NCBI GenBank assembly: GCA_937860055.1
Contig: CALMBO010000026.1
Coordinates: 186,001 to 250,000, forward strand
Reading direction: 5' to 3'
DNA: 64,000 nucleotides
DNA from: an uncultured Verrucomicrobiota bacterium
Lineage (GTDB): Bacteria > Verrucomicrobiota > Kiritimatiellia > CAIQIC01 > Lenti-01
Notes under the pieces: model-generated
Seen by the model: only the letters and a program-made list of their open reading frames with translations
Told to the model about the DNA's origin: nothing
The model's database searches: none
Shown: in pieces, positions 1 through 64,000 of the stretch
Position numbering within the stretch: position 1 is the stretch's first letter
Layout: each line of letters opens with the position of its first letter
Position numbers and translations under genes: made by a program

Positions 1-1
1 C

Positions 2-895
<894 letters not shown>

Positions 896-904
896 TGATG
901 GTCC

Positions 905-967
905 GGCCGGGACGGAGCCCGGCCCTCCAGATGACCGGAGATTGGAGGGGCGACCTCCGTGTCGCCC
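905..967. repeat. pair of inverted REP-like hairpins
   Basis: Two short elements of the same design face each other. Bases 905-928 read on the minus strand, and 944-967 on the plus strand, each give GGAG, then a 7-bp perfect stem around the identical 6-nt loop CTCCGT. The stems differ (GGCCGGG/CCCGGCC against GGGCGAC/GTCGCCC) but each is fully paired, as expected when structure is conserved rather than sequence. A GGAG head next to a hairpin is the layout of REP elements moved by RAYT (TnpA-REP) transposases. No such transposase is in the window. Confidence 0.6.
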
Positions 968-977
968 GTTGGTTCGC

Positions 978-2012
978 ATGAAAACCGCCCTGCAAGGTCT
1001 GTTTCCGGAGGAGCTGAAGGCGTTGTGCCAATCGGCGGGCCAGCCGGCCTTTCGCGGCACCCAGCTCTGGCAATGGGTGCAGGTCCAGGGCGCGACGGAC
1101 TGGGCACAGATGGGCAACCTGCCCAAGGCGCTGAAAGACGCCCTGGCCGCGACCCACACGCCGGAACCGGCGAGGATCCTCACGGAATCCGGGGAGTCCG
1201 GAGGGACGCGCAAGTGGCTCGTCGGACTCGACGACGGGGAAAGCGTCGAGACCGTGCTGATCCCCGCGCGCGACCGGAACACCGTCTGTGTCTCGACTCA
1301 GGTGGGCTGCCGGATGGGGTGTGCGTTCTGCGCCAGCGCCAAGTGCGGGTTTGCCCGCGGGCTGTCGGCGGGGGAGATCGTGGCGCAGGTGCATCTCGTG
1401 GCCGCTGCGCTGGGCAAGCGGCCGGACAACGTCGTCTACATGGGCATGGGCGAGCCGTTCGACAACTACGACGAAGTGCTCAAGTCCGTTCGCCTCCTGA
1501 ACCACCCGGAGGGCCTGAACATCGGGGCGCGGCGCATCACGCTCAGCACCAGCGGGGTGGTTCCCGGCATCCGGCGGCTGGCGGGAGAGGGCATCCAGGT
1601 GGAGCTGTCCGTCTCGCTGCACGCGCCGAATCCGGAGCTGCGGCGGCGGATCATGCCGATCGAGAACAAGTATCCGATGGACGAGCTGCTGCGGGAGTGC
1701 GCGGACTATACGGCGAAGACCAAGCGGCACATCACCTTCGAATATACGCTGGTGAAGGGCGTCAACGATTCCCCGCGCGACGCGGAGGAGCTCGCCGGCC
1801 GCCTGCGGCGGTTCCCCTGTCGCGTGAACCTGATTCCGCTGAGCCCCGTGGATGAATTCAAGGGCGAGGCGCCTTCGCGCGAGGCGATGGAGGCCTTCCT
1901 GCGCATCCTGGAGAACCGCGGCGTGGAGGGGACGCTGCGCGAATCCAAGGGCAAGGGCGTGGATGCGGCCTGCGGGCAGCTCCGCCGGCGTTCCAAGCCG
2001 GCTTCGGGATAA
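978..2012 (+). CDS. rlmN: 23S rRNA (adenine2503-C2)-methyltransferase RlmN
   Basis: Radical SAM enzyme of 344 residues that methylates C2 of A2503 in 23S rRNA and A37 of some tRNAs. The 4Fe-4S cluster cysteines are C111, C115 and C118 (C-x3-C-x2-C). C104, seven residues before the cluster, and C332 in the C-terminal AACGQL motif match the catalytic cysteine pair of the family. The GFARGLSAGEIV segment is also typical. The start at 978 gives the usual N-terminus; an in-frame upstream ATG at 942 lies inside the REP-like repeat and was not chosen. No Shine-Dalgarno sequence precedes 978. The gene converges with the zinc-ribbon gene; a 6-bp GC hairpin (2048-2068) lies between them. Confidence 0.95.
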   Translation: MKTALQGLFPEELKALCQSAGQPAFRGTQLWQWVQVQGATDWAQMGNLPKALKDALAATHTPEPARILTESGESGGTRKWLVGLDDGESVETVLIPARDRNTVCVSTQVGCRMGCAFCASAKCGFARGLSAGEIVAQVHLVAAALGKRPDNVVYMGMGEPFDNYDEVLKSVRLLNHPEGLNIGARRITLSTSGVVPGIRRLAGEGIQVELSVSLHAPNPELRRRIMPIENKYPMDELLRECADYTAKTKRHITFEYTLVKGVNDSPRDAEELAGRLRRFPCRVNLIPLSPVDEFKGEAPSREAMEAFLRILENRGVEGTLRESKGKGVDAACGQLRRRSKPASG

Positions 2013-2090
2013 GGGGCGGCGGGTTCAGGCCTGCGGGATCGGGAGGCGGCGCGTGGAGTCCGCGCGCCCGGCCTGTCCCTGCGGAATGGG

Positions 2091-2987
2091 CTATTCGGCC
2101 GGATTTCCGGCGGGGGCGCCGGGGGACTGGGTTCCCATCATGTGCTGGATGTAGGCCTCCCGGTATTCCTCGTCGAGGCGGAGGCGGGAGGGGGTGTCCA
2201 GGGCGGCCAGCGGCACGCCGATTTCGCCGATGGGGGTGGCGACGAGAGCCACGCGTCCGGTGCCGGCGCCGGCAAAACCCGTCAGGGTGCCCTTGTCCAC
2301 GATGCCGTTCTTGCGGCGCAGCTCGACCCTCTCGTTCTGGACGTAGAGCGGCTGGCGGGTATCGAGCTGGAAGCGGAGGTTCTGCTCGGCCTCGAATTTC
2401 TTTTCCTCGAAGGCGGCGCGTGCGGCTTCGGCTTCCTGCGCGGCGATTTCCCCGGGTGTGGGACCGGCGGGCATGGCCGGCGCATTGGTTTCAATAGGGA
2501 GGGCCGCAGGGGCCTCCACAAGGGGCGCCTCGGGTGCGGCGGCCGGCGCCGGCGGGGCGGCTGGCGGAGGAGGGGGTTCCACGGCCGTCGGCGGGGCGGA
2601 GGACACGGGGGCGGGCGGCGGCGTTTGGGATTCCGGCCACAGCAGGTAGGCGGCTCCCGCCGCGACCAGGACCAGCACGGCTCCCGCCACGGCGGCCAGG
2701 TTCCGGTTCAGGGCGGTTCCGTTTCCGTTGTCCGTCTTCCGGCCGGTCTTGAGGTTGTAGCCGCAGTGGATGCACAGCACGGCGCCGCGCGCGATCGGCG
2801 CCTGGCAGGAAGGGCAGGGCTGGACGCCCGACAGATCGGGCGCGCCATGCTGGATGCTCAATTTGGCGGCGGGCGCGGTGAAGGTGTTGGGCTTGCCGCA
2901 ATGGGGGCAATCGGCCTGGTGGGTGCCATGGGAACTGTCGGCATCGAACGGCTGGCCGCAGGACGAGCACTGGATCTGTACGAACAT
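2091..2987 (-). CDS. zinc-ribbon membrane protein, function unknown
   Basis: 298 residues. The N-terminus carries two zinc-ribbon-like units, CSSCG...CPHCG and CPSCQ...CIHCGYNLKTG; the second resembles modules common in planctomycete and verrucomicrobial proteins. One transmembrane helix follows at about residues 80-100 (LAAVAGAVLVLVAAGAAYLLW region), then a long Pro/Ala-rich linker, a charged segment rich in Glu and Ala that may be helical, and a basic and beta-rich C-terminus. The layout suggests a cytoplasmic zinc domain and an extracytoplasmic tail. A good ribosome site (GGGAGGT) precedes the ATG. It starts 18 nt after glyS and is probably cotranscribed with it. Substrate and partner are unknown. 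Confidence 0.8.
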   Translation of the reverse strand: MFVQIQCSSCGQPFDADSSHGTHQADCPHCGKPNTFTAPAAKLSIQHGAPDLSGVQPCPSCQAPIARGAVLCIHCGYNLKTGRKTDNGNGTALNRNLAAVAGAVLVLVAAGAAYLLWPESQTPPPAPVSSAPPTAVEPPPPPAAPPAPAAAPEAPLVEAPAALPIETNAPAMPAGPTPGEIAAQEAEAARAAFEEKKFEAEQNLRFQLDTRQPLYVQNERVELRRKNGIVDKGTLTGFAGAGTGRVALVATPIGEIGVPLAALDTPSRLRLDEEYREAYIQHMMGTQSPGAPAGNPAE

Positions 2988-3005
2988 GGCGGACCTCCCG
3001 GCTCC

Positions 3006-4586
3006 CTACCCGATTTCGGCGTCCATTTTCTCGATCAAGGCGGGAATCGTCAGGCGTTCCTGCTTCATGCTGTCGCGGTCGCGCAGGGTGACGGTGCCGT
3101 CTTCCAGCGTCTGGAAATCGACGGTGACGCACCAGGGGGTGCCGGCCTCGTCCATGCGGCGGTAGCGGCGGCCGATGGCGCCGGATTCGTCCCAGAAGCA
3201 GTTCCAGCGGCGCTGGAGCCTGGCGAAGATTTCGCGCGCCTTGCCGTAGAGCTCGGGCTTGTTCTTCACCAGCGGGAAGACGCCGAGCTTGATGGGGGCG
3301 ATGGCGGGGTGGAAGCGCATGACGGTGCGCTGGTCGGTCTTGCCCTTGTCGTCGGTCAGGGTCTCCTCGTCATAGGCGTTGCAGAGCAGCGCGAGGGCGA
3401 GGCGGTCGGTGCCGGCGGAGGGTTCGATGACATGGGGGACATACTTGCCTTCGAGGAGCTTCGCGGCGAAGGCGCGGGCGTCCTCTCCGGCCTTGCCGCG
3501 GCCGGTCCACTGGGCGACGACCTTCTGGACGAAGGCCTCCTTGGCCGCGGCGTCCAGCTTGTCGGCGGCCTGCTTGAGGGCCTCGTCGAAGACATCCATG
3601 CCCTTGCCGGAGTGCTTCTGGTGCTGGCTCAGGTCGAAATCGGAGCGGGCGGCGATGCCTTCGAGCTCCTGGACGCCGAAGGGGAAGGCGTATTCGATGT
3701 CGACGCAGGCGCGGGCGTAGTGGGCGAGCTCGTCGCCGACCTGCCAGTACTGCTCGAGGTCGGCATCGGGCAGGCCGATGGCGCGGTACCAGTCCAGGCG
3801 CTGCCGGACCCAGTAGCGGTGCCAGACCTCCCAGCCCCAGTCCGCCTGCGGTTCGCCGCCCAGGTCCGGGTTGTCGGCCAGGGTGGCGACGCGGCCGCAG
3901 ATCAGCTCGATGGCCTCGTCGGGGCGGATGAAGAACTCGAGCTCCATCTGCTCGAATTCGCGCGAGCGGAAGGTGTAGTTGCGGGGATTGATCTCGTTGC
4001 GGAAGCTTTTGCCCATCTGCGCGACGCCGAACGGCACCTTCTGGCGGGCGGTGGCGACGATGTTGTTGAACTGGGCGAAGATCGCCTGCGCGGTTTCGGG
4101 CCGCAGCCAGGCCACGTTGGACTCATCCTCGACGGGGCCGACGAAGGTCTTGAACATCAGGTTGAAGCTGCGGGGCGCGGTCAGGTTCCTGGAGCCGCAG
4201 GCGGGGCACTTGGCGCCTTCGGGCAGGGCGAAGGAGGAGCCGTTTTTGATCAGTTCCATGCCCTGTTCCTCGCAGAGCTGGTCGGCGCGGAAGCGCTTGC
4301 GGCAATCCTTGCAGTCCACCATGGGGTCCGCGAAGCCGTCGGCGTGGCCGGAGGCCTTCCAGATGTCCGGATGCATGATGATGGAGGCTTCCAGGCCGAC
4401 GACATCCTCGCGGTTGCGGACCATGGCCTTCCACCAGGCGTCCTTGATGTTGCGCTTCAGCTCGCAGCCGAGCGGGCCGTAGTCCCAGAAGCCGTTGATG
4501 CCGCCGTAGAGTTCGGAAGATTGGAAGATGAAACCGCGCCGCTTGCACAGGGAGGCGAGGGTTTCCATGTCGATTTTTTTGCTCAT
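3006..4586 (-). CDS. glyS: glycyl-tRNA synthetase, alpha2 type
   Basis: 526-residue class II aminoacyl-tRNA synthetase that charges tRNA-Gly. It is the single-chain eukaryote/archaea-like dimeric form, not the bacterial GlyQ/GlyS pair. Cysteines C92, C95, C127 and C130 make a zinc site in the insertion. LRPETAQ (161-167) and motif 2 (FRNEINPR, from residue 195) are intact, and the anticodon-binding domain occupies roughly the last 110 residues. The ATG has no Shine-Dalgarno sequence; a promoter-like pair lies directly upstream. It is the first gene of a minus-strand unit with the zinc-ribbon protein and diverges from the paaK-like gene. Confidence 0.97.
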   Translation of the reverse strand: MSKKIDMETLASLCKRRGFIFQSSELYGGINGFWDYGPLGCELKRNIKDAWWKAMVRNREDVVGLEASIIMHPDIWKASGHADGFADPMVDCKDCRKRFRADQLCEEQGMELIKNGSSFALPEGAKCPACGSRNLTAPRSFNLMFKTFVGPVEDESNVAWLRPETAQAIFAQFNNIVATARQKVPFGVAQMGKSFRNEINPRNYTFRSREFEQMELEFFIRPDEAIELICGRVATLADNPDLGGEPQADWGWEVWHRYWVRQRLDWYRAIGLPDADLEQYWQVGDELAHYARACVDIEYAFPFGVQELEGIAARSDFDLSQHQKHSGKGMDVFDEALKQAADKLDAAAKEAFVQKVVAQWTGRGKAGEDARAFAAKLLEGKYVPHVIEPSAGTDRLALALLCNAYDEETLTDDKGKTDQRTVMRFHPAIAPIKLGVFPLVKNKPELYGKAREIFARLQRRWNCFWDESGAIGRRYRRMDEAGTPWCVTVDFQTLEDGTVTLRDRDSMKQERLTIPALIEKMDAEIG

Positions 4587-4596
4587 AATGGGTCGC

Positions 4597-4625
4597 AGGA
4601 TGCGCTAAAGCGCCCCCCGCGTCAA
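4597..4625 (-). promoter_or_regulatory. putative glyS promoter
   Basis: Read on the minus strand: -35 TTGACG (4625-4620), 17-nt G-rich spacer, weak -10 CATCCT (4602-4597), then 10 nt to the glyS ATG. The transcript would have almost no leader. The -10 is poor; the main support is the same layout at several other genes. The -35 sits in the loop of a small CCGC/GCGG hairpin. Confidence 0.35.
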
Positions 4626-4691
4626 GCGGCAGGCGAGCCGCCGCGGGGCCCGGTAACGGGGCGGATTCCGGGGCCGCGGATGGATTCGGGG

Positions 4692-4720
4692 TTGAACGGG
4701 GGAAGGGGAGGTACTACGAT
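4692..4720 (+). promoter_or_regulatory. putative promoter of the ligase operon
   Basis: TTGAAC (4692-4697), a 17-nt G-rich spacer and TACGAT (4715-4720). The ATG at 4730 begins nine bases after the -10, so the mRNA would be leaderless or nearly so. The spacer contains GGAGGT (4707-4712), too far (17 nt) from the ATG to be a normal ribosome site. Confidence 0.4.
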
Positions 4721-4729
4721 GAAACGATT

Positions 4730-6061
4730 ATGAACGTGAGGACCAAGCCCGAGAACCGCATCTGGAATCCGGCGTGCGAGTGCATGCCGAGGAAGGAACT
4801 GGAAGCGCTGCAGCTGAAACGGCTGAAGAAGGTGGTGAAGACGGCATGGGACAAGCTGCCGTACTACCGGAAGAAGATGGAGGCGGCGGGGGTGGGGCCG
4901 AAGGACATCCGGTCCCTGGCGGACGTGGCGAAGCTGCCGTTCACGACGAAGGACGACCTGCGGGGCTGCTTCCCCTACAAGGGGTTCGCGGTGCCGATGG
5001 AGGACATCGTGCGGATCCATGCGTCGTCGGGGACGACGGGGCTGGCGACGGTGGTGGGGTACACGAGGAAGGACCTGGACACGTGGTCGGAGCTGATGGC
5101 GCGGCTGCAGACGGCGGCGGGCGTGACGAAGAGCGACATCGTGCAGATCGCGTTCGGCTACGGTTTCTTCACGGGCGGGATCGGCCACCACTACGGGGTG
5201 GAGAAGGTGGGGGCGGCGGTGCTGCCGGTGTCGTCGGGCAAGAGCGAGCGGCAGATCCAGATCATGAGGGACTACGGCTCCACGGTGCTGATCTGCACGC
5301 CGTCCTACGGGATGTACCTGGCGGAGCTGATCGGGAAGATGGGGGTGCGTCCGGAGCTCCGGCTGCGGCTGGGGCTGTTTGGCGGCGAATCGTGGACGGA
5401 GCCGATGCGCCACGCGCTGGAGAAGGGCCTCGGCGTGTTCGCGACGGACAACTACGGGCTGAGCGAGGTGATGGGGCCGGGCGTGTCGTGCGAGTGCGTC
5501 GAGCAGAAGGGCATGCACATCTCGGAGGACCATTTCCTGCCGGAGCTGATCGATTCCGCGACGGGCGCCCCGGCAGCGGATCCGGCGGGCGCGGGCGGCG
5601 AACTGGTGCTGACGACGCTGACGAAGGAGGGGATTCCGGTGGTGCGCTACCGGACGCGCGACCTCTGCCATTTCCTGCCGGGCGAGTGCCCCTGCGGGCG
5701 CACGGGGCGGCGGATGAGCAAGGTGTCGGCGCGCAGCGACGACATGCTGATCATCCGGGGGACGAACGTCTACCCGCAGCAGATCGAGGAGGCGCTGCTG
5801 TCGGTCGAGGGGGTCGCGCCGCACTACCAGATCGAAGTGAGCCGCGAGGGGGCGCTGGACGAGCTGGAGGTCCTGGTCGAGGCGACGGAGGCGATCTTCT
5901 TCGACCAGATGTGGAAGCAGCAGGAGATGAAAGGGAAGATCGAACGCAAGCTGGAGACCGCCCTGGGCGTGCACGCGCGGGTGCGGCTGGTCGAGCCCGG
6001 CAGCACCCCCCGCTCGGAGGGGAAGGCGGTGCGGGTCGTGGACAAGCGGAAAAAAGGCTGA
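4730..6061 (+). CDS. paaK: phenylacetate-CoA ligase family AMP-forming enzyme
   Basis: 443 residues of the PaaK branch of the adenylate-forming enzymes, which activate aromatic acids to CoA thioesters via an acyl-AMP. The AMP/ATP loop SSGTTG is at residues 99-104, followed by the DNYGLSE block, the RYRTRD motif and a C-terminal domain with the [14 protein letters not shown] segment. Length is normal for PaaK. No other phenylacetate genes (paaABCDE, paaG and so on) are nearby, so the true acid is unknown; many anaerobes use such ligases for indoleacetate or benzoate-like acids, or for branched-chain 2-oxo acid salvage. It leads a three-gene operon with an SDR reductase (20 nt downstream) and a PEP-binding protein. 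Confidence 0.88.
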
Positions 6062-6081
6062 CGGAGCCGGCGCGGGATCCC

Positions 6082-6801
6082 ATGGGCGAGGCGGGCAGCT
6101 TGCAGGGGAAGACGGCGCTGGTGACGGGCGGGTCGCGGCGCATCGGGGCGGCGATCTGCCGCGAGCTGGCGGCGCGGGGGGCGGGGGTGGTGGTGCACTA
6201 CCGCCATTCCGAGGCGGAGGCGATCGCGATGAACCGCACGCTGGGGCACGGCGTGTTCTCGGTGCGGGGCGACCTGTCGAATCCGCGGGAGTGCGAGTGG
6301 GTGTTCCGCGAGGCGGCGGAATGGACGGGGCGGGTGGATATCCTGGTGAACAACGCGTCGCTGTTCGCGCGCGACGGGGAGATCGACGGCGCGGCGCTGC
6401 GCGAAGTGAACGTGGAGGCGCCGCTGAGGCTGGCCCGGATGGCGGCGGCGCAGGCGGGCGGCGGATGCATCATCCAGATGCTGGATGCCCGCATCGCGCA
6501 GGCCCCGGCGGGGCCGTTCCGGGCGTACGCGGCGACGAAGCGGGAACTGGCGGATTCGGTGGCGCGGCTGGCGCGGGAATGGGCGCCGCGCACGCGGGTG
6601 AACGGGGTGGCGCCGGGGCCGGTGCTGGTTCCGGAAGGCGTGCGCGAGGCCGCCGGGGAAATCCCGCTGGGGCGGAGGCCGACGCCCGAGGAAGTCGCCC
6701 GCGCGGTGGCGTTCCTGGCGGAGAACGAATCGGTGACGGGGCAGATCCTGTTCGTGGACGGGGGCCGGCACCTGCTGGACGGAGGCGCGGACCATGCCTA
6801 A
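6082..6801 (+). CDS. SDR-family reductase, pteridine-reductase-like
   Basis: 239-residue short-chain dehydrogenase/reductase. The cofactor loop TGGSRRIG is at residues 15-22 and NNAS at 90-93. The active-site pair is Y149 and K153 (YAATK). The usual catalytic serine is replaced by an aspartate (D135), as in pteridine reductases such as PTR1 and FolM, and RRIG after the glycines is also common in that group and suggests NADPH. A role in reducing dihydropterin is therefore possible but unproven. Its stop overlaps the next gene by 8 nt, so translation is probably coupled. The ATG at 6082 was chosen because the fold begins there; the same frame remains open upstream only as a shadow of the ligase gene. 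Confidence 0.88.
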   Translation: MGEAGSLQGKTALVTGGSRRIGAAICRELAARGAGVVVHYRHSEAEAIAMNRTLGHGVFSVRGDLSNPRECEWVFREAAEWTGRVDILVNNASLFARDGEIDGAALREVNVEAPLRLARMAAAQAGGGCIIQMLDARIAQAPAGPFRAYAATKRELADSVARLAREWAPRTRVNGVAPGPVLVPEGVREAAGEIPLGRRPTPEEVARAVAFLAENESVTGQILFVDGGRHLLDGGADHA

Positions 6802-9376
6802 GAACAACCTCCCGATCGACACGACGGGGCTGCCGCAGCTGGATGCGGCGCTGGCGGGGATCCTGGCGGGCGACAACATCGTCTGGAACGTGGATGACAT
6901 CGGCCAGTACCGGAAGCTGGCGGTGCCGTATGCGGAGGCGGCGAAGCGCGACGGCCGCAAGCTGGTCTATTTCCGCTTCGCGCGGCATGAACGGCTGGTC
7001 CCGGAGGGCTTCTGCGAGGAGTTCCGGCTGGACGCGGAGGCGGGGTTCGAGGTCTTCCTGCACCAGATCCACGCCGCGATCGGCGACCATGGCCTCGGCG
7101 CCTACTACCTGTTCGACTGCCTGTCGGACCTGGCGACGAACTGGTGCTCGGACGCGATGCTGGGCAATTTCTTCCTGCTGACGTGCCCCTATCTCTACCG
7201 GCTCGAGACGGTTGCCTATTTCGGTCTGCTGCGGGGGCGCCATTCGCGGCTCGCGGTGGAGCCGGTGCGCGCCACCACGCAGTTGTTCCTGGAGGTGTTC
7301 GGGCGCGGGGACCGGCTCTACCTCCTGCCGATCAAGACGCAGTTCCGGCATTCGCCGACGATCCACCTGATGCTGGAGTGGGACGGGGCGGAGCGGTTTT
7401 CCATCGTGCGCTCGAGCGCGGTGCTGACGCAGGTGATGGGCCGCGTGCTGCCGAAGGCGTCGCGCATCGAGACCTATGGCGACGACGTGGTGCGGCGCGC
7501 GGAGGAGCTCGTCCGCGGCGGCGATGCGCGGGGCCCCGAGGCCGTGGAGCTGAAGCGGCAGCTCGTCGGCATGATGGTGACGCGCGACGAGTCGATCCTG
7601 CCGCTGGTGGACCGGTATTTCACGCTGGAGGACGTGCTGGACATCCGCTGGCGGCTGGCGGGGACGGGGCTGATCGGGGGGAAGACGGTGGGCATGCTGC
7701 TGGCGAGGAAGATCGCCGAGCGCGAATGCCCCGAGCTGGGGGCCAAGCTGGAGGAGCACGACTCGTTCTACATCGGATCGGACATCTTCTACTCCTTCCT
7801 GGTCCGCAACGGGCTGTGGGAACTGCGCGAAAAGCAGCATTCCTCCGACACGTTCCTCGATGGCGTGGAGGAGGCGCAGGAACGCATATTGAGCGGGAAG
7901 TTCTCGAGCTACGAGATGCGGCTGTTCGAGAAGATGCTGGACTACTTCGGGCAGTATCCGGTGATCGTGCGGTCGAGCTCGCTGCTGGAGGACGCCTACG
8001 GGAATTCGTTCGCGGGCAAGTACGACAGCGTGTTCTGCGCGAACCAGGGGCCGCTGGAGGAGCGGCTGAGGAGCTTCCTCGACGCGATCCGGGCGGTGTA
8101 CGCCAGCAGCATGAGCCGGGAGGCGCTCTCCTACCGCGAGCGGCACGGGCTGCTGAAGCGCGACGAGCAGATGGCGCTGCTGGTGATGAGGGTGACGGGG
8201 GAACTGCAGGGCAACGCGTTCTATCCGCATCTGGCGGGCGTGGGGTTCTCCTACAATCCCTTCGTGTGGGGGCCGGAGATCGATCCGAAGGCGGGGGTGC
8301 TGCGGCTGGTGTACGGGCTGGGGACGCGCGCGGTGGACCGCGTGGACGACGACTACACGCGCGTCGTCGCCCTCAACGCGCCGCTGCGGCGGCCGGAGGG
8401 GAGCCTGGACGAGATCGTGCGGCACACGCAGCGGCGGGTGGATTACGTGGATCTGGAGGGCGGGCACCTGGCGGCGGGGGATTTCCCGGACCTGATCGGG
8501 CGGGCGCAGGGGGTGCCGGTGGACCTGTTCACGACGGAGACGGAAGGCGGCGGGCGTTTCCTGACGTTCGACGGGCTGCTGACGCGGACGGGATTCGTGG
8601 CGGACTTCCAGAAGCTGCTGAAGACGCTGGAGAAGGTGTACGGCAAGCCGGTGGACATCGAGTTCGCGGTGAACTTCCTGCCGGACGGGCGGGACTATTC
8701 GATCAACCTGCTGCAATGCCGGCCGCTGCAGGTGCAGGGGACGCACCACCCGGAGATGCCGGCGGTGGAATGCCCGGTCGAGGGGGTGCTGCTGGCGGGG
8801 CGCGGGGCGGTGGTGGGGCACAGCCGGGTGGAGCGGCTGGACTGGCTGCTGCTGGTGGTGCCGGAGGTGTACGGGCCGATGCCGGAGCGGGAGCGGCATT
8901 CGGTGGCGCGGGCGGTGGGGGCGGTGAACCGGGCGCTGGCGTCGGTGGAGGTGGGGGTGCTGGCGGTGGGGCCGGGGCGGTGGGGGACGCACATGCCGTC
9001 GCTGGGGGTGCCGGTGCGGTTTTCGGAGATCAGCCACGTGACGGCGATCTGCGAGCTGATGATGATGCACGGGTTCCTGACGCCGGACGTGTCGCTGGGA
9101 ACGCATTTCTTCGGCGAGCTGGTGGAGATGAACATTCTGTATTTCGCGCTGTTCCCGGGGCGGGAGGGGAACCGCCTGAACCTGGGGCCGGTGTTGAAGG
9201 CGCCGAACCGGCTGGCGGAGCTGGCGCCGGAGGCGGCGGGGCTGGGGCATGTGCTGCGGGTGGTGCGGGCGGATGATTTGAATCCGGACGGCGTGTGGCT
9301 GGTGGCGGACGGGGTGGAGCGGGAGGTGAACGTGAGCCTGTGCCCGCCGATGCTGCGGGGTTCGGTGGGGGTGTAG
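6794..9376 (+). CDS. PEP/pyruvate-binding protein with degenerate KaiC-like domain
   Basis: 860 residues. The first ~240 resemble a KaiC/RecA-type domain (LPQLDAALAGILAGDNIVW...KLVYFRF), but the P-loop that should follow strand 1 is replaced by VDDIGQY, so it probably cannot hydrolyse ATP. From about residue 390 comes a PEP/pyruvate-dikinase N-terminal ATP-grasp domain: VIVRSSS...ED...NSFAGKYDSV. The C-terminal third has the GPGRWGTHMPSLGVPVRFSEIS block (near 726) and GTHFFGELVE, shared by a family of stand-alone PEP/pyruvate-binding proteins without the swivelling His domain. Such proteins may phosphorylate a partner or act as sensors; the substrate is unknown. It is translationally coupled to the SDR gene. 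Confidence 0.82.
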   Translation: MPKNNLPIDTTGLPQLDAALAGILAGDNIVWNVDDIGQYRKLAVPYAEAAKRDGRKLVYFRFARHERLVPEGFCEEFRLDAEAGFEVFLHQIHAAIGDHGLGAYYLFDCLSDLATNWCSDAMLGNFFLLTCPYLYRLETVAYFGLLRGRHSRLAVEPVRATTQLFLEVFGRGDRLYLLPIKTQFRHSPTIHLMLEWDGAERFSIVRSSAVLTQVMGRVLPKASRIETYGDDVVRRAEELVRGGDARGPEAVELKRQLVGMMVTRDESILPLVDRYFTLEDVLDIRWRLAGTGLIGGKTVGMLLARKIAERECPELGAKLEEHDSFYIGSDIFYSFLVRNGLWELREKQHSSDTFLDGVEEAQERILSGKFSSYEMRLFEKMLDYFGQYPVIVRSSSLLEDAYGNSFAGKYDSVFCANQGPLEERLRSFLDAIRAVYASSMSREALSYRERHGLLKRDEQMALLVMRVTGELQGNAFYPHLAGVGFSYNPFVWGPEIDPKAGVLRLVYGLGTRAVDRVDDDYTRVVALNAPLRRPEGSLDEIVRHTQRRVDYVDLEGGHLAAGDFPDLIGRAQGVPVDLFTTETEGGGRFLTFDGLLTRTGFVADFQKLLKTLEKVYGKPVDIEFAVNFLPDGRDYSINLLQCRPLQVQGTHHPEMPAVECPVEGVLLAGRGAVVGHSRVERLDWLLLVVPEVYGPMPERERHSVARAVGAVNRALASVEVGVLAVGPGRWGTHMPSLGVPVRFSEISHVTAICELMMMHGFLTPDVSLGTHFFGELVEMNILYFALFPGREGNRLNLGPVLKAPNRLAELAPEAAGLGHVLRVVRADDLNPDGVWLVADGVEREVNVSLCPPMLRGSVGV

Positions 9377-9403
9377 GGCGGCGGGGGGGGGGAAGAACAG
9401 AGA

Positions 9404-9583
9404 AGAGGATTTCTTCTGGATTTTGTCGGCGCGGAAACCAAGGGCGTCTTTTCCGCGCTGGCGCATCGAGGTCAACCACTCGCGGACACGAGTCCTGCTC
9501 GGGTTGGCCGCGAAGCGCCATCATCGGAAAATCCATCCCTTATTTCCGCGGGAGAGCCCGCCAAAACCCAGAAGAAATCCTCT
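9404..9583. repeat. 180-bp near-palindrome, possible MITE or long hairpin RNA
   Basis: The left arm from 9404 and the reverse complement of the right arm ending at 9583 align almost throughout: the outer 26 bases match at 24 positions, followed by shared blocks GCGGAAA, AAGGG, TTTTCCG, TGGCGC and CAACC with small gaps. The centre is a perfect GGAC-ACGA-GTCC hairpin (9484-9495). It fills most of the gap between two convergent genes. No protein gene lies in it. Candidate explanations are a non-autonomous mobile element, or a bidirectional terminator or structured RNA. No target-site duplication is obvious. Confidence 0.75.
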
Positions 9584-9622
9584 GTTACCACGTCCTGCGG
9601 ACGGCGGGAGGGGGGGCGGGGG

Positions 9623-10156
9623 CTAGAGTTTCTGGCGGAGGAGGGCGGCGCAGGCGGGCATGTCGGGGACGCGGTAGGTGGCGGCGGAGGGGGTGGTGCC
9701 ATCCTCCACGAGGACGGTGGCGGCGACGCCGGCGTTGAGGCCGGTCTGCACGTCGGATTCGCGGTCGCCGATCATCCAGGAGCGGGAGAGGTCGAGATGG
9801 TGCCGCTTTGCCGCGGTGCGGAGCATGCCGGGGTTGGGTTTGCGGTCGGGATGGGCGTTGTCGTCGGCGGTGCAGACGAGGATGTCGAGGAGCTCGAGGC
9901 CTTCGCGGGCGAGTTCGCCGCGGAGGCGGCGGTGCATGGCGTCGAGCTGGCCGGGCGGGGTGATTCCCCGTTCGATGCCGCGCTGGTTGGTGACGACGAC
10001 GGAGGGAATGCCCTTTTCAGCGGCGGCGCGGACGCAGTCGGCGAAGCCGGGCAGGATGTGGAAGTCGTCGAGGTGATTGACGTAGCCGGGGCCGGGGCTG
10101 CGGTTGACGACGCCGTCGCGGTCGAAGAAGACGCAGGGGCGGAGGGCGGGGTTCAT
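9623..10156 (-). CDS. HAD-IIIA phosphatase, GmhB-like
   Basis: 177 residues, the size of D-glycero-D-manno-heptose-1,7-bisphosphate 7-phosphatase (GmhB) and the histidinol-phosphatase domain. HAD motif 1 is FDRDG (nucleophile D12, acid D14), motif 2 VVTNQRGI, then KPNPGM and motif 4 MIGDRESDVQTG. GmhB of Escherichia coli has a zinc loop with C-x-H and C-x-C; here the corresponding segment (CTADDNAHPDRKPNPGM) has lost those cysteines, so the enzyme is probably zinc-free. A gmhA gene elsewhere in the window (22285) supports a heptose role. It lies 4 nt after the sugar transferase gene and shares its operon. Confidence 0.85.
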   Translation of the reverse strand: MNPALRPCVFFDRDGVVNRSPGPGYVNHLDDFHILPGFADCVRAAAEKGIPSVVVTNQRGIERGITPPGQLDAMHRRLRGELAREGLELLDILVCTADDNAHPDRKPNPGMLRTAAKRHHLDLSRSWMIGDRESDVQTGLNAGVAATVLVEDGTTPSAATYRVPDMPACAALLRQKL

Positions 10157-10160
10157 CGGA

Positions 10161-11567
10161 TCAGTACCCGGTTCCGCGGAAGATGGCGCCGAGGGTCTTG
10201 AACATGATCTGGAAATCGAGGCCGAGGGACCAGGTGTCGATGTATTTCAGGTCCAGGCGCATCCACTCCTCGAAGGGGAGCTGGTTGCGGCCGCTGATCT
10301 GCCAGAGGCAGGTGCAGCCGGAGCGCATGGAGAGGCGGCGCCGCTGCCAGTTTTCATACTTGGCGACCTCGGCGGGGATGGGGGGGCGGGGGCCGACGAT
10401 GGACATGTCGCCCTTGAGGACGTTCCAGAGCTGGGGCAGCTCGTCGAGGGAGTAGCGGCGGAGCCAGCGGCCGAAGGGGGTGATGCGGGGGTCGTCCTTG
10501 ATCTTGAAGACGGGGCCGGAGGCTTCGTTGCGGGCGTCGAGCCGGGTGCGGATCTCCTCGGCGTTGGCGACCATGGTGCGGAACTTGTACATGTTGAATT
10601 CGCGTCCGCGCAGGGTGCTGCGGCGCTGGACGAAGAAGATGGGGCCGGGCGAGGTGGCGCGGATGGCGACCATGATGCCGAGCAGCAGCGGGGAGAGGAC
10701 GACGAGGGCGAGGGCGGAGAGGGCGATGTCCCACAGGCGCTTGAACATGAGGGCCCACGAGGATTTGGCGGTGGTGCTGAAGAGGAGCATGGGCTCGCCG
10801 GCCAGTTCGTCGAGCGAGGCTTCGGCGATGGAGGTGCGCAGGAATTCGGGGAGCAGCCAGGCCTCGATGCCTTCGATTTCGCATTGCCGGAGCCAGACGC
10901 CGAGCTGGGAGGTGGAGATGCCGTCGGGGATCAGGATGACCGCGTCGATGACGGTGGAGTGCAGGACGGAGGAGAAATCGTCGAGGGTGCCGGGCGAGGC
11001 GAAGCCGGGAGGCGGCGGCACGCCGGGGGGGGCGAGGAAGCCGACGATCTCGAAGAAGCGCGCGCGGTCGGGATGGCAGAGCCAGTCGCGGAGGGCGCCG
11101 GCGCGGGAAGGGTCGCCGACGAGCAGCAGGCGCCGGCGGGATTCCAGCCGCAGGAGGACGGGCTGGAGATAGGCGGCGCGCAGGGAGACGGCGACGATGG
11201 CGTAGAAGCAATGGATGCCGAGGATGGCGCGGGGCACCATGTGGAGCTTCAGGACGTAGAGGAGGCCGAGGAGCACCGCGAAGCTCAGCAGGCCCGCCCG
11301 CACGATGTGCTGGACCATCCGGCCGGCCGAGATGCCGACGAAATGGCGGTAGATGCCGGAGAAATCCAGCACGAAGCCCCAGACCGGAACGACCAGCACG
11401 TAGAGCCAGGAGTTGGACCAGAACATGTCGAAGATGGCGAAGGTGTCCGGGAAGAGCCAGGCCAGCACCTTGTGGGTGACCAGGGCGGCCAGCAGGGCGG
11501 CGCAGACGAGGACGGCGTCCAGGAACGCCGCCAGTTCGGACTGGAATCTGAAGCTTCTCCGCAGCAT
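10161..11567 (-). CDS. polyprenyl-phosphate hexose-1-phosphate transferase
   Basis: 468-residue membrane enzyme of the WbaP/exopolysaccharide sugar transferase family, which puts the first sugar phosphate on undecaprenyl phosphate at the inner membrane. Four N-terminal transmembrane helices are followed by a nucleotide-binding-like region (RRLLLVGD), a fifth helix (LWDIALSALALVVLSPLLLG region) and the catalytic bacterial sugar transferase domain with KFRTM, DELPQLWNVLKGDMS and VGPRPP. The C-terminal GCTCLWQISGR block is also typical. The donor sugar cannot be read from the sequence. A promoter-like pair lies just upstream and the GmhB-like phosphatase follows immediately. Confidence 0.94.
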   Translation of the reverse strand: MLRRSFRFQSELAAFLDAVLVCAALLAALVTHKVLAWLFPDTFAIFDMFWSNSWLYVLVVPVWGFVLDFSGIYRHFVGISAGRMVQHIVRAGLLSFAVLLGLLYVLKLHMVPRAILGIHCFYAIVAVSLRAAYLQPVLLRLESRRRLLLVGDPSRAGALRDWLCHPDRARFFEIVGFLAPPGVPPPPGFASPGTLDDFSSVLHSTVIDAVILIPDGISTSQLGVWLRQCEIEGIEAWLLPEFLRTSIAEASLDELAGEPMLLFSTTAKSSWALMFKRLWDIALSALALVVLSPLLLGIMVAIRATSPGPIFFVQRRSTLRGREFNMYKFRTMVANAEEIRTRLDARNEASGPVFKIKDDPRITPFGRWLRRYSLDELPQLWNVLKGDMSIVGPRPPIPAEVAKYENWQRRRLSMRSGCTCLWQISGRNQLPFEEWMRLDLKYIDTWSLGLDFQIMFKTLGAIFRGTGY

Positions 11568-11584
11568 GGCTTATGCAGGCGGGG

Positions 11585-11614
11585 AGGATAGCACAGCGCC
11601 CGCGGCGCGGCCAA
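11585..11614 (-). promoter_or_regulatory. putative promoter of the sugar transferase gene
   Basis: On the minus strand TTGGCC (11614-11609), an 18-nt GC-rich spacer and TATCCT (11590-11585) precede the ATG at 11567 by 17 nt. The predicted leader is about 10 nt. Confidence 0.4.
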
Positions 11615-11616
11615 TC

Positions 11617-12150
11617 CTAAAAGCGCTTGAGATCTTCGCGCAGGAAGGAGAGGACGTCCTTGAACCGCTGGAGGTTTTCCGGGGCGACGCGGGTGAGGGT
11701 CTCGTGGGCGTCGTACATCAACGCGGCCAGGTCATGGGCGCTGGGGGCGGCGGCTTCGACGGGGTGCAGGTTCTGGACCAGGAGGGAGAGGTCGCCCTGG
11801 CCTTGGGGAAGCGAGCCGGCGGGATAGACCTTGAGGATGCGGTCGACGCCCAGCCCCCTGAGCAGGGCGGCGGCGGAACTGCCGACATTGATCAGGACGA
11901 GCCGGGTGGTCTCGGACTTCTGGAGGGAGAAGCCCAGGGAGGCGATGGCGCCCATGAAGGTGCTGTCCATGGTTTCGCAGGCGGCCATGTCCACGACGAT
12001 CAGGGAGCTGCCGGCCAGGCTGGCGGCCTGGGTGGCCTGCTTGAAGGCGGGGGCAAGCTTGAAGGTGGCGGCGCCGGCCACGGCCACCAGGGTGCAGTTG
12101 TCCGCCGTGGCGGCGAGGATCTGGTTTCCGGCTGGACGTCCGCTGGCCAT
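11617..12150 (-). CDS. STAS-domain protein, anti-sigma-antagonist-like
   Basis: 177 residues. Residues ~10-110 form a STAS domain: a beta-strand (CTLVAVAGAATFKLAP), then SLIVVDMAACETMDSTFMGAIASLG, where the DST serine corresponds to the phosphorylated serine of SpoIIAA/RsbV. The C-terminal 60 residues (SAHDLAALMYDAHETLTRV...) are a helical extension not found in plain RsbV. Such proteins switch partner by binding an anti-sigma kinase and are dephosphorylated by SpoIIE-type phosphatases. One such phosphatase is encoded at 33132, but no RsbW-type kinase is seen in the window. It starts 4 nt after the gene upstream. Confidence 0.82.
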   Translation of the reverse strand: MASGRPAGNQILAATADNCTLVAVAGAATFKLAPAFKQATQAASLAGSSLIVVDMAACETMDSTFMGAIASLGFSLQKSETTRLVLINVGSSAAALLRGLGVDRILKVYPAGSLPQGQGDLSLLVQNLHPVEAAAPSAHDLAALMYDAHETLTRVAPENLQRFKDVLSFLREDLKRF

Positions 12151-12154
12151 GCGC

Positions 12155-12649
12155 CTATCCGTCCCAGTTTTCGGAGGCCTTGGAATCCAGGAGGCGGCCG
12201 CGCCAGACGATGCGCACACGCCATTTCACGACCCGGCCCGCCTGCTGGACCTCGGCCGGGGGAACTTCGATGACCGACCGGACATGGCCTTCGGATTTGC
12301 CGGTGGTGCGCAGGATGTGGTTCTTGAGAACGGGACTCCGTTCCTGGACGGACTCCAGCAGGAGGACCGCGCCGGGAGGGATGCCGGGGGGATTGGCATA
12401 CCAGCGGATTTCGAAGCGTTCCGTTCCGCTGTTTTCGGTCTCGGGATCCTGGAAGGCGCGGACCCCGGCGCCCGGCATGGAGGCGGTGGCTTGGTTCACG
12501 AAGGCCCGTTGCACGTCCACGAGATGGGCGCGGGCGACATAGACATAGGGGGCGGCGGGGACGGCGGAGGGGAGGAGCAGGAGCGCGGCAAGGGCGAAAA
12601 TCCGGGCGGCGAATGGCCGAAAAACCGACATGTCGATGCGTTTTGCCAT
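12155..12649 (-). CDS. secreted protein of unknown function
   Basis: 164 residues with a clear signal peptide (basic start, hydrophobic core near residues 16-31, cleavage after VPAA). The mature part has no cysteine and looks like a beta-rich single domain with RFEIRWYANPPGIPPGAVLLLE and VVKWRVRIVWRG segments. I do not recognise the family. The gene begins 9 nt after a TTGACA-type promoter, without a ribosome site, and is followed 4 nt later by the STAS gene, so the two probably share a transcript. Confidence 0.75.
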   Translation of the reverse strand: MAKRIDMSVFRPFAARIFALAALLLLPSAVPAAPYVYVARAHLVDVQRAFVNQATASMPGAGVRAFQDPETENSGTERFEIRWYANPPGIPPGAVLLLESVQERSPVLKNHILRTTGKSEGHVRSVIEVPPAEVQQAGRVVKWRVRIVWRGRLLDSKASENWDG

Positions 12650-12658
12650 CGGTGAAAC

Positions 12659-12686
12659 CGTATCACGCGCTTTGATGCGGTGTCAA
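12659..12686 (-). promoter_or_regulatory. putative promoter of the secreted-protein/STAS operon
   Basis: Minus strand TTGACA (12686-12681), 16-nt spacer, GATACG (12664-12659), then nine bases to the ATG at 12649. The -35 is perfect and the -10 weak. The predicted mRNA is leaderless or nearly so. Confidence 0.45.
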
Positions 12687-12718
12687 CGGACGGGTTCGGC
12701 TGTTTCGGGGCGGGGCGG

Positions 12719-13711
12719 CTAGGAGCGGGGCCGGAAGGTGGATTCCTTCGCCAGTTGCTCGAAGAGCGCTTTTTCCCGCGCCGTGGGATGGTCGGGGATC
12801 GCGATCCGGATATTGACGAAGATGTCGCCGCGGGAACCGTGCTTGTCGGGCAGGCCTTTTCCGGCGAGGCGCAGGCGCGCGCCGCCCTGGGTGCCGGGGG
12901 GGATGGTGATCGCGGCCAGGCCCTCGAGGGTGGGGATGCGGATCTTCGCCCCGAGCACGGCCTCCCACGGGGCGAGGGACAAGGTCTGGTCGAGATCCTG
13001 TCCGTGGAGCTGGAAGACCGGATGGGGGGCCACGCGCAGGTTGAGGTAGAGATTCCCGCCGCTTTCGCCCTGGCCGGAGAGGCGGATGCGGGTGCCGTCG
13101 GTGGCTCCCGGCGGGATGCGGACATGGAAGGTCCTGGATTGCCGGGACAACGAGCCGTCGGGATGCGGGACCGGCATCTGCAGGGTGATGCTCTTGGGTT
13201 CGCGGCTGAACAGCTCCTCGAGGGAGAGCGACAGGTTCGCCTCGAAATCCTGGCCGCGGGGCGTGAAGGACTCCTCCGCGCCGCCGCCGAATCCGCCGAA
13301 CCCCGCGAAGGGGCTTCCGCCGGCACGTCCGCGGGCGGAGCGTCCGCCCAGGTCGCCGAACAGGGCCGAGAAGAAATCGCTGAAATCGCCGCTGCCGGGG
13401 GCGCCGCCGAACTCGAAATGGATGCCGCCGGGGCCGCTGCTGGCGCCTTCGAAACCGCCCCAGCCGGGCGGCGGAGTGAAATCCTGGCCCGACTTCCAAT
13501 TGTGGCCGAGGGCATCGTAGCGCTTGCGCTTCTCGGGATCGGAAAGCACTTCGTTGGCCTCGTTGATCTCCTTGAAGCGGGTTTCGGCGCCGGGGGATTT
13601 GTTGACATCGGGGTGGTATTGGCGGGCCAGCTTGCGGTAGGCCTTCTTGATGTCATCGGCCGAAGCGTCGCGCGAGAGACCCAGCACGGCGTAGTAATCC
13701 AGATATTTCAT
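12719..13711 (-). CDS. cbpA: DnaJ-type co-chaperone (CbpA-like)
   Basis: 330 residues: J domain at 1-70 with the HPD motif at 33-35, a Gly/Phe-rich linker (~75-140), and two C-terminal client-binding beta domains. The zinc-finger domain of classical DnaJ is absent, so it is a class B/CbpA-type Hsp40. It would stimulate DnaK ATPase activity and present substrates. It follows a small coiled-coil gene (15-nt gap) on the same strand. No dnaK or grpE is in the window. Confidence 0.93.
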   Translation of the reverse strand: MKYLDYYAVLGLSRDASADDIKKAYRKLARQYHPDVNKSPGAETRFKEINEANEVLSDPEKRKRYDALGHNWKSGQDFTPPPGWGGFEGASSGPGGIHFEFGGAPGSGDFSDFFSALFGDLGGRSARGRAGGSPFAGFGGFGGGAEESFTPRGQDFEANLSLSLEELFSREPKSITLQMPVPHPDGSLSRQSRTFHVRIPPGATDGTRIRLSGQGESGGNLYLNLRVAPHPVFQLHGQDLDQTLSLAPWEAVLGAKIRIPTLEGLAAITIPPGTQGGARLRLAGKGLPDKHGSRGDIFVNIRIAIPDHPTAREKALFEQLAKESTFRPRS

Positions 13712-13726
13712 GGCCGGGGCGGGGGA

Positions 13727-14011
13727 TCAGCGCTTCAGGTCGTCCACGTCCTTTTCGAGCTCTTCGAGGCGGCGCTCGATGGTGTTGAAGGGGGAGACCC
13801 CTCCGTACGATTCGCCCAGGCGCGCCTCGATCTCGTCGAGGCGCTTCTGGAGCGCGGCGATCTCCTCCGTGGCGTCTCTCAGCCGGGCGTCGAGTTCCTT
13901 CACGTCGCGGGAGAGGAGATCGACGGCGGAGGGGGCGGGGGAGGGGTCGGCGGCCCAGGCGGAGGCCGAGAGGGCCAGCGCCAGGGAGGCGGAAAGAAGA
14001 ATGGTTTTCAT
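13727..14011 (-). CDS. small periplasmic coiled-coil protein
   Basis: 94 residues with a signal peptide (MKTILLSASLALALSASAWA, cleavage after Ala). Nearly all the rest is charged coiled coil with heptad-like Leu/Ile spacing (ELDARLRDATEEIAALQ and RRLEELEKDVDDLKR regions), split by a short Gly/Pro hinge. It has no enzymatic domain and may be an oligomerising spacer or envelope partner. It leads the dnaJ-type gene and has its own promoter, divergent from tRNA-Leu. Confidence 0.75.
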   Translation of the reverse strand: MKTILLSASLALALSASAWAADPSPAPSAVDLLSRDVKELDARLRDATEEIAALQKRLDEIEARLGESYGGVSPFNTIERRLEELEKDVDDLKR

Positions 14012-14040
14012 GGTTCGATGGTTCTCCTATCTGGGAGAAG

Positions 14041-14069
14041 AGCATACGCCGGAATCCCCTCCGGGGCAA
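14041..14069 (-). promoter_or_regulatory. putative promoter of the coiled-coil/dnaJ operon
   Basis: Minus strand TTGCCC (14069-14064), 17-nt G-rich spacer, TATGCT (14046-14041). The leader would be about 25 nt and includes GGAGAA ten bases before the ATG at 14011. Confidence 0.45.
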
Positions 14070-14084
14070 TCCACATCGGGGCCT

Positions 14085-14121
14085 AAAAAAACCTCCCGCC
14101 CCCCATTGACGCGGCGGGAGG
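14085..14121 (-). terminator. terminator-like hairpin facing antisense transcripts
   Basis: A perfect 9-bp stem, CCTCCCGCC (14092-14100) with GGCGGGAGG (14113-14121), is followed on the minus strand by seven T (A-run 14085-14091). No minus-strand gene lies upstream of it. It would stop transcripts running antisense through tRNA-Leu before they enter the coiled-coil operon. Its loop and right arm overlap the tRNA promoter. Confidence 0.5.
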
Positions 14122-14134
14122 GGGCTGGTATGGT
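14106..14134 (+). promoter_or_regulatory. promoter of tRNA-Leu
   Basis: TTGACG (14106-14111), 17-nt G-rich spacer, TATGGT (14129-14134). Transcription would start about 14141, some 15 nt before the mature tRNA. The -35 lies partly in the loop of a 9-bp hairpin. Confidence 0.6.
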
Positions 14135-14155
14135 TTGCGCGATTTCACAACCGGT

Positions 14156-14241
14156 GCACCCGTGGTGAAATTGGCAGACACGTAAGATTCAGGTTCTTAT
14201 GCCCTTAAAGCATGTGGGTTCGAGTCCCTCCGGGTGCACCA
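14156..14241 (+). tRNA. tRNA-Leu (anticodon CAG)
   Basis: 86 nt. The acceptor stem GCACCCG/CGGGTGC is perfect, with discriminator A and an encoded CCA (14239-14241). The anticodon stem TAAGA/TCTTA encloses the loop TTCAGGT, giving anticodon CAG, which reads CUG, the main Leu codon of this GC-rich genome. A class II variable arm (TGC/GCA stem) confirms a leucine or serine type, and the anticodon fixes Leu. The T stem has one U-U mismatch. It has its own promoter and terminator. Confidence 0.97.
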
Positions 14242-14249
14242 TCTTTTTT

Positions 14250-14279
14250 GGCCCGTGCTTGTGTGGCGCGGGCCTTTTT
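14250..14279 (+). terminator. intrinsic terminator of tRNA-Leu
   Basis: Stem GGCCCG (14250-14255) with CGGGCC (14269-14274), 13-nt loop, followed by five T and then the ruvB region. Confidence 0.8.
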
Positions 14280-14312
14280 GCTTGAATGACGAAACAGGCA
14301 CGGAAATCGCGC

Positions 14313-15332
14313 ATGACCGAAAGATTCGTATCCGAGACCCTAACGCGCGCGGACGCGGAGTTCGAGCTGACTCTGCGTCCGGGGCGCTTCGCCGACTTCA
14401 TCGGCCAGTCGAAGGTCCGGGAAAGGCTCGAACTGAGCGTGGCTGCCGCCAAGGGGAGGGGGGAGGCGATGGACCATGTCCTGCTGTGCGGCCCCCCGGG
14501 CCTCGGCAAGACCACCATGGCCTATATCCTTGGGGCGGCGATGGGTGCGAACGTCAAGGCCACCTCCGGCCCCATCCTCGCCAAGCCCGCCGACCTGGCC
14601 GGCATGCTCACCAATCTCGAAAAGGGCGACCTCCTCTTCATCGACGAGATCCACCGCATCCAGAAGAGCGTGGAGGAATACCTCTATTCGGCCATGGAGG
14701 ACTTCGCGATCGACATCGTGCTCGACCAGGGGGCCCACGCGCGGAGCGTGCGGCTGAACCTGCCGCGCTTCACGCTGGTGGGCGCGACGACCCGGAGCGG
14801 GCTGCTGAGCGCGCCGATGCGTTCGCGCTTCGGCGTGGCGAACCGGCTGGACTACTATACCGCGGAGGAGCTCCGCCAGGTCGTCCTGCGTTCGGCGCGG
14901 ATCCTGGACGTGGACATCGCGGACGAGGGGGCGGAGGAGATCGCCGCCCGTTCCCGCGGCACGCCGCGCATCGCCAACAACCTGTTGCGGTGGGTGCGCG
15001 ACTACGCGCAGGTCCGCGCGGGGAACCGCATCACGCGCGAGGTGGCCGACCGCGCCCTGGCGATGCTCGACGTGGACCGCCACGGCCTTGACGAGATGGA
15101 CAAGCGCATCCTGTCGACGATCATCGGGAAGTTCGGCGGCGGGCCGGTGGGCATCGCCACCATTGCCGTGTCGGTGGGCGAGGAGCCGGACACGATCGAG
15201 GAGGTCTACGAGCCCTATCTGATGCAGCAGGGCCTGCTGGCGCGGACGCCGCAGGGGCGCACGGCCACCGCCTCGGCCTACCGGCTGCTGGGGTTGAAGC
15301 CGGTGGCGGGCGGGCAACAGGAGCTGATCTGA
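14313..15332 (+). CDS. ruvB: Holliday junction branch-migration ATPase RuvB
   Basis: 339 residues from the ATG at 14313. Hexameric AAA+ motor that, with RuvA, drives branch migration of Holliday junctions. Walker A GPPGLGKT is at residues 60-67, Walker B LLFIDEIH follows, then the sensor region GATTRSG and the DNA-binding winged helix ([17 protein letters not shown]). An in-frame ATG at 14286 would add nine residues but begins seven nt after the tRNA terminator's T-run, so 14313 is preferred. Neither start has a clear ribosome site. ruvA and ruvC are not in the window. The epimerase gene follows after one base. Confidence 0.95.
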
Positions 15333-15333
15333 C

Positions 15334-16341
15334 ATGAACATTCTGGTGACAGGCGCGGCGGGGTTCATCGGCTACCACGTGAGCCGGATGCTGCTGGCCC
15401 GCGGCGATTCCGTGGTCGGTTTCGACAGCGTCAACGACTACTACGACGTCTCCCTCAAGGAGGCCCGGCTGGCGCAGCTGCGTCCGGAGAAGGGATTTTC
15501 CTTCGTGAAGGGGGACCTGGAGGACGAGGCGGCCATCCGCTCGCTGTTTTCGGGCCGTCCCTTCGACCGGGTGATCCATCTGGCGGCGCAGGCGGGCGTG
15601 CGCTATTCGCTGACGAATCCCGGCGCCTACGTGCAGAGCAACCTTGTCGGCTTCCTGAACATCCTCGAGGCCTGCCGGCACGCCCGGACGCCGCATCTGG
15701 CCTATGCCTCCAGCAGTTCGGTCTATGGCCTCAACGCCCATTATCCCTTTTCCGTGCACGACAACGTGGACCACCCCATTTCGCTCTATGCCGCCACCAA
15801 GAAGGCCAACGAGCTGATGGCGCACACGTATTCGCACCTCTACGGCCTGCCGACGACGGGGCTGCGGTTCTTCACGGTGTACGGCCCGTGGGGGCGGCCC
15901 GACATGGCGCTGTTCAAGTTCACCAAGGCCATCCTCGCCGGCGAGCCCATCGACGTCTACAACCACGGCCGGATGCGCCGCGACTTCACCTACATCGACG
16001 ACATCGCGCAGGGGGTGGTGCGCATCGCCGACCGCATTGCCGCGCCTGATCCGGCGTGGGACGCGGAGAAGCCCGATCCGGGGACGAGCCCCGCGCCCTA
16101 CCGCGTCTACAACATCGGCAACCACACCCCCGTCGAGCTGGACCGGTTCATCTCGGTCCTCGAGGAGGCCCTCGGCTGCCAGGCCGTCCGCCGCAACCTG
16201 CCGATGCAGCCGGGCGACGTGCCGGCCACCTGCGCCGACGTGGAGGACCTGCGTCGCGACGTCGGCTTCGCGCCGGCCACGCCGCTGGAGGCCGGCATCG
16301 CGCGTTTCGTCGAATGGTACCGATCCTACTACCGCGCATGA
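15334..16341 (+). CDS. UDP-glucuronate 4-epimerase family protein
   Basis: 335-residue extended SDR. The NAD loop GAAGFIG is at residues 7-13, the catalytic YxxxK is YAATK, and the ASSSSVYG and [15 protein letters not shown] segments are characteristic of UDP-glucuronate epimerases that make UDP-galacturonate. It fits capsule, O-antigen or exopolysaccharide synthesis, together with the sugar transferase at 10161. UDP-glucose 4-epimerase is the main alternative, but the DYYD and GRPDMA motifs favour the glucuronate group. It lies one base after ruvB and is probably cotranscribed. Confidence 0.88.
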
Positions 16342-16375
16342 ACGGCCGAACCCATAACCCTTCCGGAGGAAAGCA

Positions 16376-17662
16376 ATGTCCAATACGATCCTGATCGGCG
16401 CCCAGTGGGGCGATGAAGGCAAGGGGAAGATCATCGACGTGCTCACCGAGCGCGTGGACTGGGTCGTGCGTCCGCAGGGCGGAAACAACGCCGGCCACAC
16501 CGTCGAAATCGGGGAGGAGCGCTTCGTGCTGCACCTGGTGCCTTCGGGCATCCTGACGCCGGGCAAGCGGTGCGTCATCGGCAACGGCGTGGTGCTCGAT
16601 CCCGTGGCGCTGGTCGAGGAGATCAAGGGGGTGACGGGGCGCGGCCTTTCCGTCGAGGGCCGCCTGTTCATCAGCGACCGCGCGCACGTGGTCTTCCCGT
16701 ACCACCGGATGCTGGACGCGCAGGGCGAGGCCCGCCGCGCCAAGGGCGACCAGATCGGCACGACCATGCGGGGCATCGGTCCGGCCTATGGCGACAAGGC
16801 GGCGCGTTTCGGTCTGCGGATGTGCGACCTGGTCGATCCGGAATTCCCCGCGCTGCTGCGCGCGCGCGTCGAGGAGAAGAACCGCATTCTCGCCGCCATG
16901 GGCGCGCCCGTGGTCGTCTATGACGAGATCCTCGCCGCCACGCAGAAGGCGATGGAGGTCCTGCGCCCGCTCGTGTGCGACACGGTTTCGTTGCTGCACG
17001 CCGCCGTCGGGCGGGGCGAGAGCCTCCTGTTCGAGGGGGCGCAGGGCATCATGCTCGACATCGATTTCGGGACGTATCCCTACGTGACCAGCTCGAACGC
17101 CTCCAGCGGCGGCGCGTCCACGGGCTCGGGCGTTCCGCCCAGCCGCATCGACCATGTCGTCGGCGTGCTGAAGGCCTACACCACGCGCGTGGGCGAGGGG
17201 CCGTTCCCCACGGAACTGCTCGACGCGACGGGCGAGGAGCTGCGCCGCGTCGGCCGCGAGTTCGGCGCCACCACGGGCCGCCCGCGCCGCTGCGGCTGGT
17301 TCGACGCGGTGGTGGCCCGGCATGCGGTCATGACCTGCGGTGTGGACGAATGGGCGCTGACGAAGCTCGACGTGTTCGACGGCTTCGAGACGCTGAAGAT
17401 CTGCGTGGCCTACGACCTGGACGGCCGGAGGATCGAGCATTTCCCGGCGAACATCCGCGAGGCCGCCCGTTGCAAGCCCGTCTACGAGGACATGCCCGGC
17501 TGGCGCTCCTCCACGCGCGACATCCTCCGCTACGGCGACCTGCCGGCGGCGGCCAAGCGCTACATCGCCCGCCTCGAGCAGGTCACGGGCGTGCCGGTGG
17601 GCATCCTGTCGCTCGGGCCGCGCCGCGAGAGCACCCTCGTCCTGGGGGAGAAGGACGCATGA
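16376..17662 (+). CDS. purA: adenylosuccinate synthetase
   Basis: 428 residues. Joins IMP and aspartate with GTP in the first committed step to AMP. The N-terminal GDEGKGK loop (from ~residue 11), NNAGHT, the IMP-binding TTMRGIGPAY and the C-terminal GTP-guanine motif region (SLGPRRE) are intact. It has a strong ribosome site (GGAGGAAAG) six to seven nt before the ATG. Its stop overlaps the uppS start by 4 nt (ATGA), which couples purine synthesis to the undecaprenyl-lipid genes that follow. Confidence 0.97.
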   Translation: MSNTILIGAQWGDEGKGKIIDVLTERVDWVVRPQGGNNAGHTVEIGEERFVLHLVPSGILTPGKRCVIGNGVVLDPVALVEEIKGVTGRGLSVEGRLFISDRAHVVFPYHRMLDAQGEARRAKGDQIGTTMRGIGPAYGDKAARFGLRMCDLVDPEFPALLRARVEEKNRILAAMGAPVVVYDEILAATQKAMEVLRPLVCDTVSLLHAAVGRGESLLFEGAQGIMLDIDFGTYPYVTSSNASSGGASTGSGVPPSRIDHVVGVLKAYTTRVGEGPFPTELLDATGEELRRVGREFGATTGRPRRCGWFDAVVARHAVMTCGVDEWALTKLDVFDGFETLKICVAYDLDGRRIEHFPANIREAARCKPVYEDMPGWRSSTRDILRYGDLPAAAKRYIARLEQVTGVPVGILSLGPRRESTLVLGEKDA

Positions 17663-18384
17663 CCGCGAAGGCCGTTCCGCCTCCCGCGGTGCCGCGCCAC
17701 GTCGCCATCATCATGGATGGGAACGGGCGCTGGGCGAAGCAGCGCATGCAGCCGCGCCTCTTCGGCCACCGCGCCGGCGCGGAATCGCTGCGGGCCGTCC
17801 TGCGCGCCTGCCGCGACCACGGCGTTGAATACCTGACGGTCTACGCCTTCAGCACCGAGAACTGGGTGCGCCCCGAGGACGAGGTTTCGGGCCTCATGTC
17901 CCTCCTCCGGACCTTCCTGAAGAAGGACGAGCACGAGCTGCACGAAAACCAGGTGCGCCTGCGCGTCACCGGCCGCATCCAGGATCTTCCCCGGGCCGTC
18001 CGCGACGAGCTGGAGCGCGTCATGGAGGCCACGAAGGACTACCGGAAGGGCCATCTGATCCTCGCCTTGAGCTACGGCGGGCGCGCCGAGATCGTCGATG
18101 CCGTGCGCGCGATCGCCGCCGAGGCGCAGGCGGGCCGCCTCGATCCGGCGAAGATCGACGAGGCCGCGATCGCGAGCCACCTCTATCTGCCCGACGTCCC
18201 GGATCCGGACCTGATGATCCGCACCAGCGGCGAGCTGCGGCTGAGCAATTTCCTGCTCTGGGAGCTGTCCTACGCCGAATTCTACTTTGTCGACACCCTC
18301 TGGCCGGACTTCCGCGAGGCGGATTTCGCGAAGGCCCTGGAGGAATATGCGCGGCGCCAGCGCCGCTATGGAGCCCCATCATGA
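17659..18384 (+). CDS. uppS: undecaprenyl diphosphate synthase
   Basis: 241-residue cis-prenyltransferase that extends farnesyl diphosphate to the C55 carrier lipid for peptidoglycan and O-antigen. The N-terminal IIMDGNGRWAK holds the catalytic D20; the AFSTENWxRP and DLMIRTSGExRLSNFLLWE motifs are present. It overlaps purA by 4 nt and cdsA by 4 nt. The same frame is open far upstream inside purA, but only 17659 gives the family N-terminus. Confidence 0.96.
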   Translation: MTAKAVPPPAVPRHVAIIMDGNGRWAKQRMQPRLFGHRAGAESLRAVLRACRDHGVEYLTVYAFSTENWVRPEDEVSGLMSLLRTFLKKDEHELHENQVRLRVTGRIQDLPRAVRDELERVMEATKDYRKGHLILALSYGGRAEIVDAVRAIAAEAQAGRLDPAKIDEAAIASHLYLPDVPDPDLMIRTSGELRLSNFLLWELSYAEFYFVDTLWPDFREADFAKALEEYARRQRRYGAPS

Positions 18385-19250
18385 GTCTACCGGCCATCAA
18401 GCATCGCCTGATCAGCGGATTTTCCATCGCGGGGGTCCTGTTCGCGGCCTTCTTCTTCCTGCCGGACGCGGGGATCCCGTTCGTGCTGGCCGCGCTGGTG
18501 GCGCTGATGTCGCTGGAGTTCTACCAGTTGATGACCGCGGGGGGCGTCGCCAATTTCCGCGGCTACGGCACCCTGGGCTGCGTCGTCCTTGTTTTCGTCA
18601 CCTGGTTTTCCGGCGTCCGGGGCGACAGCGACGCCTGGGATTCGCTGGTGCTGTTCCTGGTCACCATCGGCATTTTCCTCCGGCAGTTCCCGCAGAAGGA
18701 CAATCCCCATCCGCTGCGCACCATCGGCGGCACGCTGTTCGGCATCCTCTACGTGGGGCTGCTGTGGAACTTCCTGACGAAGCTCCTGCTGTTCGGCCGT
18801 CCGCTGGGGTTTGCGGAGGGGATCTACTGGCCGGGGCGCTGGCTCCTGCTCTACGCGGTCTTCGCCGCCAAGTTCACGGACATCGGCGCCTATCTCATCG
18901 GCTGTTCCTTCGGCCGCCACAAGCTCATTCCGCGCATCTCCCCCGGCAAGTCGTGGGAAGGCGTCTTCGGCGGCATCCTCGTGGGCACCTTCGCGGGGAC
19001 CCTGCTGGTCTGGGGGCTGCGCGACGTCCTGTCGCCGCTGGGCCTCACGCCCCTGCGCGCCATTCCCCTGGGCATCGCCCTTTCCATCTGCGGCGTCGTC
19101 GGCGACCTGACCGAATCCCTCTTCAAGCGCGCCGCCAACGTCAAGGATTCCGGCGGCGTCATTCCCGGCATGGGCGGCCTTCTCGACGTGCTCGACAGCA
19201 TCCTTTTCACCGCGCCGGGGGTGTATCTGTTCCTCCGGCTGGTCGCTTGA
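18381..19250 (+). CDS. cdsA: phosphatidate cytidylyltransferase
   Basis: 289-residue polytopic membrane protein that makes CDP-diacylglycerol, the precursor of all phospholipids. It has about eight hydrophobic helices. The C-terminal signature is recognisable: a PGKSWEG block and GDLTESLFKRAANVKDSG...PGMGGLLDVLDS, with the metal-binding aspartates. It overlaps uppS by ATGA. In many bacteria dxr lies between cdsA and rseP; here rseP follows directly after 35 nt. Confidence 0.95.
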   Translation: MSLPAIKHRLISGFSIAGVLFAAFFFLPDAGIPFVLAALVALMSLEFYQLMTAGGVANFRGYGTLGCVVLVFVTWFSGVRGDSDAWDSLVLFLVTIGIFLRQFPQKDNPHPLRTIGGTLFGILYVGLLWNFLTKLLLFGRPLGFAEGIYWPGRWLLLYAVFAAKFTDIGAYLIGCSFGRHKLIPRISPGKSWEGVFGGILVGTFAGTLLVWGLRDVLSPLGLTPLRAIPLGIALSICGVVGDLTESLFKRAANVKDSGGVIPGMGGLLDVLDSILFTAPGVYLFLRLVA

Positions 19251-19285
19251 GGAACCGGATTCAGGAGTCGGAATAGGGTTTCACC

Positions 19286-20683
19286 ATGCTTTCGTTGCTC
19301 TACATTCTCGCGATGCTGCTGCTGTTCAGCGCGAGCATCTTCGTGCACGAGCTGGGGCATTTCCTGGTTGCGCGCGCCTTCGGGATGGTGGCCGACGTGT
19401 TTTCCATCGGCATGGGGCCGGCGCTGTGGAAGCGAAAGGCCTTTGGCACCACCCTCCAGATTGGCTGGTTCCCCTTCGGCGGCTACGTCGCCCTGCCGCA
19501 GATGGATCCCAACGCCATCCTGGAGGCCAAGGCGGAGAAGGGGGAGGGGGAGCCCCGCGTCCTTCCGCGCGTGGCGCCGTGGAAGAAGATCCTCGTCGCC
19601 GTCGCCGGCGCCGCGGGCAACGTGGCGTTCGCGTTCCTGCTCGCCACCGTCGTGTGGATCGCCGGCAAGCCGTCCTCGATCCAGGAGCGCAACGGCGTCA
19701 TCGGCTATGTCGCCACGAACAGCCCCGCGCTGGCGCTGGGGGTGGTGGTCGGAGACGAGATCATCGCCATCAATGGCCAGCCTGTCGGCAACTGGCAGCA
19801 GATCTTCGAAAAGACCGCGCTGGCCCCTTCCCATGATCTCGTCCTGCGCCTCCGCGCGCGGGGAGGGGGAGAACGCGAGATCGCGCTCACGACCGAGAAG
19901 TCCTCCGTGGGGGTGTGGACGCTGCCCGGCCTCGAGGGCATGGATCCGTGCCATGTCGCTTCCGTCTATCCGGATTCCGGCGCCGAGGCGGCCGGCCTGC
20001 TGGCCGGCGACCAGATTTTGCGCTTCGACGGGCAGGAGATCTACAGCCGCGCGCACCTGAGCCAGATGGTCGAAGCCGCGGCGGGCCGGCCGGCCGCCAT
20101 CGAATTCCGCCGAGGGGACGAACTTCTCTCCGCTTCCGTCGAATCGCGCTACGACGAGGCGCTGGGCCGCCACCTGATCGGCGTCCAGTTCAACACCATC
20201 GCCGATCTCGATTACACCTCGCTGTCGCATCCGACGCCCTGGGCGCAGGTGCGCAGCCACGCTTCGGGCATCTTCTCGTTCCTGCGCGCCCTCGCCACGC
20301 CGTCCACCTCCGGCGCCGCCGCCGACGCCGTCGGGGGACCGATCCTGATCCTGCTGATGCTCTGGCTCATGATCAAGTCGAGCTTCATCCTCGCGATCTG
20401 GTTCACGGGTTTCCTGAACGTGAACCTGGCGATCATCAACCTGCTGCCGGTGCCGGTGCTCGACGGCGGGCATGTCGTGATGAACCTCTGGGAGATGGTG
20501 GCCCGCCGTCCCGCCCACCCGAAGCTGGTCAATGCCCTCGCCAATTTCTTCGCGATGCTTTTCATCGTCCTGTTCCTCGGGCTGACCTTCCGCGATTCCG
20601 TCCGCCACCTCGTTCCGAGCGTCAAGCAGTGGATCTCGGGGGACCGATCGCCGGTTCCGTCGGCGGCGCCTTCGAAACCGTAG
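19286..20683 (+). CDS. rseP: site-2 intramembrane zinc protease RseP
   Basis: 465 residues. The first membrane helix holds the HELGH zinc site (H21, E22, H25). The middle part carries one or two PDZ-like domains (around GVVVGDEIIAINGQPV and AAGLLAGDQILRFDGQEI), and the third metal ligand motif NLLPVPVLDGG lies in a C-terminal helix. RseP cuts anti-sigma factors and leftover signal peptides in the inner membrane. It ends the purA-uppS-cdsA-rseP run, with a terminator-like hairpin over its stop codon. Confidence 0.94.
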   Translation: MLSLLYILAMLLLFSASIFVHELGHFLVARAFGMVADVFSIGMGPALWKRKAFGTTLQIGWFPFGGYVALPQMDPNAILEAKAEKGEGEPRVLPRVAPWKKILVAVAGAAGNVAFAFLLATVVWIAGKPSSIQERNGVIGYVATNSPALALGVVVGDEIIAINGQPVGNWQQIFEKTALAPSHDLVLRLRARGGGEREIALTTEKSSVGVWTLPGLEGMDPCHVASVYPDSGAEAAGLLAGDQILRFDGQEIYSRAHLSQMVEAAAGRPAAIEFRRGDELLSASVESRYDEALGRHLIGVQFNTIADLDYTSLSHPTPWAQVRSHASGIFSFLRALATPSTSGAAADAVGGPILILLMLWLMIKSSFILAIWFTGFLNVNLAIINLLPVPVLDGGHVVMNLWEMVARRPAHPKLVNALANFFAMLFIVLFLGLTFRDSVRHLVPSVKQWISGDRSPVPSAAPSKP

Positions 20684-20698
20684 AGGGTTTCCGTTTTT
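20673..20698 (+). terminator. weak terminator overlapping the rseP stop
   Basis: A 6-bp stem, GAAACC (20674-20679) with GGTTTC (20686-20691), a 6-nt loop containing the TAG stop, and five T at 20694-20698. Confidence 0.45.
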
Positions 20699-20753
20699 GG
20701 CGGAGGGGGGCGGCCCTGTCCGGGACGGAGGGCGAATCCATTCCACGGGCCGC

Positions 20754-20783
20754 TTGCCAAGAGGGGGGAGGGAGAGGCAGAAT
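20754..20783 (+). promoter_or_regulatory. putative promoter of the zinc-ribbon/DUF218 pair
   Basis: TTGCCA (20754-20759), 18-nt purine-rich spacer, CAGAAT (20778-20783). The ATG at 20790 falls about where transcription should begin, so the mRNA would be leaderless. Confidence 0.45.
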
Positions 20784-20789
20784 AGGGGC

Positions 20790-21002
20790 ATGAAACCGTG
20801 GAGAATCGCGCGCAAGGATGTCATCGCCATCAAGTTCTGCTGTCCGGACTGCGGGCAGAAGATCGATGCGGCCCGGGAACTGTTCGGCGAGCTGGTGGAA
20901 TGCCCCATCTGCGGGAAGATGATGCAGGTGCCGGACCTGAAAGGCGCGCCGGGGGATTTTCCGGTGAAGCGTCCGCCGGCCGGGCCGGACAAGGAAACAT
21001 GA
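20790..21002 (+). CDS. small zinc-ribbon protein
   Basis: 70 residues with one zinc ribbon, CCPDCGQK...ECPICGKMMQVP, and a Pro/Lys-rich tail. Similar short domains occur in PVC-group proteins, often beside or fused to membrane domains. No transmembrane helix is visible. Its stop overlaps the next start (ATGA), suggesting a shared role with the DUF218-like protein. It has no ribosome site and the -10 element ends six bases before the ATG. Confidence 0.72.
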   Translation: MKPWRIARKDVIAIKFCCPDCGQKIDAARELFGELVECPICGKMMQVPDLKGAPGDFPVKRPPAGPDKET

Positions 21003-21631
21003 GTCCGGGGCGGGTCCGGGGCGGGGGATGCGGATGCCTGCTGGTGCTGCTGGCGACGGCGGCGGGCTGGGCCTGGGCGATGGGATATCCTTTCCTGGCG
21101 CGGCAGGCGCCGGTTCCGTCGGAGATCCTGGTGGTGGAGGGGTGGGTGGGGGACGAGCTGCTGCTGCAGGCGGCGGGATGGGCGGAATCGAACGGGGTGC
21201 GGAAAATCATCGCGACGGGCGGCCCGATCGAACTGGGAAGCCATCTGGTGCAGTGGAAGACCTATGCGGAGATGACGAAGGCGCGCATGGAGAAGCTGGG
21301 CCTTGCGGAGAAGTTCGAGCTGGCGGCGGTTCCCGCGGAGAAGGTGCGGCGCGGCCGGACGAGGGAGTCCGCGAGGGCGCTGGCGGCGGGGCTGGGCATG
21401 GAGCGGGGCGCGTTCAACCTGGCGAGCGAGGGGCCGCATGCCCGGCGCAGCTGGCGGGCCTTCCGGGACGAATTCGGCGACGGGGTGGAGGTGGGGAGCG
21501 TGGCGCTGGTGCCGGCGGCGTACGACGGCCGCGACTGGTGGAGCTGCTCGGAGGGCGTGCGGAGCGTGGTGGGCGAGGCGGTGGCGTATGTGTATGACGT
21601 GGCGGCAGGCCTGGCCGGCGGCGGGGAATGA
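20999..21631 (+). CDS. DUF218/ElyC-SanA-YdcF-like membrane protein
   Basis: 210 residues. An N-terminal signal anchor (residues ~10-28) is followed by the DUF218 fold: ILVVEGWVGDE..., KIIATGGPIELGS, and the conserved R-T-R-ESARA segment (GRTRESARALAAGLGM). DUF218 proteins act in envelope stress and peptidoglycan or vancomycin-resistance phenotypes (SanA, ElyC), but their biochemical activity is unsettled. Cysteine-rich start (GGGCGCLLV) could be a lipobox-like feature, but spacing is poor. It is translationally coupled to the zinc-ribbon gene. Confidence 0.75.
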   Translation: MSPGRVRGGGCGCLLVLLATAAGWAWAMGYPFLARQAPVPSEILVVEGWVGDELLLQAAGWAESNGVRKIIATGGPIELGSHLVQWKTYAEMTKARMEKLGLAEKFELAAVPAEKVRRGRTRESARALAAGLGMERGAFNLASEGPHARRSWRAFRDEFGDGVEVGSVALVPAAYDGRDWWSCSEGVRSVVGEAVAYVYDVAAGLAGGGE

Positions 21632-21701
21632 AGGACGGAGAGACGGAAAACCGGGCGCGATTGTAGAGCGTTTTTGGTGGGCAAGGGGGCGGCGGGTGGG
21701 G

Positions 21702-21709
21702 TATAGAAT
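21702..21709 (+). promoter_or_regulatory. possible extended -10 region
   Basis: TATAGAAT contains both TATAGA and TAGAAT, 22 nt before the ATG at 21731 and after a run of G-rich sequence. No convincing -35 is placed at 16-18 nt. Confidence 0.3.
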
Positions 21710-21730
21710 GGCCTTGGCGAGGAGAATCGA

Positions 21731-22273
21731 ATGAAAGCAATCCATTTTCTGCTGGGGCTAGGCCTGTTCCTGTCAATCGCGGCGGGCGGCCTGGCGGTGA
21801 TCGTGTCGCCGCAGTATCCGGAGTTCATCCAGACGGCCATCGCCTGGGGTTCCGACCTGCCTGACTGGGCGAAGGTGGCGGCCGGCACGGGCGTGGTGGC
21901 GTATCTGTTCGCGTATCTGCTGACGGGCCTGGCTTGGCGGCGGCGGAGGACGTTCATCACGTTCGAGAACGAGAACGGGACGGTGTGCGTGAGCACGGAC
22001 GCCGTGCAGTCCTACCTGAACAGCCTGAAGGACGAGTTCGCGGCGGTGGTATGGCTGAAGACCCGCCTGCGCGTGGTGCGGGGGGCGCTGGATGTCGGAT
22101 TGTCGCTGGGCGTGCGCGACGGCACGCGGATCCCCGAGATGTGCAAGCTGATGCAGGAGCGCGTGCGCGAACTGCTGGAGGAGCACCTGGGCACCTGCGA
22201 CCTGGCCGGCGTGTCGGTGGAAGTCAACGAGATCCGCTCGCGGAAGAAGCCCGCGGCGGAAGAACCCGCGTAA
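21731..22273 (+). CDS. AmaP-like alkaline-shock membrane anchor protein
   Basis: 180 residues. Two transmembrane helices (about 5-26 and 48-67) bracket a short periplasmic loop; the cytoplasmic part has FITFENENGTVCVSTDAVQSYL, an Asp23/AmaP-type segment, then a helix-strand-helix domain ending in a basic tail. AmaP anchors Asp23 at the membrane in Gram-positive bacteria; in other phyla the role is unknown. A ribosome site (AGGAG) lies eight nt before the ATG. gmhA follows after 11 nt. Confidence 0.72.
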   Translation: MKAIHFLLGLGLFLSIAAGGLAVIVSPQYPEFIQTAIAWGSDLPDWAKVAAGTGVVAYLFAYLLTGLAWRRRRTFITFENENGTVCVSTDAVQSYLNSLKDEFAAVVWLKTRLRVVRGALDVGLSLGVRDGTRIPEMCKLMQERVRELLEEHLGTCDLAGVSVEVNEIRSRKKPAAEEPA

Positions 22274-22284
22274 GGGGAGAGGCC

Positions 22285-22851
22285 ATGGATTGGGATGCAT
22301 TTGCCGAAGGGCACCTGGATGCGGCGCACGAAGTGCTGACGACGCTGCGCCCCGCGATCGAGGCGGTGGCGGCGGGCATGGCGGAATGCCTTCGCCAGGG
22401 GGGCAAGGTGATGGCGTGCGGGAACGGCGGCAGCGCGGCGGACGCGCAGCATTTCGCGGCGGAGCTGGTGAACCGGTTCCAGCGGGAGCGGAAGCCCTAT
22501 GCGGGGCTCGCGCTGACGACGGATTCCTCGGTGCTGACGTCGATCGGCAACGACTACGACTTCAGCCAGGTGTTCTCCAAGCAGGTGGAGGCGCTGGGGC
22601 GGAAGGGGGACCTGCTGCTGGCGATCTCGACGAGCGGCAACGCCGCGGACGTGTGCCGCGCGGCCAAGGCCGCGAAGGCGGCGGGGATCCGGACGGTCGC
22701 GCTGTGCGGGGGCAAGGGCGGGAAGCTGGCGGAAGTGGCGGACGAGACGCTGTGCGTGTCCAGCTCGGGCATCACGGCGCGGATCCAGGAAGGGCACGGG
22801 ATGATCATCCACGCCCTCTGCCAGCTGGTCGAAGAGAAGCTGTCGGAATAG
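22285..22851 (+). CDS. gmhA: phosphoheptose isomerase
   Basis: 188 residues. Converts sedoheptulose 7-phosphate to D-glycero-D-manno-heptose 7-phosphate, the first step to ADP-heptose for lipopolysaccharide core or S-layer/exopolysaccharide. The SIS-domain motif ACGNGGSAADAQHFAAELVNRF, the AISTSGNA loop and the C-terminal IQEGHGMIIH zinc-site histidine are intact. The GmhB-like phosphatase is at 9623; no hldE is in the window. It starts shortly after the AmaP-like gene, with GGAGAGG nine nt before the ATG. Confidence 0.94.
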   Translation: MDWDAFAEGHLDAAHEVLTTLRPAIEAVAAGMAECLRQGGKVMACGNGGSAADAQHFAAELVNRFQRERKPYAGLALTTDSSVLTSIGNDYDFSQVFSKQVEALGRKGDLLLAISTSGNAADVCRAAKAAKAAGIRTVALCGGKGGKLAEVADETLCVSSSGITARIQEGHGMIIHALCQLVEEKLSE

Positions 22852-22899
22852 CGGCGGGGGCGCCGGGGCGGAAGCGATTTCAAGGAGACGGGAAGAACC

Positions 22900-23814
22900 A
22901 TGGGCAAGGCGATGACTCCGGATGTGGTGGTGGTGGGCTCGGTGGCGTTCGACAGCGTGCAGACGCCGAAGGCGATGCACGAAAAGCTGCTGGGCGGTTC
23001 GGCGAGCTATACGAGCATCGCGGCGGCCCTGTTCGCCCGGACGGGCGTGGTGGGCGTGGTGGGCGAGGACTTCCCGAAGGAATATTTCGAGATCTTCGAG
23101 AAGGCGGGCGTGGACACGCAGGGGCTCCAGCGCGAGAAGGGCAAGACCTTCCACTGGAGCGGCGTCTACGAGGACAACATGAACAACCGGCGCACGAACT
23201 GCACGGACCTGAACGTGTTCGCCCATTTCAATCCTGTGATTCCCGAGGCGTACCGGACGAGCCCGTTCCTGTGCCTCGAGAACATCGCCCCGGCCTTGCA
23301 GGCCCGCGTGCTGGACCAGATGGAGAAGCCGAAGTTCACCGTGCTGGACACGATGGACCTGTGGATCAACACGACGCGCGAGGAGCTGATGAAGGTGATC
23401 GCGCGCGTGGACCTGCTGACGGTGAACGAGCACGAGGCGCGGCACCTGACCGGCAAGGGTTCGCTGCTGAAGGCGGCCCGCAAGATCCTGGACATGGGGC
23501 CGAAGTACGCGCTGATCAAGAAGGGCGAGCACGGCGCCTTCCTGATGTCGAAGGACGATTTCCTGATCGTGCCGGCGTGGCCGCTGGTGGAGGTGGTGGA
23601 TCCGACGGGCGCCGGCGACACGTTCGCGGGCGGCCTGCTGGGGACCCTGGCCTCGTTCGGCGAGGTGACGCGGGAAAACCTGCACACGGCGCTGGTGAAC
23701 GCGACGGTGACGGCGGCCTACACGTGCGAGGCCTTCAGCGTGGACCGCCTGCGGCAGATCACGCGCGCCGAGCTGGACGCCCGCGCGGCCGCCTTCCGGC
23801 GCATGATGCCGTAG
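22900..23814 (+). CDS. PfkB-family sugar kinase
   Basis: 304-residue ribokinase-fold kinase. It has an N-terminal GG motif (LLGGSASYTSIAAA) and the C-terminal PfkB signature DPTGAGDTFAGG with the catalytic aspartate. It lacks the N-terminal pattern typical of the heptose kinase HldA, although its place after gmhA makes a heptose or related sugar phosphate a possible substrate. The substrate is not identifiable by eye. A good ribosome site (AAGGAG) precedes the ATG, and a hairpin follows the stop. Confidence 0.85.
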   Translation: MGKAMTPDVVVVGSVAFDSVQTPKAMHEKLLGGSASYTSIAAALFARTGVVGVVGEDFPKEYFEIFEKAGVDTQGLQREKGKTFHWSGVYEDNMNNRRTNCTDLNVFAHFNPVIPEAYRTSPFLCLENIAPALQARVLDQMEKPKFTVLDTMDLWINTTREELMKVIARVDLLTVNEHEARHLTGKGSLLKAARKILDMGPKYALIKKGEHGAFLMSKDDFLIVPAWPLVEVVDPTGAGDTFAGGLLGTLASFGEVTRENLHTALVNATVTAAYTCEAFSVDRLRQITRAELDARAAAFRRMMP

Positions 23815-23821
23815 CCCGCGC

Positions 23822-23851
23822 TTGACCGCGGGCGGGGGAAGGGGCCACAAT
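23822..23851 (+). promoter_or_regulatory. putative cls promoter
   Basis: TTGACC (23822-23827), 18-nt G-rich spacer, CACAAT (23846-23851). The ATG at 23860 follows after eight bases with no ribosome site. The -35 lies in the loop of a CCCGCG/CGCGGG hairpin (23815-23832) that directly follows the kinase stop. Confidence 0.45.
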
Positions 23852-23859
23852 GCCCTTCG

Positions 23860-25368
23860 ATGAACGGGCCCGCATGGTTTGAGCATTTCCAGGGCGCGCC
23901 GTGGCTGTCGGCGGGCGCGGCGCTCCATGTCCTCCTGTTCCTGGCGGTGTCGATGCATGCGCTGCGGCACCGGCGCCGCGCGGATTCGACCCTGCTGTGG
24001 CTGTTCGTGACGTGGTCGCTTCCGGTGGGCGGGGCGCTGCTCTACGCGATGTTCGGCGTGGACCGCGTGCCGAAGGAGCGCTGGCAGCGGAGCCTGCAGC
24101 GGCGCGTCCGCATGGACGGGGCCCGGGATGCGGCGACGGACGAGGTCCTGCCGGAGGCCTACTGGCGCTCCATGGGGCGGGCGGCGGCGACGCCGGAGGA
24201 CGAGTGGGCGCGGGAGCTGGACCGGCCGCTGGCGGCGATGCTGGAGAACTTCCCGCTCCTGGGGGGCAACCTGATCACGCCGCTGCTGACGGGCGACGAG
24301 GCGTTCCCGAAGATGCTGGAGGCGATCCGCGAGGCCCGGCACCACATCCACCTGCAGTCGTTCATCATCGGCAACGACGCCGTGGGGCGCGAATTCATGG
24401 ATGCGGTGGCGGAGCGGGCGGCGGCGGGGGTTCGGGTGCGGGTGCTCTACGACCGGTTCGGTTCCTCGCACGCGCTGTGGGGCGGGCTGTTCCGCAAGTA
24501 CAGGAAGGTGCCGAACCTGTCGATCGCGGGCTGGACCCAGTCGAACCTCTTCCGCAAGCAGCTGCATTTCAACCTGCGCAACCACCGCAAGGCGCTGGTC
24601 GTGGACGGGCGGATCGGCTTCATGGGCGGCGTGAACCTGAACGAGTATTCGCGGAGCCAGGACCGGCTGGCGGCGATCCAGGACTACCATTTCCGGCTGC
24701 TGGGGCCGATCGTGCAGGAACTGCAGTACTCGTTCCTGCGCGACTGGCATGTGATGACGGAGGAGGATCCGGAGCAGCTGCTCAGCGCGCAGCACTTCCG
24801 CCGCCTGCCGCCGGAGGGGGGCGCGCTGGCGCGGGTGGTGAACAGCGGGCCGTCGTCCGACCTGCGCGTGGCGGTGGACGTGTTCTTCAACGCGGTGAAC
24901 GCGGCGCGCAAGCAGGTGTTCGTGATCACGCCGTATTTCCTGCCGTCGGAGGACCTGCTGCGGGCGCTGCGGATGGCGGCGCTGCGGGGCGTGCGGGTCT
25001 ACGTGGTGGTGCCGGAGAAGAGCAACCACTGGTACACGACCTGGGCCGGCCGCGCGATCTACGAGGACCTGCTGGAGTCGGGCGTGCGGATCTTCGAGCG
25101 GCCGCCGCCGTTCATCCACGCGAAGGCGATGACGGTGGACGACCGGATGGCGGTGGTGGGCTCGTCGAACTGGGACTACCGGAGCCTGTATTCGAACTAC
25201 GAGACGAGCCTGGCGGTCTACGACACGCGGCTGGTGATGCACCTGAAGCTGTTGATGAGCGAGGACCTGCACGAGAGCCGCGAAGTGGAGCTGGCGGCCT
25301 TCAAGAACCGGCCGGTCCACCACCGCTACCTCGAGAACGCCTGCGGGCTGCTGTCCCCCCTGCTGTAG
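23860..25368 (+). CDS. cls: cardiolipin synthase
   Basis: 502-residue phospholipase-D-superfamily enzyme that makes cardiolipin from phosphatidylglycerol at the inner membrane. Two N-terminal hydrophobic segments (about 20-37 and 47-66) precede two HKD motifs: NHRKALVVDGRIGFMGGVN and FIHAKAMTVDDRMAVVGSSN. The order and length fit ClsA/ClsB-like bacterial synthases. It appears to start its own transcript, with a start codon almost at the predicted transcription start, and ends before a compound inverted repeat that may terminate it. Confidence 0.95.
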   Translation: MNGPAWFEHFQGAPWLSAGAALHVLLFLAVSMHALRHRRRADSTLLWLFVTWSLPVGGALLYAMFGVDRVPKERWQRSLQRRVRMDGARDAATDEVLPEAYWRSMGRAAATPEDEWARELDRPLAAMLENFPLLGGNLITPLLTGDEAFPKMLEAIREARHHIHLQSFIIGNDAVGREFMDAVAERAAAGVRVRVLYDRFGSSHALWGGLFRKYRKVPNLSIAGWTQSNLFRKQLHFNLRNHRKALVVDGRIGFMGGVNLNEYSRSQDRLAAIQDYHFRLLGPIVQELQYSFLRDWHVMTEEDPEQLLSAQHFRRLPPEGGALARVVNSGPSSDLRVAVDVFFNAVNAARKQVFVITPYFLPSEDLLRALRMAALRGVRVYVVVPEKSNHWYTTWAGRAIYEDLLESGVRIFERPPPFIHAKAMTVDDRMAVVGSSNWDYRSLYSNYETSLAVYDTRLVMHLKLLMSEDLHESREVELAAFKNRPVHHRYLENACGLLSPLL

Positions 25369-25396
25369 CCCCGGCTCCGGGCCGCGCCCCTCCGGC

Positions 25397-25491
25397 GCGG
25401 GAAGGCGCCGCATGGCTCTGCGCCCCCGTTTTTCCACGCGGTGGAAAACTTTTTTCCACCGGTGGAAAAACCGCGGGCGGCGTCTTCCCGC
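25397..25491. repeat. compound inverted repeat, locus 1
   Basis: Outer arms GCGGGAAGGCGCC (25397-25409) and GGCGTCTTCCCGC (25479-25491) pair at 12 of 13 positions. Between them are two shorter palindromes: TTTTCCAC-GCG-GTGGAAAA (25430-25448) and the perfect 20-mer TTTTTCCACCGGTGGAAAAA (25451-25470). The same outer arm recurs at 39978-40055, and the inner palindrome type at 28993-29043. Confidence 0.7.
25430..25456 (+). terminator. possible cls terminator within the repeat
   Basis: An 8-bp stem with a 3-nt loop followed by C and T5 has the shape of an intrinsic terminator and lies 62 nt after the cls stop. Confidence 0.45.
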
Positions 25492-25526
25492 CGTGGAATC
25501 GAGCCCGGTTCCGGGCCGGGAAAGGG

Positions 25527-25556
25527 TTGCGCGGGGGAGGGGAAAGGAGGTAGGAT
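25527..25556 (+). promoter_or_regulatory. putative promoter of the TRAP operon
   Basis: TTGCGC (25527-25532), 18-nt purine/G-rich spacer, TAGGAT (25551-25556). The leader of about 28 nt contains AAAGGAG seven bases before the ATG at 25591. Confidence 0.45.
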
Positions 25557-25590
25557 GCCTCCTTCATTGGAACTTCCAAAAGGAGCGCGC

Positions 25591-26679
25591 ATGAAGAGGA
25601 TCTGGCTGGGCGGAGTGCTGGCGGCAGTTGCGGGATTGGTCCTGGCGGCGGGTTGCGGAAAGGGCCGGACGGAGGGCGGCGGCGAACCGGCGGCGAAGCC
25701 CGTCAAGCTGACCTACAGCGTTTTCTTCCCGCCGATGCACATCCAGGCCAAGACGGGCATGGAGTGGGCGGCGGAAGTCGAGAAGCGCTCGGGCGGGCGG
25801 ATCCAGATCGCGGTGCATCCGGGCGGGTCGCTGACGAAGGCCGACCAGTGCTGGCAGGGCGTGATCAACGGCATCTCCGACCTGGGCATGAGCTGTTTCG
25901 CCTACACGCCGGGGCGCTTCCCGCTGCTGGAGGCGCTGGACCTGCCGCTGGGCTGGCCCGACGGGCTGACGGCCACGCGCGTGGCCACCGCGCTGGCGGC
26001 GAAGTACAACCCCGCCGAGATCCAGGGCGCGAAGATCCTCTACGTGCATGCGCACGGGCCGGGCATCCTCGCCACGAAGAAGCCGGTGCGGGCGCTGGAC
26101 GACCTCCGGAACATGAGGATCCGCGGCACGGGGCTTTCCGCCGGCATCGCGTCGGCGCTGGGGGCGACGGCGGTGGGGATGCCGCAGCCCGAAACCTACG
26201 ACGCGCTCCAGAAGGGCGTCGTCGAAGGCACCTTCTGCCCGATCGAGACGCTCAAGGGCTGGAAGCAGGGAGAGGTCATCGAGTACGTCACCGACACGAA
26301 GGCGATCGGCTATACGACGGCGATGTTCGTCGCCATGAACCAGAAGTCGTGGGATGCCCTTCCCGCCGACCTGCAGAAGATCCTCGCGGATGTCAGCGCG
26401 GAATTCGTGGACCGGCACGGGCAGGCCTGGAACCAGGCCGATGCGGAAGGCCTCGAATTCGTGAAGGGCCTGGACCGCGAGATCATCGCGCTTTCCCCCG
26501 AGGAGGAGGCCCGCTGGAAGGAGCAGGTCGCGCCGATCGTGGACAAGTATCTCGCGCAGGCGGCGGAGAAGGGCCTGCCGGGCGCGGAGTTCCTCGCGGA
26601 GGTGCAGGCGATGATTGCGCAGGAAGTCGCGGCCCGGGAAGCGAACACGGATTTGGCGGCGGCTGCGGCGCAGCCATGA
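25591..26679 (+). CDS. dctP: TRAP transporter solute-binding lipoprotein (DctP)
   Basis: 362 residues. A signal peptide ends in the lipobox LAAGC, so the protein is probably lipid-anchored. The rest is a DctP-type binding fold ([28 protein letters not shown]..., with the conserved RIRGTG arginine near the ligand pocket and the [16 protein letters not shown] segment). TRAP systems import C4-dicarboxylates, sugar acids, taurine or similar acids with sodium; the ligand is not predictable here. It overlaps dctQ by 4 nt. Confidence 0.92.
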
Positions 26680-27182
26680 GCCCGTTGTCGGGGACCAGCG
26701 CCCGCACGGGTGTCCTGCGGGGCGTGACGCACGCGATGGCGGCCGCGGGGGGGCTCGCGGTGGCCGGGATCGTTGTCGTGACGGTGGCGGACGTGGTCGG
26801 CCGCCAGATCGGGCTTCCCGTGAAAGGCGCCTACGACCTGGTGCGGGTGCTGGGCGCGATCGCCATGGGGTGCGCGCTGCCGATGACCAAGGCGGTGAAG
26901 GGGCACATCGCCATCGAGTATTTCTTCCAGAAGCTGGGTTCGCGCGGGCGCGCCGTCCTGGACACGGCCATGCGGCTGGTCCTGCTGGCGCTGTTCTTCC
27001 TGCTGGCCTGGCAGTTCGTCCGGCAGGGCGGCGCGTTCCTGGAGAGCGGCGAGGTGACGGCCACGCTGCACATGCCGATGTTCTGGGTGCCGTGGCTCGT
27101 GGCGCTGGCCTGCCTGGTGACCGCGGGCGTCACGCTGTGGCATCTGCTGCATCCGGGGCGTTCCATGATCAGGCCCCGGTGA
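26676..27182 (+). CDS. dctQ: TRAP transporter small permease (DctQ)
   Basis: 168 residues with four transmembrane helices and the DctQ features [29 protein letters not shown] and KGHIAIEYF. It forms the membrane complex with DctM. It overlaps dctP by ATGA and dctM by one base (TGATG), so the three genes are tightly coupled. Confidence 0.92.
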
Positions 27183-28483
27183 TGAGCGATCTGCAGACAG
27201 GCCTGGCGGGGATCGCCCTCCTGTTCGTGCTGCTGGCGTCGAGCATGCCGGTGGCGTTCGCGATGACGCTCGTGGGCCTGGCCGGCTTCGCGGTGGTGGT
27301 CAACGTGCCGGCCGCGCTGAACGTGCTGGCGACGGACTACTACGACACCTTCTCCAGCTACGGGCTGACGGTGATCCCGCTGTTCGTGTTCATGGGGCAG
27401 GTGGCGTTCCACACGGGCATCAGCAAGAAGCTGTTCGATGCGGCGCAGTGCTGGTTCGGGTGGCTGCGCGGCGGGCTGGCGATGGCCACGGTCGGCGCCT
27501 GCACGGTTTTCGGCGCCATCTGCGGATCGGGGCCGGCGACGGCGGCGACGATGGCGGCGGTGGCGCTGCCGGAGATGAAGCGCTACCGGTACCATGCCGG
27601 CTTCGCGGCGGGGACGGTGGCGGCCGGCGGCAGCATCGGCATGATGATCCCGCCCAGCATCGTGTTCATCGTCTTCGGGGTGATGACGGAGCAGAGCATC
27701 GGCAAGCTGTTCATCGCGGGCATCGTGCCGGGGCTGCTGATCGCCGCGCTGTTCATGGCGACGATCTGGCTGATGTGCAAGTGGCGGCCCGCGCTGGCGC
27801 CGGCGGCGACGGTGGCGACGTGGCGGGAGCGCTTCCGGTCGCTGGGCGGCGTGGGGGAGACCCTGCTGCTCTTCGCGCTGGTGATGGGCGGGATGTTCGC
27901 CGGCTGGTTCACGCCGACAGAGGCGGCCGCGATCGGCGCGGCCGGCAGTGTGGGCATCGCCCTCTTTTCCGGCAAATGCAGTTTCCGGATGCTGGCGACG
28001 GCGATGGACGAGACGCTGCGCACCTCGTGCATGGTGATGGTGATCGTGGCGGGGGCGACGGTGTTCGGGCATTTCCTGCAGATCACGGAGGTGCCGACGG
28101 AGATGGCGGCATGGATGGCGGGCCTGCCGCTGCCGGCGTGGGGCATCATGCTGGTGATCCTCCTGTTCTACCTGGTCGCCGGGGCCTTCCTGGACGCGCT
28201 GGCGCTGGTGATGCTGACAATCCCGATCTTCTATCCGGTGGTGCTGGACCTGGGGTTCGATCCGATCTGGTTCGGCGTGGTCATCGTGCTGGTGACGCAG
28301 ATGGGCGTGATTTCGCCGCCGGTGGGCGTGAACGTGTACGTGGTGAGCGGCATGGACCGGGCGGTGCCGCTGCAGGGCGTGTTCAAGGGTGCGATGCCGT
28401 TCCTGGCGGCGCTGGTCGTGGCGGCGCTGCTGCTGCTGGCGTTTCCGCAGATCGTCACCGTCCCGACGACGTGGGTGAAATAG
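27182..28483 (+). CDS. dctM: TRAP transporter large permease (DctM)
   Basis: 433 residues, about twelve hydrophobic helices. Family landmarks are GSGPATAATMAAVALPEM, GTVAAGGSIGMMIPPSI and the C-terminal TQMGVISPPVGVNVYVV. It is the sodium-coupled translocator of the system. A universal-stress-protein gene follows after 17 nt, a pairing also known from the ectoine TRAP system TeaABCD. Confidence 0.94.
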   Translation: MSDLQTGLAGIALLFVLLASSMPVAFAMTLVGLAGFAVVVNVPAALNVLATDYYDTFSSYGLTVIPLFVFMGQVAFHTGISKKLFDAAQCWFGWLRGGLAMATVGACTVFGAICGSGPATAATMAAVALPEMKRYRYHAGFAAGTVAAGGSIGMMIPPSIVFIVFGVMTEQSIGKLFIAGIVPGLLIAALFMATIWLMCKWRPALAPAATVATWRERFRSLGGVGETLLLFALVMGGMFAGWFTPTEAAAIGAAGSVGIALFSGKCSFRMLATAMDETLRTSCMVMVIVAGATVFGHFLQITEVPTEMAAWMAGLPLPAWGIMLVILLFYLVAGAFLDALALVMLTIPIFYPVVLDLGFDPIWFGVVIVLVTQMGVISPPVGVNVYVVSGMDRAVPLQGVFKGAMPFLAALVVAALLLLAFPQIVTVPTTWVK

Positions 28484-28500
28484 GAGAAAGGGCGGGATCC

Positions 28501-28971
28501 ATGGGCGAAACCATCCGGCACGAGAACTTCAGGAAGATCCTGTTCTGCACCGATTTTTCGGAAAACGCGGACCGCGCCTTCGTGTTCGCGGTCAACACGG
28601 CCGTGCGCAACGCCGGCTGCGAACTGCACCTGCTGCATGTGATCCCCGAGCCGCCCGCGCAGTTCTGGAAGGGCTACATCTACGAAGTGGACGAGGACGT
28701 GGACGCGCGCGCCAAGCGGGAGATCGACGCCAAGCTCGCCGAGGCCTACAAGCCGCGGGTGCCCGGGGGCGTGAAGCTTGTCATCGCCATGCGCATCGGC
28801 GAAGCCCGCCATCAGATCCTGGAATACGCGCAGGAGCAGGACATCGACCTGATCATCCTAGGCCGGCAGGGGGCGGGGGCGGTGGGGAAGATCCTGTTCG
28901 GGAATGTCACCGAGCGCGTCGTGCGGAAAGCCGACTGCCCGGTGCTGGTGATTCCGCCGTCCAAGAACTAG
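28501..28971 (+). CDS. universal stress protein A family
   Basis: 156-residue UspA domain. The N-terminal ILFCTDFSENADRAF aspartate and the C-terminal ATP loop GRQGAGAVGKILFGNVTERV fit the ATP-binding G-x2-G-x9-G pattern, although the residue after the last Gly is Asn rather than Ser/Thr. In TeaABCD a Usp (TeaD) regulates transport in response to ATP; a similar role is inferred from position. A ribosome site (AGGAGAAAGG) precedes the ATG. A repeat with hairpins follows. Confidence 0.88.
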   Translation: MGETIRHENFRKILFCTDFSENADRAFVFAVNTAVRNAGCELHLLHVIPEPPAQFWKGYIYEVDEDVDARAKREIDAKLAEAYKPRVPGGVKLVIAMRIGEARHQILEYAQEQDIDLIILGRQGAGAVGKILFGNVTERVVRKADCPVLVIPPSKN

Positions 28972-28992
28972 GGTGGCCGGCGGCGGGACCGG

Positions 28993-29043
28993 TTTTTCCA
29001 CACAATGGAAAAAGTTTTGGCGGATTTTCCACGCAATGGAAAA
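28993..29043. repeat. TTTTCCA palindrome repeat, locus 2 (bidirectional terminator?)
   Basis: Two hairpins, TTTTTCCA-CACAA-TGGAAAAA (28993-29013) and TTTTCCA-CGCAA-TGGAAAA (29025-29043), with a decayed third at 29055-29076. The first is followed by GTTTT. The sequence GCCGCGGGAGACGCCTTC (29078-29094) after them resembles the right flank at locus 1. They separate the convergent usp and panC genes and could end both transcripts. TTTTCCACA at 28994-29002 also matches a DnaA box. Confidence 0.65.
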
Positions 29044-29116
29044 ACTTTGCACCGTTTTCCAGCGCCGGCGTGAAAAGCCGCGGGAGACGCCTTCGGGGGA
29101 AGGAAAGGGGAGGGGG

Positions 29117-29965
29117 TCAGGGGCGGAGGACGGTGTTGTCGATGAGGCGGGGCTTGCCGACCCAGACGGCGAGGGCGGCGAGGGCGGGGCGTTCAATGGG
29201 GCCGGAGAGGGGCTGGAGGGTTTCGTCGTCGACGATGTCGATGTAGTCCACCTTGGCGGCGGGGCATTCCGCGATGAGGGCGCGCATGGCGGCGACGAGC
29301 TTGCGGGGGTCGCGTTCGCCGGCGGCGAAGAGGCGTTCGGACTCGTCGAGGGCGCGGCGGAGGCAGGGGGCCTGCGCGCGCTGTTTGGCATCCATGTACT
29401 GGTTGCGGGAGGAGCGGGCGAGGCCGTCGGGCTCGCGGGCGGTGGGGCCGGGGACGATCTCGACGGGGAAGCGGAGATCGCGGACCATGCGGCGGATGAC
29501 GCGGAGCTGCTGGGCGTCTTTCTCGCCGAAGACGGCGACGTGGGGCAGGACGATGTGGAACAGCTTGGCAACGACGGTGCAGACGCCGTCGAAATGCCCG
29601 GGGCGCGCGGCGCCGCAAAGCGTGCGCGAGAGGGCGGTTTCGACCAGGCTGACGCTGGCGCCGTCGGGATACATCTCGGGGACGGAGGGGTGGAAGAGGA
29701 GGTCGACGCCCTCCTTTTCGCACAGGGCGCGGTCGGCCTCGAAGGTGCGGGGATAGGCGGCGAAATCCTCGTTGGGGCCGAACTGGGTGGGATTGACGAA
29801 GACGGAGACGACCACGGTGTCGGCGTGTTCCTTCGCGAGGCGGACAAGGGAGAGGTGGCCTTCGTGCAGGTTGCCCATGGTGGGGACGAAGCCGATGCGC
29901 TTGCCCTGCGCCCGCAGCGCGAGCGCGGCCTGCTGCATCTCGAGGGCGGTGGAAATGATCTTCAT
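29117..29965 (-). CDS. panC: pantothenate synthetase
   Basis: 282 residues. Condenses pantoate and beta-alanine with ATP. The nucleotidyltransferase HIGH-like motif is in TMGNLHEGHLSLVRLA; NPTQFGPNEDF, KMSKS-like region SRNQYM and the GEKD block (FGEKDAQQLRVIRRMV) are present. It is the last gene of the dapA-dapB-folK-panB-panC unit, twelve nt after panB. Confidence 0.96.
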   Translation of the reverse strand: MKIISTALEMQQAALALRAQGKRIGFVPTMGNLHEGHLSLVRLAKEHADTVVVSVFVNPTQFGPNEDFAAYPRTFEADRALCEKEGVDLLFHPSVPEMYPDGASVSLVETALSRTLCGAARPGHFDGVCTVVAKLFHIVLPHVAVFGEKDAQQLRVIRRMVRDLRFPVEIVPGPTAREPDGLARSSRNQYMDAKQRAQAPCLRRALDESERLFAAGERDPRKLVAAMRALIAECPAAKVDYIDIVDDETLQPLSGPIERPALAALAVWVGKPRLIDNTVLRP

Positions 29966-29977
29966 CGGCCGGAGAAG

Positions 29978-30784
29978 CTATTCGTAGCCATGCTCGGGAC
30001 CGGGGAAGGCGGAGGTTTCCACATCCGACTTGTAGGCGGCGGCGGCGGCGGAGACCTGGGCGCCGAGGTCGGCGTAGACCTTGACGAACTTGGGCTTGAA
30101 GGCGCCGGAGAGGCCGAGGAGGTCGTTGACGACGAGGATCTGTCCGTCGCAGCCGGGGCCGGCGCCGATGCCGATGACGGGGATGCGGACGGCGGCGGAA
30201 ACCCGGGCGCCGAGGTCGGCGGGGACGGCTTCGATGACGACGGCGAAGGCGCCGGCGGCCTCGACGGCGCGGGCATCGGCGATGAGCTGGCGGGCGGCTT
30301 CTTCGCCGCGGCCCTGTACGCGGGTGCCGAGGATCTGGATGCTCTGGGGGGTGAGGCCGATGTGGCCGAGGACGGGTATGCCGTTCTGAACGAGGGCTTC
30401 GATCGCGGGGGCGCGGAATTCGCCGCCCTCGATCTTGACGGCCTGGCAGCCGGTTTTCTGGATGGCGCGGCCGCAGTTGCGGAGGGCCTGTTCGACGGAG
30501 GCCTGGTAGGTCATGAAGGGCATGTCCATGACGACGACGGCGCGGCGGACGCCGCGCACGACGGCGGCGGTGTGCCGGATCATGTCGAGGAGCGTGACGG
30601 GGAGGGTGTTGTCGTAGCCGAGGAGCGTGGTGCCGACGGAATCGCCGACGAGGAGGAGGGGGATGCCGGCCTCGTCGAGGAGGCGGGCGGTCTGGAAATC
30701 ATAGGCGGTGAGGGCGGCGATTTTCTCGACGCCTTTCATGGCGGTGATGGCGCGGGGGGTGAGTTTCCGGGGGGGATTGCTCAT
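29978..30784 (-). CDS. panB: 3-methyl-2-oxobutanoate hydroxymethyltransferase
   Basis: 268 residues. Makes ketopantoate from 2-oxoisovalerate and methylene-tetrahydrofolate. Landmarks: TAYDFQTARLLDEAGIPLLLVGDSVG, VVMDMPFMTY, VKIEGG and GHIGLTPQS, with the metal-binding aspartates in GDS and MDMP and the catalytic Glu in VIEAVP. The ATG at 30784 gives the normal length; no panD is in the window. It sits between folK and panC in the same direction. Confidence 0.96.
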   Translation of the reverse strand: MSNPPRKLTPRAITAMKGVEKIAALTAYDFQTARLLDEAGIPLLLVGDSVGTTLLGYDNTLPVTLLDMIRHTAAVVRGVRRAVVVMDMPFMTYQASVEQALRNCGRAIQKTGCQAVKIEGGEFRAPAIEALVQNGIPVLGHIGLTPQSIQILGTRVQGRGEEAARQLIADARAVEAAGAFAVVIEAVPADLGARVSAAVRIPVIGIGAGPGCDGQILVVNDLLGLSGAFKPKFVKVYADLGAQVSAAAAAYKSDVETSAFPGPEHGYE

Positions 30785-30798
30785 GGGGGCTCCGGGAG

Positions 30799-31311
30799 CT
30801 ACCATTCGGCCATGACCTGCCGGACGACCTGTCCGGAGGGGAGCGCGGCGAGGATGTCGCGGACGCGGCGGTCGTGGCCGGGGAGGATGAGAAAGCCGCG
30901 GACATCGGCGAGGGGCTGGAGGACGAAGCGGCGCTTGGTCCAGCGGGGGTGGGGGATGACGAGGCCTCCGCTGCGGATGGTCTGGCCGTTGTAGTAGATC
31001 ATGTCGATGTCGATGAGGCGGGGGGCGTTCTGGCGGAGGGTGCGCTTGCGGCCGAGGGCGAGCTCGATCTTCTGGAGCTCGGCGAAGAGCTTGTGGGCGT
31101 CGAGGGAGGTGCCGACGATGAGGACGGTGTTGTAGAAGGGGAGGTTGGCGAATTCCTCGGGGACGCCGACGGGCTCGGTCTCGTAGAGGGGGGCGGAGGC
31201 GAGGAGGGAGACCTCGGGGATCGCGGCGATGGCGGCGCGCGCGGCGCGCAGGCTGGCGAGCTTGTCGTCGAGGTTCGACCCGAGGCTGAGTCCTGCTTCG
31301 ATGCCGTTCAT
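30799..31311 (-). CDS. folK: 6-hydroxymethyl-7,8-dihydropterin pyrophosphokinase
   Basis: 170 residues of HPPK, which pyrophosphorylates dihydropterin for folate synthesis. LSLGSNLDDK at the start, ALYETEPVG, FYNTVLIVGTSLDAHKLFAELQKIELALGR, the R-x-APRLIDIDMIYYNG catalytic segment and IPHPRWTKRRFVLQPLAD are all present. Its start overlaps the dapB stop by 4 nt (ATGA), and panB follows 14 nt downstream, linking folate and pantothenate synthesis. Confidence 0.95.
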   Translation of the reverse strand: MNGIEAGLSLGSNLDDKLASLRAARAAIAAIPEVSLLASAPLYETEPVGVPEEFANLPFYNTVLIVGTSLDAHKLFAELQKIELALGRKRTLRQNAPRLIDIDMIYYNGQTIRSGGLVIPHPRWTKRRFVLQPLADVRGFLILPGHDRRVRDILAALPSGQVVRQVMAEW

Positions 31312-32144
31312 GGAGATCCGGGGGTGAGGCCGAGGACGTCGCGCATGCCGTAGAGGGCGGGGGCGCGTCCGGGGAGCCAGGCGGCGGCGCGCAGGGCGCC
31401 GATGGCCAGGGTGTCGCGGGAGGTGGCGCGGTGGGAGAGCTCGATGCATTCGCCGTCGGCGGCGAAGAGGACGGTGTGGTCGCCGACGATGTCGCCGCCG
31501 CGGACGGCATGGAATCCGATCTGTTTTTCGGGGCGTTCGCCGGAGAGTCCGGAACGGCCATCGATGGCGACGTCCTTGAGGTTCCATCCGAAGCCCTGGG
31601 CGGCGGCCTCTCCGAGGAAAAGGGCGGTGCCGGAGGGCGCGTCCTTTTTGCGGCGGTGGTGGCGCTCGACGATTTCGCAGTCGTAGCCGCGGCCCTTCAG
31701 GGCCCGGGCGGCCTGTTCGACGAGGGCGAACAGCAGGTTGACGCCGACGCTCATGTTGGCGGCGAGGACGACGGGAATCTTCCGGGCGGCCTGTTCGACG
31801 GCGGCGCGTTCGGCGCCGTCGAGACCGGTGGTGCCGACGATCCACGGGATGCCGGCGGCGGCCATGCGGGGGGCGGCGGCGGCGCTGGCGGCATGGAAGC
31901 TGAAATCGACGGCGACGTCGGCGACGTCGGCCAGGGCGGCATCCAGGTCGCCGGAGATCTTCACGCCGAGAGGGCGGGCACCGGCGGCGGAACCGGCGTC
32001 CTGGCCGAGGAGGGGGGAATCGGGGCGGTCGACGGCCGCCGCCAGCGCCAGGCCGGGGAAGGAGGGGCCGGCGAGGAGGCGGGCGATGGCCTGGCCCATT
32101 CGGCCGGCGGCGCCAACGAGCAGGATGCGGACGGGCCGGCTCAC
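31308..32144 (-). CDS. dapB: 4-hydroxy-tetrahydrodipicolinate reductase
   Basis: 278 residues. Reduces the DapA product on the way to diaminopimelate and lysine. NAD(P) loop GAAGRMGQ near residue 11, FSFHAASAAAAP, IVGTTGLD, ERHHRRKKDAPSGTALFLGE active site and GDHTVLFA are present. The start is GTG at 32144, which overlaps the dapA stop (GTGA). In-frame coding-like sequence upstream is a shadow of dapA. Confidence 0.95.
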   Translation of the reverse strand: MSRPVRILLVGAAGRMGQAIARLLAGPSFPGLALAAAVDRPDSPLLGQDAGSAAGARPLGVKISGDLDAALADVADVAVDFSFHAASAAAAPRMAAAGIPWIVGTTGLDGAERAAVEQAARKIPVVLAANMSVGVNLLFALVEQAARALKGRGYDCEIVERHHRRKKDAPSGTALFLGEAAAQGFGWNLKDVAIDGRSGLSGERPEKQIGFHAVRGGDIVGDHTVLFAADGECIELSHRATSRDTLAIGALRAAAWLPGRAPALYGMRDVLGLTPGSP

Positions 32145-33010
32145 GAAACGACTCCGGCCTTGCGCAGGGTGGCGAGGAGCTTTTCGCGGTTCGCGGCGGC
32201 CATTTCGCACAGCGGCAGGCGGTAGACGGCGGGCGCCAGGCCGATCATCTCCACGGCGGCCTTGACGGGGATGGGATTGGTCTCGATGAACATGTCGTTG
32301 AAGAGGCCGTAGTACCGGTAGTGCAGCTTGCGGGCCTCGTCCCAGCGGCCGGCGGCGGCGGCATGGACGAGGTCGGCGACGGCTTTGGGGGCGACGTTGG
32401 AGGCGACGCTGATGACGCCGCAGGCGCCCACGGACATCATCGGCAGCGTGAGGCCGTCGTCGCCGGAGAGCACCTCGATGTCGCAGGCGGCCTTGATGCG
32501 GCTGACGCGGTCGACGCTGCCGGCGGCCTCCTTGACGGAGACGATGTTGGGGTGCCTGGCCAGTTCGGCGACGGTGGGGATGGCGATTTCGCAGGAGGAG
32601 CGGCCGGGCACGTTGTAGAGGACGACGGGCAGGCCGATCTCGGCGACGGCGGTGAAATGGCGGATGAGGCCGGCCTGGGTGGGCTTGTTGTAGTAGGGGG
32701 TGACCTGCAGGGTGCCGTCGGCTCCGACCTCGCGGGCGCGCCGGGTCAGCTCGACGGCCTCGGCGGTGGAATTGGCGCCGGAGCCGGCGATGACCTTGAC
32801 TCGCCGGGCGGCGGCCTCGACGACCACGCGGATGACCTCGATGTGCTCCTCCACGTCGAGCGTGGGCGATTCGCCCGTGGTGCCGACAGGCACGAGGCCG
32901 TCGATGCCGCCGGCGACCTGGAACTCGACGAGTTCGCGGAGCTTGCCGTAGTCCAGCGAGCCGTCGCGGCGGAAGGGGGTGATCAACGCTGTATATGCGC
33001 CTTCGAACAT
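32141..33010 (-). CDS. dapA: 4-hydroxy-tetrahydrodipicolinate synthase
   Basis: 289 residues. Condenses pyruvate with aspartate semialdehyde. The Schiff-base lysine is K160 in SVKEAAG; GTTGES (43-48), VTPYYNKP and YNVPGRSS are intact. The ATG at 33010 gives the family's MFEGAYTALITPF start; an in-frame ATG at 33073 lies in A/T-rich upstream DNA and was rejected. dapA is the first gene of the minus-strand biosynthetic operon and diverges from the SpoIIE-type phosphatase gene. Confidence 0.96.
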   Translation of the reverse strand: MFEGAYTALITPFRRDGSLDYGKLRELVEFQVAGGIDGLVPVGTTGESPTLDVEEHIEVIRVVVEAAARRVKVIAGSGANSTAEAVELTRRAREVGADGTLQVTPYYNKPTQAGLIRHFTAVAEIGLPVVLYNVPGRSSCEIAIPTVAELARHPNIVSVKEAAGSVDRVSRIKAACDIEVLSGDDGLTLPMMSVGACGVISVASNVAPKAVADLVHAAAAGRWDEARKLHYRYYGLFNDMFIETNPIPVKAAVEMIGLAPAVYRLPLCEMAAANREKLLATLRKAGVVS

Positions 33011-33093
33011 GGGTTCTGCCTTTTTTTGAATTGAAAGGGGCATTTTGGAAGAAAAGAGGGAAATGAACAGCAAAAAAAGCGGGCGAAAAACAA

Positions 33094-33122
33094 TTGCGGG
33101 AAGGGGGTGGCTCGGCTATGTT
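33094..33122 (+). promoter_or_regulatory. putative promoter of the phosphatase gene
   Basis: TTGCGG (33094-33099), 17-nt G-rich spacer, TATGTT (33117-33122), then nine bases to the ATG at 33132. No ribosome site is present. Confidence 0.45.
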
Positions 33123-33131
33123 CCCCCGATC

Positions 33132-34859
33132 ATGTCCAAGGAACAATCCCAGGCGACGATGCGCATCGACATCACGCCGGCGATGCTGGAGCAGCTCCAG
33201 CAGGCGCCGGCGCCGGGCGGCGTGCGCATCCCGCCGCGCACCGGGGGGTTGACGATGTCCCCCCGGCCCAGCGGGCCGGGCGTGATCCGGATCCCGGCGG
33301 GGCCGGCGGGCCAGCCCAACGGGGGGGCGGAGTTCCAGACGCTGCTGCAAAGCATCTACGACGCGGTGTTCATCACCGATCCGCAGGGGTCGATCACGAG
33401 CGCGAACACGCGGGCGGAGCAGTTCTTCGCGTGCAGCCGGGCGGAGCTGTGCAAGAAGAACGTGCTGGACTGGCTGTGCGGGGCGGAGCGGAGCCTGCTG
33501 GACACGATCCTGGGCTCGCTGGAGAACAACCGGTTCGTGCTGATCCAGGCGCTGTGCCGGCGGACGGACGGGACGATGTTCCCGGCGGAGATCTCGGTGA
33601 GCCACCTGCCGATCGCCGGCAAGATGCACCTGAGCTTTTTCATCCGCGACATCACGGTGCGCAAGGAGCAGGAAGAGCGCCTGAAGACGGGCTACAACGC
33701 GCTGCAGAACTCGGGCAGCGGCATCGCGGTGGCGGACGTGGAGGGCGGCCTGGCGGGCTATGTGAACCCTTCGATGATGTCGTTGCTGGGGCTGGAGACG
33801 GCCGAGGAGGCCTGCGCCCTCAATTTCCGGCAGTTCCTGAAGGAGGAGTCGCTGGCGTCGGACATGATCGCGGCGGTGCAGGCGGGCGACACGTGGGCGG
33901 GCGAGCTGGAGATGAAGCGGAAGGATGGCGCGCCGTTCTTCGCGCAGGCGTCGCTGGAGCCCAACCTGAATCCGGACGGCGCGATGACGGGCATCGTGAT
34001 CTCGCTGCTGGACGTGACGCCGCAGCGGCAGGCGCAGCAGCAGCTCGAGCTCTATGCCGCGCAGCTGCGCCAGAAGAACACGGAGATGGAGGCGGACCTG
34101 CGCCTGGCGAGGGAACTGCAATACGCCTTCCTGCCTTCGTCGTATCCGGCCGTGACGGCCGGCGAACCCGGAAAGCCCGGCCACCTGGAATTCGCCCACG
34201 TGTACCATCCCAGCGGGCTGGTGGGCGGCGATTTCTTCGACATCCTGCCGGTGTCGCCGAGCCAGGTGCTGATCTTCGTGGCGGACGTGATGGGGCACGG
34301 GGCGCGGGCGGCGCTGGTGGTGGCGACGATCCGGGGTCTGCTGGAGCAGATCGCGAAGGAGACGCAGGATCCCGGCGAGTTCATGACGCGCCTGAACATG
34401 GCCTATTCGAAGATCTTCAGCGGCGCCAACGAACTGATGTTCGCGACGGCCTGCTGCGTCTCCTTCGACCTGAAGAATGGGCGGATCCTGCATGCCAACG
34501 CGGGGCATCCGCTGCCGATGGTGGTCGAGCCGGACGGGCAGGTGCGCCTGGCGCGGGTGTCCGAGGAGGGGATGGGGCCGGCGCTCGGACTGTTCGGCGA
34601 CGCGCGCTACGGGCACGTCAGGGCCGACCTGATGCCCGGCAAGCGCGTGGTGTTCTATACCGACGGGCTGACGGAGGCCCGCAACGCCGCGCAGGAGGAG
34701 TTCGACGCGGGGGGGATGATGAATTCGCTGCGCACGCGCACGGCCGAGCCGCTGCCGGCCCTGCTGGACGGGCTGGTCCGCGATGCCGTGGCCTTCACCG
34801 GCACTCCGGTGTTCGAAGACGATGTTTGCCTCCTGGGCGTGGGCTACGCCGGGAATTGA
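33132..34859 (+). CDS. PAS-PAS-SpoIIE (PP2C) serine phosphatase
   Basis: 575 residues. After a Pro/Gly-rich N-terminal ~60 residues come two PAS domains (about 65-185 and 190-305; the second ends in GIVISLLDVTPQRQ), a short coiled-coil linker, and a SpoIIE/RsbU-type PP2C phosphatase domain with GGDFFDILP, FVADVMGHGARAALV, NAGHPLPMVV and FYTDGLTEARN. It probably senses a signal through PAS and dephosphorylates a STAS anti-sigma antagonist such as the one at 11617; the pairing is inference. Soluble, no membrane helix. An alternative start is ATG 33159 (MRIDITPAM). Confidence 0.9.
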   Translation: MSKEQSQATMRIDITPAMLEQLQQAPAPGGVRIPPRTGGLTMSPRPSGPGVIRIPAGPAGQPNGGAEFQTLLQSIYDAVFITDPQGSITSANTRAEQFFACSRAELCKKNVLDWLCGAERSLLDTILGSLENNRFVLIQALCRRTDGTMFPAEISVSHLPIAGKMHLSFFIRDITVRKEQEERLKTGYNALQNSGSGIAVADVEGGLAGYVNPSMMSLLGLETAEEACALNFRQFLKEESLASDMIAAVQAGDTWAGELEMKRKDGAPFFAQASLEPNLNPDGAMTGIVISLLDVTPQRQAQQQLELYAAQLRQKNTEMEADLRLARELQYAFLPSSYPAVTAGEPGKPGHLEFAHVYHPSGLVGGDFFDILPVSPSQVLIFVADVMGHGARAALVVATIRGLLEQIAKETQDPGEFMTRLNMAYSKIFSGANELMFATACCVSFDLKNGRILHANAGHPLPMVVEPDGQVRLARVSEEGMGPALGLFGDARYGHVRADLMPGKRVVFYTDGLTEARNAAQEEFDAGGMMNSLRTRTAEPLPALLDGLVRDAVAFTGTPVFEDDVCLLGVGYAGN

Positions 34860-34893
34860 ATCACAACCTTGTGGCGATGAAAGGAACGACGAG

Positions 34894-35808
34894 ATGAAGA
34901 TGACGAACATTTGGTGGGTGGCGGCGATCGGGATGGCATGGGGCGCGTGCGGCGCCTTCGCGCAGCAGCGGACGATCCAGCCTTCGCCGGCCTATTACCA
35001 GTCGGGCGGCGCGGCCCCCGTCCAGCCGGTCCCCGCCGTTCCGGAGGCCTCCCAGCCGGTCTATGCCGAACCCCAGGCGGTCCAGCCCGTCTATGCGCCG
35101 CAGCCCCGGCTGACGCTCGCGCCCGCGACGGCGGACGAAGAGTACGAAGAATCCGAAGAGTACGCGGACGAGGAGGGGATCTACTGGTTCTGGGGGCAGA
35201 AATGGCCCGGCATCTCGGCGGGGCCCAAGTTCGGCACCACGGGCATCGGCCTAGACCTGACGTTCGGCGTCAATCCATACGTGAATTTCCGCAGCGGATT
35301 CAACTACGGGACGTTCACCTGGAACGCGGACCTGGGCGACGAGGAATACGACATGGACATCGACATGACCAGCATCCCGCTGCTGGTGGACATTCATCCG
35401 TTTGCGAACCATTTCCACCTGACGGCCGGGCTGTATATCCAGCCGGGCACGAAGGCGGACATCGAGTCGACGCCGAGCGGGGAGATGCAGGTCGGCGAGC
35501 ACACCTATCCGGCCGAGGTGGTCGGGACGCTCCGCGGCGAGATCGAGGTGGCCGATGTCGTCGCGCCCTACCTGGGCATCGGCTTCGGCAACACCGTCGG
35601 AGAGGACCAGCTGCTGACCTTCAAGCTGGACATCGGCGTGATCTTCCAGTCCTACGATTCGTCGCTGACCGCCGATGGCGCGGGAATGGAGACGCCCATC
35701 GACACCTTCCGGCAGGATCTGGAAAAGGAAGCGGAGAACCTCCAGGACGATCTCGATGACCTGGCGGTCTATCCGGTGATCACGCTGGGGCTGGCCTGGC
35801 ACTTCTAG
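34894..35808 (+). CDS. outer-membrane beta-barrel protein
   Basis: 304 residues. Signal peptide to about residue 24 (cleavage before QQRTIQ), a low-complexity Pro/Gln/Tyr region with repeated QPVYA-like units, an acidic stretch (EEYEESEEYADEEG), then alternating hydrophobic strands with Gly and aromatic residues ending in the terminal Phe (LGLAWHF), the usual C-terminal signal for BAM-assembled barrels. Eight to ten strands are likely. The function is unknown; it follows the phosphatase gene after 34 nt, with a ribosome site (AAGGAACGACGAG region). Confidence 0.75.
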   Translation: MKMTNIWWVAAIGMAWGACGAFAQQRTIQPSPAYYQSGGAAPVQPVPAVPEASQPVYAEPQAVQPVYAPQPRLTLAPATADEEYEESEEYADEEGIYWFWGQKWPGISAGPKFGTTGIGLDLTFGVNPYVNFRSGFNYGTFTWNADLGDEEYDMDIDMTSIPLLVDIHPFANHFHLTAGLYIQPGTKADIESTPSGEMQVGEHTYPAEVVGTLRGEIEVADVVAPYLGIGFGNTVGEDQLLTFKLDIGVIFQSYDSSLTADGAGMETPIDTFRQDLEKEAENLQDDLDDLAVYPVITLGLAWHF

Positions 35809-35812
35809 CCCC

Positions 35813-35828
35813 GTCCTCCCCGGGGGAC
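35813..35828 (+). terminator. weak terminator after the beta-barrel gene
   Basis: GTCC-TCCCCGGG-GGAC imperfect hairpin, followed by a loose T-rich stretch (AAATTCATTTCCTTTTC). Confidence 0.3.
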
Positions 35829-35862
35829 AAATTCATTTCCTTTTCAGGAGGGTTGGGATAAC

Positions 35863-37113
35863 TTGCCGGCCATGAAACGATGGGTCTGCACCTGCCTGCT
35901 GGTCCTGTGCGCCTGGCGGCCTTCCTGGGGCCAGACCAACGGGATCTTCGCCGATTTTTCGACGTCGAAGGGGGCGTTCACGGTGTGGCTGGACCATGAA
36001 CGGGCGCCGCGCGCCGTGGCCAGTTTCGTGGGGCTGGCGACGGGCGAGGGCGGCTGGGCGGACCCGCAGGGCAACGTCTGGCGCAAGCCGTTCTACGACG
36101 GGTCGATCTTCCACCGGGTGGTGAAGGATGCGGACACCAACGGCATCGCCATCCAGGGCGGCGGGATCGCCTCGGTCAGCGGCTCCACGACCAGCTTCGT
36201 CCATTCCGGCTACACCATGCTGGAAGCCGTGACGAACGGCCTGGCGCATTCCAACGGGGTGATCTCGATGGCCAATTCGGGGCCGAACACGGATGGCTCG
36301 CAGTTTTTCATCACGACGACGAACGTGCCCTATTGGGACGGGGGGTACACGGTGTTCGGGCACGTGGCGGAGGGGATGGGAGTGGTGACGTCGATCGCGG
36401 CGGTGGCGGTGCAGGGATCGGGTTCCCGCCCGGTGGAGGACATCGTGCTGAGCAACGTGGTGATCCGGCGGGTGGGGGCGGCGGCGGAGGCGTTCAACAT
36501 CGCTTCGCAGGGGGTGCCGGTGGCGGAGTCGGGGCCGATGAGGAGCTACACGTCGGGAAGCAACGAGATCCTCGAGATCGAAATGGCGGCGCAGTCGGAG
36601 CTGCTGTTCCGCGAGTCGACGAACCTGTTCTCCGCCTGGAGCGGCGAGGACTGGGGGTTCTACACCAACGCCACGACGGTGCTGACGGGGGCGGTCTCGC
36701 GGGCCTCGCTGGGCGACACCTATTTCTTCCACGCCTCGCGCATCCGCTATCCGGTGCCGATCACGTCGCCGGCCAGTCCGCGTTCGTCCCCCGGCCGCTA
36801 TTTCACCTTCTGGTGGAACACGTCGCCCGCGACGAAATACGAGGTGATCTTCGCGGCCTCGCCGACGAACCAGGGGGTGTACCAGGTGACCCAGGGCACG
36901 AACCCTCCGGTGGTGGGGTCCGTGTTCACCGGCGACAGCTGGACGCGGGACGCCTATTCGGCGCGGCTGTATTTCTTCGATGATTCGGGCAAGGAGCAGA
37001 CCTATTCGCTGGGGTTCAATCCGGGGCAGGCCACGAACCGCTTCACGGGGACGGTGAGGGACTGGGTGGGGAGCACCACCTATTCGATTTCCGGCGTCTT
37101 CAGGGTTCAATAA
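35863..37113 (+). CDS. secreted cyclophilin-type peptidyl-prolyl isomerase with extra C-terminal domain
   Basis: 416 residues from a TTG start; ATG 35872 is an alternative. A signal peptide precedes QTNG. Residues ~25-205 are a cyclophilin domain: FHRVV, IQGGG, the GVISMANSGPNTDGSQFFITT core and WDGGYTVFGHV. It would speed folding of exported proteins. The C-terminal ~200 residues are not cyclophilin: they hold repeated Gly/Ser/Thr/Tyr-rich beta segments (RSYTSGSNEILEIE, RYFTFWWNTSPATKYEVIF, STTYSISGVFRV) of no family I recognise. AGGAGG lies 11 nt before the TTG but 20 nt before the ATG, which favours TTG. Confidence 0.85.
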   Translation: MPAMKRWVCTCLLVLCAWRPSWGQTNGIFADFSTSKGAFTVWLDHERAPRAVASFVGLATGEGGWADPQGNVWRKPFYDGSIFHRVVKDADTNGIAIQGGGIASVSGSTTSFVHSGYTMLEAVTNGLAHSNGVISMANSGPNTDGSQFFITTTNVPYWDGGYTVFGHVAEGMGVVTSIAAVAVQGSGSRPVEDIVLSNVVIRRVGAAAEAFNIASQGVPVAESGPMRSYTSGSNEILEIEMAAQSELLFRESTNLFSAWSGEDWGFYTNATTVLTGAVSRASLGDTYFFHASRIRYPVPITSPASPRSSPGRYFTFWWNTSPATKYEVIFAASPTNQGVYQVTQGTNPPVVGSVFTGDSWTRDAYSARLYFFDDSGKEQTYSLGFNPGQATNRFTGTVRDWVGSTTYSISGVFRVQ

Positions 37114-37166
37114 AAGCATCCGCCGGCGGGGCGGGGAAGAAAAAACGTTTTTCATTGACATTTTTG

Positions 37167-37196
37167 TTGCTTTCCGGCGCGGGGGCGTGGCAGATT
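37167..37196 (+). promoter_or_regulatory. possible promoter of the duplicated secreted-protein gene
   Basis: TTGCTT (37167-37172), 18-nt G-rich spacer, CAGATT (37191-37196). A perfect TTGACA at 37155-37160 has no -10 at the right distance. The leader of ~46 nt ends in CAAGGAG before the ATG. Confidence 0.3.
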
Positions 37197-37248
37197 TCCG
37201 GAAATCAGGCGGGAACATTCCCGTTGGGGAACCAACAAGGAGCGATCG

Positions 37249-39909
37249 ATGAAGGCAATCGGATGGTGGTGCGGGCTGGTGGTCGGAATCCTGGGGATGG
37301 CCGGGAGCGCGGCGGCGGCGCCGGGGGTGCTGGCCTACGACGAGGCGGGGAACTACACGCCGGCCACCTTCACCAACGGGTCGAACCTGGGCACGGGATA
37401 TGGCGCCTGGGATCTCTGGAACAAGCTGGCCGAGCTGGGCGACTCGACGGCCGGAGGCGGCGGCGACCTGAATTCGACCAACGGCTATTCCTTCCGGTTC
37501 ATGGGCGATGGCGCCGGCGGGTGGTGCAACGGCCGGCGGAATTTCGACGGGGCGCTGCAGCCGGGCGACGTGCTGAGCTTCACGTTCACCTACAACTGGG
37601 ATGGCGGCGGACGCGGCGTGGACATCTTCTGCTCGACCGGCCAGTTCGCGAACGTGATCGACGTGAGCGCGGGCAACACCTTCAAGGTGAACGGCGCGAC
37701 GGTCTCCACGAATTGGTCGCCCGGCGCGGTGGTGGACGTGCAGATCACGCAGCAGGCCGATGGCGTCCAGGTGCATCTGACGCGCGCGACCAACGGCACG
37801 GAGAACCTGAACTACACCACGAACATCCTGAACGCCGAACCGGCGACGGGCTTTTCGCTCTATTGCGGCGGCTACACGACCAACGCGCCGGACCAGAATC
37901 CGAACTACGCGATCTTCATGAACGACATCCAGATCCTGGGCGAGGAGCGGAAGTCGCTGACGTTCACGGACGGGGTATGGAGCCCCGCCGCCACGGGCGA
38001 ATACTACTTCGCGGTGACGCGCAGCGGGCCGGTCAGCAACGACCTGGTCCTGACGAGCAGCAACACCAACTCCGTGACCGTTCCCGCCGGCGCCAGCTTC
38101 CTGGAAGGTTCCAACACGGTGAGCTTCAACGCCAACATCGTGAGCCTGACCGCGGGGCCGGCGACGATCGTGGCCAGCAACGCGGACACGGGGGTGTGGG
38201 CGGAATACGTGGTGACGCCCGTGGCGCCGTCGCTGGCGATCAGCGGTTCCGCCGTGCTCATCGCGTCCGGGCCGGCTTCCTACACGTTGACGCGTTCGGC
38301 TTCGGCGGGCACCAACATCGTCCTGTCCAGCTCCGACACGGGCGTGCTGACGGTGCCGGCCGGCACGAATTTCGCGGCGGGTTCGACATCCCTGACCTTC
38401 AACGCGACGCCGGTGGCCTTCGGCGAGGCGACCCTTGCGGCGAGCAATCCGGCGACGGGCGCGTGGACGACCTTCGCGGTGGAGTACCAGGCGCCGGCGC
38501 TGTTCGTGACCGGGCCCGCGACGGTGGATGCCGGCGATGTGGCGACCTATACCGTCGCGCGCGAGGGCGCGGTGGGCGACACCGTGAACCTGGCCAGCTC
38601 CGACACGAACATCCTGACGGCTCCCGCCAGCGTGACCTTCGCGTCCCCCGGCGCCCTCACCGTGACCTTCCAGGCCACGGGCGTGAGCACGGGGGCGGTG
38701 ACACTGACGGCCTCCAACGACGACGCGACCAGCGCCCCGCTGGATGTGACGGTGACCGAGGCGCTGCCGGTCGTCGCCTATGACGAGGCGGGGAACTACA
38801 CGGTGGCGACCTTCACCAACGGCGCGAACCTGGGCACCGGCTTCGGCGCGTGGGATCTGTGGAACACCCTGGCCACCCTGGGCGATTCGACGGCCGGGGG
38901 CGGCGGCGACCTGAACTCCACCAACGGCTACTCGTTCCGCTTCATGGGCGACGGGGCCGGCGGCTGGTGCAACGGCAAGCGCAATTTCTCGAATCCGCTG
39001 CCGACGAGCAACGTGCTGAGCTTCACGTTCACCTACAACTGGGACGGCGGCAACCGCGGCGTGGACATCTTCTGCGCCACCGGGCAGTTCGCCAACCTGA
39101 TCAATGTCAGCGCCGGCAACGATTTCCGGGTGAACGGCACGACGCTTTCCACCGAATATTCGCCCGGAGCGGTGGTGGAGGTGGAAATCACGCAGCTCGC
39201 GGGTGGCATCCAGATGTACCTGACCCGGTCCGTCGGCGGCGTGCCCAACCTGACCTACGCCACGAACATCGTGAATGCGGAGGCGGCGACGGGCATTTCG
39301 ATGTACTGCGGCGGCTACACGGCCAGCGAATCGGACAATCCGAACTACGCCATCTGCATGAACGACCTCGAGATCCGCGGCGTGGTTCCCGCCACGCTGG
39401 CCTTCACCGGCGGCACGTGGAACCCTTCCGCCCTGGGCGACTACTCGTTTGAGCTGACCCGGTCCGCGACCGTGGGCGACGAGATCGTGCTGACGAGCCT
39501 CAACACCAATTCCGTGCAGGTGCCGGCCAGCGTGAACTTCGCCGCCGGCTCCAACACCGTTTCATTCCTTGCCACGGTGGTGAGCCTGGCGGCCGGCGAT
39601 GCGACGATCGTGGCCAGCAATGCGGCCAGCGGGGCGTGGGCGGAATACACGGTCCGGCCGCAGGCCCCCGGCCGTCCGCCGATCGAGACGCTCACGTTCG
39701 ACCCGGCCACGGGCGACATGGGCTTCGCGCTGCCGGCGGGCTACACGCTGGGCACGGTGCAGGGCGCGGATACGGCGCTGGTGGCCGGCGACTGGGCCTG
39801 GTCGAACCTCGTGGAGGGAGTGGACTACACGCTCAGCGGCGACCAGGTCACGATCCTGACGGATGCCGCCCCGCGCCAGATCATCCGCATCGGCGTGCTC
39901 CCCGAATAG
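37249..39909 (+). CDS. large secreted protein with a duplicated 300-residue module
   Basis: 886 residues. A signal peptide ends after GSAAAA. Residues 27-327 and 508-807 are two copies of one module (both start with a V-AYDEAGNY segment) that share long stretches such as WDLWNKL/WDLWNTL and GDSTAGGGGDLNSTN. Each module has a lectin- or glycan-binding-like beta domain with conserved cysteines (GGWCNG, DIFC, MYC/LYC), then a ~90-residue beta repeat (SNTNSVxVPA...NTVSF). Two more such beta repeats lie between. The C-terminal tail is beta-rich (LTFDPATGDMGF). No PEP-CTERM or LPXTG signal is visible. Function unknown; likely cell-surface or secreted. Confidence 0.85.
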   Translation: MKAIGWWCGLVVGILGMAGSAAAAPGVLAYDEAGNYTPATFTNGSNLGTGYGAWDLWNKLAELGDSTAGGGGDLNSTNGYSFRFMGDGAGGWCNGRRNFDGALQPGDVLSFTFTYNWDGGGRGVDIFCSTGQFANVIDVSAGNTFKVNGATVSTNWSPGAVVDVQITQQADGVQVHLTRATNGTENLNYTTNILNAEPATGFSLYCGGYTTNAPDQNPNYAIFMNDIQILGEERKSLTFTDGVWSPAATGEYYFAVTRSGPVSNDLVLTSSNTNSVTVPAGASFLEGSNTVSFNANIVSLTAGPATIVASNADTGVWAEYVVTPVAPSLAISGSAVLIASGPASYTLTRSASAGTNIVLSSSDTGVLTVPAGTNFAAGSTSLTFNATPVAFGEATLAASNPATGAWTTFAVEYQAPALFVTGPATVDAGDVATYTVAREGAVGDTVNLASSDTNILTAPASVTFASPGALTVTFQATGVSTGAVTLTASNDDATSAPLDVTVTEALPVVAYDEAGNYTVATFTNGANLGTGFGAWDLWNTLATLGDSTAGGGGDLNSTNGYSFRFMGDGAGGWCNGKRNFSNPLPTSNVLSFTFTYNWDGGNRGVDIFCATGQFANLINVSAGNDFRVNGTTLSTEYSPGAVVEVEITQLAGGIQMYLTRSVGGVPNLTYATNIVNAEAATGISMYCGGYTASESDNPNYAICMNDLEIRGVVPATLAFTGGTWNPSALGDYSFELTRSATVGDEIVLTSLNTNSVQVPASVNFAAGSNTVSFLATVVSLAAGDATIVASNAASGAWAEYTVRPQAPGRPPIETLTFDPATGDMGFALPAGYTLGTVQGADTALVAGDWAWSNLVEGVDYTLSGDQVTILTDAAPRQIIRIGVLPE
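37327..39669 (+). repeat. internal duplication within the secreted-protein gene
   Basis: Unit 1 covers 37327-38229 (301 codons) and unit 2 38770-39669 (300 codons). The encoded copies are near-identical over the first third and clearly related throughout; third-codon positions differ often, so the duplication is old and the protein sequence has been maintained. Confidence 0.85.
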
Positions 39910-39934
39910 CCGGCGGGTCCCACCCGGCCGATCG

Positions 39935-39967
39935 CCGCCGGTTCCGCGCAAGCGGGCCGGCGGTTTT
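39935..39967 (+). terminator. terminator of the secreted-protein gene
   Basis: Stem CCGCCGG (39935-39941) with CCGGCGG (39957-39963), an inner CCGC-GCAA-GCGG hairpin, then TTTTCCTTTT. Confidence 0.7.
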
Positions 39968-39977
39968 CCTTTTCCAT

Positions 39978-40055
39978 GGCGGGAAGGCGCCGGAAGGGGA
40001 TGATTATCCCAGAGCTGAGGGAGGGGCTGCGGGGACCGGGCGGCGCCTTCCCGCC
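39978..40055. repeat. compound inverted repeat, locus 3
   Basis: Perfect 14-bp arms GGCGGGAAGGCGCC (39978-39991) and GGCGCCTTCCCGCC (40042-40055) enclose 50 nt with a GGGAT-GATT-ATCCC hairpin. The arms match those at 25397-25491. The element lies between the secreted-protein terminator and the fusA promoter. Confidence 0.65.
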
Positions 40056-40079
40056 GCCGGGGGAGGGGAGCGAGGGGAC

Positions 40080-40109
40080 TTGCGGGGAAGGCGGGGGGCG
40101 TGGTAGGTT
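40080..40109 (+). promoter_or_regulatory. putative fusA promoter
   Basis: TTGCGG (40080-40085), 18-nt G-rich spacer, TAGGTT (40104-40109). The leader of about 34 nt holds AGAGGA 11 nt before the GTG start. TATAGA at 40124-40129 is another -10-like site without a -35. Confidence 0.35.
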
Positions 40110-40150
40110 GTGCGGCTTTCACTTATAGAAAAATAGAGGACAGGTCCATC

Positions 40151-42247
40151 GTGGCGAAGGAAGTCAAAATCGAGGCGGCGGGGCGCGGGCACGCGCTGGC
40201 GGCGATCCGGAACATCGGGATCGTCGCCCATATCGACGCGGGCAAGACGACCACGACGGAGCGGATGCTGTACTACACGGGCAAGGTGCACAAGATGGGG
40301 GAGGTTCACGACGGCACGGCCGTGATGGACTGGATGGTGCAGGAGCAGGAACGGGGCATCACCATCACGAGCGCGGCGACGACGTGTTTCTGGCGGGACC
40401 GCCAGGTCAATATCATCGACACGCCGGGGCATGTGGATTTCACGGCGGAAGTGGAGCGGTCGCTGCGGGTGCTGGACGGGGCGGTGGGGGTGCTGTGCGC
40501 GGTGGGGGGGGTGCAGCCGCAGTCGGAGACGGTGTGGCGGCAGGCGAACAAGTACGGCGTGCCGCGGATCGCGTTCATCAACAAGATGGACCGCACGGGC
40601 GCGGGCTTCGAACGGGTGATCGCCGAAATGCGCGCGAAGCTGAAGGCGCCGGCGACGGCGATCCAGATCCCGTGGGGGTGCGAGGAAAATTTCCGGGGAG
40701 TGGTCGATCTGGTGCGCCGGAAGGCGCTGACGTTCGACGAGGATGCGCTGGGTTCGAAGGTGAAGGAGCAGGAGGTTCCGGCGGAGCTGGCGGAGGCGGC
40801 GCAGAAGGCGCGCGAGGCGCTGCTGGAGGCCGTGGCGGAGACGGACGAGGCGCTGCTGAACGCCTATCTGGACGAGGGGGATCTGTCGGAAGAAGCGCTG
40901 CGGGCAGGGATCCGCAAGGCGACGGTGGCGGGGAAGATGGTGCCGGTGCTGTGCGGCACGAGCCTGCGCAACAAGGGCATCCAGCCGTTGCTGGACGCGG
41001 TGGTCGACTACCTGCCGTCGCCGCTGGACGTGCCGCCGGTGAAGGGCCGGCACCCGAAGACGGAGGAGGAGATCGAGCGGACGACGGGGGATTTCGAGCC
41101 GCTGTGCGCCCTGGCGTTCAAGGTGGCGACGGATCCGTTCGTGGGCAAGCTGGTGTTCATGCGGGTGTATTCGGGGGAATTGCGCAAGGGCGCGAACGTG
41201 TTCAATCCGCGCACGCAGAAGCGGGAGCGCGTGATGCGCCTGATCCGCCTGCATGCGAACCAGCGCGAAGAGATCGATGCGCTCTTTTCGGGCGAGATCG
41301 GGGCGATCGCGGGGATCAAGGGCGTGGGGACGGGGGACACGCTGTGCGCGGAGCAGAAGCCGATCGTGCTGGAGAGGATCCATTTCCCGGAGCCGGTGGT
41401 TTCGATGGCGATCGAGCCGAAGACGCAGGCGGACAAGGAGAAGATGCAGAACGCCCTGGCGGACCTGGCGGACGAGGATCCGACGTTCCGGGTGGGGCAG
41501 AACGCGGAGACGGGCCAGACGATCATCCAGGGGATGGGCGAGCTGCATCTGGAAATCCTGCGGGACCGGATGCTGCGGGAGTTCAAGGTGCAGGCGAACG
41601 CGGGGCGGCCGATGGTGGCGTACCGCGAAACGATCACCGGCACGGGGCGGGCGGAATTCACGTTCGACCGGGAGCTGGGCGGGAAGCGCCATTTCGCGAT
41701 GGTGGGGCTGCTGCTGGAAAAAAATGAGCGGGGTTCAGGAAATAGTGTTGACTTCAAAATTTCATCTGATTTAATCCCGCACGATTTTCGATCTGTCGTG
41801 GAGGAAGGAATCCACGACGGGTTGAGCACAGGCGTGTTGGGAAATTTCCCGCTAGTCGACGTCCGGGTGACGGTGGTCAACGGCCAATGGCATCCGGTCG
41901 ACTCGTCGGAAATCGCCTTCCGGTCGGCGGCTTCGATGTCGCTGCGAGAGGCGGCGAAGGCAGCGCGCCCGGCCCTTCTGGAGCCCATCATGGCGCTCGA
42001 GATCGTGTCGCCCGAGGAACACCTCGGGGACGTGCTGGGCGATTTGAATGCGCGCCGCGGCCAGGTGAAAGACGTGGCGCAGCGGGATGGAACGCGGGTG
42101 ATCGAGGCCTCCGTGCCCTTGGCGGAGCTGTTCGGATACGCCACGACATTGCGTTCTTTGACACGTGGACGCGCCGGGTATGCGATGGAGCCGACCCGGT
42201 TCGATGTGGTGCCGGAAAACTTGAGTCAGGAATTGATGAACCGTTGA
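40151..42247 (+). CDS. fusA: translation elongation factor G
   Basis: 698 residues from a GTG start, with AGAGGA upstream. The GTPase motifs are [14 protein letters not shown] (G1), [10 protein letters not shown] (G2), DTPGHVDF (G3), NKMD (G4) and CGTS (G5). Domains II-V follow, with [11 protein letters not shown] in domain III and the domain [13 protein letters not shown] region. It drives translocation and, with RRF, ribosome recycling. It is not preceded by rpsL and rpsG, and tuf is missing after it; rpsJ follows 13 nt later. Bases 41719-41800 are only 40% G+C, against about 67% before, without any frame shift; a promoter-like sequence sits there. Confidence 0.96.
41748..41775 (+). promoter_or_regulatory. 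internal promoter within fusA, upstream of rpsJ
   Basis: TTGACT (41748-41753), 16-nt spacer and an extended -10 TGATTTAAT (TTTAAT at 41770-41775): five of six matches to each sigma70 element plus the TG. It is inside an AT-rich island of the EF-G coding sequence, about 480 nt before rpsJ. Internal promoters in fusA that drive downstream genes are known in Escherichia coli. Confidence 0.6.
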
Positions 42248-42260
42248 CAGAGAAGAGAAC

Positions 42261-42569
42261 ATGAGCGGACAACGAATCAGAATACGGCTGAGGGCCTTCG
42301 ACCACCGGATGCTGGACCAATCGGCCAGCGAAATCGTGGAAACGACCAAGCGCACGGGCGCCCGCGTGGCGGGACCGATCCCGATGCCGACGCGCATCGA
42401 GCGCTACACGGTGAACCGCAGCGTCCACGCGGACAAGAAGTCCATGGAACAATTCGAGATCCGCACCCACAAGCGGCTGCTGGACATCATCGACCCCACG
42501 GCGAAGACGGTGGACGAGCTGAAGAAGCTGAACCTGCCGGCGGGCGTGGACATCCAAATCAAGATCTAG
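42261..42569 (+). CDS. rpsJ: 30S ribosomal protein S10
   Basis: 102 residues, the normal length. The [15 protein letters not shown] start, [17 protein letters not shown] loop and [10 protein letters not shown] are canonical. S10 sits in the 30S head and also takes part in antitermination with NusB. First ribosomal gene of the cluster, 13 nt after fusA. Confidence 0.98.
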
Positions 42570-42582
42570 GGGAAGGACGTCC

Positions 42583-43212
42583 ATGCAAGCATTGATTGGC
42601 AAGAAGATCGGCATGACGCGCGTCTACGACGACGCGGGCGTCCAGGTTCCCGTGACGGTGGTCCAGGTGGGCCCGTGCACGGTGGTGCAGCGCAAGAGCG
42701 CGAAGCCCGACGGCTACGAGGCGGTCCAGCTCGGTTTCGAGGAGCAGAAGGAATCGCGCCTGACGAAGCCCCTGCAGGGCCATTTCAAGAAGGCGGGCGC
42801 GAAGCCCCAGAAGGTGCTGCGCGAAGTGCGCTTGGCGAAGGGCGAGGACGCGAAGGCCGGCGACGTGCTGACCGCGAAGGTGTTCGAAGGCGTGAAGTTC
42901 GTGGATGTGCTGGGCCACACGAAGGGCCGCGGGTTCCAGGGCGTCGTCAAGCGCTTCAAGTTCGGCGGCGGCCGGGCGGCGCACGGCGGCGGCTGGCTGC
43001 GCAAGCCGGGGTCCATCGGCAACCGCGAATGGCCGGGCCGCATCTTCAAGAACAAGCGGCTGCCGGGCCACATGGGTTCGGTGGACATCACGACGCAGAA
43101 CCTGCGGGTGGTGAAAGTCCTGGCGGACGACCACGCGCTGCTGCTGGAAGGCGCGGTGCCCGGTCCCGTCGGCGGGATCGTGCTGGTGCGTAAAGCGATC
43201 AAGAAGGCGTAA
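42583..43212 (+). CDS. rplC: 50S ribosomal protein L3
   Basis: 209 residues. Canonical start GKKIGMTRVYDDAG and the Gly-rich extension loop (GGRAAHGGGWLRKPGSIG, where the family often has GSMGS-type sequence) reach toward the peptidyl transferase centre. Strong GGAAGGA ribosome site. 13 nt after rpsJ. Confidence 0.98.
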   Translation: MQALIGKKIGMTRVYDDAGVQVPVTVVQVGPCTVVQRKSAKPDGYEAVQLGFEEQKESRLTKPLQGHFKKAGAKPQKVLREVRLAKGEDAKAGDVLTAKVFEGVKFVDVLGHTKGRGFQGVVKRFKFGGGRAAHGGGWLRKPGSIGNREWPGRIFKNKRLPGHMGSVDITTQNLRVVKVLADDHALLLEGAVPGPVGGIVLVRKAIKKA

Positions 43213-43217
43213 GGGTC

Positions 43218-43856
43218 ATGAGCAAAATTGCCATCTACAATCTGAGCGGCGAAGCGGCCGGCGAGAAGGAAATCGCCGACAAGCTTCTGGAGACGAAGCG
43301 CGGCGCGCAGGCCGTGCTGGACGTGGTGACGGCCTACCGGGCGGGCATCCGCGCCGGTTCGGCGTCGACGAAGAAGCGCGGCGAAGTGAGCGGCGGCGGC
43401 CGCAAGCCGTACAAGCAGAAGGGGACCGGCCGGGCCCGCCAGGGATCCATCCGTTCGCCGATCCTGCGGGGCGGCGGCATCGTGTTCGGCCCGCACCCGC
43501 GGGATTATTCGAAGAAGGCCAACAAGAAGACCGTGGCGCTGGCGTTCCGCCGGGCCTTGAGCGAGAAGATCGCGTCCGGGGCGGTGGCGGTGGCCGAGGG
43601 GATCGAGAAGATCGAGCCGAAGACCAAGGCGATTTCCGGTTTGCTGAAGAAGGCCGCGGCCGGCCGCGCGACGCTGTTCGTGACGGGCGCCGCGAACAAG
43701 AACCTGGGCCTGGCGGCGCGCAACGTGTCGAAGGTGGAGGTGACCACCGCCGCGCAGGCGAACACCTACCAGATCGAGCGCTATCCGTTCATCGTGGCGG
43801 ATGCGGCCGGCCTGGATGTCCTGAAGGCGCGGCTCTCGGAAGGGGCGGAACAATGA
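43218..43856 (+). CDS. rplD: 50S ribosomal protein L4
   Basis: 212 residues. The exit-tunnel loop RAGTRSGSASTKKRGEVSGG-like region, with GGRKPYKQKGTGRARQGSIRSP, is present. Overlaps rplW by 4 nt. L4 autoregulates the S10 operon in gammaproteobacteria; no matching leader is evident before rpsJ here. Confidence 0.98.
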   Translation: MSKIAIYNLSGEAAGEKEIADKLLETKRGAQAVLDVVTAYRAGIRAGSASTKKRGEVSGGGRKPYKQKGTGRARQGSIRSPILRGGGIVFGPHPRDYSKKANKKTVALAFRRALSEKIASGAVAVAEGIEKIEPKTKAISGLLKKAAAGRATLFVTGAANKNLGLAARNVSKVEVTTAAQANTYQIERYPFIVADAAGLDVLKARLSEGAEQ

Positions 43857-44131
43857 AGAACCTGGTCGTCAAGAAGTTGCTGGTGACGGAAAAGGGCTCC
43901 CGCCTCAAGGAAGCCGGGAACCAGTACGTTTTCGAAGTGGACCGCGATGCGAACAAGCTGGAAATCCGCCGCGAGGTGGAGCAGCGGTTCAAGGTCAAGG
44001 TCCAGGGTGTGAACACGATGGCCCGCCGGGGCAAGGCCAAGCGGCTGCGCACGGCGTCCTATGGCCGCACGCCGGATTGGAAGCGCGCGGTGGTGACGCT
44101 CCAGGCCGGACAAACCATCGAGATGGCATAA
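43853..44131 (+). CDS. rplW: 50S ribosomal protein L23
   Basis: 92 residues. Near the exit-tunnel opening, the docking site for trigger factor and [28 protein letters not shown] is typical. Overlaps the rplD stop (ATGA). Confidence 0.97.
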
Positions 44132-44144
44132 GCGAGGATCGAAC

Positions 44145-44975
44145 ATGGGTCTCAAGACATACAAGCCGAAGACGGCGGCGCTGCGCTTTACGACGCTTTC
44201 GGATTTCGAAGGCATCAGCAAGAAGCGGCCCGAGCGGTCGCTGATCGCGATCAAGAAGAGCCAGGCCGGCCGCAACGCGCAGGGCCGGATCACGATCCGC
44301 CATCGCGGCGGCGGGCACAAGAAGTTCCTGCGCCTGGTGGATTTCAAGCGGCAGCAGAAGCTGGACATCCCGGCGAAGGTGCAGGCGATCGAGTATGATC
44401 CGAACCGCACGGCGCGCATCGCCCTCCTGGCGTACGCGGACGGCGAGAAGCGCTACATCCTCGCGCCGAACGGCCTGAAGGCCGGCGCGACGGTGTTGGC
44501 GAGCCCAAAGGCGGAGCCGGTGGACGGCAATGCGCTGCCCCTTTCCGCGATTCCGCTGGGCATGGCGATCCATGCGATCGAACTGGCTCCGGGCGAAGGC
44601 GCCAAGATGGTCCGCAGCGCCGGCATGGTGGCGCGCATCGCGGCGCGCGACGAGGCGTTCGTGCAGATCAAGCTCCCCTCGGGCGAGACCCGCAAAGTGC
44701 GGGCGGAATGCTACGCGACGATCGGGCAGGTGGGCAACCTCGAGCACGAGAACATCTCGCTGGGCAAGGCCGGCCGCAAGCGCTGGAAGGGCATCCGCCC
44801 GACCGTCCGCGGCGTGGCGATGAACCCGGTGGACCATCCGATGGGCGGCGGCGAAGGCCGCACCTCCGGCGGCGGCCACCCGGTGACGCCGTGGGGCCAG
44901 CTGACCAAGGGCAAGAAGACGCGCAGCGACCGCAAGCCGTCGGGCCGGTTCATCGTGCAACGGAGAAGGAAGTAA
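44145..44975 (+). CDS. rplB: 50S ribosomal protein L2
   Basis: 276 residues, full length. [28 protein letters not shown] and the C-terminal [25 protein letters not shown] block with the conserved histidine near the peptidyl transferase centre are intact. Confidence 0.98.
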
Positions 44976-44976
44976 C

Positions 44977-45261
44977 ATGACGCGCTCAATCAAAAAAGGA
45001 CCGTACGTGGAAGGCCACCTGATGAAGAAGGTGGAGGCGCTGAATGCCAGCGGGGCGAAGCGTCCGATCAAGACCTGGTCGCGCCGCAGCATGATCCTGC
45101 CGGAGTTCGTGGGCCATACGTTCACGGTGCACAACGGCAAGGTGTTCACGAGCGTGTTCGTGACGGAAAACATGGTGGGACACCGGATGGGCGAGTTCTC
45201 GCCCACGCGGACGTTCCGCAAGCACGGCGCGGCGACGGACAAGACCATCGCGCTGAAGTAA
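44977..45261 (+). CDS. rpsS: 30S ribosomal protein S19
   Basis: 94 residues. [37 protein letters not shown] and [15 protein letters not shown] are canonical. One nt after rplB. In most bacteria rplV follows directly; here another gene intervenes. Confidence 0.98.
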
Positions 45262-45272
45262 CGAGATTTTGG

Positions 45273-46025
45273 ATGATGGGCTTCCGTCGTGGATTGCGGC
45301 TCCTGTGGGCCGTTCCGGTGGTGGGAGCCGCGCTGGCGGCGGGCTGGTTCTTCGGTTCGCAGCGGGCGGAGAAAAGTTCTTTGACGGAAGGGCCGGCGAC
45401 CGCGCCGGCACGTCTTGAAGAAGGGACCGGGCCAGCCCCGGAAACCCTGGTTGAGGCGGAGACGGCCGAGATTTCGGTGCAGTCCGCGATGGATGTGGAA
45501 ACCAACACCATCCGCGTGGACGGGCACGCAGCAGCGGCCGTGGGAGGCGCGGCGGATGGCCCAAACGACGAGTTGCTGGACCTGGTGGCGAGCGAGTCCC
45601 GCCTGGTGACGGCCCGTCTGGCGAAGGAGATCGCCGGGTTGCGGAGCGACCTGGAGGACCGGAGCCGGCGGATCCGGAAACTGAGCGAGGCCCTGGCCGA
45701 GGCGCAGGCCGCCCTGGATGTGAACGAGGCGCGGCGAGCCGCCGAGGCGGGCGCCGCGGCGGAAACGCCGGCGGATGCGCCGGTCGAGGCGAGGATCGCG
45801 GACGTGAACGCGGATCTGGGCCTCGTGATCCTGGACCAGGGCGCCCGGCAAGGTGTGAGATACGGGCTGCCGTTGACGGTGCTGAGGGACCGGAGGCGGG
45901 TGGCGCGGATCCGCGTCGTGGATGTGAGAGAGAAAATCGCCGGTGCGTCGGTCGAGGAGACCGCGCGCGGCGACTACCCCCAAACAGGGGACCGAGCGGT
46001 GCTGATCCGGCCGGAAGGTCCCTGA
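45273..46025 (+). CDS. membrane-anchored coiled-coil protein inserted in the S10 operon
   Basis: 250 residues, not ribosomal. One transmembrane helix near residues 9-29 (LLWAVPVVGAALAAGWFFG), a Pro/Ala/Glu-rich linker to ~90, a coiled coil at about 95-155 (LDLVASESRLVTARLAKEIAGLRSDLEDRSRRI region), and a C-terminal beta domain with VNADLGLVILDQGARQGVRYG and RRVARIRVVDVREK. The last domain resembles one seen in PVC surface or flagellar-associated proteins, possibly glycan- or peptidoglycan-binding. The start codon has only a weak ribosome site, and rplV follows after 10 nt. Base composition and codon use match the neighbours, so recent transfer is not indicated. Function unknown. Confidence 0.8.
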   Translation: MMGFRRGLRLLWAVPVVGAALAAGWFFGSQRAEKSSLTEGPATAPARLEEGTGPAPETLVEAETAEISVQSAMDVETNTIRVDGHAAAAVGGAADGPNDELLDLVASESRLVTARLAKEIAGLRSDLEDRSRRIRKLSEALAEAQAALDVNEARRAAEAGAAAETPADAPVEARIADVNADLGLVILDQGARQGVRYGLPLTVLRDRRRVARIRVVDVREKIAGASVEETARGDYPQTGDRAVLIRPEGP

Positions 46026-46035
46026 GGAACGAGAC

Positions 46036-46386
46036 ATGGAAATCAAAGCAGTATCGAAATATGTGAGAATGACGCCGACCAAGGCGCGGGACCTGACGCG
46101 GGCCATCACGGGCAAAAGCGTGGGCGAGGCGCTGCAGGTGGTGGAGCTGAACAAGCGCAAGACGGCGGCCTGCATCGGCAAGACGCTGAAGTCGGCGATC
46201 GCCAACGCGGAAAACAACGCGGAGCTGTCGGCGGACAAGCTGTATGTGGCGAAGGCGGTGGTCGAGAACGGGCCGACGATTCCCCGGTACTGGCCGCGGG
46301 CCCGCGGTTCGGCGACCCCGATCCGCAAGAAGACGAGCCACATCCGCATCACGCTGACGGATGAGAAGCCGTCGAAGAAGAAATAG
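46036..46386 (+). CDS. rplV: 50S ribosomal protein L22
   Basis: 116 residues. KYVRMTPTKARDLTRAITGKSVGEAL and the tunnel-loop IPRYWPRARGSATPIRKKTSHI are recognisable. GAGGAACGAG precedes the ATG. Ten nt after the inserted coiled-coil gene, 32 nt before rpsC. Confidence 0.97.
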   Translation: MEIKAVSKYVRMTPTKARDLTRAITGKSVGEALQVVELNKRKTAACIGKTLKSAIANAENNAELSADKLYVAKAVVENGPTIPRYWPRARGSATPIRKKTSHIRITLTDEKPSKKK

Positions 46387-46418
46387 GCCGGATTTAGAGA
46401 GAACGAAGGAGGCACGTT

Positions 46419-47093
46419 TTGGGCCAAAAAGTCAATCCGATCGGGTTCCGCACGGCGGTCCACAAGCAGTGGAAGAGCCGCTGGTTTGCGGAGAGGAAAG
46501 AGTTCGGCGACCTGCTGAACGAGGATTTGGTGATCCGCGACATGGTGCGCGCCAAGCTGAAGGACGCGGCGGTGGCGGATATCGTGATCGAGCGGTACGC
46601 GCAGCGCGCCCGCGTGACGGTCTACACGGCCCGGCCGGGCGTGGTGATCGGGCGCAAGGGCGAGGGCATCGACAAGCTCCGCGAGGAGCTGAGCGCGAAG
46701 ACCGGCAAGGAGATCTACGTGGAGATCAAGGAAGTGCGCAGCCCGGACACGAACGCGCAGCTGGTGGCGGAAAGCATCGCCCTGCAGCTGGAGCGCCGGG
46801 TGGCCTTCCGCCGCGCGATGAAGCGTGCGCTGCAGCTGACGATGGACATGGGCGCCCTGGGCATCCGCGTCCAGGCCTGCGGCCGCCTGGGCGGCGCGGA
46901 GCTGGCGCGCGTCGAGCACTACATGGTCGGCAAGGTGCCGCTGCAGACGCTGCGCGCGGATGTGCAGTATGGATTCGCCGAGGCGAACACGATGGCCGGC
47001 AAGATCGGCGTGAAGTGCTGGATCTGCCAGAAGCCCGAAGCGGCCGACGCCAAGGCCCCGAGCAAGGAGAAGTCGTATGCCCCTTATGCCTAA
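46419..47093 (+). CDS. rpsC: 30S ribosomal protein S3
   Basis: 224 residues from a TTG start (46419) with GAAGGAGG six nt upstream; this gives the universal [10 protein letters not shown] start. The KH domain ([19 protein letters not shown]) and C-terminal mRNA-entry domain are complete. It overlaps rplP by 17 nt. Confidence 0.97.
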
Positions 47094-47496
47094 GAGAGTG
47101 AAGTACCGCCAGAGCCAGCGCGGATCGCGCAAGGGCCTGGCGCAGTCGGGCAACACCCTGGCGTTCGGCGAGTACGGCCTGCGCGCGATGGAGCGCTGCT
47201 GGATGACGAACATCCAGATCGAGGCCTGCCGCGTGGCGATGAACCGCGAGATGAAGCGCAAGGGCAAGCTGTGGATCCGGATCTTCCCGGACAAGTCCTA
47301 TTCGAAGAAGCCGCTCGAGGTCCGCATGGGCAAGGGCAAGGGCGCGATCGAAGGCTGGGTGGCGGTGGTCCGCCCGGGCCGCATCCTGTTCGAGATGGAC
47401 GGCGTGACCGAGCCGCAGGCGATGGAATGCCTGCGCCTGGCCGCGACGAAGCTGCCGATCCGCACGATGTTCGTGCGGCGCGGGGTCACCCTGTAA
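47077..47496 (+). CDS. rplP: 50S ribosomal protein L16
   Basis: 139 residues. [16 protein letters not shown] matches the usual [11 protein letters not shown] start, so 47077 is chosen over the inner ATG 47086. [25 protein letters not shown] and [16 protein letters not shown] are canonical. Confidence 0.97.
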
Positions 47497-47512
47497 ACGA
47501 GGAGAGGGACCG

Positions 47513-47707
47513 ATGAAGGCAAGAGAAGTCCGTGATTTGTCGGCGGAAGAGCAGGCGCAGAAGCTGGACGAGTTCGAGAAGGAACTGTTCAACCTGCGCA
47601 TCCAGCAGACCGCCGGGCAGCTGGAGAAACCCGACCGCATCCGGGTGGTCAGGCGCGAGATCGCGCGCATCAAGACGGTCATGAACCAGGCGAAAGCCGC
47701 GAGGTAG
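47513..47707 (+). CDS. rpmC: 50S ribosomal protein L29
   Basis: 64 residues of two helices ([26 protein letters not shown]). It lies beside the exit tunnel with L23. 16 nt after rplP; rpsQ follows after 4 nt. Confidence 0.96.
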
Positions 47708-47711
47708 GCAT

Positions 47712-47993
47712 ATGGCGACTGAAACGAGGAATTCGCGCAAGGAGCGCACCGGTGTCGTGGTGAGCGACGCGATGGACAAGACGGTGGTGGTGCAGGCCGA
47801 GCGCCGCATCACGCACCCCGTCTATGGCAAGATCCTGCGCCGGAGCAAGAAGTACTACGCGCACGACGAGAAGAACGAAGCGAAGAAGGGCGACCAGGTG
47901 GTCATCGCCGAGACGCGCCCGCTGAGCAAGACGAAGCGGTGGCGGCTGGTGGAGATCACCGTCCGGGCCCGTGGAAACGAGGTGTCGAAATGA
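47712..47993 (+). CDS. rpsQ: 30S ribosomal protein S17
   Basis: 93 residues. OB fold with [20 protein letters not shown] and [27 protein letters not shown]. Its stop overlaps rplN by 4 nt (ATGA). Confidence 0.97.
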
Positions 47994-48355
47994 TCCAGAT
48001 GGAAACCGAACTGCCGGTGGCGGATAACACCGGCGCGCGCCTGGCCAAGTGCATCAAGGTGCTGGGCCAGCGCAAGACGGTGGCGCACATCGGCGACATC
48101 ATCCGGGTGTCGATCCGCGAGGCGCAGCCGGTGGGCATGGTCAAGAAGGGCGAAGTCGCCCGGGCCTTGATCATCCGCACGGCGGCCCCGATTCACCGGC
48201 CGGACGGCTCGACGCTGTCGTTCGACCACAACGCGGTGATTTTGATCGACGACCAGAAGAACCCGCGCGGCAGCCGCATCTTCGGCCCCGTGGCCCGCGA
48301 GCTGCGCGAGCTGAACTACATGAAGGTCATCTCCCTGGCTCCCGAGGTGCTGTGA
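47990..48355 (+). CDS. rplN: 50S ribosomal protein L14
   Basis: 121 residues from the ATG at 47990, which gives the family start [34 protein letters not shown] and [10 protein letters not shown] are canonical. The open frame extends upstream into rpsQ, but this is only a shadow. Confidence 0.97.
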
Positions 48356-48621
48356 TGAACAAGACCAAGATGCACATCCGCCGCAACGACATCGTCCGGG
48401 CGATCTCGGGCGAAGAGGCCGACGGCAAGAAGACCGGGAAGGTCCTGAAGGTGTATCCCAAGACCGGCCGCGTGCTGGTGGAGGGGTTCCACTTCGTGAA
48501 GAAGCACATGCGCAAGTCGCAGGACAATCCGAGCGGCGGAATCGTCAGCAAGGAGGCGCCGATGGCGGCCTGCAAGCTGGTGCTGGTGACCCGCGCCGCG
48601 AAGAAGACGGAAAAGGAATAG
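48355..48621 (+). CDS. rplX: 50S ribosomal protein L24
   Basis: 88 residues, a little short of the usual 100-105. KOW-type start ([38 protein letters not shown]) and [19 protein letters not shown] are intact. Starts at the last base of the rplN stop (TGATG). Confidence 0.96.
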
Positions 48622-48632
48622 GGCGGTAGATC

Positions 48633-49172
48633 ATGTCGATCCTGAAAGAGAAATATCAGAAGGAAGTGGTGAAGGCGCTGAAGGCCACCGGGAAGTATCC
48701 CTCCCCGATGGACATTCCGCGGCTTTCGAAGGTGGTGGTCAACATGTCGGTCAACGCGCAGGTGGACCGCGACACGCTGAAGCTGGTGGCGGAAGACCTC
48801 GCGAAGATCACGGGCCAGCGGCCCTCGATCCGGAAGGCGACGAAGAGCATCTCGAACTTCAAGCTGCGCGAAGGCATGCCCATCGGGGCGAAGGTGACCC
48901 TGCGGGGCAACCGGATGTACGAGTTCGTCGAGCGGCTGATCCACGCGACGCTCCCGCGCATCCGCGACTTCCGCGGCGTTTCGCCGAAGGCGTTCGATGG
49001 GCGCGGGAACTACACGCTGGGCCTGAAGGAGCAGACGCTGTTCCCCGAGATCGAGTCGGACAAGGTCAAGCGCGTCCAGGGCATGGACATCACGATCGTG
49101 ACCACCGCGAAGAACAACGCGGACGCCAAGGAGCTGCTGCAGCTGCTGGGCATTCCGTTCGCGGCCGCATAA
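48633..49172 (+). CDS. rplE: 50S ribosomal protein L5
   Basis: 179 residues, normal. [27 protein letters not shown] and the KIT[26 protein letters not shown] region are canonical. Contacts 5S rRNA and P-site tRNA. Confidence 0.97.
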
Positions 49173-49192
49173 TTTGGAAAGGGAGGAATACC

Positions 49193-49378
49193 TTGGCTAA
49201 GATATCATGGATGGTGAAGGCGTCGCGCGAACCCAAGTTCGCCGTGCGCGGATACTGCCGGTGCCGGCGGTGCGGGCGTTCGCGCGCCTATATTCGGAAG
49301 TTCCAACTGTGCCGTATTTGCTTCCGCGAACTGGCGTCCGAGGGGAAGATCCCGGGCGTCGTGAAAGCCAGCTGGTAG
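49193..49378 (+). CDS. rpsN: 30S ribosomal protein S14, zinc type
   Basis: 61 residues from a TTG start, with GGGAGGA seven nt upstream. The four zinc ligands are in [12 protein letters not shown] and [10 protein letters not shown] (C-x2-C...C-x2-C), so this is the short zinc-containing form. A zinc-free S14 may exist elsewhere. Confidence 0.96.
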
Positions 49379-49393
49379 GACGGGAGGAAAACA

Positions 49394-49792
49394 ATGAGCT
49401 GTTCTGACCCCATCGCGGACATGCTGACCCGCATCCGCAACGCAAGCAAGGCCGGCCTTCCGGCCGCGGAGATGAGCCATTCCCGCCTGAAGGCGGAAAT
49501 CGCCCGGATCCTGAAGAAGGAAGGCTACATCGCCGATGTGGCCGAAGACGACGGCGACGGCAAGAAGGTGCTGCGCGTGGTCCTGAAGTACGACTACAAC
49601 GAGAAGCCCATCATCCAGCAGCTGCGGCGCGTGAGCAAGCCGGGCCTGCGCCGCTACGTGGCGGCCGCCGACATCCCGCGCGTGCGGGGCGGCATGGGAA
49701 CGTCGGTGCTGAGCACCAGCCGGGGCGTCATGTCCGACCGCGAGGCCCGCGCGGCCCGAGTGGGCGGCGAAGTGATCTGCCAGGTCTGGTAA
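49394..49792 (+). CDS. rpsH: 30S ribosomal protein S8
   Basis: 132 residues. SDPIADMLTRIRNASKAG at the start and the C-terminal GVMSDREARAARVGGEVICQVW are canonical. In Escherichia coli S8 autoregulates the spc operon at rplE; no such element was sought by folding here. Confidence 0.97.
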   Translation: MSCSDPIADMLTRIRNASKAGLPAAEMSHSRLKAEIARILKKEGYIADVAEDDGDGKKVLRVVLKYDYNEKPIIQQLRRVSKPGLRRYVAAADIPRVRGGMGTSVLSTSRGVMSDREARAARVGGEVICQVW

Positions 49793-49810
49793 TTCGGAGG
49801 CGAGAACAAC

Positions 49811-50347
49811 ATGTCGAGAATTGGCAAACAACCGGTGGTCCTGCCTGCGGGCATCTCCGCCCAGGTGGCCGGCGGGGCCGTGACCCTGAAGGGCCCCAAG
49901 GGCGAGCTGGCGCTGAAGGTCCCCGAAACCATCGCGGTGGCCCTGGAGGGTTCCGCGCTGACCGTGACCCGCAAGGGCGAAGACAAGCAGAGCCGGGCGG
50001 ACCACGGAACGATCCGCGCGCTGCTGCAGAACATGGTCGAGGGCGTGAAGAACGGCTACAGCCGCGAACTGGAGATCCAGGGCGTGGGCTTCAAGGCCAG
50101 CATCGCCGGCAAGCAGCTGACGTTGAACGTGGGCTATTCCCACCCGGTGGAGTACACGGTGCCGGATGGCATCACCGTGGCGGTGACCGACGGCACGCAG
50201 CTGAAGGTCAGCGGAATCGACAAGCAACTGGTGGGGCAAGTGAGCGCCCGCATCCGTTCCTTCCGTCCGCCGGAGCCCTACAAGGGCAAGGGCGTGCGGT
50301 ACAAGGACGAGCGTGTGCGCCGGAAAGCGGGCAAGACGGTGGCGTAA
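49811..50347 (+). CDS. rplF: 50S ribosomal protein L6
   Basis: 178 residues. SRIGKQPVVLPAGI, GVGFKASIAGKQLTLNVGYSHPVEY and the C-terminal PPEPYKGKGVRYKDE are canonical. 18 nt after rpsH and two nt before rplR. Confidence 0.97.
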   Translation: MSRIGKQPVVLPAGISAQVAGGAVTLKGPKGELALKVPETIAVALEGSALTVTRKGEDKQSRADHGTIRALLQNMVEGVKNGYSRELEIQGVGFKASIAGKQLTLNVGYSHPVEYTVPDGITVAVTDGTQLKVSGIDKQLVGQVSARIRSFRPPEPYKGKGVRYKDERVRRKAGKTVA

Positions 50348-50349
50348 CC

Positions 50350-50706
50350 ATGAAAGTGAAAAACCAGAAGGATTATCGAGTTCGCCGGCATCTGCGCCTT
50401 CGCCAGAAGGTGCAGGGCACGGCGGAGCGTCCGCGCATGAGCGTGTTCGTTTCCAACCAGCATCTCTATGTGCAGTTCATCGACGATGCCGCGGCCAAGA
50501 CCTTGGCGGCGGTCTCGACCCTGAGCGGCGGCCTGAAGGGCCAGAAGCTGAACGTCGCGACGGCCAAGCAGCTGGGCGCGATGGCCGCCAAGTCCGCGCA
50601 GGAAAAGGGCATCTCGGAAGTCGTGTTCGATCGCGGCGGGTTCGCCTATCGCGGCCGGATGCAGGCGCTGGCGGATGCCGCGCGCGAAGGCGGCCTGAAA
50701 TTCTAA
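50350..50706 (+). CDS. rplR: 50S ribosomal protein L18
   Basis: 118 residues. HLRLRQKVQGTAERPRMSVFVSNQHLYVQFIDD and the FDRGGFAYRGRMQALADAAREGGLKF end are canonical. Binds 5S rRNA. Confidence 0.97.
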   Translation: MKVKNQKDYRVRRHLRLRQKVQGTAERPRMSVFVSNQHLYVQFIDDAAAKTLAAVSTLSGGLKGQKLNVATAKQLGAMAAKSAQEKGISEVVFDRGGFAYRGRMQALADAAREGGLKF

Positions 50707-50730
50707 GCCTCCCAACCTGAGGAAAACCGG

Positions 50731-51234
50731 ATGATGATGAAACGCGAATCGAAGAAGAACGAAGACACCCAGAAGAGCCCCGCCGAATCGAACGAGCGCG
50801 TGGTGGACGTGAAGCGCTGCGCGAAGGTCGTAAAGGGCGGCCGCCGCTTCAGCTTCTCCGCGCTGGTGGTGGTGGGCGACCGCAACGGGCAGGTGGGTTA
50901 TGCGATGGGCAAGGCGCGCGAGAACGCCGATGCCATCCGCAAGGCGACCGAGATGGCGCGCCGCAACATGATCAAGGTGACGATGAAGGACCGGACCATC
51001 CCCCACGAGGTGATCGGCTGCTGCGGCGCCTCGCGCGTCATGCTCAAGCCCGCATCGAAGGGAACGGGCGTGATCGCCGGCGGCGGCGCCCGGGCGGTGC
51101 TGGATCTCTCCGGCATCCGGGACGTCCTGGCCAAGTCCCTAGGCGCGTCCAGCGCGCTCAATGTCGTCAAGGCCACCATGGACGGCCTGATGCAGCTGCG
51201 CTCCCGCGAGGAAATCGCAGCGCTTCGCCAGTAG
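50731..51234 (+). CDS. rpsE: 30S ribosomal protein S5
   Basis: 167 residues. [39 protein letters not shown] and [22 protein letters not shown] are canonical. An N-terminal charged ~20 residues extends the core. In most bacteria rpmD (L30) follows; here rplO comes next, 23 nt downstream, with no room for rpmD. Confidence 0.97.
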
Positions 51235-51257
51235 GACAGGAAAGGGCAGGATAGACC

Positions 51258-51695
51258 ATGAATTTGCATTCGTTGAAGAACACCCGTGGCGCGAAGAAGC
51301 GCCGCATGCGCGTTGGCCGGGGGGAATCCTCCGGCAAGGGCCGGACCTCCGGCAAGGGCAACAAGGGGCAGATGAGCCGCACCGGCCACAAGCACAAACC
51401 CTTGTTCGAAGGCGGGCAGATGAAGCTGATCCGCCGGATCCCCAAGCGCGGATTCACGAGCCCCAACCGCGTGGAATACGCCGCGCTGAACATTGGCGAG
51501 CTGGTGAAGATCCTTCCGGGCGACATCACGCCCGAGGCGCTCGTCCAGGCGGGTCGCGTGGGTGCGAAGAGCCTCATCAAGATCCTGGGCGGCGGCGAGG
51601 TGTCCGGAGCGCGGAAGGTCAAGGCCCATGCGTTCAGCGCGTCGGCCAAGGCCAAGATCGAGCAGGCCGGCGGCGCCTGCGAAGTGATTTCCTGA
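51258..51695 (+). CDS. rplO: 50S ribosomal protein L15
   Basis: 145 residues. MNLHSLKNTRGAKKRRMRVGRGESSGKGRTSGKGNKGQ start and the KRGF region are canonical. It lies between rpsE and secY, in the usual place except that rpmD is missing. Confidence 0.97.
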   Translation: MNLHSLKNTRGAKKRRMRVGRGESSGKGRTSGKGNKGQMSRTGHKHKPLFEGGQMKLIRRIPKRGFTSPNRVEYAALNIGELVKILPGDITPEALVQAGRVGAKSLIKILGGGEVSGARKVKAHAFSASAKAKIEQAGGACEVIS

Positions 51696-51722
51696 CCGAC
51701 CTGAGCCGAAAGGGGTTCCCCG

Positions 51723-53075
51723 ATGCTTTCCGCCTTCACCAACAGTCTGAAGATCCCCGAGTTGCGCCAGCGCATCCTGTTCACGGTTGCGCTGATCTTC
51801 GTGTGTCGTCTGATCTCCGTGATCCCGACGCCGGGCGTGGATGCGCAGATGCTGCGGGCCATCATGGACCGCATGGCGGCGGCGGGAGGCGACATCGGCT
51901 TCATGGGGCTGCTGGACCTGTTCAGCGGCGGCGCCCTGACGCAGGCGGCGATCGGCGCGCTGGGCATCATGCCCAGCATCAGCGCCTCGATCATCCTGCA
52001 GCTGCTGACGGCGGTGGTGCCGTCGCTGGAGAAGCTGGCGCGCGAGGGCGATGCCGGACGGCAGCAGATCATCCAGTACGGCCGCTACCTCACGGTGGGC
52101 CTCTGCATCCTGCAGGGCTACGCGATGGCGGCGGTGCTGCTGCGCCCCGAGGCGCTGGGCCTGCAGGTGATGGAAGGGGAGGCCATTGTGACGATGGCCC
52201 GCGTGCCCTTCCTCCTGCTGACGGTGCTGACGATGACGACGGGCACGATGATGCTGATGTGGCTGGGCGAGCAGATCACGGCGCGCGGCATCGGAAACGG
52301 CATCTCGCTGATCATCACGATCAGCATCGTGAGCCGGCTGCCGGGAGCGATCCAGCAGGCGGTGAACATGTTCAAGGACGGCTCGGCCAACATCTTCATG
52401 CTGGTGGCGATGGTGGTCCTGGCGTTCCTGGTGATCGGCGGCGTGATCGCGGTGACGCAGTCCCAGCGGAAGATCCCCGTGCAGTACGCCAAGCGCGTGG
52501 TGGGCCGCAAGACCTACGGCGGGCAGAGCACCTACATGCCCCTGCGCGTGAATTATTCGGGCGTGATGCCGATCATCTTCGCCCAGGCGATCCTGATGTT
52601 TCCCGAACGCCTCCTGATGATGGTGCCGATCGACGCGGTCAAGTCCTTCGCGCAGGTGTACCTGCGGTACGGCGGCCCGCTCTATCTGGTGATGTATTCG
52701 CTGATGATCCTGTTCTTCTCCTATTTCTGGGTCGCGACCCAGTTCCATCCCGTGCAGATCGCCGACGACCTGAAGAAGTACGGCGGGTACGTGCCGGGCA
52801 TCCGTCCCGGCAAGCCGACGGCGGAGTTCCTGGACCGGGTGATGACGCGCATCACGCTGGCGGGCGCCGTGTTCCTCACGGTGATCGCGGTGCTGCCGAT
52901 GGTGCTGGCCAGTTCGTTCCACATCCCTGGGATGGTGGCGCAGTTCTTCGGCGGGACCAGCTTGCTGATCATCGTGGGCGTCATGCTCGACACGATGCGG
53001 CAGGTGGAATCGCACCTCGTCACGCGCCACTACGACGGCTTCCTCCGCAAAGGCCATCTGCGCGGCCGCCGCTAG
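51723..53075 (+). CDS. secY: protein translocase subunit SecY
   Basis: 450 residues with ten transmembrane helices, the normal length. FTVALIFVCRLISVIPTPGVD, the plug/TM2 region, GQSTYMPLRVNYSGVMPIIFAQ (C4/C5 loops near SecA contacts) and the C-terminal YDGFLRKG are recognisable. Forms the SecYEG channel. Confidence 0.97.
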   Translation: MLSAFTNSLKIPELRQRILFTVALIFVCRLISVIPTPGVDAQMLRAIMDRMAAAGGDIGFMGLLDLFSGGALTQAAIGALGIMPSISASIILQLLTAVVPSLEKLAREGDAGRQQIIQYGRYLTVGLCILQGYAMAAVLLRPEALGLQVMEGEAIVTMARVPFLLLTVLTMTTGTMMLMWLGEQITARGIGNGISLIITISIVSRLPGAIQQAVNMFKDGSANIFMLVAMVVLAFLVIGGVIAVTQSQRKIPVQYAKRVVGRKTYGGQSTYMPLRVNYSGVMPIIFAQAILMFPERLLMMVPIDAVKSFAQVYLRYGGPLYLVMYSLMILFFSYFWVATQFHPVQIADDLKKYGGYVPGIRPGKPTAEFLDRVMTRITLAGAVFLTVIAVLPMVLASSFHIPGMVAQFFGGTSLLIIVGVMLDTMRQVESHLVTRHYDGFLRKGHLRGRR

Positions 53076-53100
53076 GCCGCAGGGAAAGGGAAGGAACCGC

Positions 53101-53745
53101 ATGAAAGCCATCATTCTTCTCGGCGCGCCCGGCGCGGGCAAGGGCACCCTGGCCGAAGGCATCCGGAGCTCGACGGACTATCTCCACGTTTCCACCGGCG
53201 ACATGCTGCGGGCGGCGATCAAGGCCGGCAGCAAGACGGGGCTTGAGGCGAAGGCCTACATGGAGAAGGGCGAACTGGTTCCGGACGGCGTGATTCTGCG
53301 CATCGTGGGCGAACGCCTGGCGCAGGGGAATTCCACGGACAAGTACATGTTCGACGGTTTTCCGCGCACGCTGGAACAGGCCCGCCAGCTCGACGAGACG
53401 CTGGCGAAGCTGGGCGCATCCGTCAACCAGGTTTTCCTGCTCGAAGTGCCGACCCCGGTGATCGTCAGCCGCCTGAGCGGCCGGCGGATCTGCAAGGGGT
53501 GCGGCGCGGTCTACCATGTGACGAACATCCCCTCGAAGGTCGAGGGCGTGTGCGACCAGTGCGGCGGGGCGCTCTACCAGCGGCCCGACGACAGCGAGGC
53601 GACGGTGCTGAACCGGCTGGAGGTCTACCAGCGGCAGACGGCCAGCCTCATCGATTTCTACGAGAAGAAGGGCATCTTGGTCCGCATCAATGCCGGGACG
53701 AATCCCCAGGCGGCGACGGCGGAACTGATGTCCAAGCTGGCCTAG
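53101..53745 (+). CDS. adk: adenylate kinase
   Basis: 214 residues. Balances ATP, ADP and AMP. P-loop GAPGAGKGT at residues 7-15, DGFPRTLEQA and a LID domain with four cysteines (CKGCGAVYH...CDQCGG) that should bind zinc, as in Gram-positive and many PVC enzymes. 25 nt after secY, usual place in the spc operon. Confidence 0.97.
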   Translation: MKAIILLGAPGAGKGTLAEGIRSSTDYLHVSTGDMLRAAIKAGSKTGLEAKAYMEKGELVPDGVILRIVGERLAQGNSTDKYMFDGFPRTLEQARQLDETLAKLGASVNQVFLLEVPTPVIVSRLSGRRICKGCGAVYHVTNIPSKVEGVCDQCGGALYQRPDDSEATVLNRLEVYQRQTASLIDFYEKKGILVRINAGTNPQAATAELMSKLA

Positions 53746-53761
53746 GGGCCGGTTTGGTTCC

Positions 53762-54520
53762 ATGATCCCGATCAAGACCCCGGCGGAGCTGAAGAGCATG
53801 CGCGTGGCATGCCGTCTTTCCGCCGAGATCCTGGCCGAGATGGCGGCGCAGGTGCATCCCGGCATGACCACGGGCGAGCTCGATGCGTTTGCCGCCGGCC
53901 GGATGCGGGCGCTCGGGGTCAAAAGCGCGTTCTTTGGATATGGTGGATTTCCGGGGTATACGTGCATTTCCCTCAACGAGGAGGTGGTGCACGGGATTCC
54001 CGGACCGCGGGTCATCAACGCGGGAGATCTGGTCAGCCTGGACCTGGGCGTGGTGGCCGAGGGATTCATCGGCGACAACGCGACGACGGTCCGGGTGGGC
54101 GAGGTGGATGTCGAATCCGCCCGCCTGTGCGACGTTTGCGAGGACTCGCTGCGGGCGGGCATCGCGGCAGCGAGGGCCGGCCAGCGGCTGGGTGACATTG
54201 GCCATGCCGTGCAGACGGTCGCGGAGGCCGCCGGATTTTCGGTGGTGCGGGACTATTGCGGGCATGGCGTCGGCCGGAAGCTGCACGAGGAGCCGCAGAT
54301 CCCCAACTTCGGGCTGCCCGGCAAGGGGCCGGTGCTGAAGCCGGGGATGACCCTGGCCATCGAGCCGATGATCAACCAGGGCGCCCTCCAGGTGGAGGTG
54401 CTGGCCAATGGCTGGACGGTGAGGACCCGCGACCGGAAGCGTTCCGCCCATTTCGAGCATACGGTGCTCGTGGTGGCGGAGGGACCAGCGGAGATCCTGA
54501 CGTGCGCGGAAAAGAAATAA
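53762..54520 (+). CDS. map: methionine aminopeptidase, type I
   Basis: 252 residues. Removes the initiator Met. The metal site residues are in SLDLGVVAEGFIGDNATT (Asp), the catalytic His near GHGVGRKLHEEPQIPNFG, and the C-terminal Glu residues (AIEPMI, HFEHTVLV). 16 nt after adk; infA overlaps its 3' end by 19 nt. Confidence 0.97.
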   Translation: MIPIKTPAELKSMRVACRLSAEILAEMAAQVHPGMTTGELDAFAAGRMRALGVKSAFFGYGGFPGYTCISLNEEVVHGIPGPRVINAGDLVSLDLGVVAEGFIGDNATTVRVGEVDVESARLCDVCEDSLRAGIAAARAGQRLGDIGHAVQTVAEAAGFSVVRDYCGHGVGRKLHEEPQIPNFGLPGKGPVLKPGMTLAIEPMINQGALQVEVLANGWTVRTRDRKRSAHFEHTVLVVAEGPAEILTCAEKK

Positions 54521-54738
54521 TTGAGCTGGACGCGGAAGTGGTCGGTGTGATAGACATGCGGGCTTTCCGTGCCAGATTAGGGAACGGGCATGAGTTTACG
54601 GCGTTCGTTCCGCGGGAGAAAGCGCCCGCGTCCGGAGGTGTTTGTCTTCCGGGCGCACGGGTTCGCGTGCGTCTGTCGCCGTTCGACATGTCGCGCGGAG
54701 AGATTGTGGAAATCTTGAACACAGAGGTTGGAAGATGA
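54502..54738 (+). CDS. infA: translation initiation factor IF-1
   Basis: 78 residues from a GTG start inside the map 3' end. The OB-fold pattern is [26 protein letters not shown]...[19 protein letters not shown]. Compared with the usual ~72-residue IF-1, the loop after AFVPREK is changed ([11 protein letters not shown] instead of the KMRKNYIRILPG-like segment). IF-1 blocks the A site during initiation. rpmJ overlaps it by 4 nt. Confidence 0.85.
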
Positions 54739-54848
54739 AAGTCAGGACATCGGTGAAGAGGATTTGCGAGCGCTGCAAGATTGTGCGTCGCAAGGGCGTG
54801 GTGCGGGTCATCTGCACCGATCTGCGTCACAAGCAGCGCCAGGGTTAA
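54735..54848 (+). CDS. rpmJ: 50S ribosomal protein L36
   Basis: 37 residues. [37 protein letters not shown]-type protein with Cys11, Cys14, Cys27 and His32 as the zinc-type ligands. It overlaps the infA stop (ATGA) and is followed by rpsM. Confidence 0.96.
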
Positions 54849-54867
54849 GGTCAGGAGAAGAAGAACA

Positions 54868-55317
54868 ATGCCCAGAGTGATTGGTGTCGATATCCCGGGG
54901 AAGAAGCGCGTGGAGTACGCGCTGCGGTACATCTATGGCGTGGGTCCGGCCCGCGCGAAGGAGTTGGTGGAGCGCCTGAAGATCAGCCCGGCGAAGAAGG
55001 CCGACGAGCTGACGGGCGAGGAGATCGCCAATCTGTCGAAGATGCTTCAGGAGGAATATGTGGTGGAAGGCGATTTGCGCCGCGAGGTGTCGGGCAATAT
55101 CCGCCGCCTGATCGCCGTGAACTGCTACCGGGGCATCCGCCACCGCAAGGGCCTGCCGGTTCGCGGCCAGCGCACCAGCACCAATGCCCGTACCCGCAAG
55201 GGGCCGCGCAAGACCGTCGGCGCCGTCCGCGGCAAGGAAGCCCGTTCGGCCGTCAAGAGCAGTGTTGGCGCGGCTCCCGCCGCCGCCGCGCCTGCCGCCG
55301 CCCCCGCCAGCAAGTGA
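54868..55317 (+). CDS. rpsM: 30S ribosomal protein S13
   Basis: 149 residues, longer than the usual 118-125. The core ([25 protein letters not shown]...[29 protein letters not shown]) is canonical; the last ~30 residues are an Ala/Pro-rich tail ([19 protein letters not shown]). S13 lies in the 30S head and contacts P-site tRNA and L5. Confidence 0.96.
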
Positions 55318-55328
55318 GGAATTGAGAT

Positions 55329-55805
55329 ATGGCAGAAGAAACCAAAGATGAAGTGAAGGCGCAGGCCGCGCCTGCCGCCGCCGAAGCCGCTCCTGCGGCC
55401 GCCGAAGCCGCCGCCGAAGGGGAGGGCAAGGTTCGTCGCCGCGCCAAGGGTGCGAAGAACGTTCCCGTGGGCGTCGTCCACATTCTGGCGTCCTTCAACA
55501 ACACGACCGTCAGCATCACCGATCCGCGCGGCAACGTGCTTTCGTGGAGCAGCGGCGGGCGTTGCGGCTTCAAGGGCTCGCGCAAGAGCACGGCCTATGC
55601 CGGCACCGTCGTCGCGCAGGAGGCCTGCAAGGTCGCCGTCAGCTATGGAATGCACGAGGTGGAGATTCTGGTGCAGGGCCCCGGCTCCGGCCGCGAGTCC
55701 GCGATCCGCGCCGTGCAGGCGGCGGGGCTTTCGATTTCGGGCATCAAGGACATCACACCGGTGCCGCACAACGGCTGCCGCGCCCGCAAGCGCCGCCGCG
55801 TCTAA
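55329..55805 (+). CDS. rpsK: 30S ribosomal protein S11
   Basis: 158 residues. An N-terminal ~40-residue Ala/Glu/Pro-rich extension precedes the canonical S11 body ([25 protein letters not shown]...[18 protein letters not shown]). S11 is on the platform near the mRNA exit. The extension is similar in composition to the S13 tail encoded just upstream. Confidence 0.96.
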
Positions 55806-55830
55806 CCATTTCAAGAGGAAGGAAGAACCT

Positions 55831-56457
55831 ATGGGCAGGTATATTGGACCGGCGTGCAAGCGCTGCCGTCGGCAGGGAATCAAGCTCTTTTTGAAGGGCG
55901 ATCGTTGTTACATGGCCAAGTGCCCGATCGAGCAGGGGCATTCCATCCCCGGCCAGCACGGCGGGCGCCGTCCGCGCCTGAAGGACTATGGCATCCAGCT
56001 GCAGGAGAAGCAGCGGCTCCGCAACATGTACGGCATGCGGGAAGGCCAGTTCCGCCTGTTCTTCCAGCGCGCCCTGCGCGCCCGCGGCGTCACGGGCGAA
56101 ATGCTGCTGCAGGCGCTCGAGATGCGCCTGGACAACATCGTCTACCGCATGGGCCTGGCGCCTTCGCGCCGCGCCGCCCGCCAATTCGTGCGCCACGGCC
56201 ACATCCGCATCAACGGCGTCAAGGTCAACATCCCTTCCTGCAAGGTGAAGCCCGGCGACGTGGTGCAGGCCCGCGACGTGAAGCGCAGCCGCGATTATTC
56301 CAAGGCGCACCTGGATGCCGCCGAAAGCCGCGGCTGGCCGGCGTGGATGAACGTGGACAAGGCCGAGTTCAAGGCCGAGATCCTGCACGTTCCGACCCGC
56401 GAGGAGATTGCTCCGGTCGTCAACGAGCAGCTCATCGTCGAATTGTATTCGAAGTAA
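55831..56457 (+). CDS. rpsD: 30S ribosomal protein S4
   Basis: 208 residues, normal length. The N-terminal zinc-type cysteines (C9, C12, then C26 and C31 in GDRCYMAKC) are present, as in thermophile and PVC S4 proteins. The S4 RNA-binding domain (MRLDNIVYRMGLAPSRRAARQFVRHGHIRING) is intact. S4 initiates 30S assembly. A 63-nt gap separates it from rpoA. Confidence 0.97.
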   Translation: MGRYIGPACKRCRRQGIKLFLKGDRCYMAKCPIEQGHSIPGQHGGRRPRLKDYGIQLQEKQRLRNMYGMREGQFRLFFQRALRARGVTGEMLLQALEMRLDNIVYRMGLAPSRRAARQFVRHGHIRINGVKVNIPSCKVKPGDVVQARDVKRSRDYSKAHLDAAESRGWPAWMNVDKAEFKAEILHVPTREEIAPVVNEQLIVELYSK

Positions 56458-56484
56458 GACCCCGCAACTGAAACCCCGCCATAT

Positions 56485-56505
56485 GTCCCGGCCAACGCCC
56501 GGGAC
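56485..56505 (+). promoter_or_regulatory. hairpin in the rpsD-rpoA gap
   Basis: A perfect 7-bp stem, GTCCCGG (56485-56491) with CCGGGAC (56499-56505), with a 7-nt loop, immediately before the rpoA ribosome site (GAAGGAG). It could control rpoA translation, or mark a processing site in the transcript. Confidence 0.4.
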
Positions 56506-56520
56506 TGGAAGGAGAAGCCC

Positions 56521-57525
56521 ATGAGTACCCGTCTCAACCGGTTCGAGATGCCCAAGTTCGTCGCCAAGGACGAGCAGACGGCCACCGCGACCTATGCCCA
56601 GTTCACCGCCGAGCCCTTCGAGGCCGGCTATGGCCGCACGATCGGCAATTCCCTGCGCCGCGTGCTGCTGTCCTCCCTGGAGGGCGCTGCGATTTCCTCC
56701 GTGCGCATCCAGGGCGCGGAACACGAGTTCTGCCACCTGAAGGGCTGCGTCGAAGACGTCACCGACATCGTGCTGAACCTCAAGAAGGTCCTGCTGAAGA
56801 TGTACAGCCGCACGCCGAAGATGCTCCGCATCAAGGTCAAGGGGCCGGGCGATGTCACCGCCGGCGACATCCAGCTGGATTCCTCCGTCGAAGTGCTCAA
56901 TCCCGACCAGCACATCTGCACGCTGGACGCCGACGGCGTCTTCGATGCGGAGATCGAGGTCAAGATCGGCCGCGGCTATTGCCAGGCCGAGTGGAACAAG
57001 AAGGCCGACCAGGAAATCGGACTGATTCCGATCGACTCGCTGTTCTCCCCCGTCCGCCGCGTGAAGTACGCTGTGGACAACACCCGCGTCGGACGCCGCA
57101 CGGACTATGACAAGCTCGTGCTGGAGGTCTGGACGGACGGACGCATCAGCCCGGACGAGGCGCTGACGCTTTCCGCCGCCATCCTGCGCCACCATCTGGA
57201 CGTCTTTGTGAATTTCGACAAGGACATCGTCGAGTTCCAGGAGAACGAGAAGGCGGTGGATCCGGCGCGCGAGGAGCTCGCGAAGAAGTTGTCGATCAGC
57301 GTCAACGAGATCGAGCTGAGCGTGCGCGCGGCCAACTGCCTCAACAACGCCAACATCACCACCGTGGGCGAATTGGCGCAGAAGACCGAGGCCGAGATGC
57401 TCAAGTACCGCAACTTCGGCAAGAAGTCGCTGAACGAAATCAAGCAGAAGCTGGCGGAACTGGGCCTTTCGCTGGGCATGACCTTCGATGCCGACCTGCT
57501 GAAGACCACGAAGCCCGAAGAGTAA
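56521..57525 (+). CDS. rpoA: RNA polymerase alpha subunit
   Basis: 334 residues. N-terminal dimerisation domain (EPFEAGYGRTIGNSLRRVLLSSLEGAAISSVRI), linker with KAVDP, and a C-terminal domain (LELSVRAANCLNNANITTVGELAQKTEAEMLKYRNFGKKSLNEIKQKLAELGLSLGM). Binds beta/beta-prime and UP elements. Ordinary length. Confidence 0.98.
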   Translation: MSTRLNRFEMPKFVAKDEQTATATYAQFTAEPFEAGYGRTIGNSLRRVLLSSLEGAAISSVRIQGAEHEFCHLKGCVEDVTDIVLNLKKVLLKMYSRTPKMLRIKVKGPGDVTAGDIQLDSSVEVLNPDQHICTLDADGVFDAEIEVKIGRGYCQAEWNKKADQEIGLIPIDSLFSPVRRVKYAVDNTRVGRRTDYDKLVLEVWTDGRISPDEALTLSAAILRHHLDVFVNFDKDIVEFQENEKAVDPAREELAKKLSISVNEIELSVRAANCLNNANITTVGELAQKTEAEMLKYRNFGKKSLNEIKQKLAELGLSLGMTFDADLLKTTKPEE

Positions 57526-57543
57526 TCGAGACAGGAGTCCCCC

Positions 57544-58041
57544 ATGCGCCATCGCAAAAACACCGTCAAACTGGGCCGCACGTCTTCGCAGCGCGGAGCG
57601 CTGTTTTCGAGCCTGGTCAGCAACCTCATCCTCGCCAAGCGCATCCGGACCACGCTTCCGAAGGCCCGCGCCGCCAAGCGGCTGGCCGACAAGATGGTCA
57701 CCGTGGGCAAAAAGGGCACGCTGGCGGCCCGCCGCCAGGCCTTGTCCTTCCTAAAGCTGGAAGCCGCGGTTGCCGAGCTCTTCGGCGCCGTCGCCCCGGC
57801 CATGAAGGATCGCGCGGGCGGCTATACCCGCGTCATCAAGCTGGGCAAGCGCATGAGCGACAGCAGCGAGATGTGCATCCTCGAATGGGTGGATTTCGTC
57901 CCCAAGGCGAAGAAGGCCAAGGTGGAGAAGCCCGAAGAAGCTCCCAAGGGCGAAAAAGGCGAGAAAAAGGCCGGGAAGGCGGAGAAGCCTGCCAAGAAGC
58001 CTGCCGCCAAGAAGGCCAAGAAGGAAGAAGAGAAGAAGTAG
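57544..58041 (+). CDS. rplQ: 50S ribosomal protein L17 with long basic tail
   Basis: 165 residues. The first ~115 are canonical L17 (MRHRKNTVKLGRTSSQRGALFSSLVSNLI..., KDRAGGYTRVIKLGKRMSDSSEMCILEWV). The last ~50 are a Lys/Glu/Ala/Pro-rich tail ending in KKEEEKK. The tail is unlike ordinary 116-130-residue L17 and is probably exposed and disordered. Last gene of the cluster, followed by a strong terminator. Confidence 0.96.
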   Translation: MRHRKNTVKLGRTSSQRGALFSSLVSNLILAKRIRTTLPKARAAKRLADKMVTVGKKGTLAARRQALSFLKLEAAVAELFGAVAPAMKDRAGGYTRVIKLGKRMSDSSEMCILEWVDFVPKAKKAKVEKPEEAPKGEKGEKKAGKAEKPAKKPAAKKAKKEEEKK

Positions 58042-58062
58042 TTCTTCTTTTGTCCCTGCACG

Positions 58063-58092
58063 AAACGGCATCCGGAAACGGATGCCGTTTTG
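58063..58092 (+). terminator. terminator at the end of the ribosomal cluster
   Basis: Perfect 11-bp stem AAACGGCATCC (58063-58073) with GGATGCCGTTT (58080-58090), six-nt loop, T-rich end. It lies 21 nt after rplQ and before the convergent thioredoxin-like gene. Confidence 0.85.
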
Positions 58093-58113
58093 CTTGGGCC
58101 GATGGGGGGAGGG

Positions 58114-58827
58114 CTACCAGTTGTCGAAGGCCTTGGCTCCGTTTTGCGCGACTTCGCCCCGGGCTTCGGCGGAGATGATTTTTCCGGTGTCGTCCATGAC
58201 GACAAGCTTGGGGATGCCGGAAACGGAACAGGTTTTCTTGAGGCCGTCGATATGCTTGTCGCCGAAGGGAACGGCGAGCCAGGGCATTTCATGGTCCTTC
58301 ATGTAGGCATCCATGCTGCGCTCATCCTGGTCGCTGGTGACCAGGACGACTTCGAAGGGTTTGCCTTCGGCCTTGAGCTGGTTGTAGGCGGCGACGAGCT
58401 GGGGCGTGAAGGCGCGGCAGGGGGGGCACCAGGAGGCGGAAAAATAGACGCCGATTTTCTTGCCGACGAGGTCGGCGGTGGAAAAGCGCTTGCCCTTGGC
58501 GTTGACCAGGCGCTTGCCAAAAAGGGTGTCCAGTTCGGGGGGGATCGGCGTTTCGGCCGAGGCCGCCGTGCCGCCGCCGAGGGCGGGCGCGCCGCTGGGC
58601 TTGCCTTGGCTGCCGACATAGATCTGGTCGGCGCTGCTGAGCTGGTTGAGGTTGATCTTGATCATGCCCCCATCGGGCTTCCGCAAGATGACCTGGCCGT
58701 ACTTCTGTTCGACAAAGGATGCCTCCATGGTCTTTCCGCTGGCGCTGGTCCAGATGCGGACCTCCTGGGCGGCGGCGGACTGAAGGCATATCCAGGCCAA
58801 TGACAGGGCGAACCATCGAATCCTCAT
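58114..58827 (-). CDS. secreted TlpA-like thioredoxin with SHD1-like segment
   Basis: 237 residues with a signal peptide. Residues ~22-75 resemble the SHD1/SLA1-homology-like beta unit (RIWTSASGKTMEASFVEQKYGQVILRKPDGG) found in PVC proteins, followed by a spacer and a TlpA/nucleoredoxin-type thioredoxin domain with the active site WCPPC (C134, C137) and the cis-Pro segment SVSGIPKLVVMD. It is probably a periplasmic thiol oxidoreductase, perhaps for cytochrome c or cell-wall protein maturation. A ribosome site (AAGGAG) precedes the ATG. Confidence 0.87.
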   Translation of the reverse strand: MRIRWFALSLAWICLQSAAAQEVRIWTSASGKTMEASFVEQKYGQVILRKPDGGMIKINLNQLSSADQIYVGSQGKPSGAPALGGGTAASAETPIPPELDTLFGKRLVNAKGKRFSTADLVGKKIGVYFSASWCPPCRAFTPQLVAAYNQLKAEGKPFEVVLVTSDQDERSMDAYMKDHEMPWLAVPFGDKHIDGLKKTCSVSGIPKLVVMDDTGKIISAEARGEVAQNGAKAFDNW

Positions 58828-58985
58828 GGCAATCTCCTTGTTGAAGATGCAAGGCATGCTACCAGCCCCCCCTGGTGCAAGGCGAGAACACATTTTCTCC
58901 ATCCCCGGATTGCGGGCCTGCTGTCGGGGATGTCGTTGGCGGAACAGACCCCGTTCGGTTGACGAAACGGGATAGGGAGCGGATA

Positions 58986-59543
58986 TCAGTCCGCGCAACA
59001 GGAACGGGGGCAGAGGACATGGCCGGAAGGAGCCACTTCAACGCCTTCCATGGCAAGCAGGGCGCGTTTCAGGGCGGAGCCGCCTCCAAAACCGCCGAGT
59101 TGGCCGCCCGAGCGGATGACGCGGTGGCAGGGGATGACGAGGGGGAATGGATTGTTGGCGAGGGCGTTGCCAACGGCGCGCGAGGCGCCGGGTTTGCCCA
59201 AGTGGACGGCGAGCCATTCGTAGGTGCGGACGCGGCCACGGGGAATGCCAGCGGTGGCCCGCAGGACGGCCTGCTGGAAGGGGGGGCAGGAGCCGAGATC
59301 GAGCAGGGCCAGGGAAAACCGGACGTCTTTGCCGCCCAGCAGCGCCTCGATGCGGCGGAGCAGGCCATCGATTATGGCGCAGGAGACGGCGCTGGCGGCA
59401 GGATCGACCTGGCGGGCGAGGGTCATGGCGGCCAATCCCCCTTGCGGAAGGAGGATGCGGCGAACGAGAGGCTGCGTCGGCGTGCCGGTCCAGAGGAGGG
59501 CGACGGCGCCGAACGGGGAACAGTGGAGGGACGCGGCGTTCAT
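58986..59543 (-). CDS. ogt: methylated-DNA--protein-cysteine methyltransferase
   Basis: 185 residues. Repairs O6-alkylguanine by suicidal transfer to cysteine C139 in IPCHRVI. The C-terminal domain also has the PRGRVRTYEWLAVHLGKPGASRAVGNALANNP DNA-contact region. No Ada N-terminal zinc domain is present. It overlaps the lipid-kinase gene upstream by 4 nt. Confidence 0.92.
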   Translation of the reverse strand: MNAASLHCSPFGAVALLWTGTPTQPLVRRILLPQGGLAAMTLARQVDPAASAVSCAIIDGLLRRIEALLGGKDVRFSLALLDLGSCPPFQQAVLRATAGIPRGRVRTYEWLAVHLGKPGASRAVGNALANNPFPLVIPCHRVIRSGGQLGGFGGGSALKRALLAMEGVEVAPSGHVLCPRSCCAD

Positions 59544-60460
59544 GGTTGTTCCTCCGGCACGAGAACGGAGAGCGCCTTGGGAAGCAGGCGGACCTCGATA
59601 TCGGTGCCGGCGTCGATCAATTCGCCATCGAGCTGGATGGGGGCGGCGGAAGGGCGGCGGACGGAGAGGGTGCGGAAACGGCGGGTCAGGACTTGGGGCA
59701 GGTGGTCGAGGGTGCCATTGAAAAGGCGGGCGATGTTGACAAGGACGAGGGGGAGATCCTGGCGGAGGACGACGACCATTTCCATGAGGCCGTCGTCGGG
59801 ACGGGCTTTGGGGGCGATCTGGGCGCCGCCTCCGTACTGGGTGAGGTTGGCGAGGGTGAAGATGACAGGATCGGAGAAAGACTGTGAGGGACCGCCATCC
59901 AGCGACACCTCGAGAGGCTGGGGCTTGTAGGCGATGAGCTCGGAAGCGGCGGCGAAGACGTAGGGGACGATGCCGCGGAACGGAAAGGCCTCGAATCCCC
60001 GGACGATGGCGGCGTCCCACGCCATGCTGCAGGTGACGAAGAAAGGACGGCCGTTGGCAGTCCCGACATCGATGGCGCGGCGGCGGGCGGAGGCCAGTGC
60101 CCGGACAGCGCCCGGGATATCGAGGGGAATGCCGAAATGGCGGGCAAATCCGTTGCCACTGCCGGTGGGAACGACGCCCAGGGCGACGGGCGTCCCGACA
60201 AGCACGCCGCCGATGCTGTTGACCATGCCATCACCGCCGGCGACAAGCAGGGCGTCGACGCCATCGCGCACGGCGCGCCCGGCCTTGCGGCGGCCATCGT
60301 CGATGTCGTTGCTGAACTGGTAGGTGATGTCCGCCCCGTTGGCGCCGAAGTGTTTTTCGACGACGCCCCAGAACGAATCGAACGAAGTGCCAAGGCCGGA
60401 CTTCGGGTTCACCAGCACCCGCACTTGGCGGGGCGCTCGGGAATGTTCGTTCGCGCGCAT
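59540..60460 (-). CDS. diacylglycerol/lipid kinase family protein
   Basis: 306 residues of the YegS/BmrU/DgkB family. The nucleotide loop region is VNPKSGLG, followed by the VAGGDGMVNSIG catalytic-domain motif and VPTGSGNGFARHFGIP. Such enzymes phosphorylate diacylglycerol, phosphatidylglycerol-like lipids or long-chain bases. The GGDG motif and downstream aspartate region (PDDGLMEMVV) are typical. The real lipid is unknown. Confidence 0.9.
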   Translation of the reverse strand: MRANEHSRAPRQVRVLVNPKSGLGTSFDSFWGVVEKHFGANGADITYQFSNDIDDGRRKAGRAVRDGVDALLVAGGDGMVNSIGGVLVGTPVALGVVPTGSGNGFARHFGIPLDIPGAVRALASARRRAIDVGTANGRPFFVTCSMAWDAAIVRGFEAFPFRGIVPYVFAAASELIAYKPQPLEVSLDGGPSQSFSDPVIFTLANLTQYGGGAQIAPKARPDDGLMEMVVVLRQDLPLVLVNIARLFNGTLDHLPQVLTRRFRTLSVRRPSAAPIQLDGELIDAGTDIEVRLLPKALSVLVPEEQP

Positions 60461-60510
60461 GTCAGTCCAAGGGGAGGAGGTGGTGGATGCCTTATGGAAA
60501 CAGGTCCTGG

Positions 60511-63500
60511 TTAAAAATATCCGCTGCTTCCGGATGTCTTTCGGGAGAGGCCCAGGAGGTCCTGGACCTGGTCGAGAATGTTGAAAAAGGAGAGGTTGGC
60601 AATGATGTCTCCGGGCGGTTCGACGCGTTTCGGGGGTTCGAAATACCGGTAGCTGAAGCGGTCTCCATAGGGATTCATCGGCGGGTCCTGGCGCTTGGAT
60701 TCAGCCTCGATGCTCGCGGAGAGGGGCAACAAGTTTTCCGCGACCGGCAGGTTCAGTTTCAGGGCGTCCATCTGGGCCGTCCAGAATCCACCCAAATCCA
60801 TCAGGTTTTCCAGTTGCACGCTGATATGGCGGCCGAAGGGGTCCATGCGCACCATGCGGAGCTGGATGTCGCTCCATTCGGCGGCCGACAGGTCCAGATG
60901 GCTGCCCAGGCCGTTGATTTTCTCCCAGACATCCAGATAGCCGGGATCGAGATCGATGGCCTTGCGGTATTCCGCATAGGCCTCGGGATAGCGTTTCTGC
61001 TCCTCGCGGAGTTGGCCGAGCAGATAGAAGACGGCAGGGCGGACGGGGGCATTGGTGGCGAGGCGGGTGAGGACGATCTCGGCGGCGCCGCGGCTTTCGG
61101 GATTTTCGAAGACGCCCATGCAACCGAAGCAGAGCGAGGCCACCTGGCCGAACTGTTCGGGCATGCGCTCGAAGGCGATCTGGTAATGCTTCCGGGCCTC
61201 CTCGGTCTGGCCGAGGGCCTGGAATCGTTCCGCCAAGCGCCATTGCACGCAGTAGGCGTCCGCGAAATAGGTTTCGGCTTCGGCATAGCGCTGCAGGCTG
61301 CGGGAGGTGAGGCCGGCCTCGTTCAACCGGTCCCCTTCTTCGGCAATGCGGACCGAGCGGACGACCTTGGCGAAGAATCCGGCATCGTCGGGCTGGTTCT
61401 TGGCGGTAAGGACATCGGCCAGCACGGCATAGGCGCGCACCCGGTCGCCATCCGGCTGTTCGCCGTCCGTGGGATCGACCTTCAGGGCTTGGCGAACGAC
61501 GGCTTCGGCCGCGTCGAGCTGGCCGTCCCGAAGAAGCAGCGCAGCCTTCCAGATCAGGGGCCGCTCTTCGAAGCGGTCGCGGGCATAGAGTCGGTCGAGG
61601 AAGGGGATCCGGTCCGGATCGGGAATCCGGGCCAGCACGACGTAGGCCTTGTCGTCGCCGGGTTCTTCGGCGAGGTGCCGCGTCAGGATGGTCCAGGCTT
61701 CGGCGTCCCGTCCGGCGGCGTGGAGCGCCTGGGCGGCAGGGACAAAGAAGGTGTCGGCCGGCAGGTCGGCGAGATTGGTGGCGGTACCCCACCACGGCGC
61801 ATTTTCAAGGAGGGCGAGGACATCGTTGTGGCGTCCGGCTTGATGGTAGACTTGGATGAGTTTGCCGAGGGCGTCGGTTAGATTTATGGACTGCAACTCC
61901 AGCCGTTCGGCGGAGCGTTGTTTTGCTTCTTCGAACAAGCGGGAGAGTTCGGACCAAACGAGTTGTTCGGCCTCGGCAAAACGGCCCAGTTCCAGCAGGT
62001 CATCCAGGAAAATATCGAGATTTCTATTGTATCCTGGATTGCGCTCGTCCGGCTGTAATTCCGCGAGCCGGTCGCGGGCGCGTCCATGCATGGCCATGCC
62101 TTCGTCGAACCAATCGTTCCGCTTCAGGACGAGGCCGACCTGGGCCCAGAGCTGGCCGAGCGCCTGTTTGCGCGATTCCAGTTGGATTTGGACGGTCGAC
62201 ATTTCGTTGGTGGCCGCAGGATCGGCCAAGGTGCGCCACAGGGCGATGGCATCCTCAGCGCGATCCAACGCGAGGAGCAGTTTGCCTTTGCCGCGCACGA
62301 CCTCGAAGCGCGAAAGCACGCCGAGATCGGTGCGCGCGGCGATCTGGTCAAGCAGCTGGATGGCATCGTCGGTTCGCCTGGTTTCGGCGGAAAGCTGGAT
62401 GTAGTGGTCCCAAAGGGGCAGTTCGGGTTTGGCCGCGAGCCATTGGCCCAGAAAGGACAGCAGGACGGGGGCGGGCACCTGGGCCTGATTGCCCAAAATG
62501 GATGCGAACGAATAGAAGGCCACATCCTTTTCATTCAAAGTCAGGGCGTGTTTCAGGGCCTCCCCGGTCCGGTCCTGGTTCAACAAACCCAACAAATAGT
62601 GGATGCTTGCCATGCTGAAAGCACGGTTGAATCCGTAGTCGTCCCAGATCGGGGCCGGAGATTCGTCGGCCATCGTCTCCGCCGTTTCGGCCTGCTCGTC
62701 GTCCAGGGACCGGGGAAATTTGCGCGACAGGGCCTCGAACAGGCCGACGCCATCGGGCGAAGAATCCACGAGCCCCCATTGGGGCGAGGGCAGGGTTTCC
62801 ATCTGGGCCATGGCCGTTTTTTGCGCCAGGCGCAGCGTGGGGTCGCCGGGAATTTCCAGCCGCAGGCCAGGCACGGCGAGCGCCTTCTGGATCAGGGCCG
62901 CGGCTCTTTCCGGGCCCGCCAACGAAACGATGTCGGGCATCTCGAGGTCGCCAGAAAACCGGGTGTTCGGTTCCAGTCTTTTCAGATCGCGCTCGAACCG
63001 ATCCGCGAGACCATCCGTCTGGCCTTTGAAAAGGGCAACCTCATCTTCCATCTCGCGGATGAGCTCGCGGAACCGGTCCCGGCGATAGCTTTCCAGACCG
63101 GTCTTTTTCGCGGCGAGCGATTTGAGGGCGGTCTGCAAGCGGACGGGATCGCGGTTGAGGAACGCGAAGGCCGCACGCAGGACGGCGGTGCGCGCCTGGT
63201 CTTCCGGCAGGGCGTCGGGCGCGTCCGGTTCCAGTTTTTCCTGGATGATTGGCCATGCCTCCGGCGGGGGCATCGCCGCGATCAAGCCGGAGAAGGAGAG
63301 GGGATCGATGATGGGATAAGGAGAATACGGAGTGGCCTCGACGCCGGGTGGTGCCGCGCGCAATTTCCAGAACTTGTCGACCAACGACAACCACGCATCG
63401 GCGGCTTGCAGGGCGGGCAGTGTTGGCGCGGTTTGGAGGAGGGCGTCCCGGTCTGCCCGATAGGCGGCAAGGGCGGGGTCGTCCGCCGGTGCCTGCGGGG

Positions 63501-63642
63501 TGGGCGAAAGGGCCAGTTCCGCATGGATCCTGCCGATCAGCGCCTCGGCGCCCTGCAACTGCAGGGCGGGCGGTTCCTCCGCTTGCACCAGGAAGGCGCT
63601 TGCCACAACCAAAAGTCCCATCCAGTTGGATCGAGCGTTCAC
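60511..63642 (-). CDS. large secreted TPR-like protein
   Basis: 1043 residues from a GTG start (63642), with GGGAGG four nt upstream. A signal peptide precedes EEPPALQ. The protein is largely helical with tetratricopeptide-like pairs, clearest in the C-terminal half (e.g. YAEAETYFADAYCVQWRLAERFQALGQTEEARKHYQIAFE and YPEAYAEYRKAIDLDPGYLDVWEKINGLG). No enzymatic motif is seen. It may be a periplasmic or outer-membrane scaffold. A VWA-domain protein gene lies 115 nt upstream on the same strand; TPR and VWA genes are often adjacent (BatA-BatE type), so a shared role is possible. Confidence 0.8.
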   Translation of the reverse strand: MNARSNWMGLLVVASAFLVQAEEPPALQLQGAEALIGRIHAELALSPTPQAPADDPALAAYRADRDALLQTAPTLPALQAADAWLSLVDKFWKLRAAPPGVEATPYSPYPIIDPLSFSGLIAAMPPPEAWPIIQEKLEPDAPDALPEDQARTAVLRAAFAFLNRDPVRLQTALKSLAAKKTGLESYRRDRFRELIREMEDEVALFKGQTDGLADRFERDLKRLEPNTRFSGDLEMPDIVSLAGPERAAALIQKALAVPGLRLEIPGDPTLRLAQKTAMAQMETLPSPQWGLVDSSPDGVGLFEALSRKFPRSLDDEQAETAETMADESPAPIWDDYGFNRAFSMASIHYLLGLLNQDRTGEALKHALTLNEKDVAFYSFASILGNQAQVPAPVLLSFLGQWLAAKPELPLWDHYIQLSAETRRTDDAIQLLDQIAARTDLGVLSRFEVVRGKGKLLLALDRAEDAIALWRTLADPAATNEMSTVQIQLESRKQALGQLWAQVGLVLKRNDWFDEGMAMHGRARDRLAELQPDERNPGYNRNLDIFLDDLLELGRFAEAEQLVWSELSRLFEEAKQRSAERLELQSINLTDALGKLIQVYHQAGRHNDVLALLENAPWWGTATNLADLPADTFFVPAAQALHAAGRDAEAWTILTRHLAEEPGDDKAYVVLARIPDPDRIPFLDRLYARDRFEERPLIWKAALLLRDGQLDAAEAVVRQALKVDPTDGEQPDGDRVRAYAVLADVLTAKNQPDDAGFFAKVVRSVRIAEEGDRLNEAGLTSRSLQRYAEAETYFADAYCVQWRLAERFQALGQTEEARKHYQIAFERMPEQFGQVASLCFGCMGVFENPESRGAAEIVLTRLATNAPVRPAVFYLLGQLREEQKRYPEAYAEYRKAIDLDPGYLDVWEKINGLGSHLDLSAAEWSDIQLRMVRMDPFGRHISVQLENLMDLGGFWTAQMDALKLNLPVAENLLPLSASIEAESKRQDPPMNPYGDRFSYRYFEPPKRVEPPGDIIANLSFFNILDQVQDLLGLSRKTSGSSGYF

Positions 63643-63757
63643 AACGCCTCCCTGTTTTTGCGGCCGGCATTTCCGGTGCCGATGGTCGAATCTTAGCAGA
63701 TGCTCCTCTGAAATTCCAGCCAAGGCCTTCCGTCGATCCAGTGATGATATTTGGCGG

Positions 63758-64000
63758 CTACGGCGCGAGGACGGCGGCGTTCTTGAGGAGGTCGAGGAAT
63801 TCGCGGCGATAGCCGTTGGGATCGTCGCCGATAGCGGAGGAAGCCCACGCGACGACTTCGCGGAAGGAGAGGGGGGGAATGGCGGAATCTCCGCGCATGA
63901 GGAAGCCGGCGGCGGCGACGCCGGCGGCGAAGCGGAAGTCCCCGGAGGCATTCTCGAAGTCGGAGAAGGAGCCGGTGTAGGGAACCTCGATCTTGGTGCT
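63758..64000 (-). CDS. VWA-domain protein, YfbK-like C-terminus (partial)
   Basis: Eighty C-terminal residues; the start lies beyond the window. The visible part has YTGSFSDFENASGDFRFAAG and AIGDDPNGYRREFLDLLKNA, matching the C-terminal domain that follows the von Willebrand A domain in YfbK-type proteins (DUF3520). Such proteins are often secreted lipoproteins. It ends in TAG at 63758-63760 and lies upstream of the large TPR gene on the same strand. Confidence 0.75.
   Translation of the reverse strand, partial: STKIEVPYTGSFSDFENASGDFRFAAGVAAAGFLMRGDSAIPPLSFREVVAWASSAIGDDPNGYRREFLDLLKNAAVLAP

Follow-up and report, generated by a model that had tools for sequence, protein, structure and literature searches.

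The genes rpsS and rplV, which encode ribosomal proteins S19 and L22, rank among the most stable pairs of bacterial genes and are normally adjacent. The antitermination element of rRNA operons, an RNA signal that controls their transcription, is boxA, which in B. subtilis reads TGTTCTTTGAAAACT. FlgT, to which we return below, is a three-domain protein of the flagellar T-ring. In gamma-proteobacteria the boxA consensus is GYTCTTTAANA, a sequence bound by the NusB-NusE (S10) complex, and in some of these bacteria boxA also occurs near rpsJ (PMC5725501). Ribosomal operons do break up, and in Gammaproteobacteria and Bacilli a documented route is insertion followed by full disconnection (PMC8046335). 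Our literature search found nothing on the rplV-linked gene described here, or on boxA in Verrucomicrobia. The window, by which we mean the whole stretch of 64,000 nucleotides analysed here from an uncultured Verrucomicrobiota bacterium, carries a str-S10-spc cluster that is standard apart from one extra open reading frame between rpsS and rplV. The original prediction, made from this sequence, was of a membrane-anchored coiled-coil protein; what we add to it is a boxA-like element, constraint at the nucleotide level and spread across the phylum.

The gene between rpsS and rplV and its predicted product

The extra gene (45273..46025; all features of the window described here lie on the plus strand) encodes 250 amino acids and is flanked by rpsS (44977..45261) and rplV (46036..46386), starting 11 nt after the end of the former at 45261 and stopping 10 nt before the start of the latter at 46036. 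The gene is real and on the same strand as its neighbours, with the predicted gaps of 10-11 nt. It had also been said that the gene must be cotranscribed with these neighbours; operon membership holds, and cotranscription with the S10 operon is almost certain. The 5' end reads ATG ATG, that is, two tandem candidate starts. Since the second ATG alone is kept in two relatives (L007, L009) and the first alone in another (L010), the start is at 45273 or 45276. The frame is kept in relatives and is under purifying selection, with dN/dS of 0.05-0.31 in the beta domain and 0.14-0.55 in the coil. Its composition, said to match that of its neighbours, does so only roughly, with a GC content of 0.70 versus 0.61-0.68 and a GC3 of 0.82 versus 0.88-0.92, the linker having a GC3 of 0.71.

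Hydropathy and AF2 modelling bear out the membrane helix, coiled coil and beta domain that had been proposed. A single membrane helix is encoded at 45300..45356 (residues ~10-28; Kyte-Doolittle maximum 1.79 at residue 10), and the AF2 model, which rests on 8 close sequences, has a helix at residues 6-33, disorder at 28-93, a single long helix that spans 96-161 and strands between 172 and 243, within the C-terminal region (170-250) for which structure prediction had been suggested. The coiled-coil helix (45558..45755, residues 96-161) is modelled with a pLDDT of 83-97 over residues 101-160, mostly above 90. The C-terminal beta domain (45786..46001, residues 172-243; ~75 aa) has a predicted FlgT-C / MreC-like fold at a pLDDT mostly of 84-92, and reaches 87.5 when modelled alone. 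The length of the protein ranges from about 150 to 320 aa in relatives, and in many of these a signal peptide whose cleavage region is rich in alanine takes the place of the membrane helix. With either a signal peptide or a membrane helix across relatives, the product is, on sequence grounds, exported. By the positive-inside rule the N-terminus is predicted to be cytoplasmic. The coiled coil probably serves to form oligomers, with a small beta-barrel domain exposed to the periplasm in the manner of MreC and FlgT. An envelope role would follow from this architecture. As for the proposed link between ribosome output and the envelope, it is plausible through co-expression alone, and physical contact with the ribosome is unlikely because the cytoplasmic part comprises only ~8 residues.

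Sequence searches did not place the protein in a described family, no curated model scoring above its cut-off. Pfam and NCBIfam, queried with single proteins and with alignments, gave no credible match, only coiled-coil noise and weak FlgT_C and MreC scores, and a sequence search of the PDB gave coiled-coil noise only. FlgT_C (PF16538) stayed below its cut-off, with a best E of 0.01 among members and no match for the window protein; weak sequence matches to it occurred in 3/15 and 2/10 members. In Foldseek, the best match of the full model was an MreC model (4e-4), followed by FlgT (2e-3). For the domain alone FlgT (3w1e) came first (E 5e-3, TM 0.68 by query length, rmsd 5.0), followed by F1/V1-ATPase beta barrels and MreC, none of them below 1e-3. 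We read these modest structural matches as fold hints and not as signs of family membership.

The Foldseek result, together with the order of membrane helix, coiled coil and beta domain, raises the question of whether this lineage uses the protein as its MreC, the gene for the cell-shape scaffold having been relocated to the S10 operon. Weak NCBIfam scores (E 0.05 here and 0.002 in one relative) point the same way. However, the gene has no room for two beta domains and falls below every MreC model cut-off, with no PF04085 match and an NCBIfam MreC score of 12.8 bits against a cut-off of 343, while a full-scoring PF04085 protein is encoded elsewhere in the genome (G000:C29:197709-198158, E 3e-43) and a separate MreC was found in 12/14 tested genomes. 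We therefore rejected membership of the MreC family, and consider it extremely improbable that the gene is a relocated mreC. As a side observation, two near-complete genomes that carry the rplV-linked gene (G274, G285; f50 g113) gave no MreC (PF04085) match.

Spread within Verrucomicrobiota and linkage to rplV

The same gene is found in the same place in seven public metagenome-assembled genomes at 68-89% identity, the labels of these genomes being Verrucomicrobia, Lentisphaerae, Opitutia or Spartobacteria. Within the GTDB order, 26/28 genomes give a match, and every locus with readable ribosomal flanks (24/24) has the gene between rpsS and rplV. At class level the profile matches 87/266 genomes, in which the operon gene and a dispersed paralogue are mixed; 43 operon matches could be paired with a listed rplV, and each of them (43/43) immediately precedes it, on the same strand. 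The original prediction would have been refuted by absence of the gene between rpsS and rplV in all close relatives or by a frame that is not conserved. Instead the gene is found there, in frame in close relatives, and far beyond the class as well. It is absent from whole families of the class (f18, f19, f22, f25, f26, f51, f55), and hence is not universally essential. Two further arrangements were seen in the class. In one family (f32; G242-G249; L123, L128, L131) rpsS, rplV and the nearest relative of the gene lie at separate genome sites, and at three loci (L110, L096, L111; families f28 and f27) rpsS and rplV are separated by spacers of ~180-205 nt with neither the gene nor boxA.

Across the phylum, a profile built from 31 operon copies matches 198/289 genomes, and the best 12 out-of-class matches, when followed, all adjoin rplV (12/12). 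In 70 further out-of-class genomes rpsS, rplV and the gene were each located independently, and 68 of these gave ribosomal matches. The gene is directly upstream of rplV in 45 of the 68, which is not an estimate of prevalence since out-of-class genomes were mostly picked for having a profile match; this brings the out-of-class total with the gene before rplV to 57 genomes. The order rpsS-gene-rplV is intact in 16 of the 45. The other 29 have an S10 operon that is split after rpsS, and the gene then heads a piece running rplV-rpsC-rplP and onwards (examples L243-L248); many families outside the class show this arrangement. Operon copies from inside and outside the class are homologous (hhalign probability 99.7%, E 2e-25). 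In a tree of 98 beta domains, built on only 76 columns, all copies linked to rplV fall on one side of one branch and the dispersed paralogues on the other (SH-aLRT 97). We propose an rplV-linked exported coiled-coil family of Verrucomicrobiota whose members lie directly upstream of rplV, have a coil and a beta domain and fall on this single branch, a combination found in the copies examined. Neither Pfam nor NCBIfam has an entry for the family, despite its apparent presence in much of Verrucomicrobiota.

Dispersed paralogues occur in many genomes, some of which lack an operon copy. One (G000:C27:109131-109718, minus strand; L099:6135-7076, minus strand) encodes 313 aa with a membrane helix, a long coiled coil and the same beta domain, and it adjoins an M23-peptidase-like ORF. 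Since the beta domain is the best conserved part of the operon protein and the paralogues share its architecture, the mature operon protein probably has a function of its own.

The gene might nevertheless be a passenger, an envelope gene that was inserted once in an ancestor and kept in place by an essential promoter and neighbours, its position having no regulatory meaning. Its loss in several families fits this account, as does the sequence of events, insertion and then disconnection, which is the one documented in other bacteria (PMC8046335). The link to rplV, however, is retained in 29 split operons, and neither the embedded boxA nor the frozen synonymous sites described below would be expected of a passenger. 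We judge this explanation unlikely; every rival considered here conflicts with at least one result, and this one the least severely. The original suggestion that the gene may simply use a strong operon turned out to be too weak for related reasons: the link to rplV outlives the operon break before the gene, and the coding region bears a putative boxA-type site for Nus factors, which a hitch-hiking gene does not need.

A boxA-like element and nucleotide-level constraint in the coding region

A boxA-like sequence, GTTCTTTGA, lies inside the gene at 45376..45384, 660 nt before the rplV start codon. The exact sequence occurs in 12/82 dereplicated operon genes, where shuffled sequences give an expectation of 0.15, and in 0/28 paralogues. 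Operon genes of several families, both within the class and outside it, share the motif just after the membrane-helix or signal-peptide codons. The site is conserved as nucleotides and not as peptide: the outer letters of the flanking codons vary (AGT, GGT, CGT or TGT, followed by TCT TTG A..) around an unchanged GTTCTTTGA, which includes a TCT codon, rare here (4/171 Ser codons). In one out-of-class relative with the motif in its operon gene (G323), the 16S-23S spacer contains AACGTTCTTTGAAAACTA, an exact copy of GTTCTTTGA, and the 16S leader has GCGTTCTTTGGCAATA at -260, with one mismatch to it; 1.6 Mb of sampled sequence from this genome (both strands) held one other exact match. The site in the operon gene thus matches the rRNA boxA of the lineage as seen in this one relative, and, judged by the position and core of these matches, GTTCTTTGA is a boxA. 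Exact or one-mismatch boxA is absent from the operon gene in most families that have the gene. The protein can thus be separated from boxA, and carrying boxA cannot be its sole reason to exist. Two genomes from different families with split operons (L205, L239) have in common GATGTTCTTTTAAAA, which may be a variant boxA, at ~570-610 nt ahead of rplV.

The window has two exact matches to GTTCTTTGA where 0.15 are expected. The second (42153..42161) falls within the 3' end of fusA, at a distance of 108 nt from the downstream gene rpsJ (42261-42569), which encodes S10, that is NusE. It is exact in the window and in seven relatives of family f1 (L250-L255, L259), 105-116 nt upstream of rpsJ, and its context in the family of the window is GTTCTTTGACACG(T/C)GGAC. 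In other families the same RSLT/RSLS peptide is encoded by different, mostly GC-rich codons. In one genome (G012; L254) rpsJ is preceded by something other than fusA, and GTTCTTTGACACGTGGAC is nevertheless kept intact, which again points to selection on the nucleic acid.

We also considered whether GTTCTTTGA could be the -35 element (TTGACA-like) of a promoter giving rplV and the genes downstream a start of their own. In some copies, such as the one upstream of rpsJ, CTTTGACA does resemble TTGACA. The conserved letters, however, reach upstream (GTTCT) whereas the 3' letters vary (TTGATT, TTGAAT, TTGAGC), and the same 9-mer is the rRNA boxA of G323. No sigma-70-like pair was found in 42000-46500, on which ground we rejected the promoter, a very improbable explanation of the motif.

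The constraint extends beyond the motif to the segment encoding the linker (45375..45560, residues 35-96), where codon-position variation and dS point to nucleotide- rather than protein-level constraint. Among 12 genomes the fraction of variable sites at the three positions of codons 35-96 is 0.42/0.55/0.45, with no excess at the third position. Synonymous variation at invariant residues was found in only 3/22 cases in the linker, whereas the coil shows it at 19/19 and the beta domain at 30/39; dS in the linker is depressed, with dN/dS at ~0.9. The invariant linker blocks include GTTCTTTGA at 45376 and an inverted repeat, GCCGGCG-NCCG-CGCCGGC, at 45392. In the window this repeat reads GCCGGCG-ACCG-CGCCGGC (45392..45409; helix 1) and begins 7 nt after the boxA-like element; in the 12 genomes 100% of its cells are paired, and six of its seven pairs never vary. 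Further candidate stems are GCGGA(..GCCGA/UCGG..)UCCGC (45453..45488; helices 2 and 3), in which one pair is changed on both sides, and CCAUCCGC ... GCGGAUGG (45508..45559; helix 4), with 99% of cells paired and no covariation. Both RNAalifold and pair counts found covariation in the linker stems to be nearly absent; the stems are almost invariant, so covariation cannot confirm them. With a folding z-score of -3.05, the linker does not surpass the beta-domain RNA (-3.32), and an Rfam search of 43800-47200 returned nothing credible. With invariant stems and an unexceptional folding energy, we claim no structured RNA beyond the sequence motif.

This distribution of constraint bears on another explanation, namely that the gene is a regulatory leader peptide, whose exported N-terminus and the RNA that follows would sense protein export and adjust rplV and the genes downstream, much as SecM acts on secA, the rest of the protein being minor. 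The boxA does lie just after the membrane or signal-peptide codons in most copies, and RNA-level constraint is confined to the linker segment. However, the beta domain would then hardly be the best conserved part of the protein, nor would dispersed paralogues be expected to share its architecture, and no conserved arrest peptide was seen. A leader peptide is therefore, in our estimate, a quite improbable account of the gene.

A proposed dual role and its relation to known systems

Overall we lean, with some reserve, towards a dual role in which an envelope protein is made at the rate of ribosomal proteins while its mRNA serves as a NusB-S10 site. An ancestral Verrucomicrobiota envelope gene would have become fixed before rplV and taken on two jobs. 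In the first, the exported protein, anchored here by its N-terminal helix and in many relatives carrying a cleavable-looking signal peptide, may act as a structural or adaptor protein with an MreC/FlgT-like display, its amount tracking that of the ribosomal proteins and hence growth. In the second, the 5' part of the coding region would provide a boxA in several lineages, that of the window included. NusB-S10 may bind this boxA in the nascent transcript, and the bound complex would either keep RNA polymerase Rho-resistant over the remainder of the S10-spc operon or allow S10 levels to feed back on it; in the family of the window, the mid-operon boxA would be paired with the second site just before rpsJ. 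That the boxA in the frame of the exported protein forms a mid-operon nut-like control region, through which S10, the first product of the operon, acts with NusB on its second half, is a more tentative proposal, to which we give slightly less than an even chance.

If this last proposal holds, a single Nus-factor signal would tie together the output of ribosomal proteins, rRNA and an envelope protein in part of the phylum. An in-frame boxA would extend Nus-factor control from rRNA into a ribosomal-protein operon, and it offers short sequences to mutate. An envelope gene put between rpsS and rplV, and kept with rplV after the operon broke, offers in addition a natural test of the coupling between growth, ribosomes and the envelope.

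Among the systems close to the operon protein are its dispersed paralogues, which resemble it in joining a membrane helix, a coiled coil and the same beta domain, but differ in their longer coil, a WNFVVxDIG-type domain, a location away from ribosomal genes, the lack of boxA and their place on the other side of the tree. MreC (PF04085) has the same order of parts, from inner-membrane helix through coiled coil to a periplasmic beta fold, and Foldseek similarity; the operon protein, however, has one short beta domain and no Pfam match, and the true MreC lies elsewhere in the genome. The C-terminal domain of FlgT (PF16538) is the best structural match of the beta domain, whereas FlgT as a whole is not known to have the coiled coil of the operon protein. 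The PVC signature protein (CT421.2) is likewise a conserved protein of the PVC group without a known role, but it is reported to have 53 to >80 aa (PMC3444138) against 250 here, and on this difference in size we rejected identity with it. For the nucleotide element, the closest system is the boxA of rRNA operons, the site of NusB-NusE (S10). The core GTTCTTTGA is identical to that of the G323 spacer boxA and lies on the coding strand of a ribosomal operon, and the second copy upstream of rpsJ has its counterpart in some gamma-proteobacteria (PMC5725501). In contrast to rRNA boxA, the putative binding site described here is inside the translated gene of an exported protein, midway along the S10 operon. 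Published boxA sites outside rRNA operons (suhB, rpsJ, ribH-nusB and a parE-like toxin gene) are located upstream of genes, unlike the site in the operon gene.
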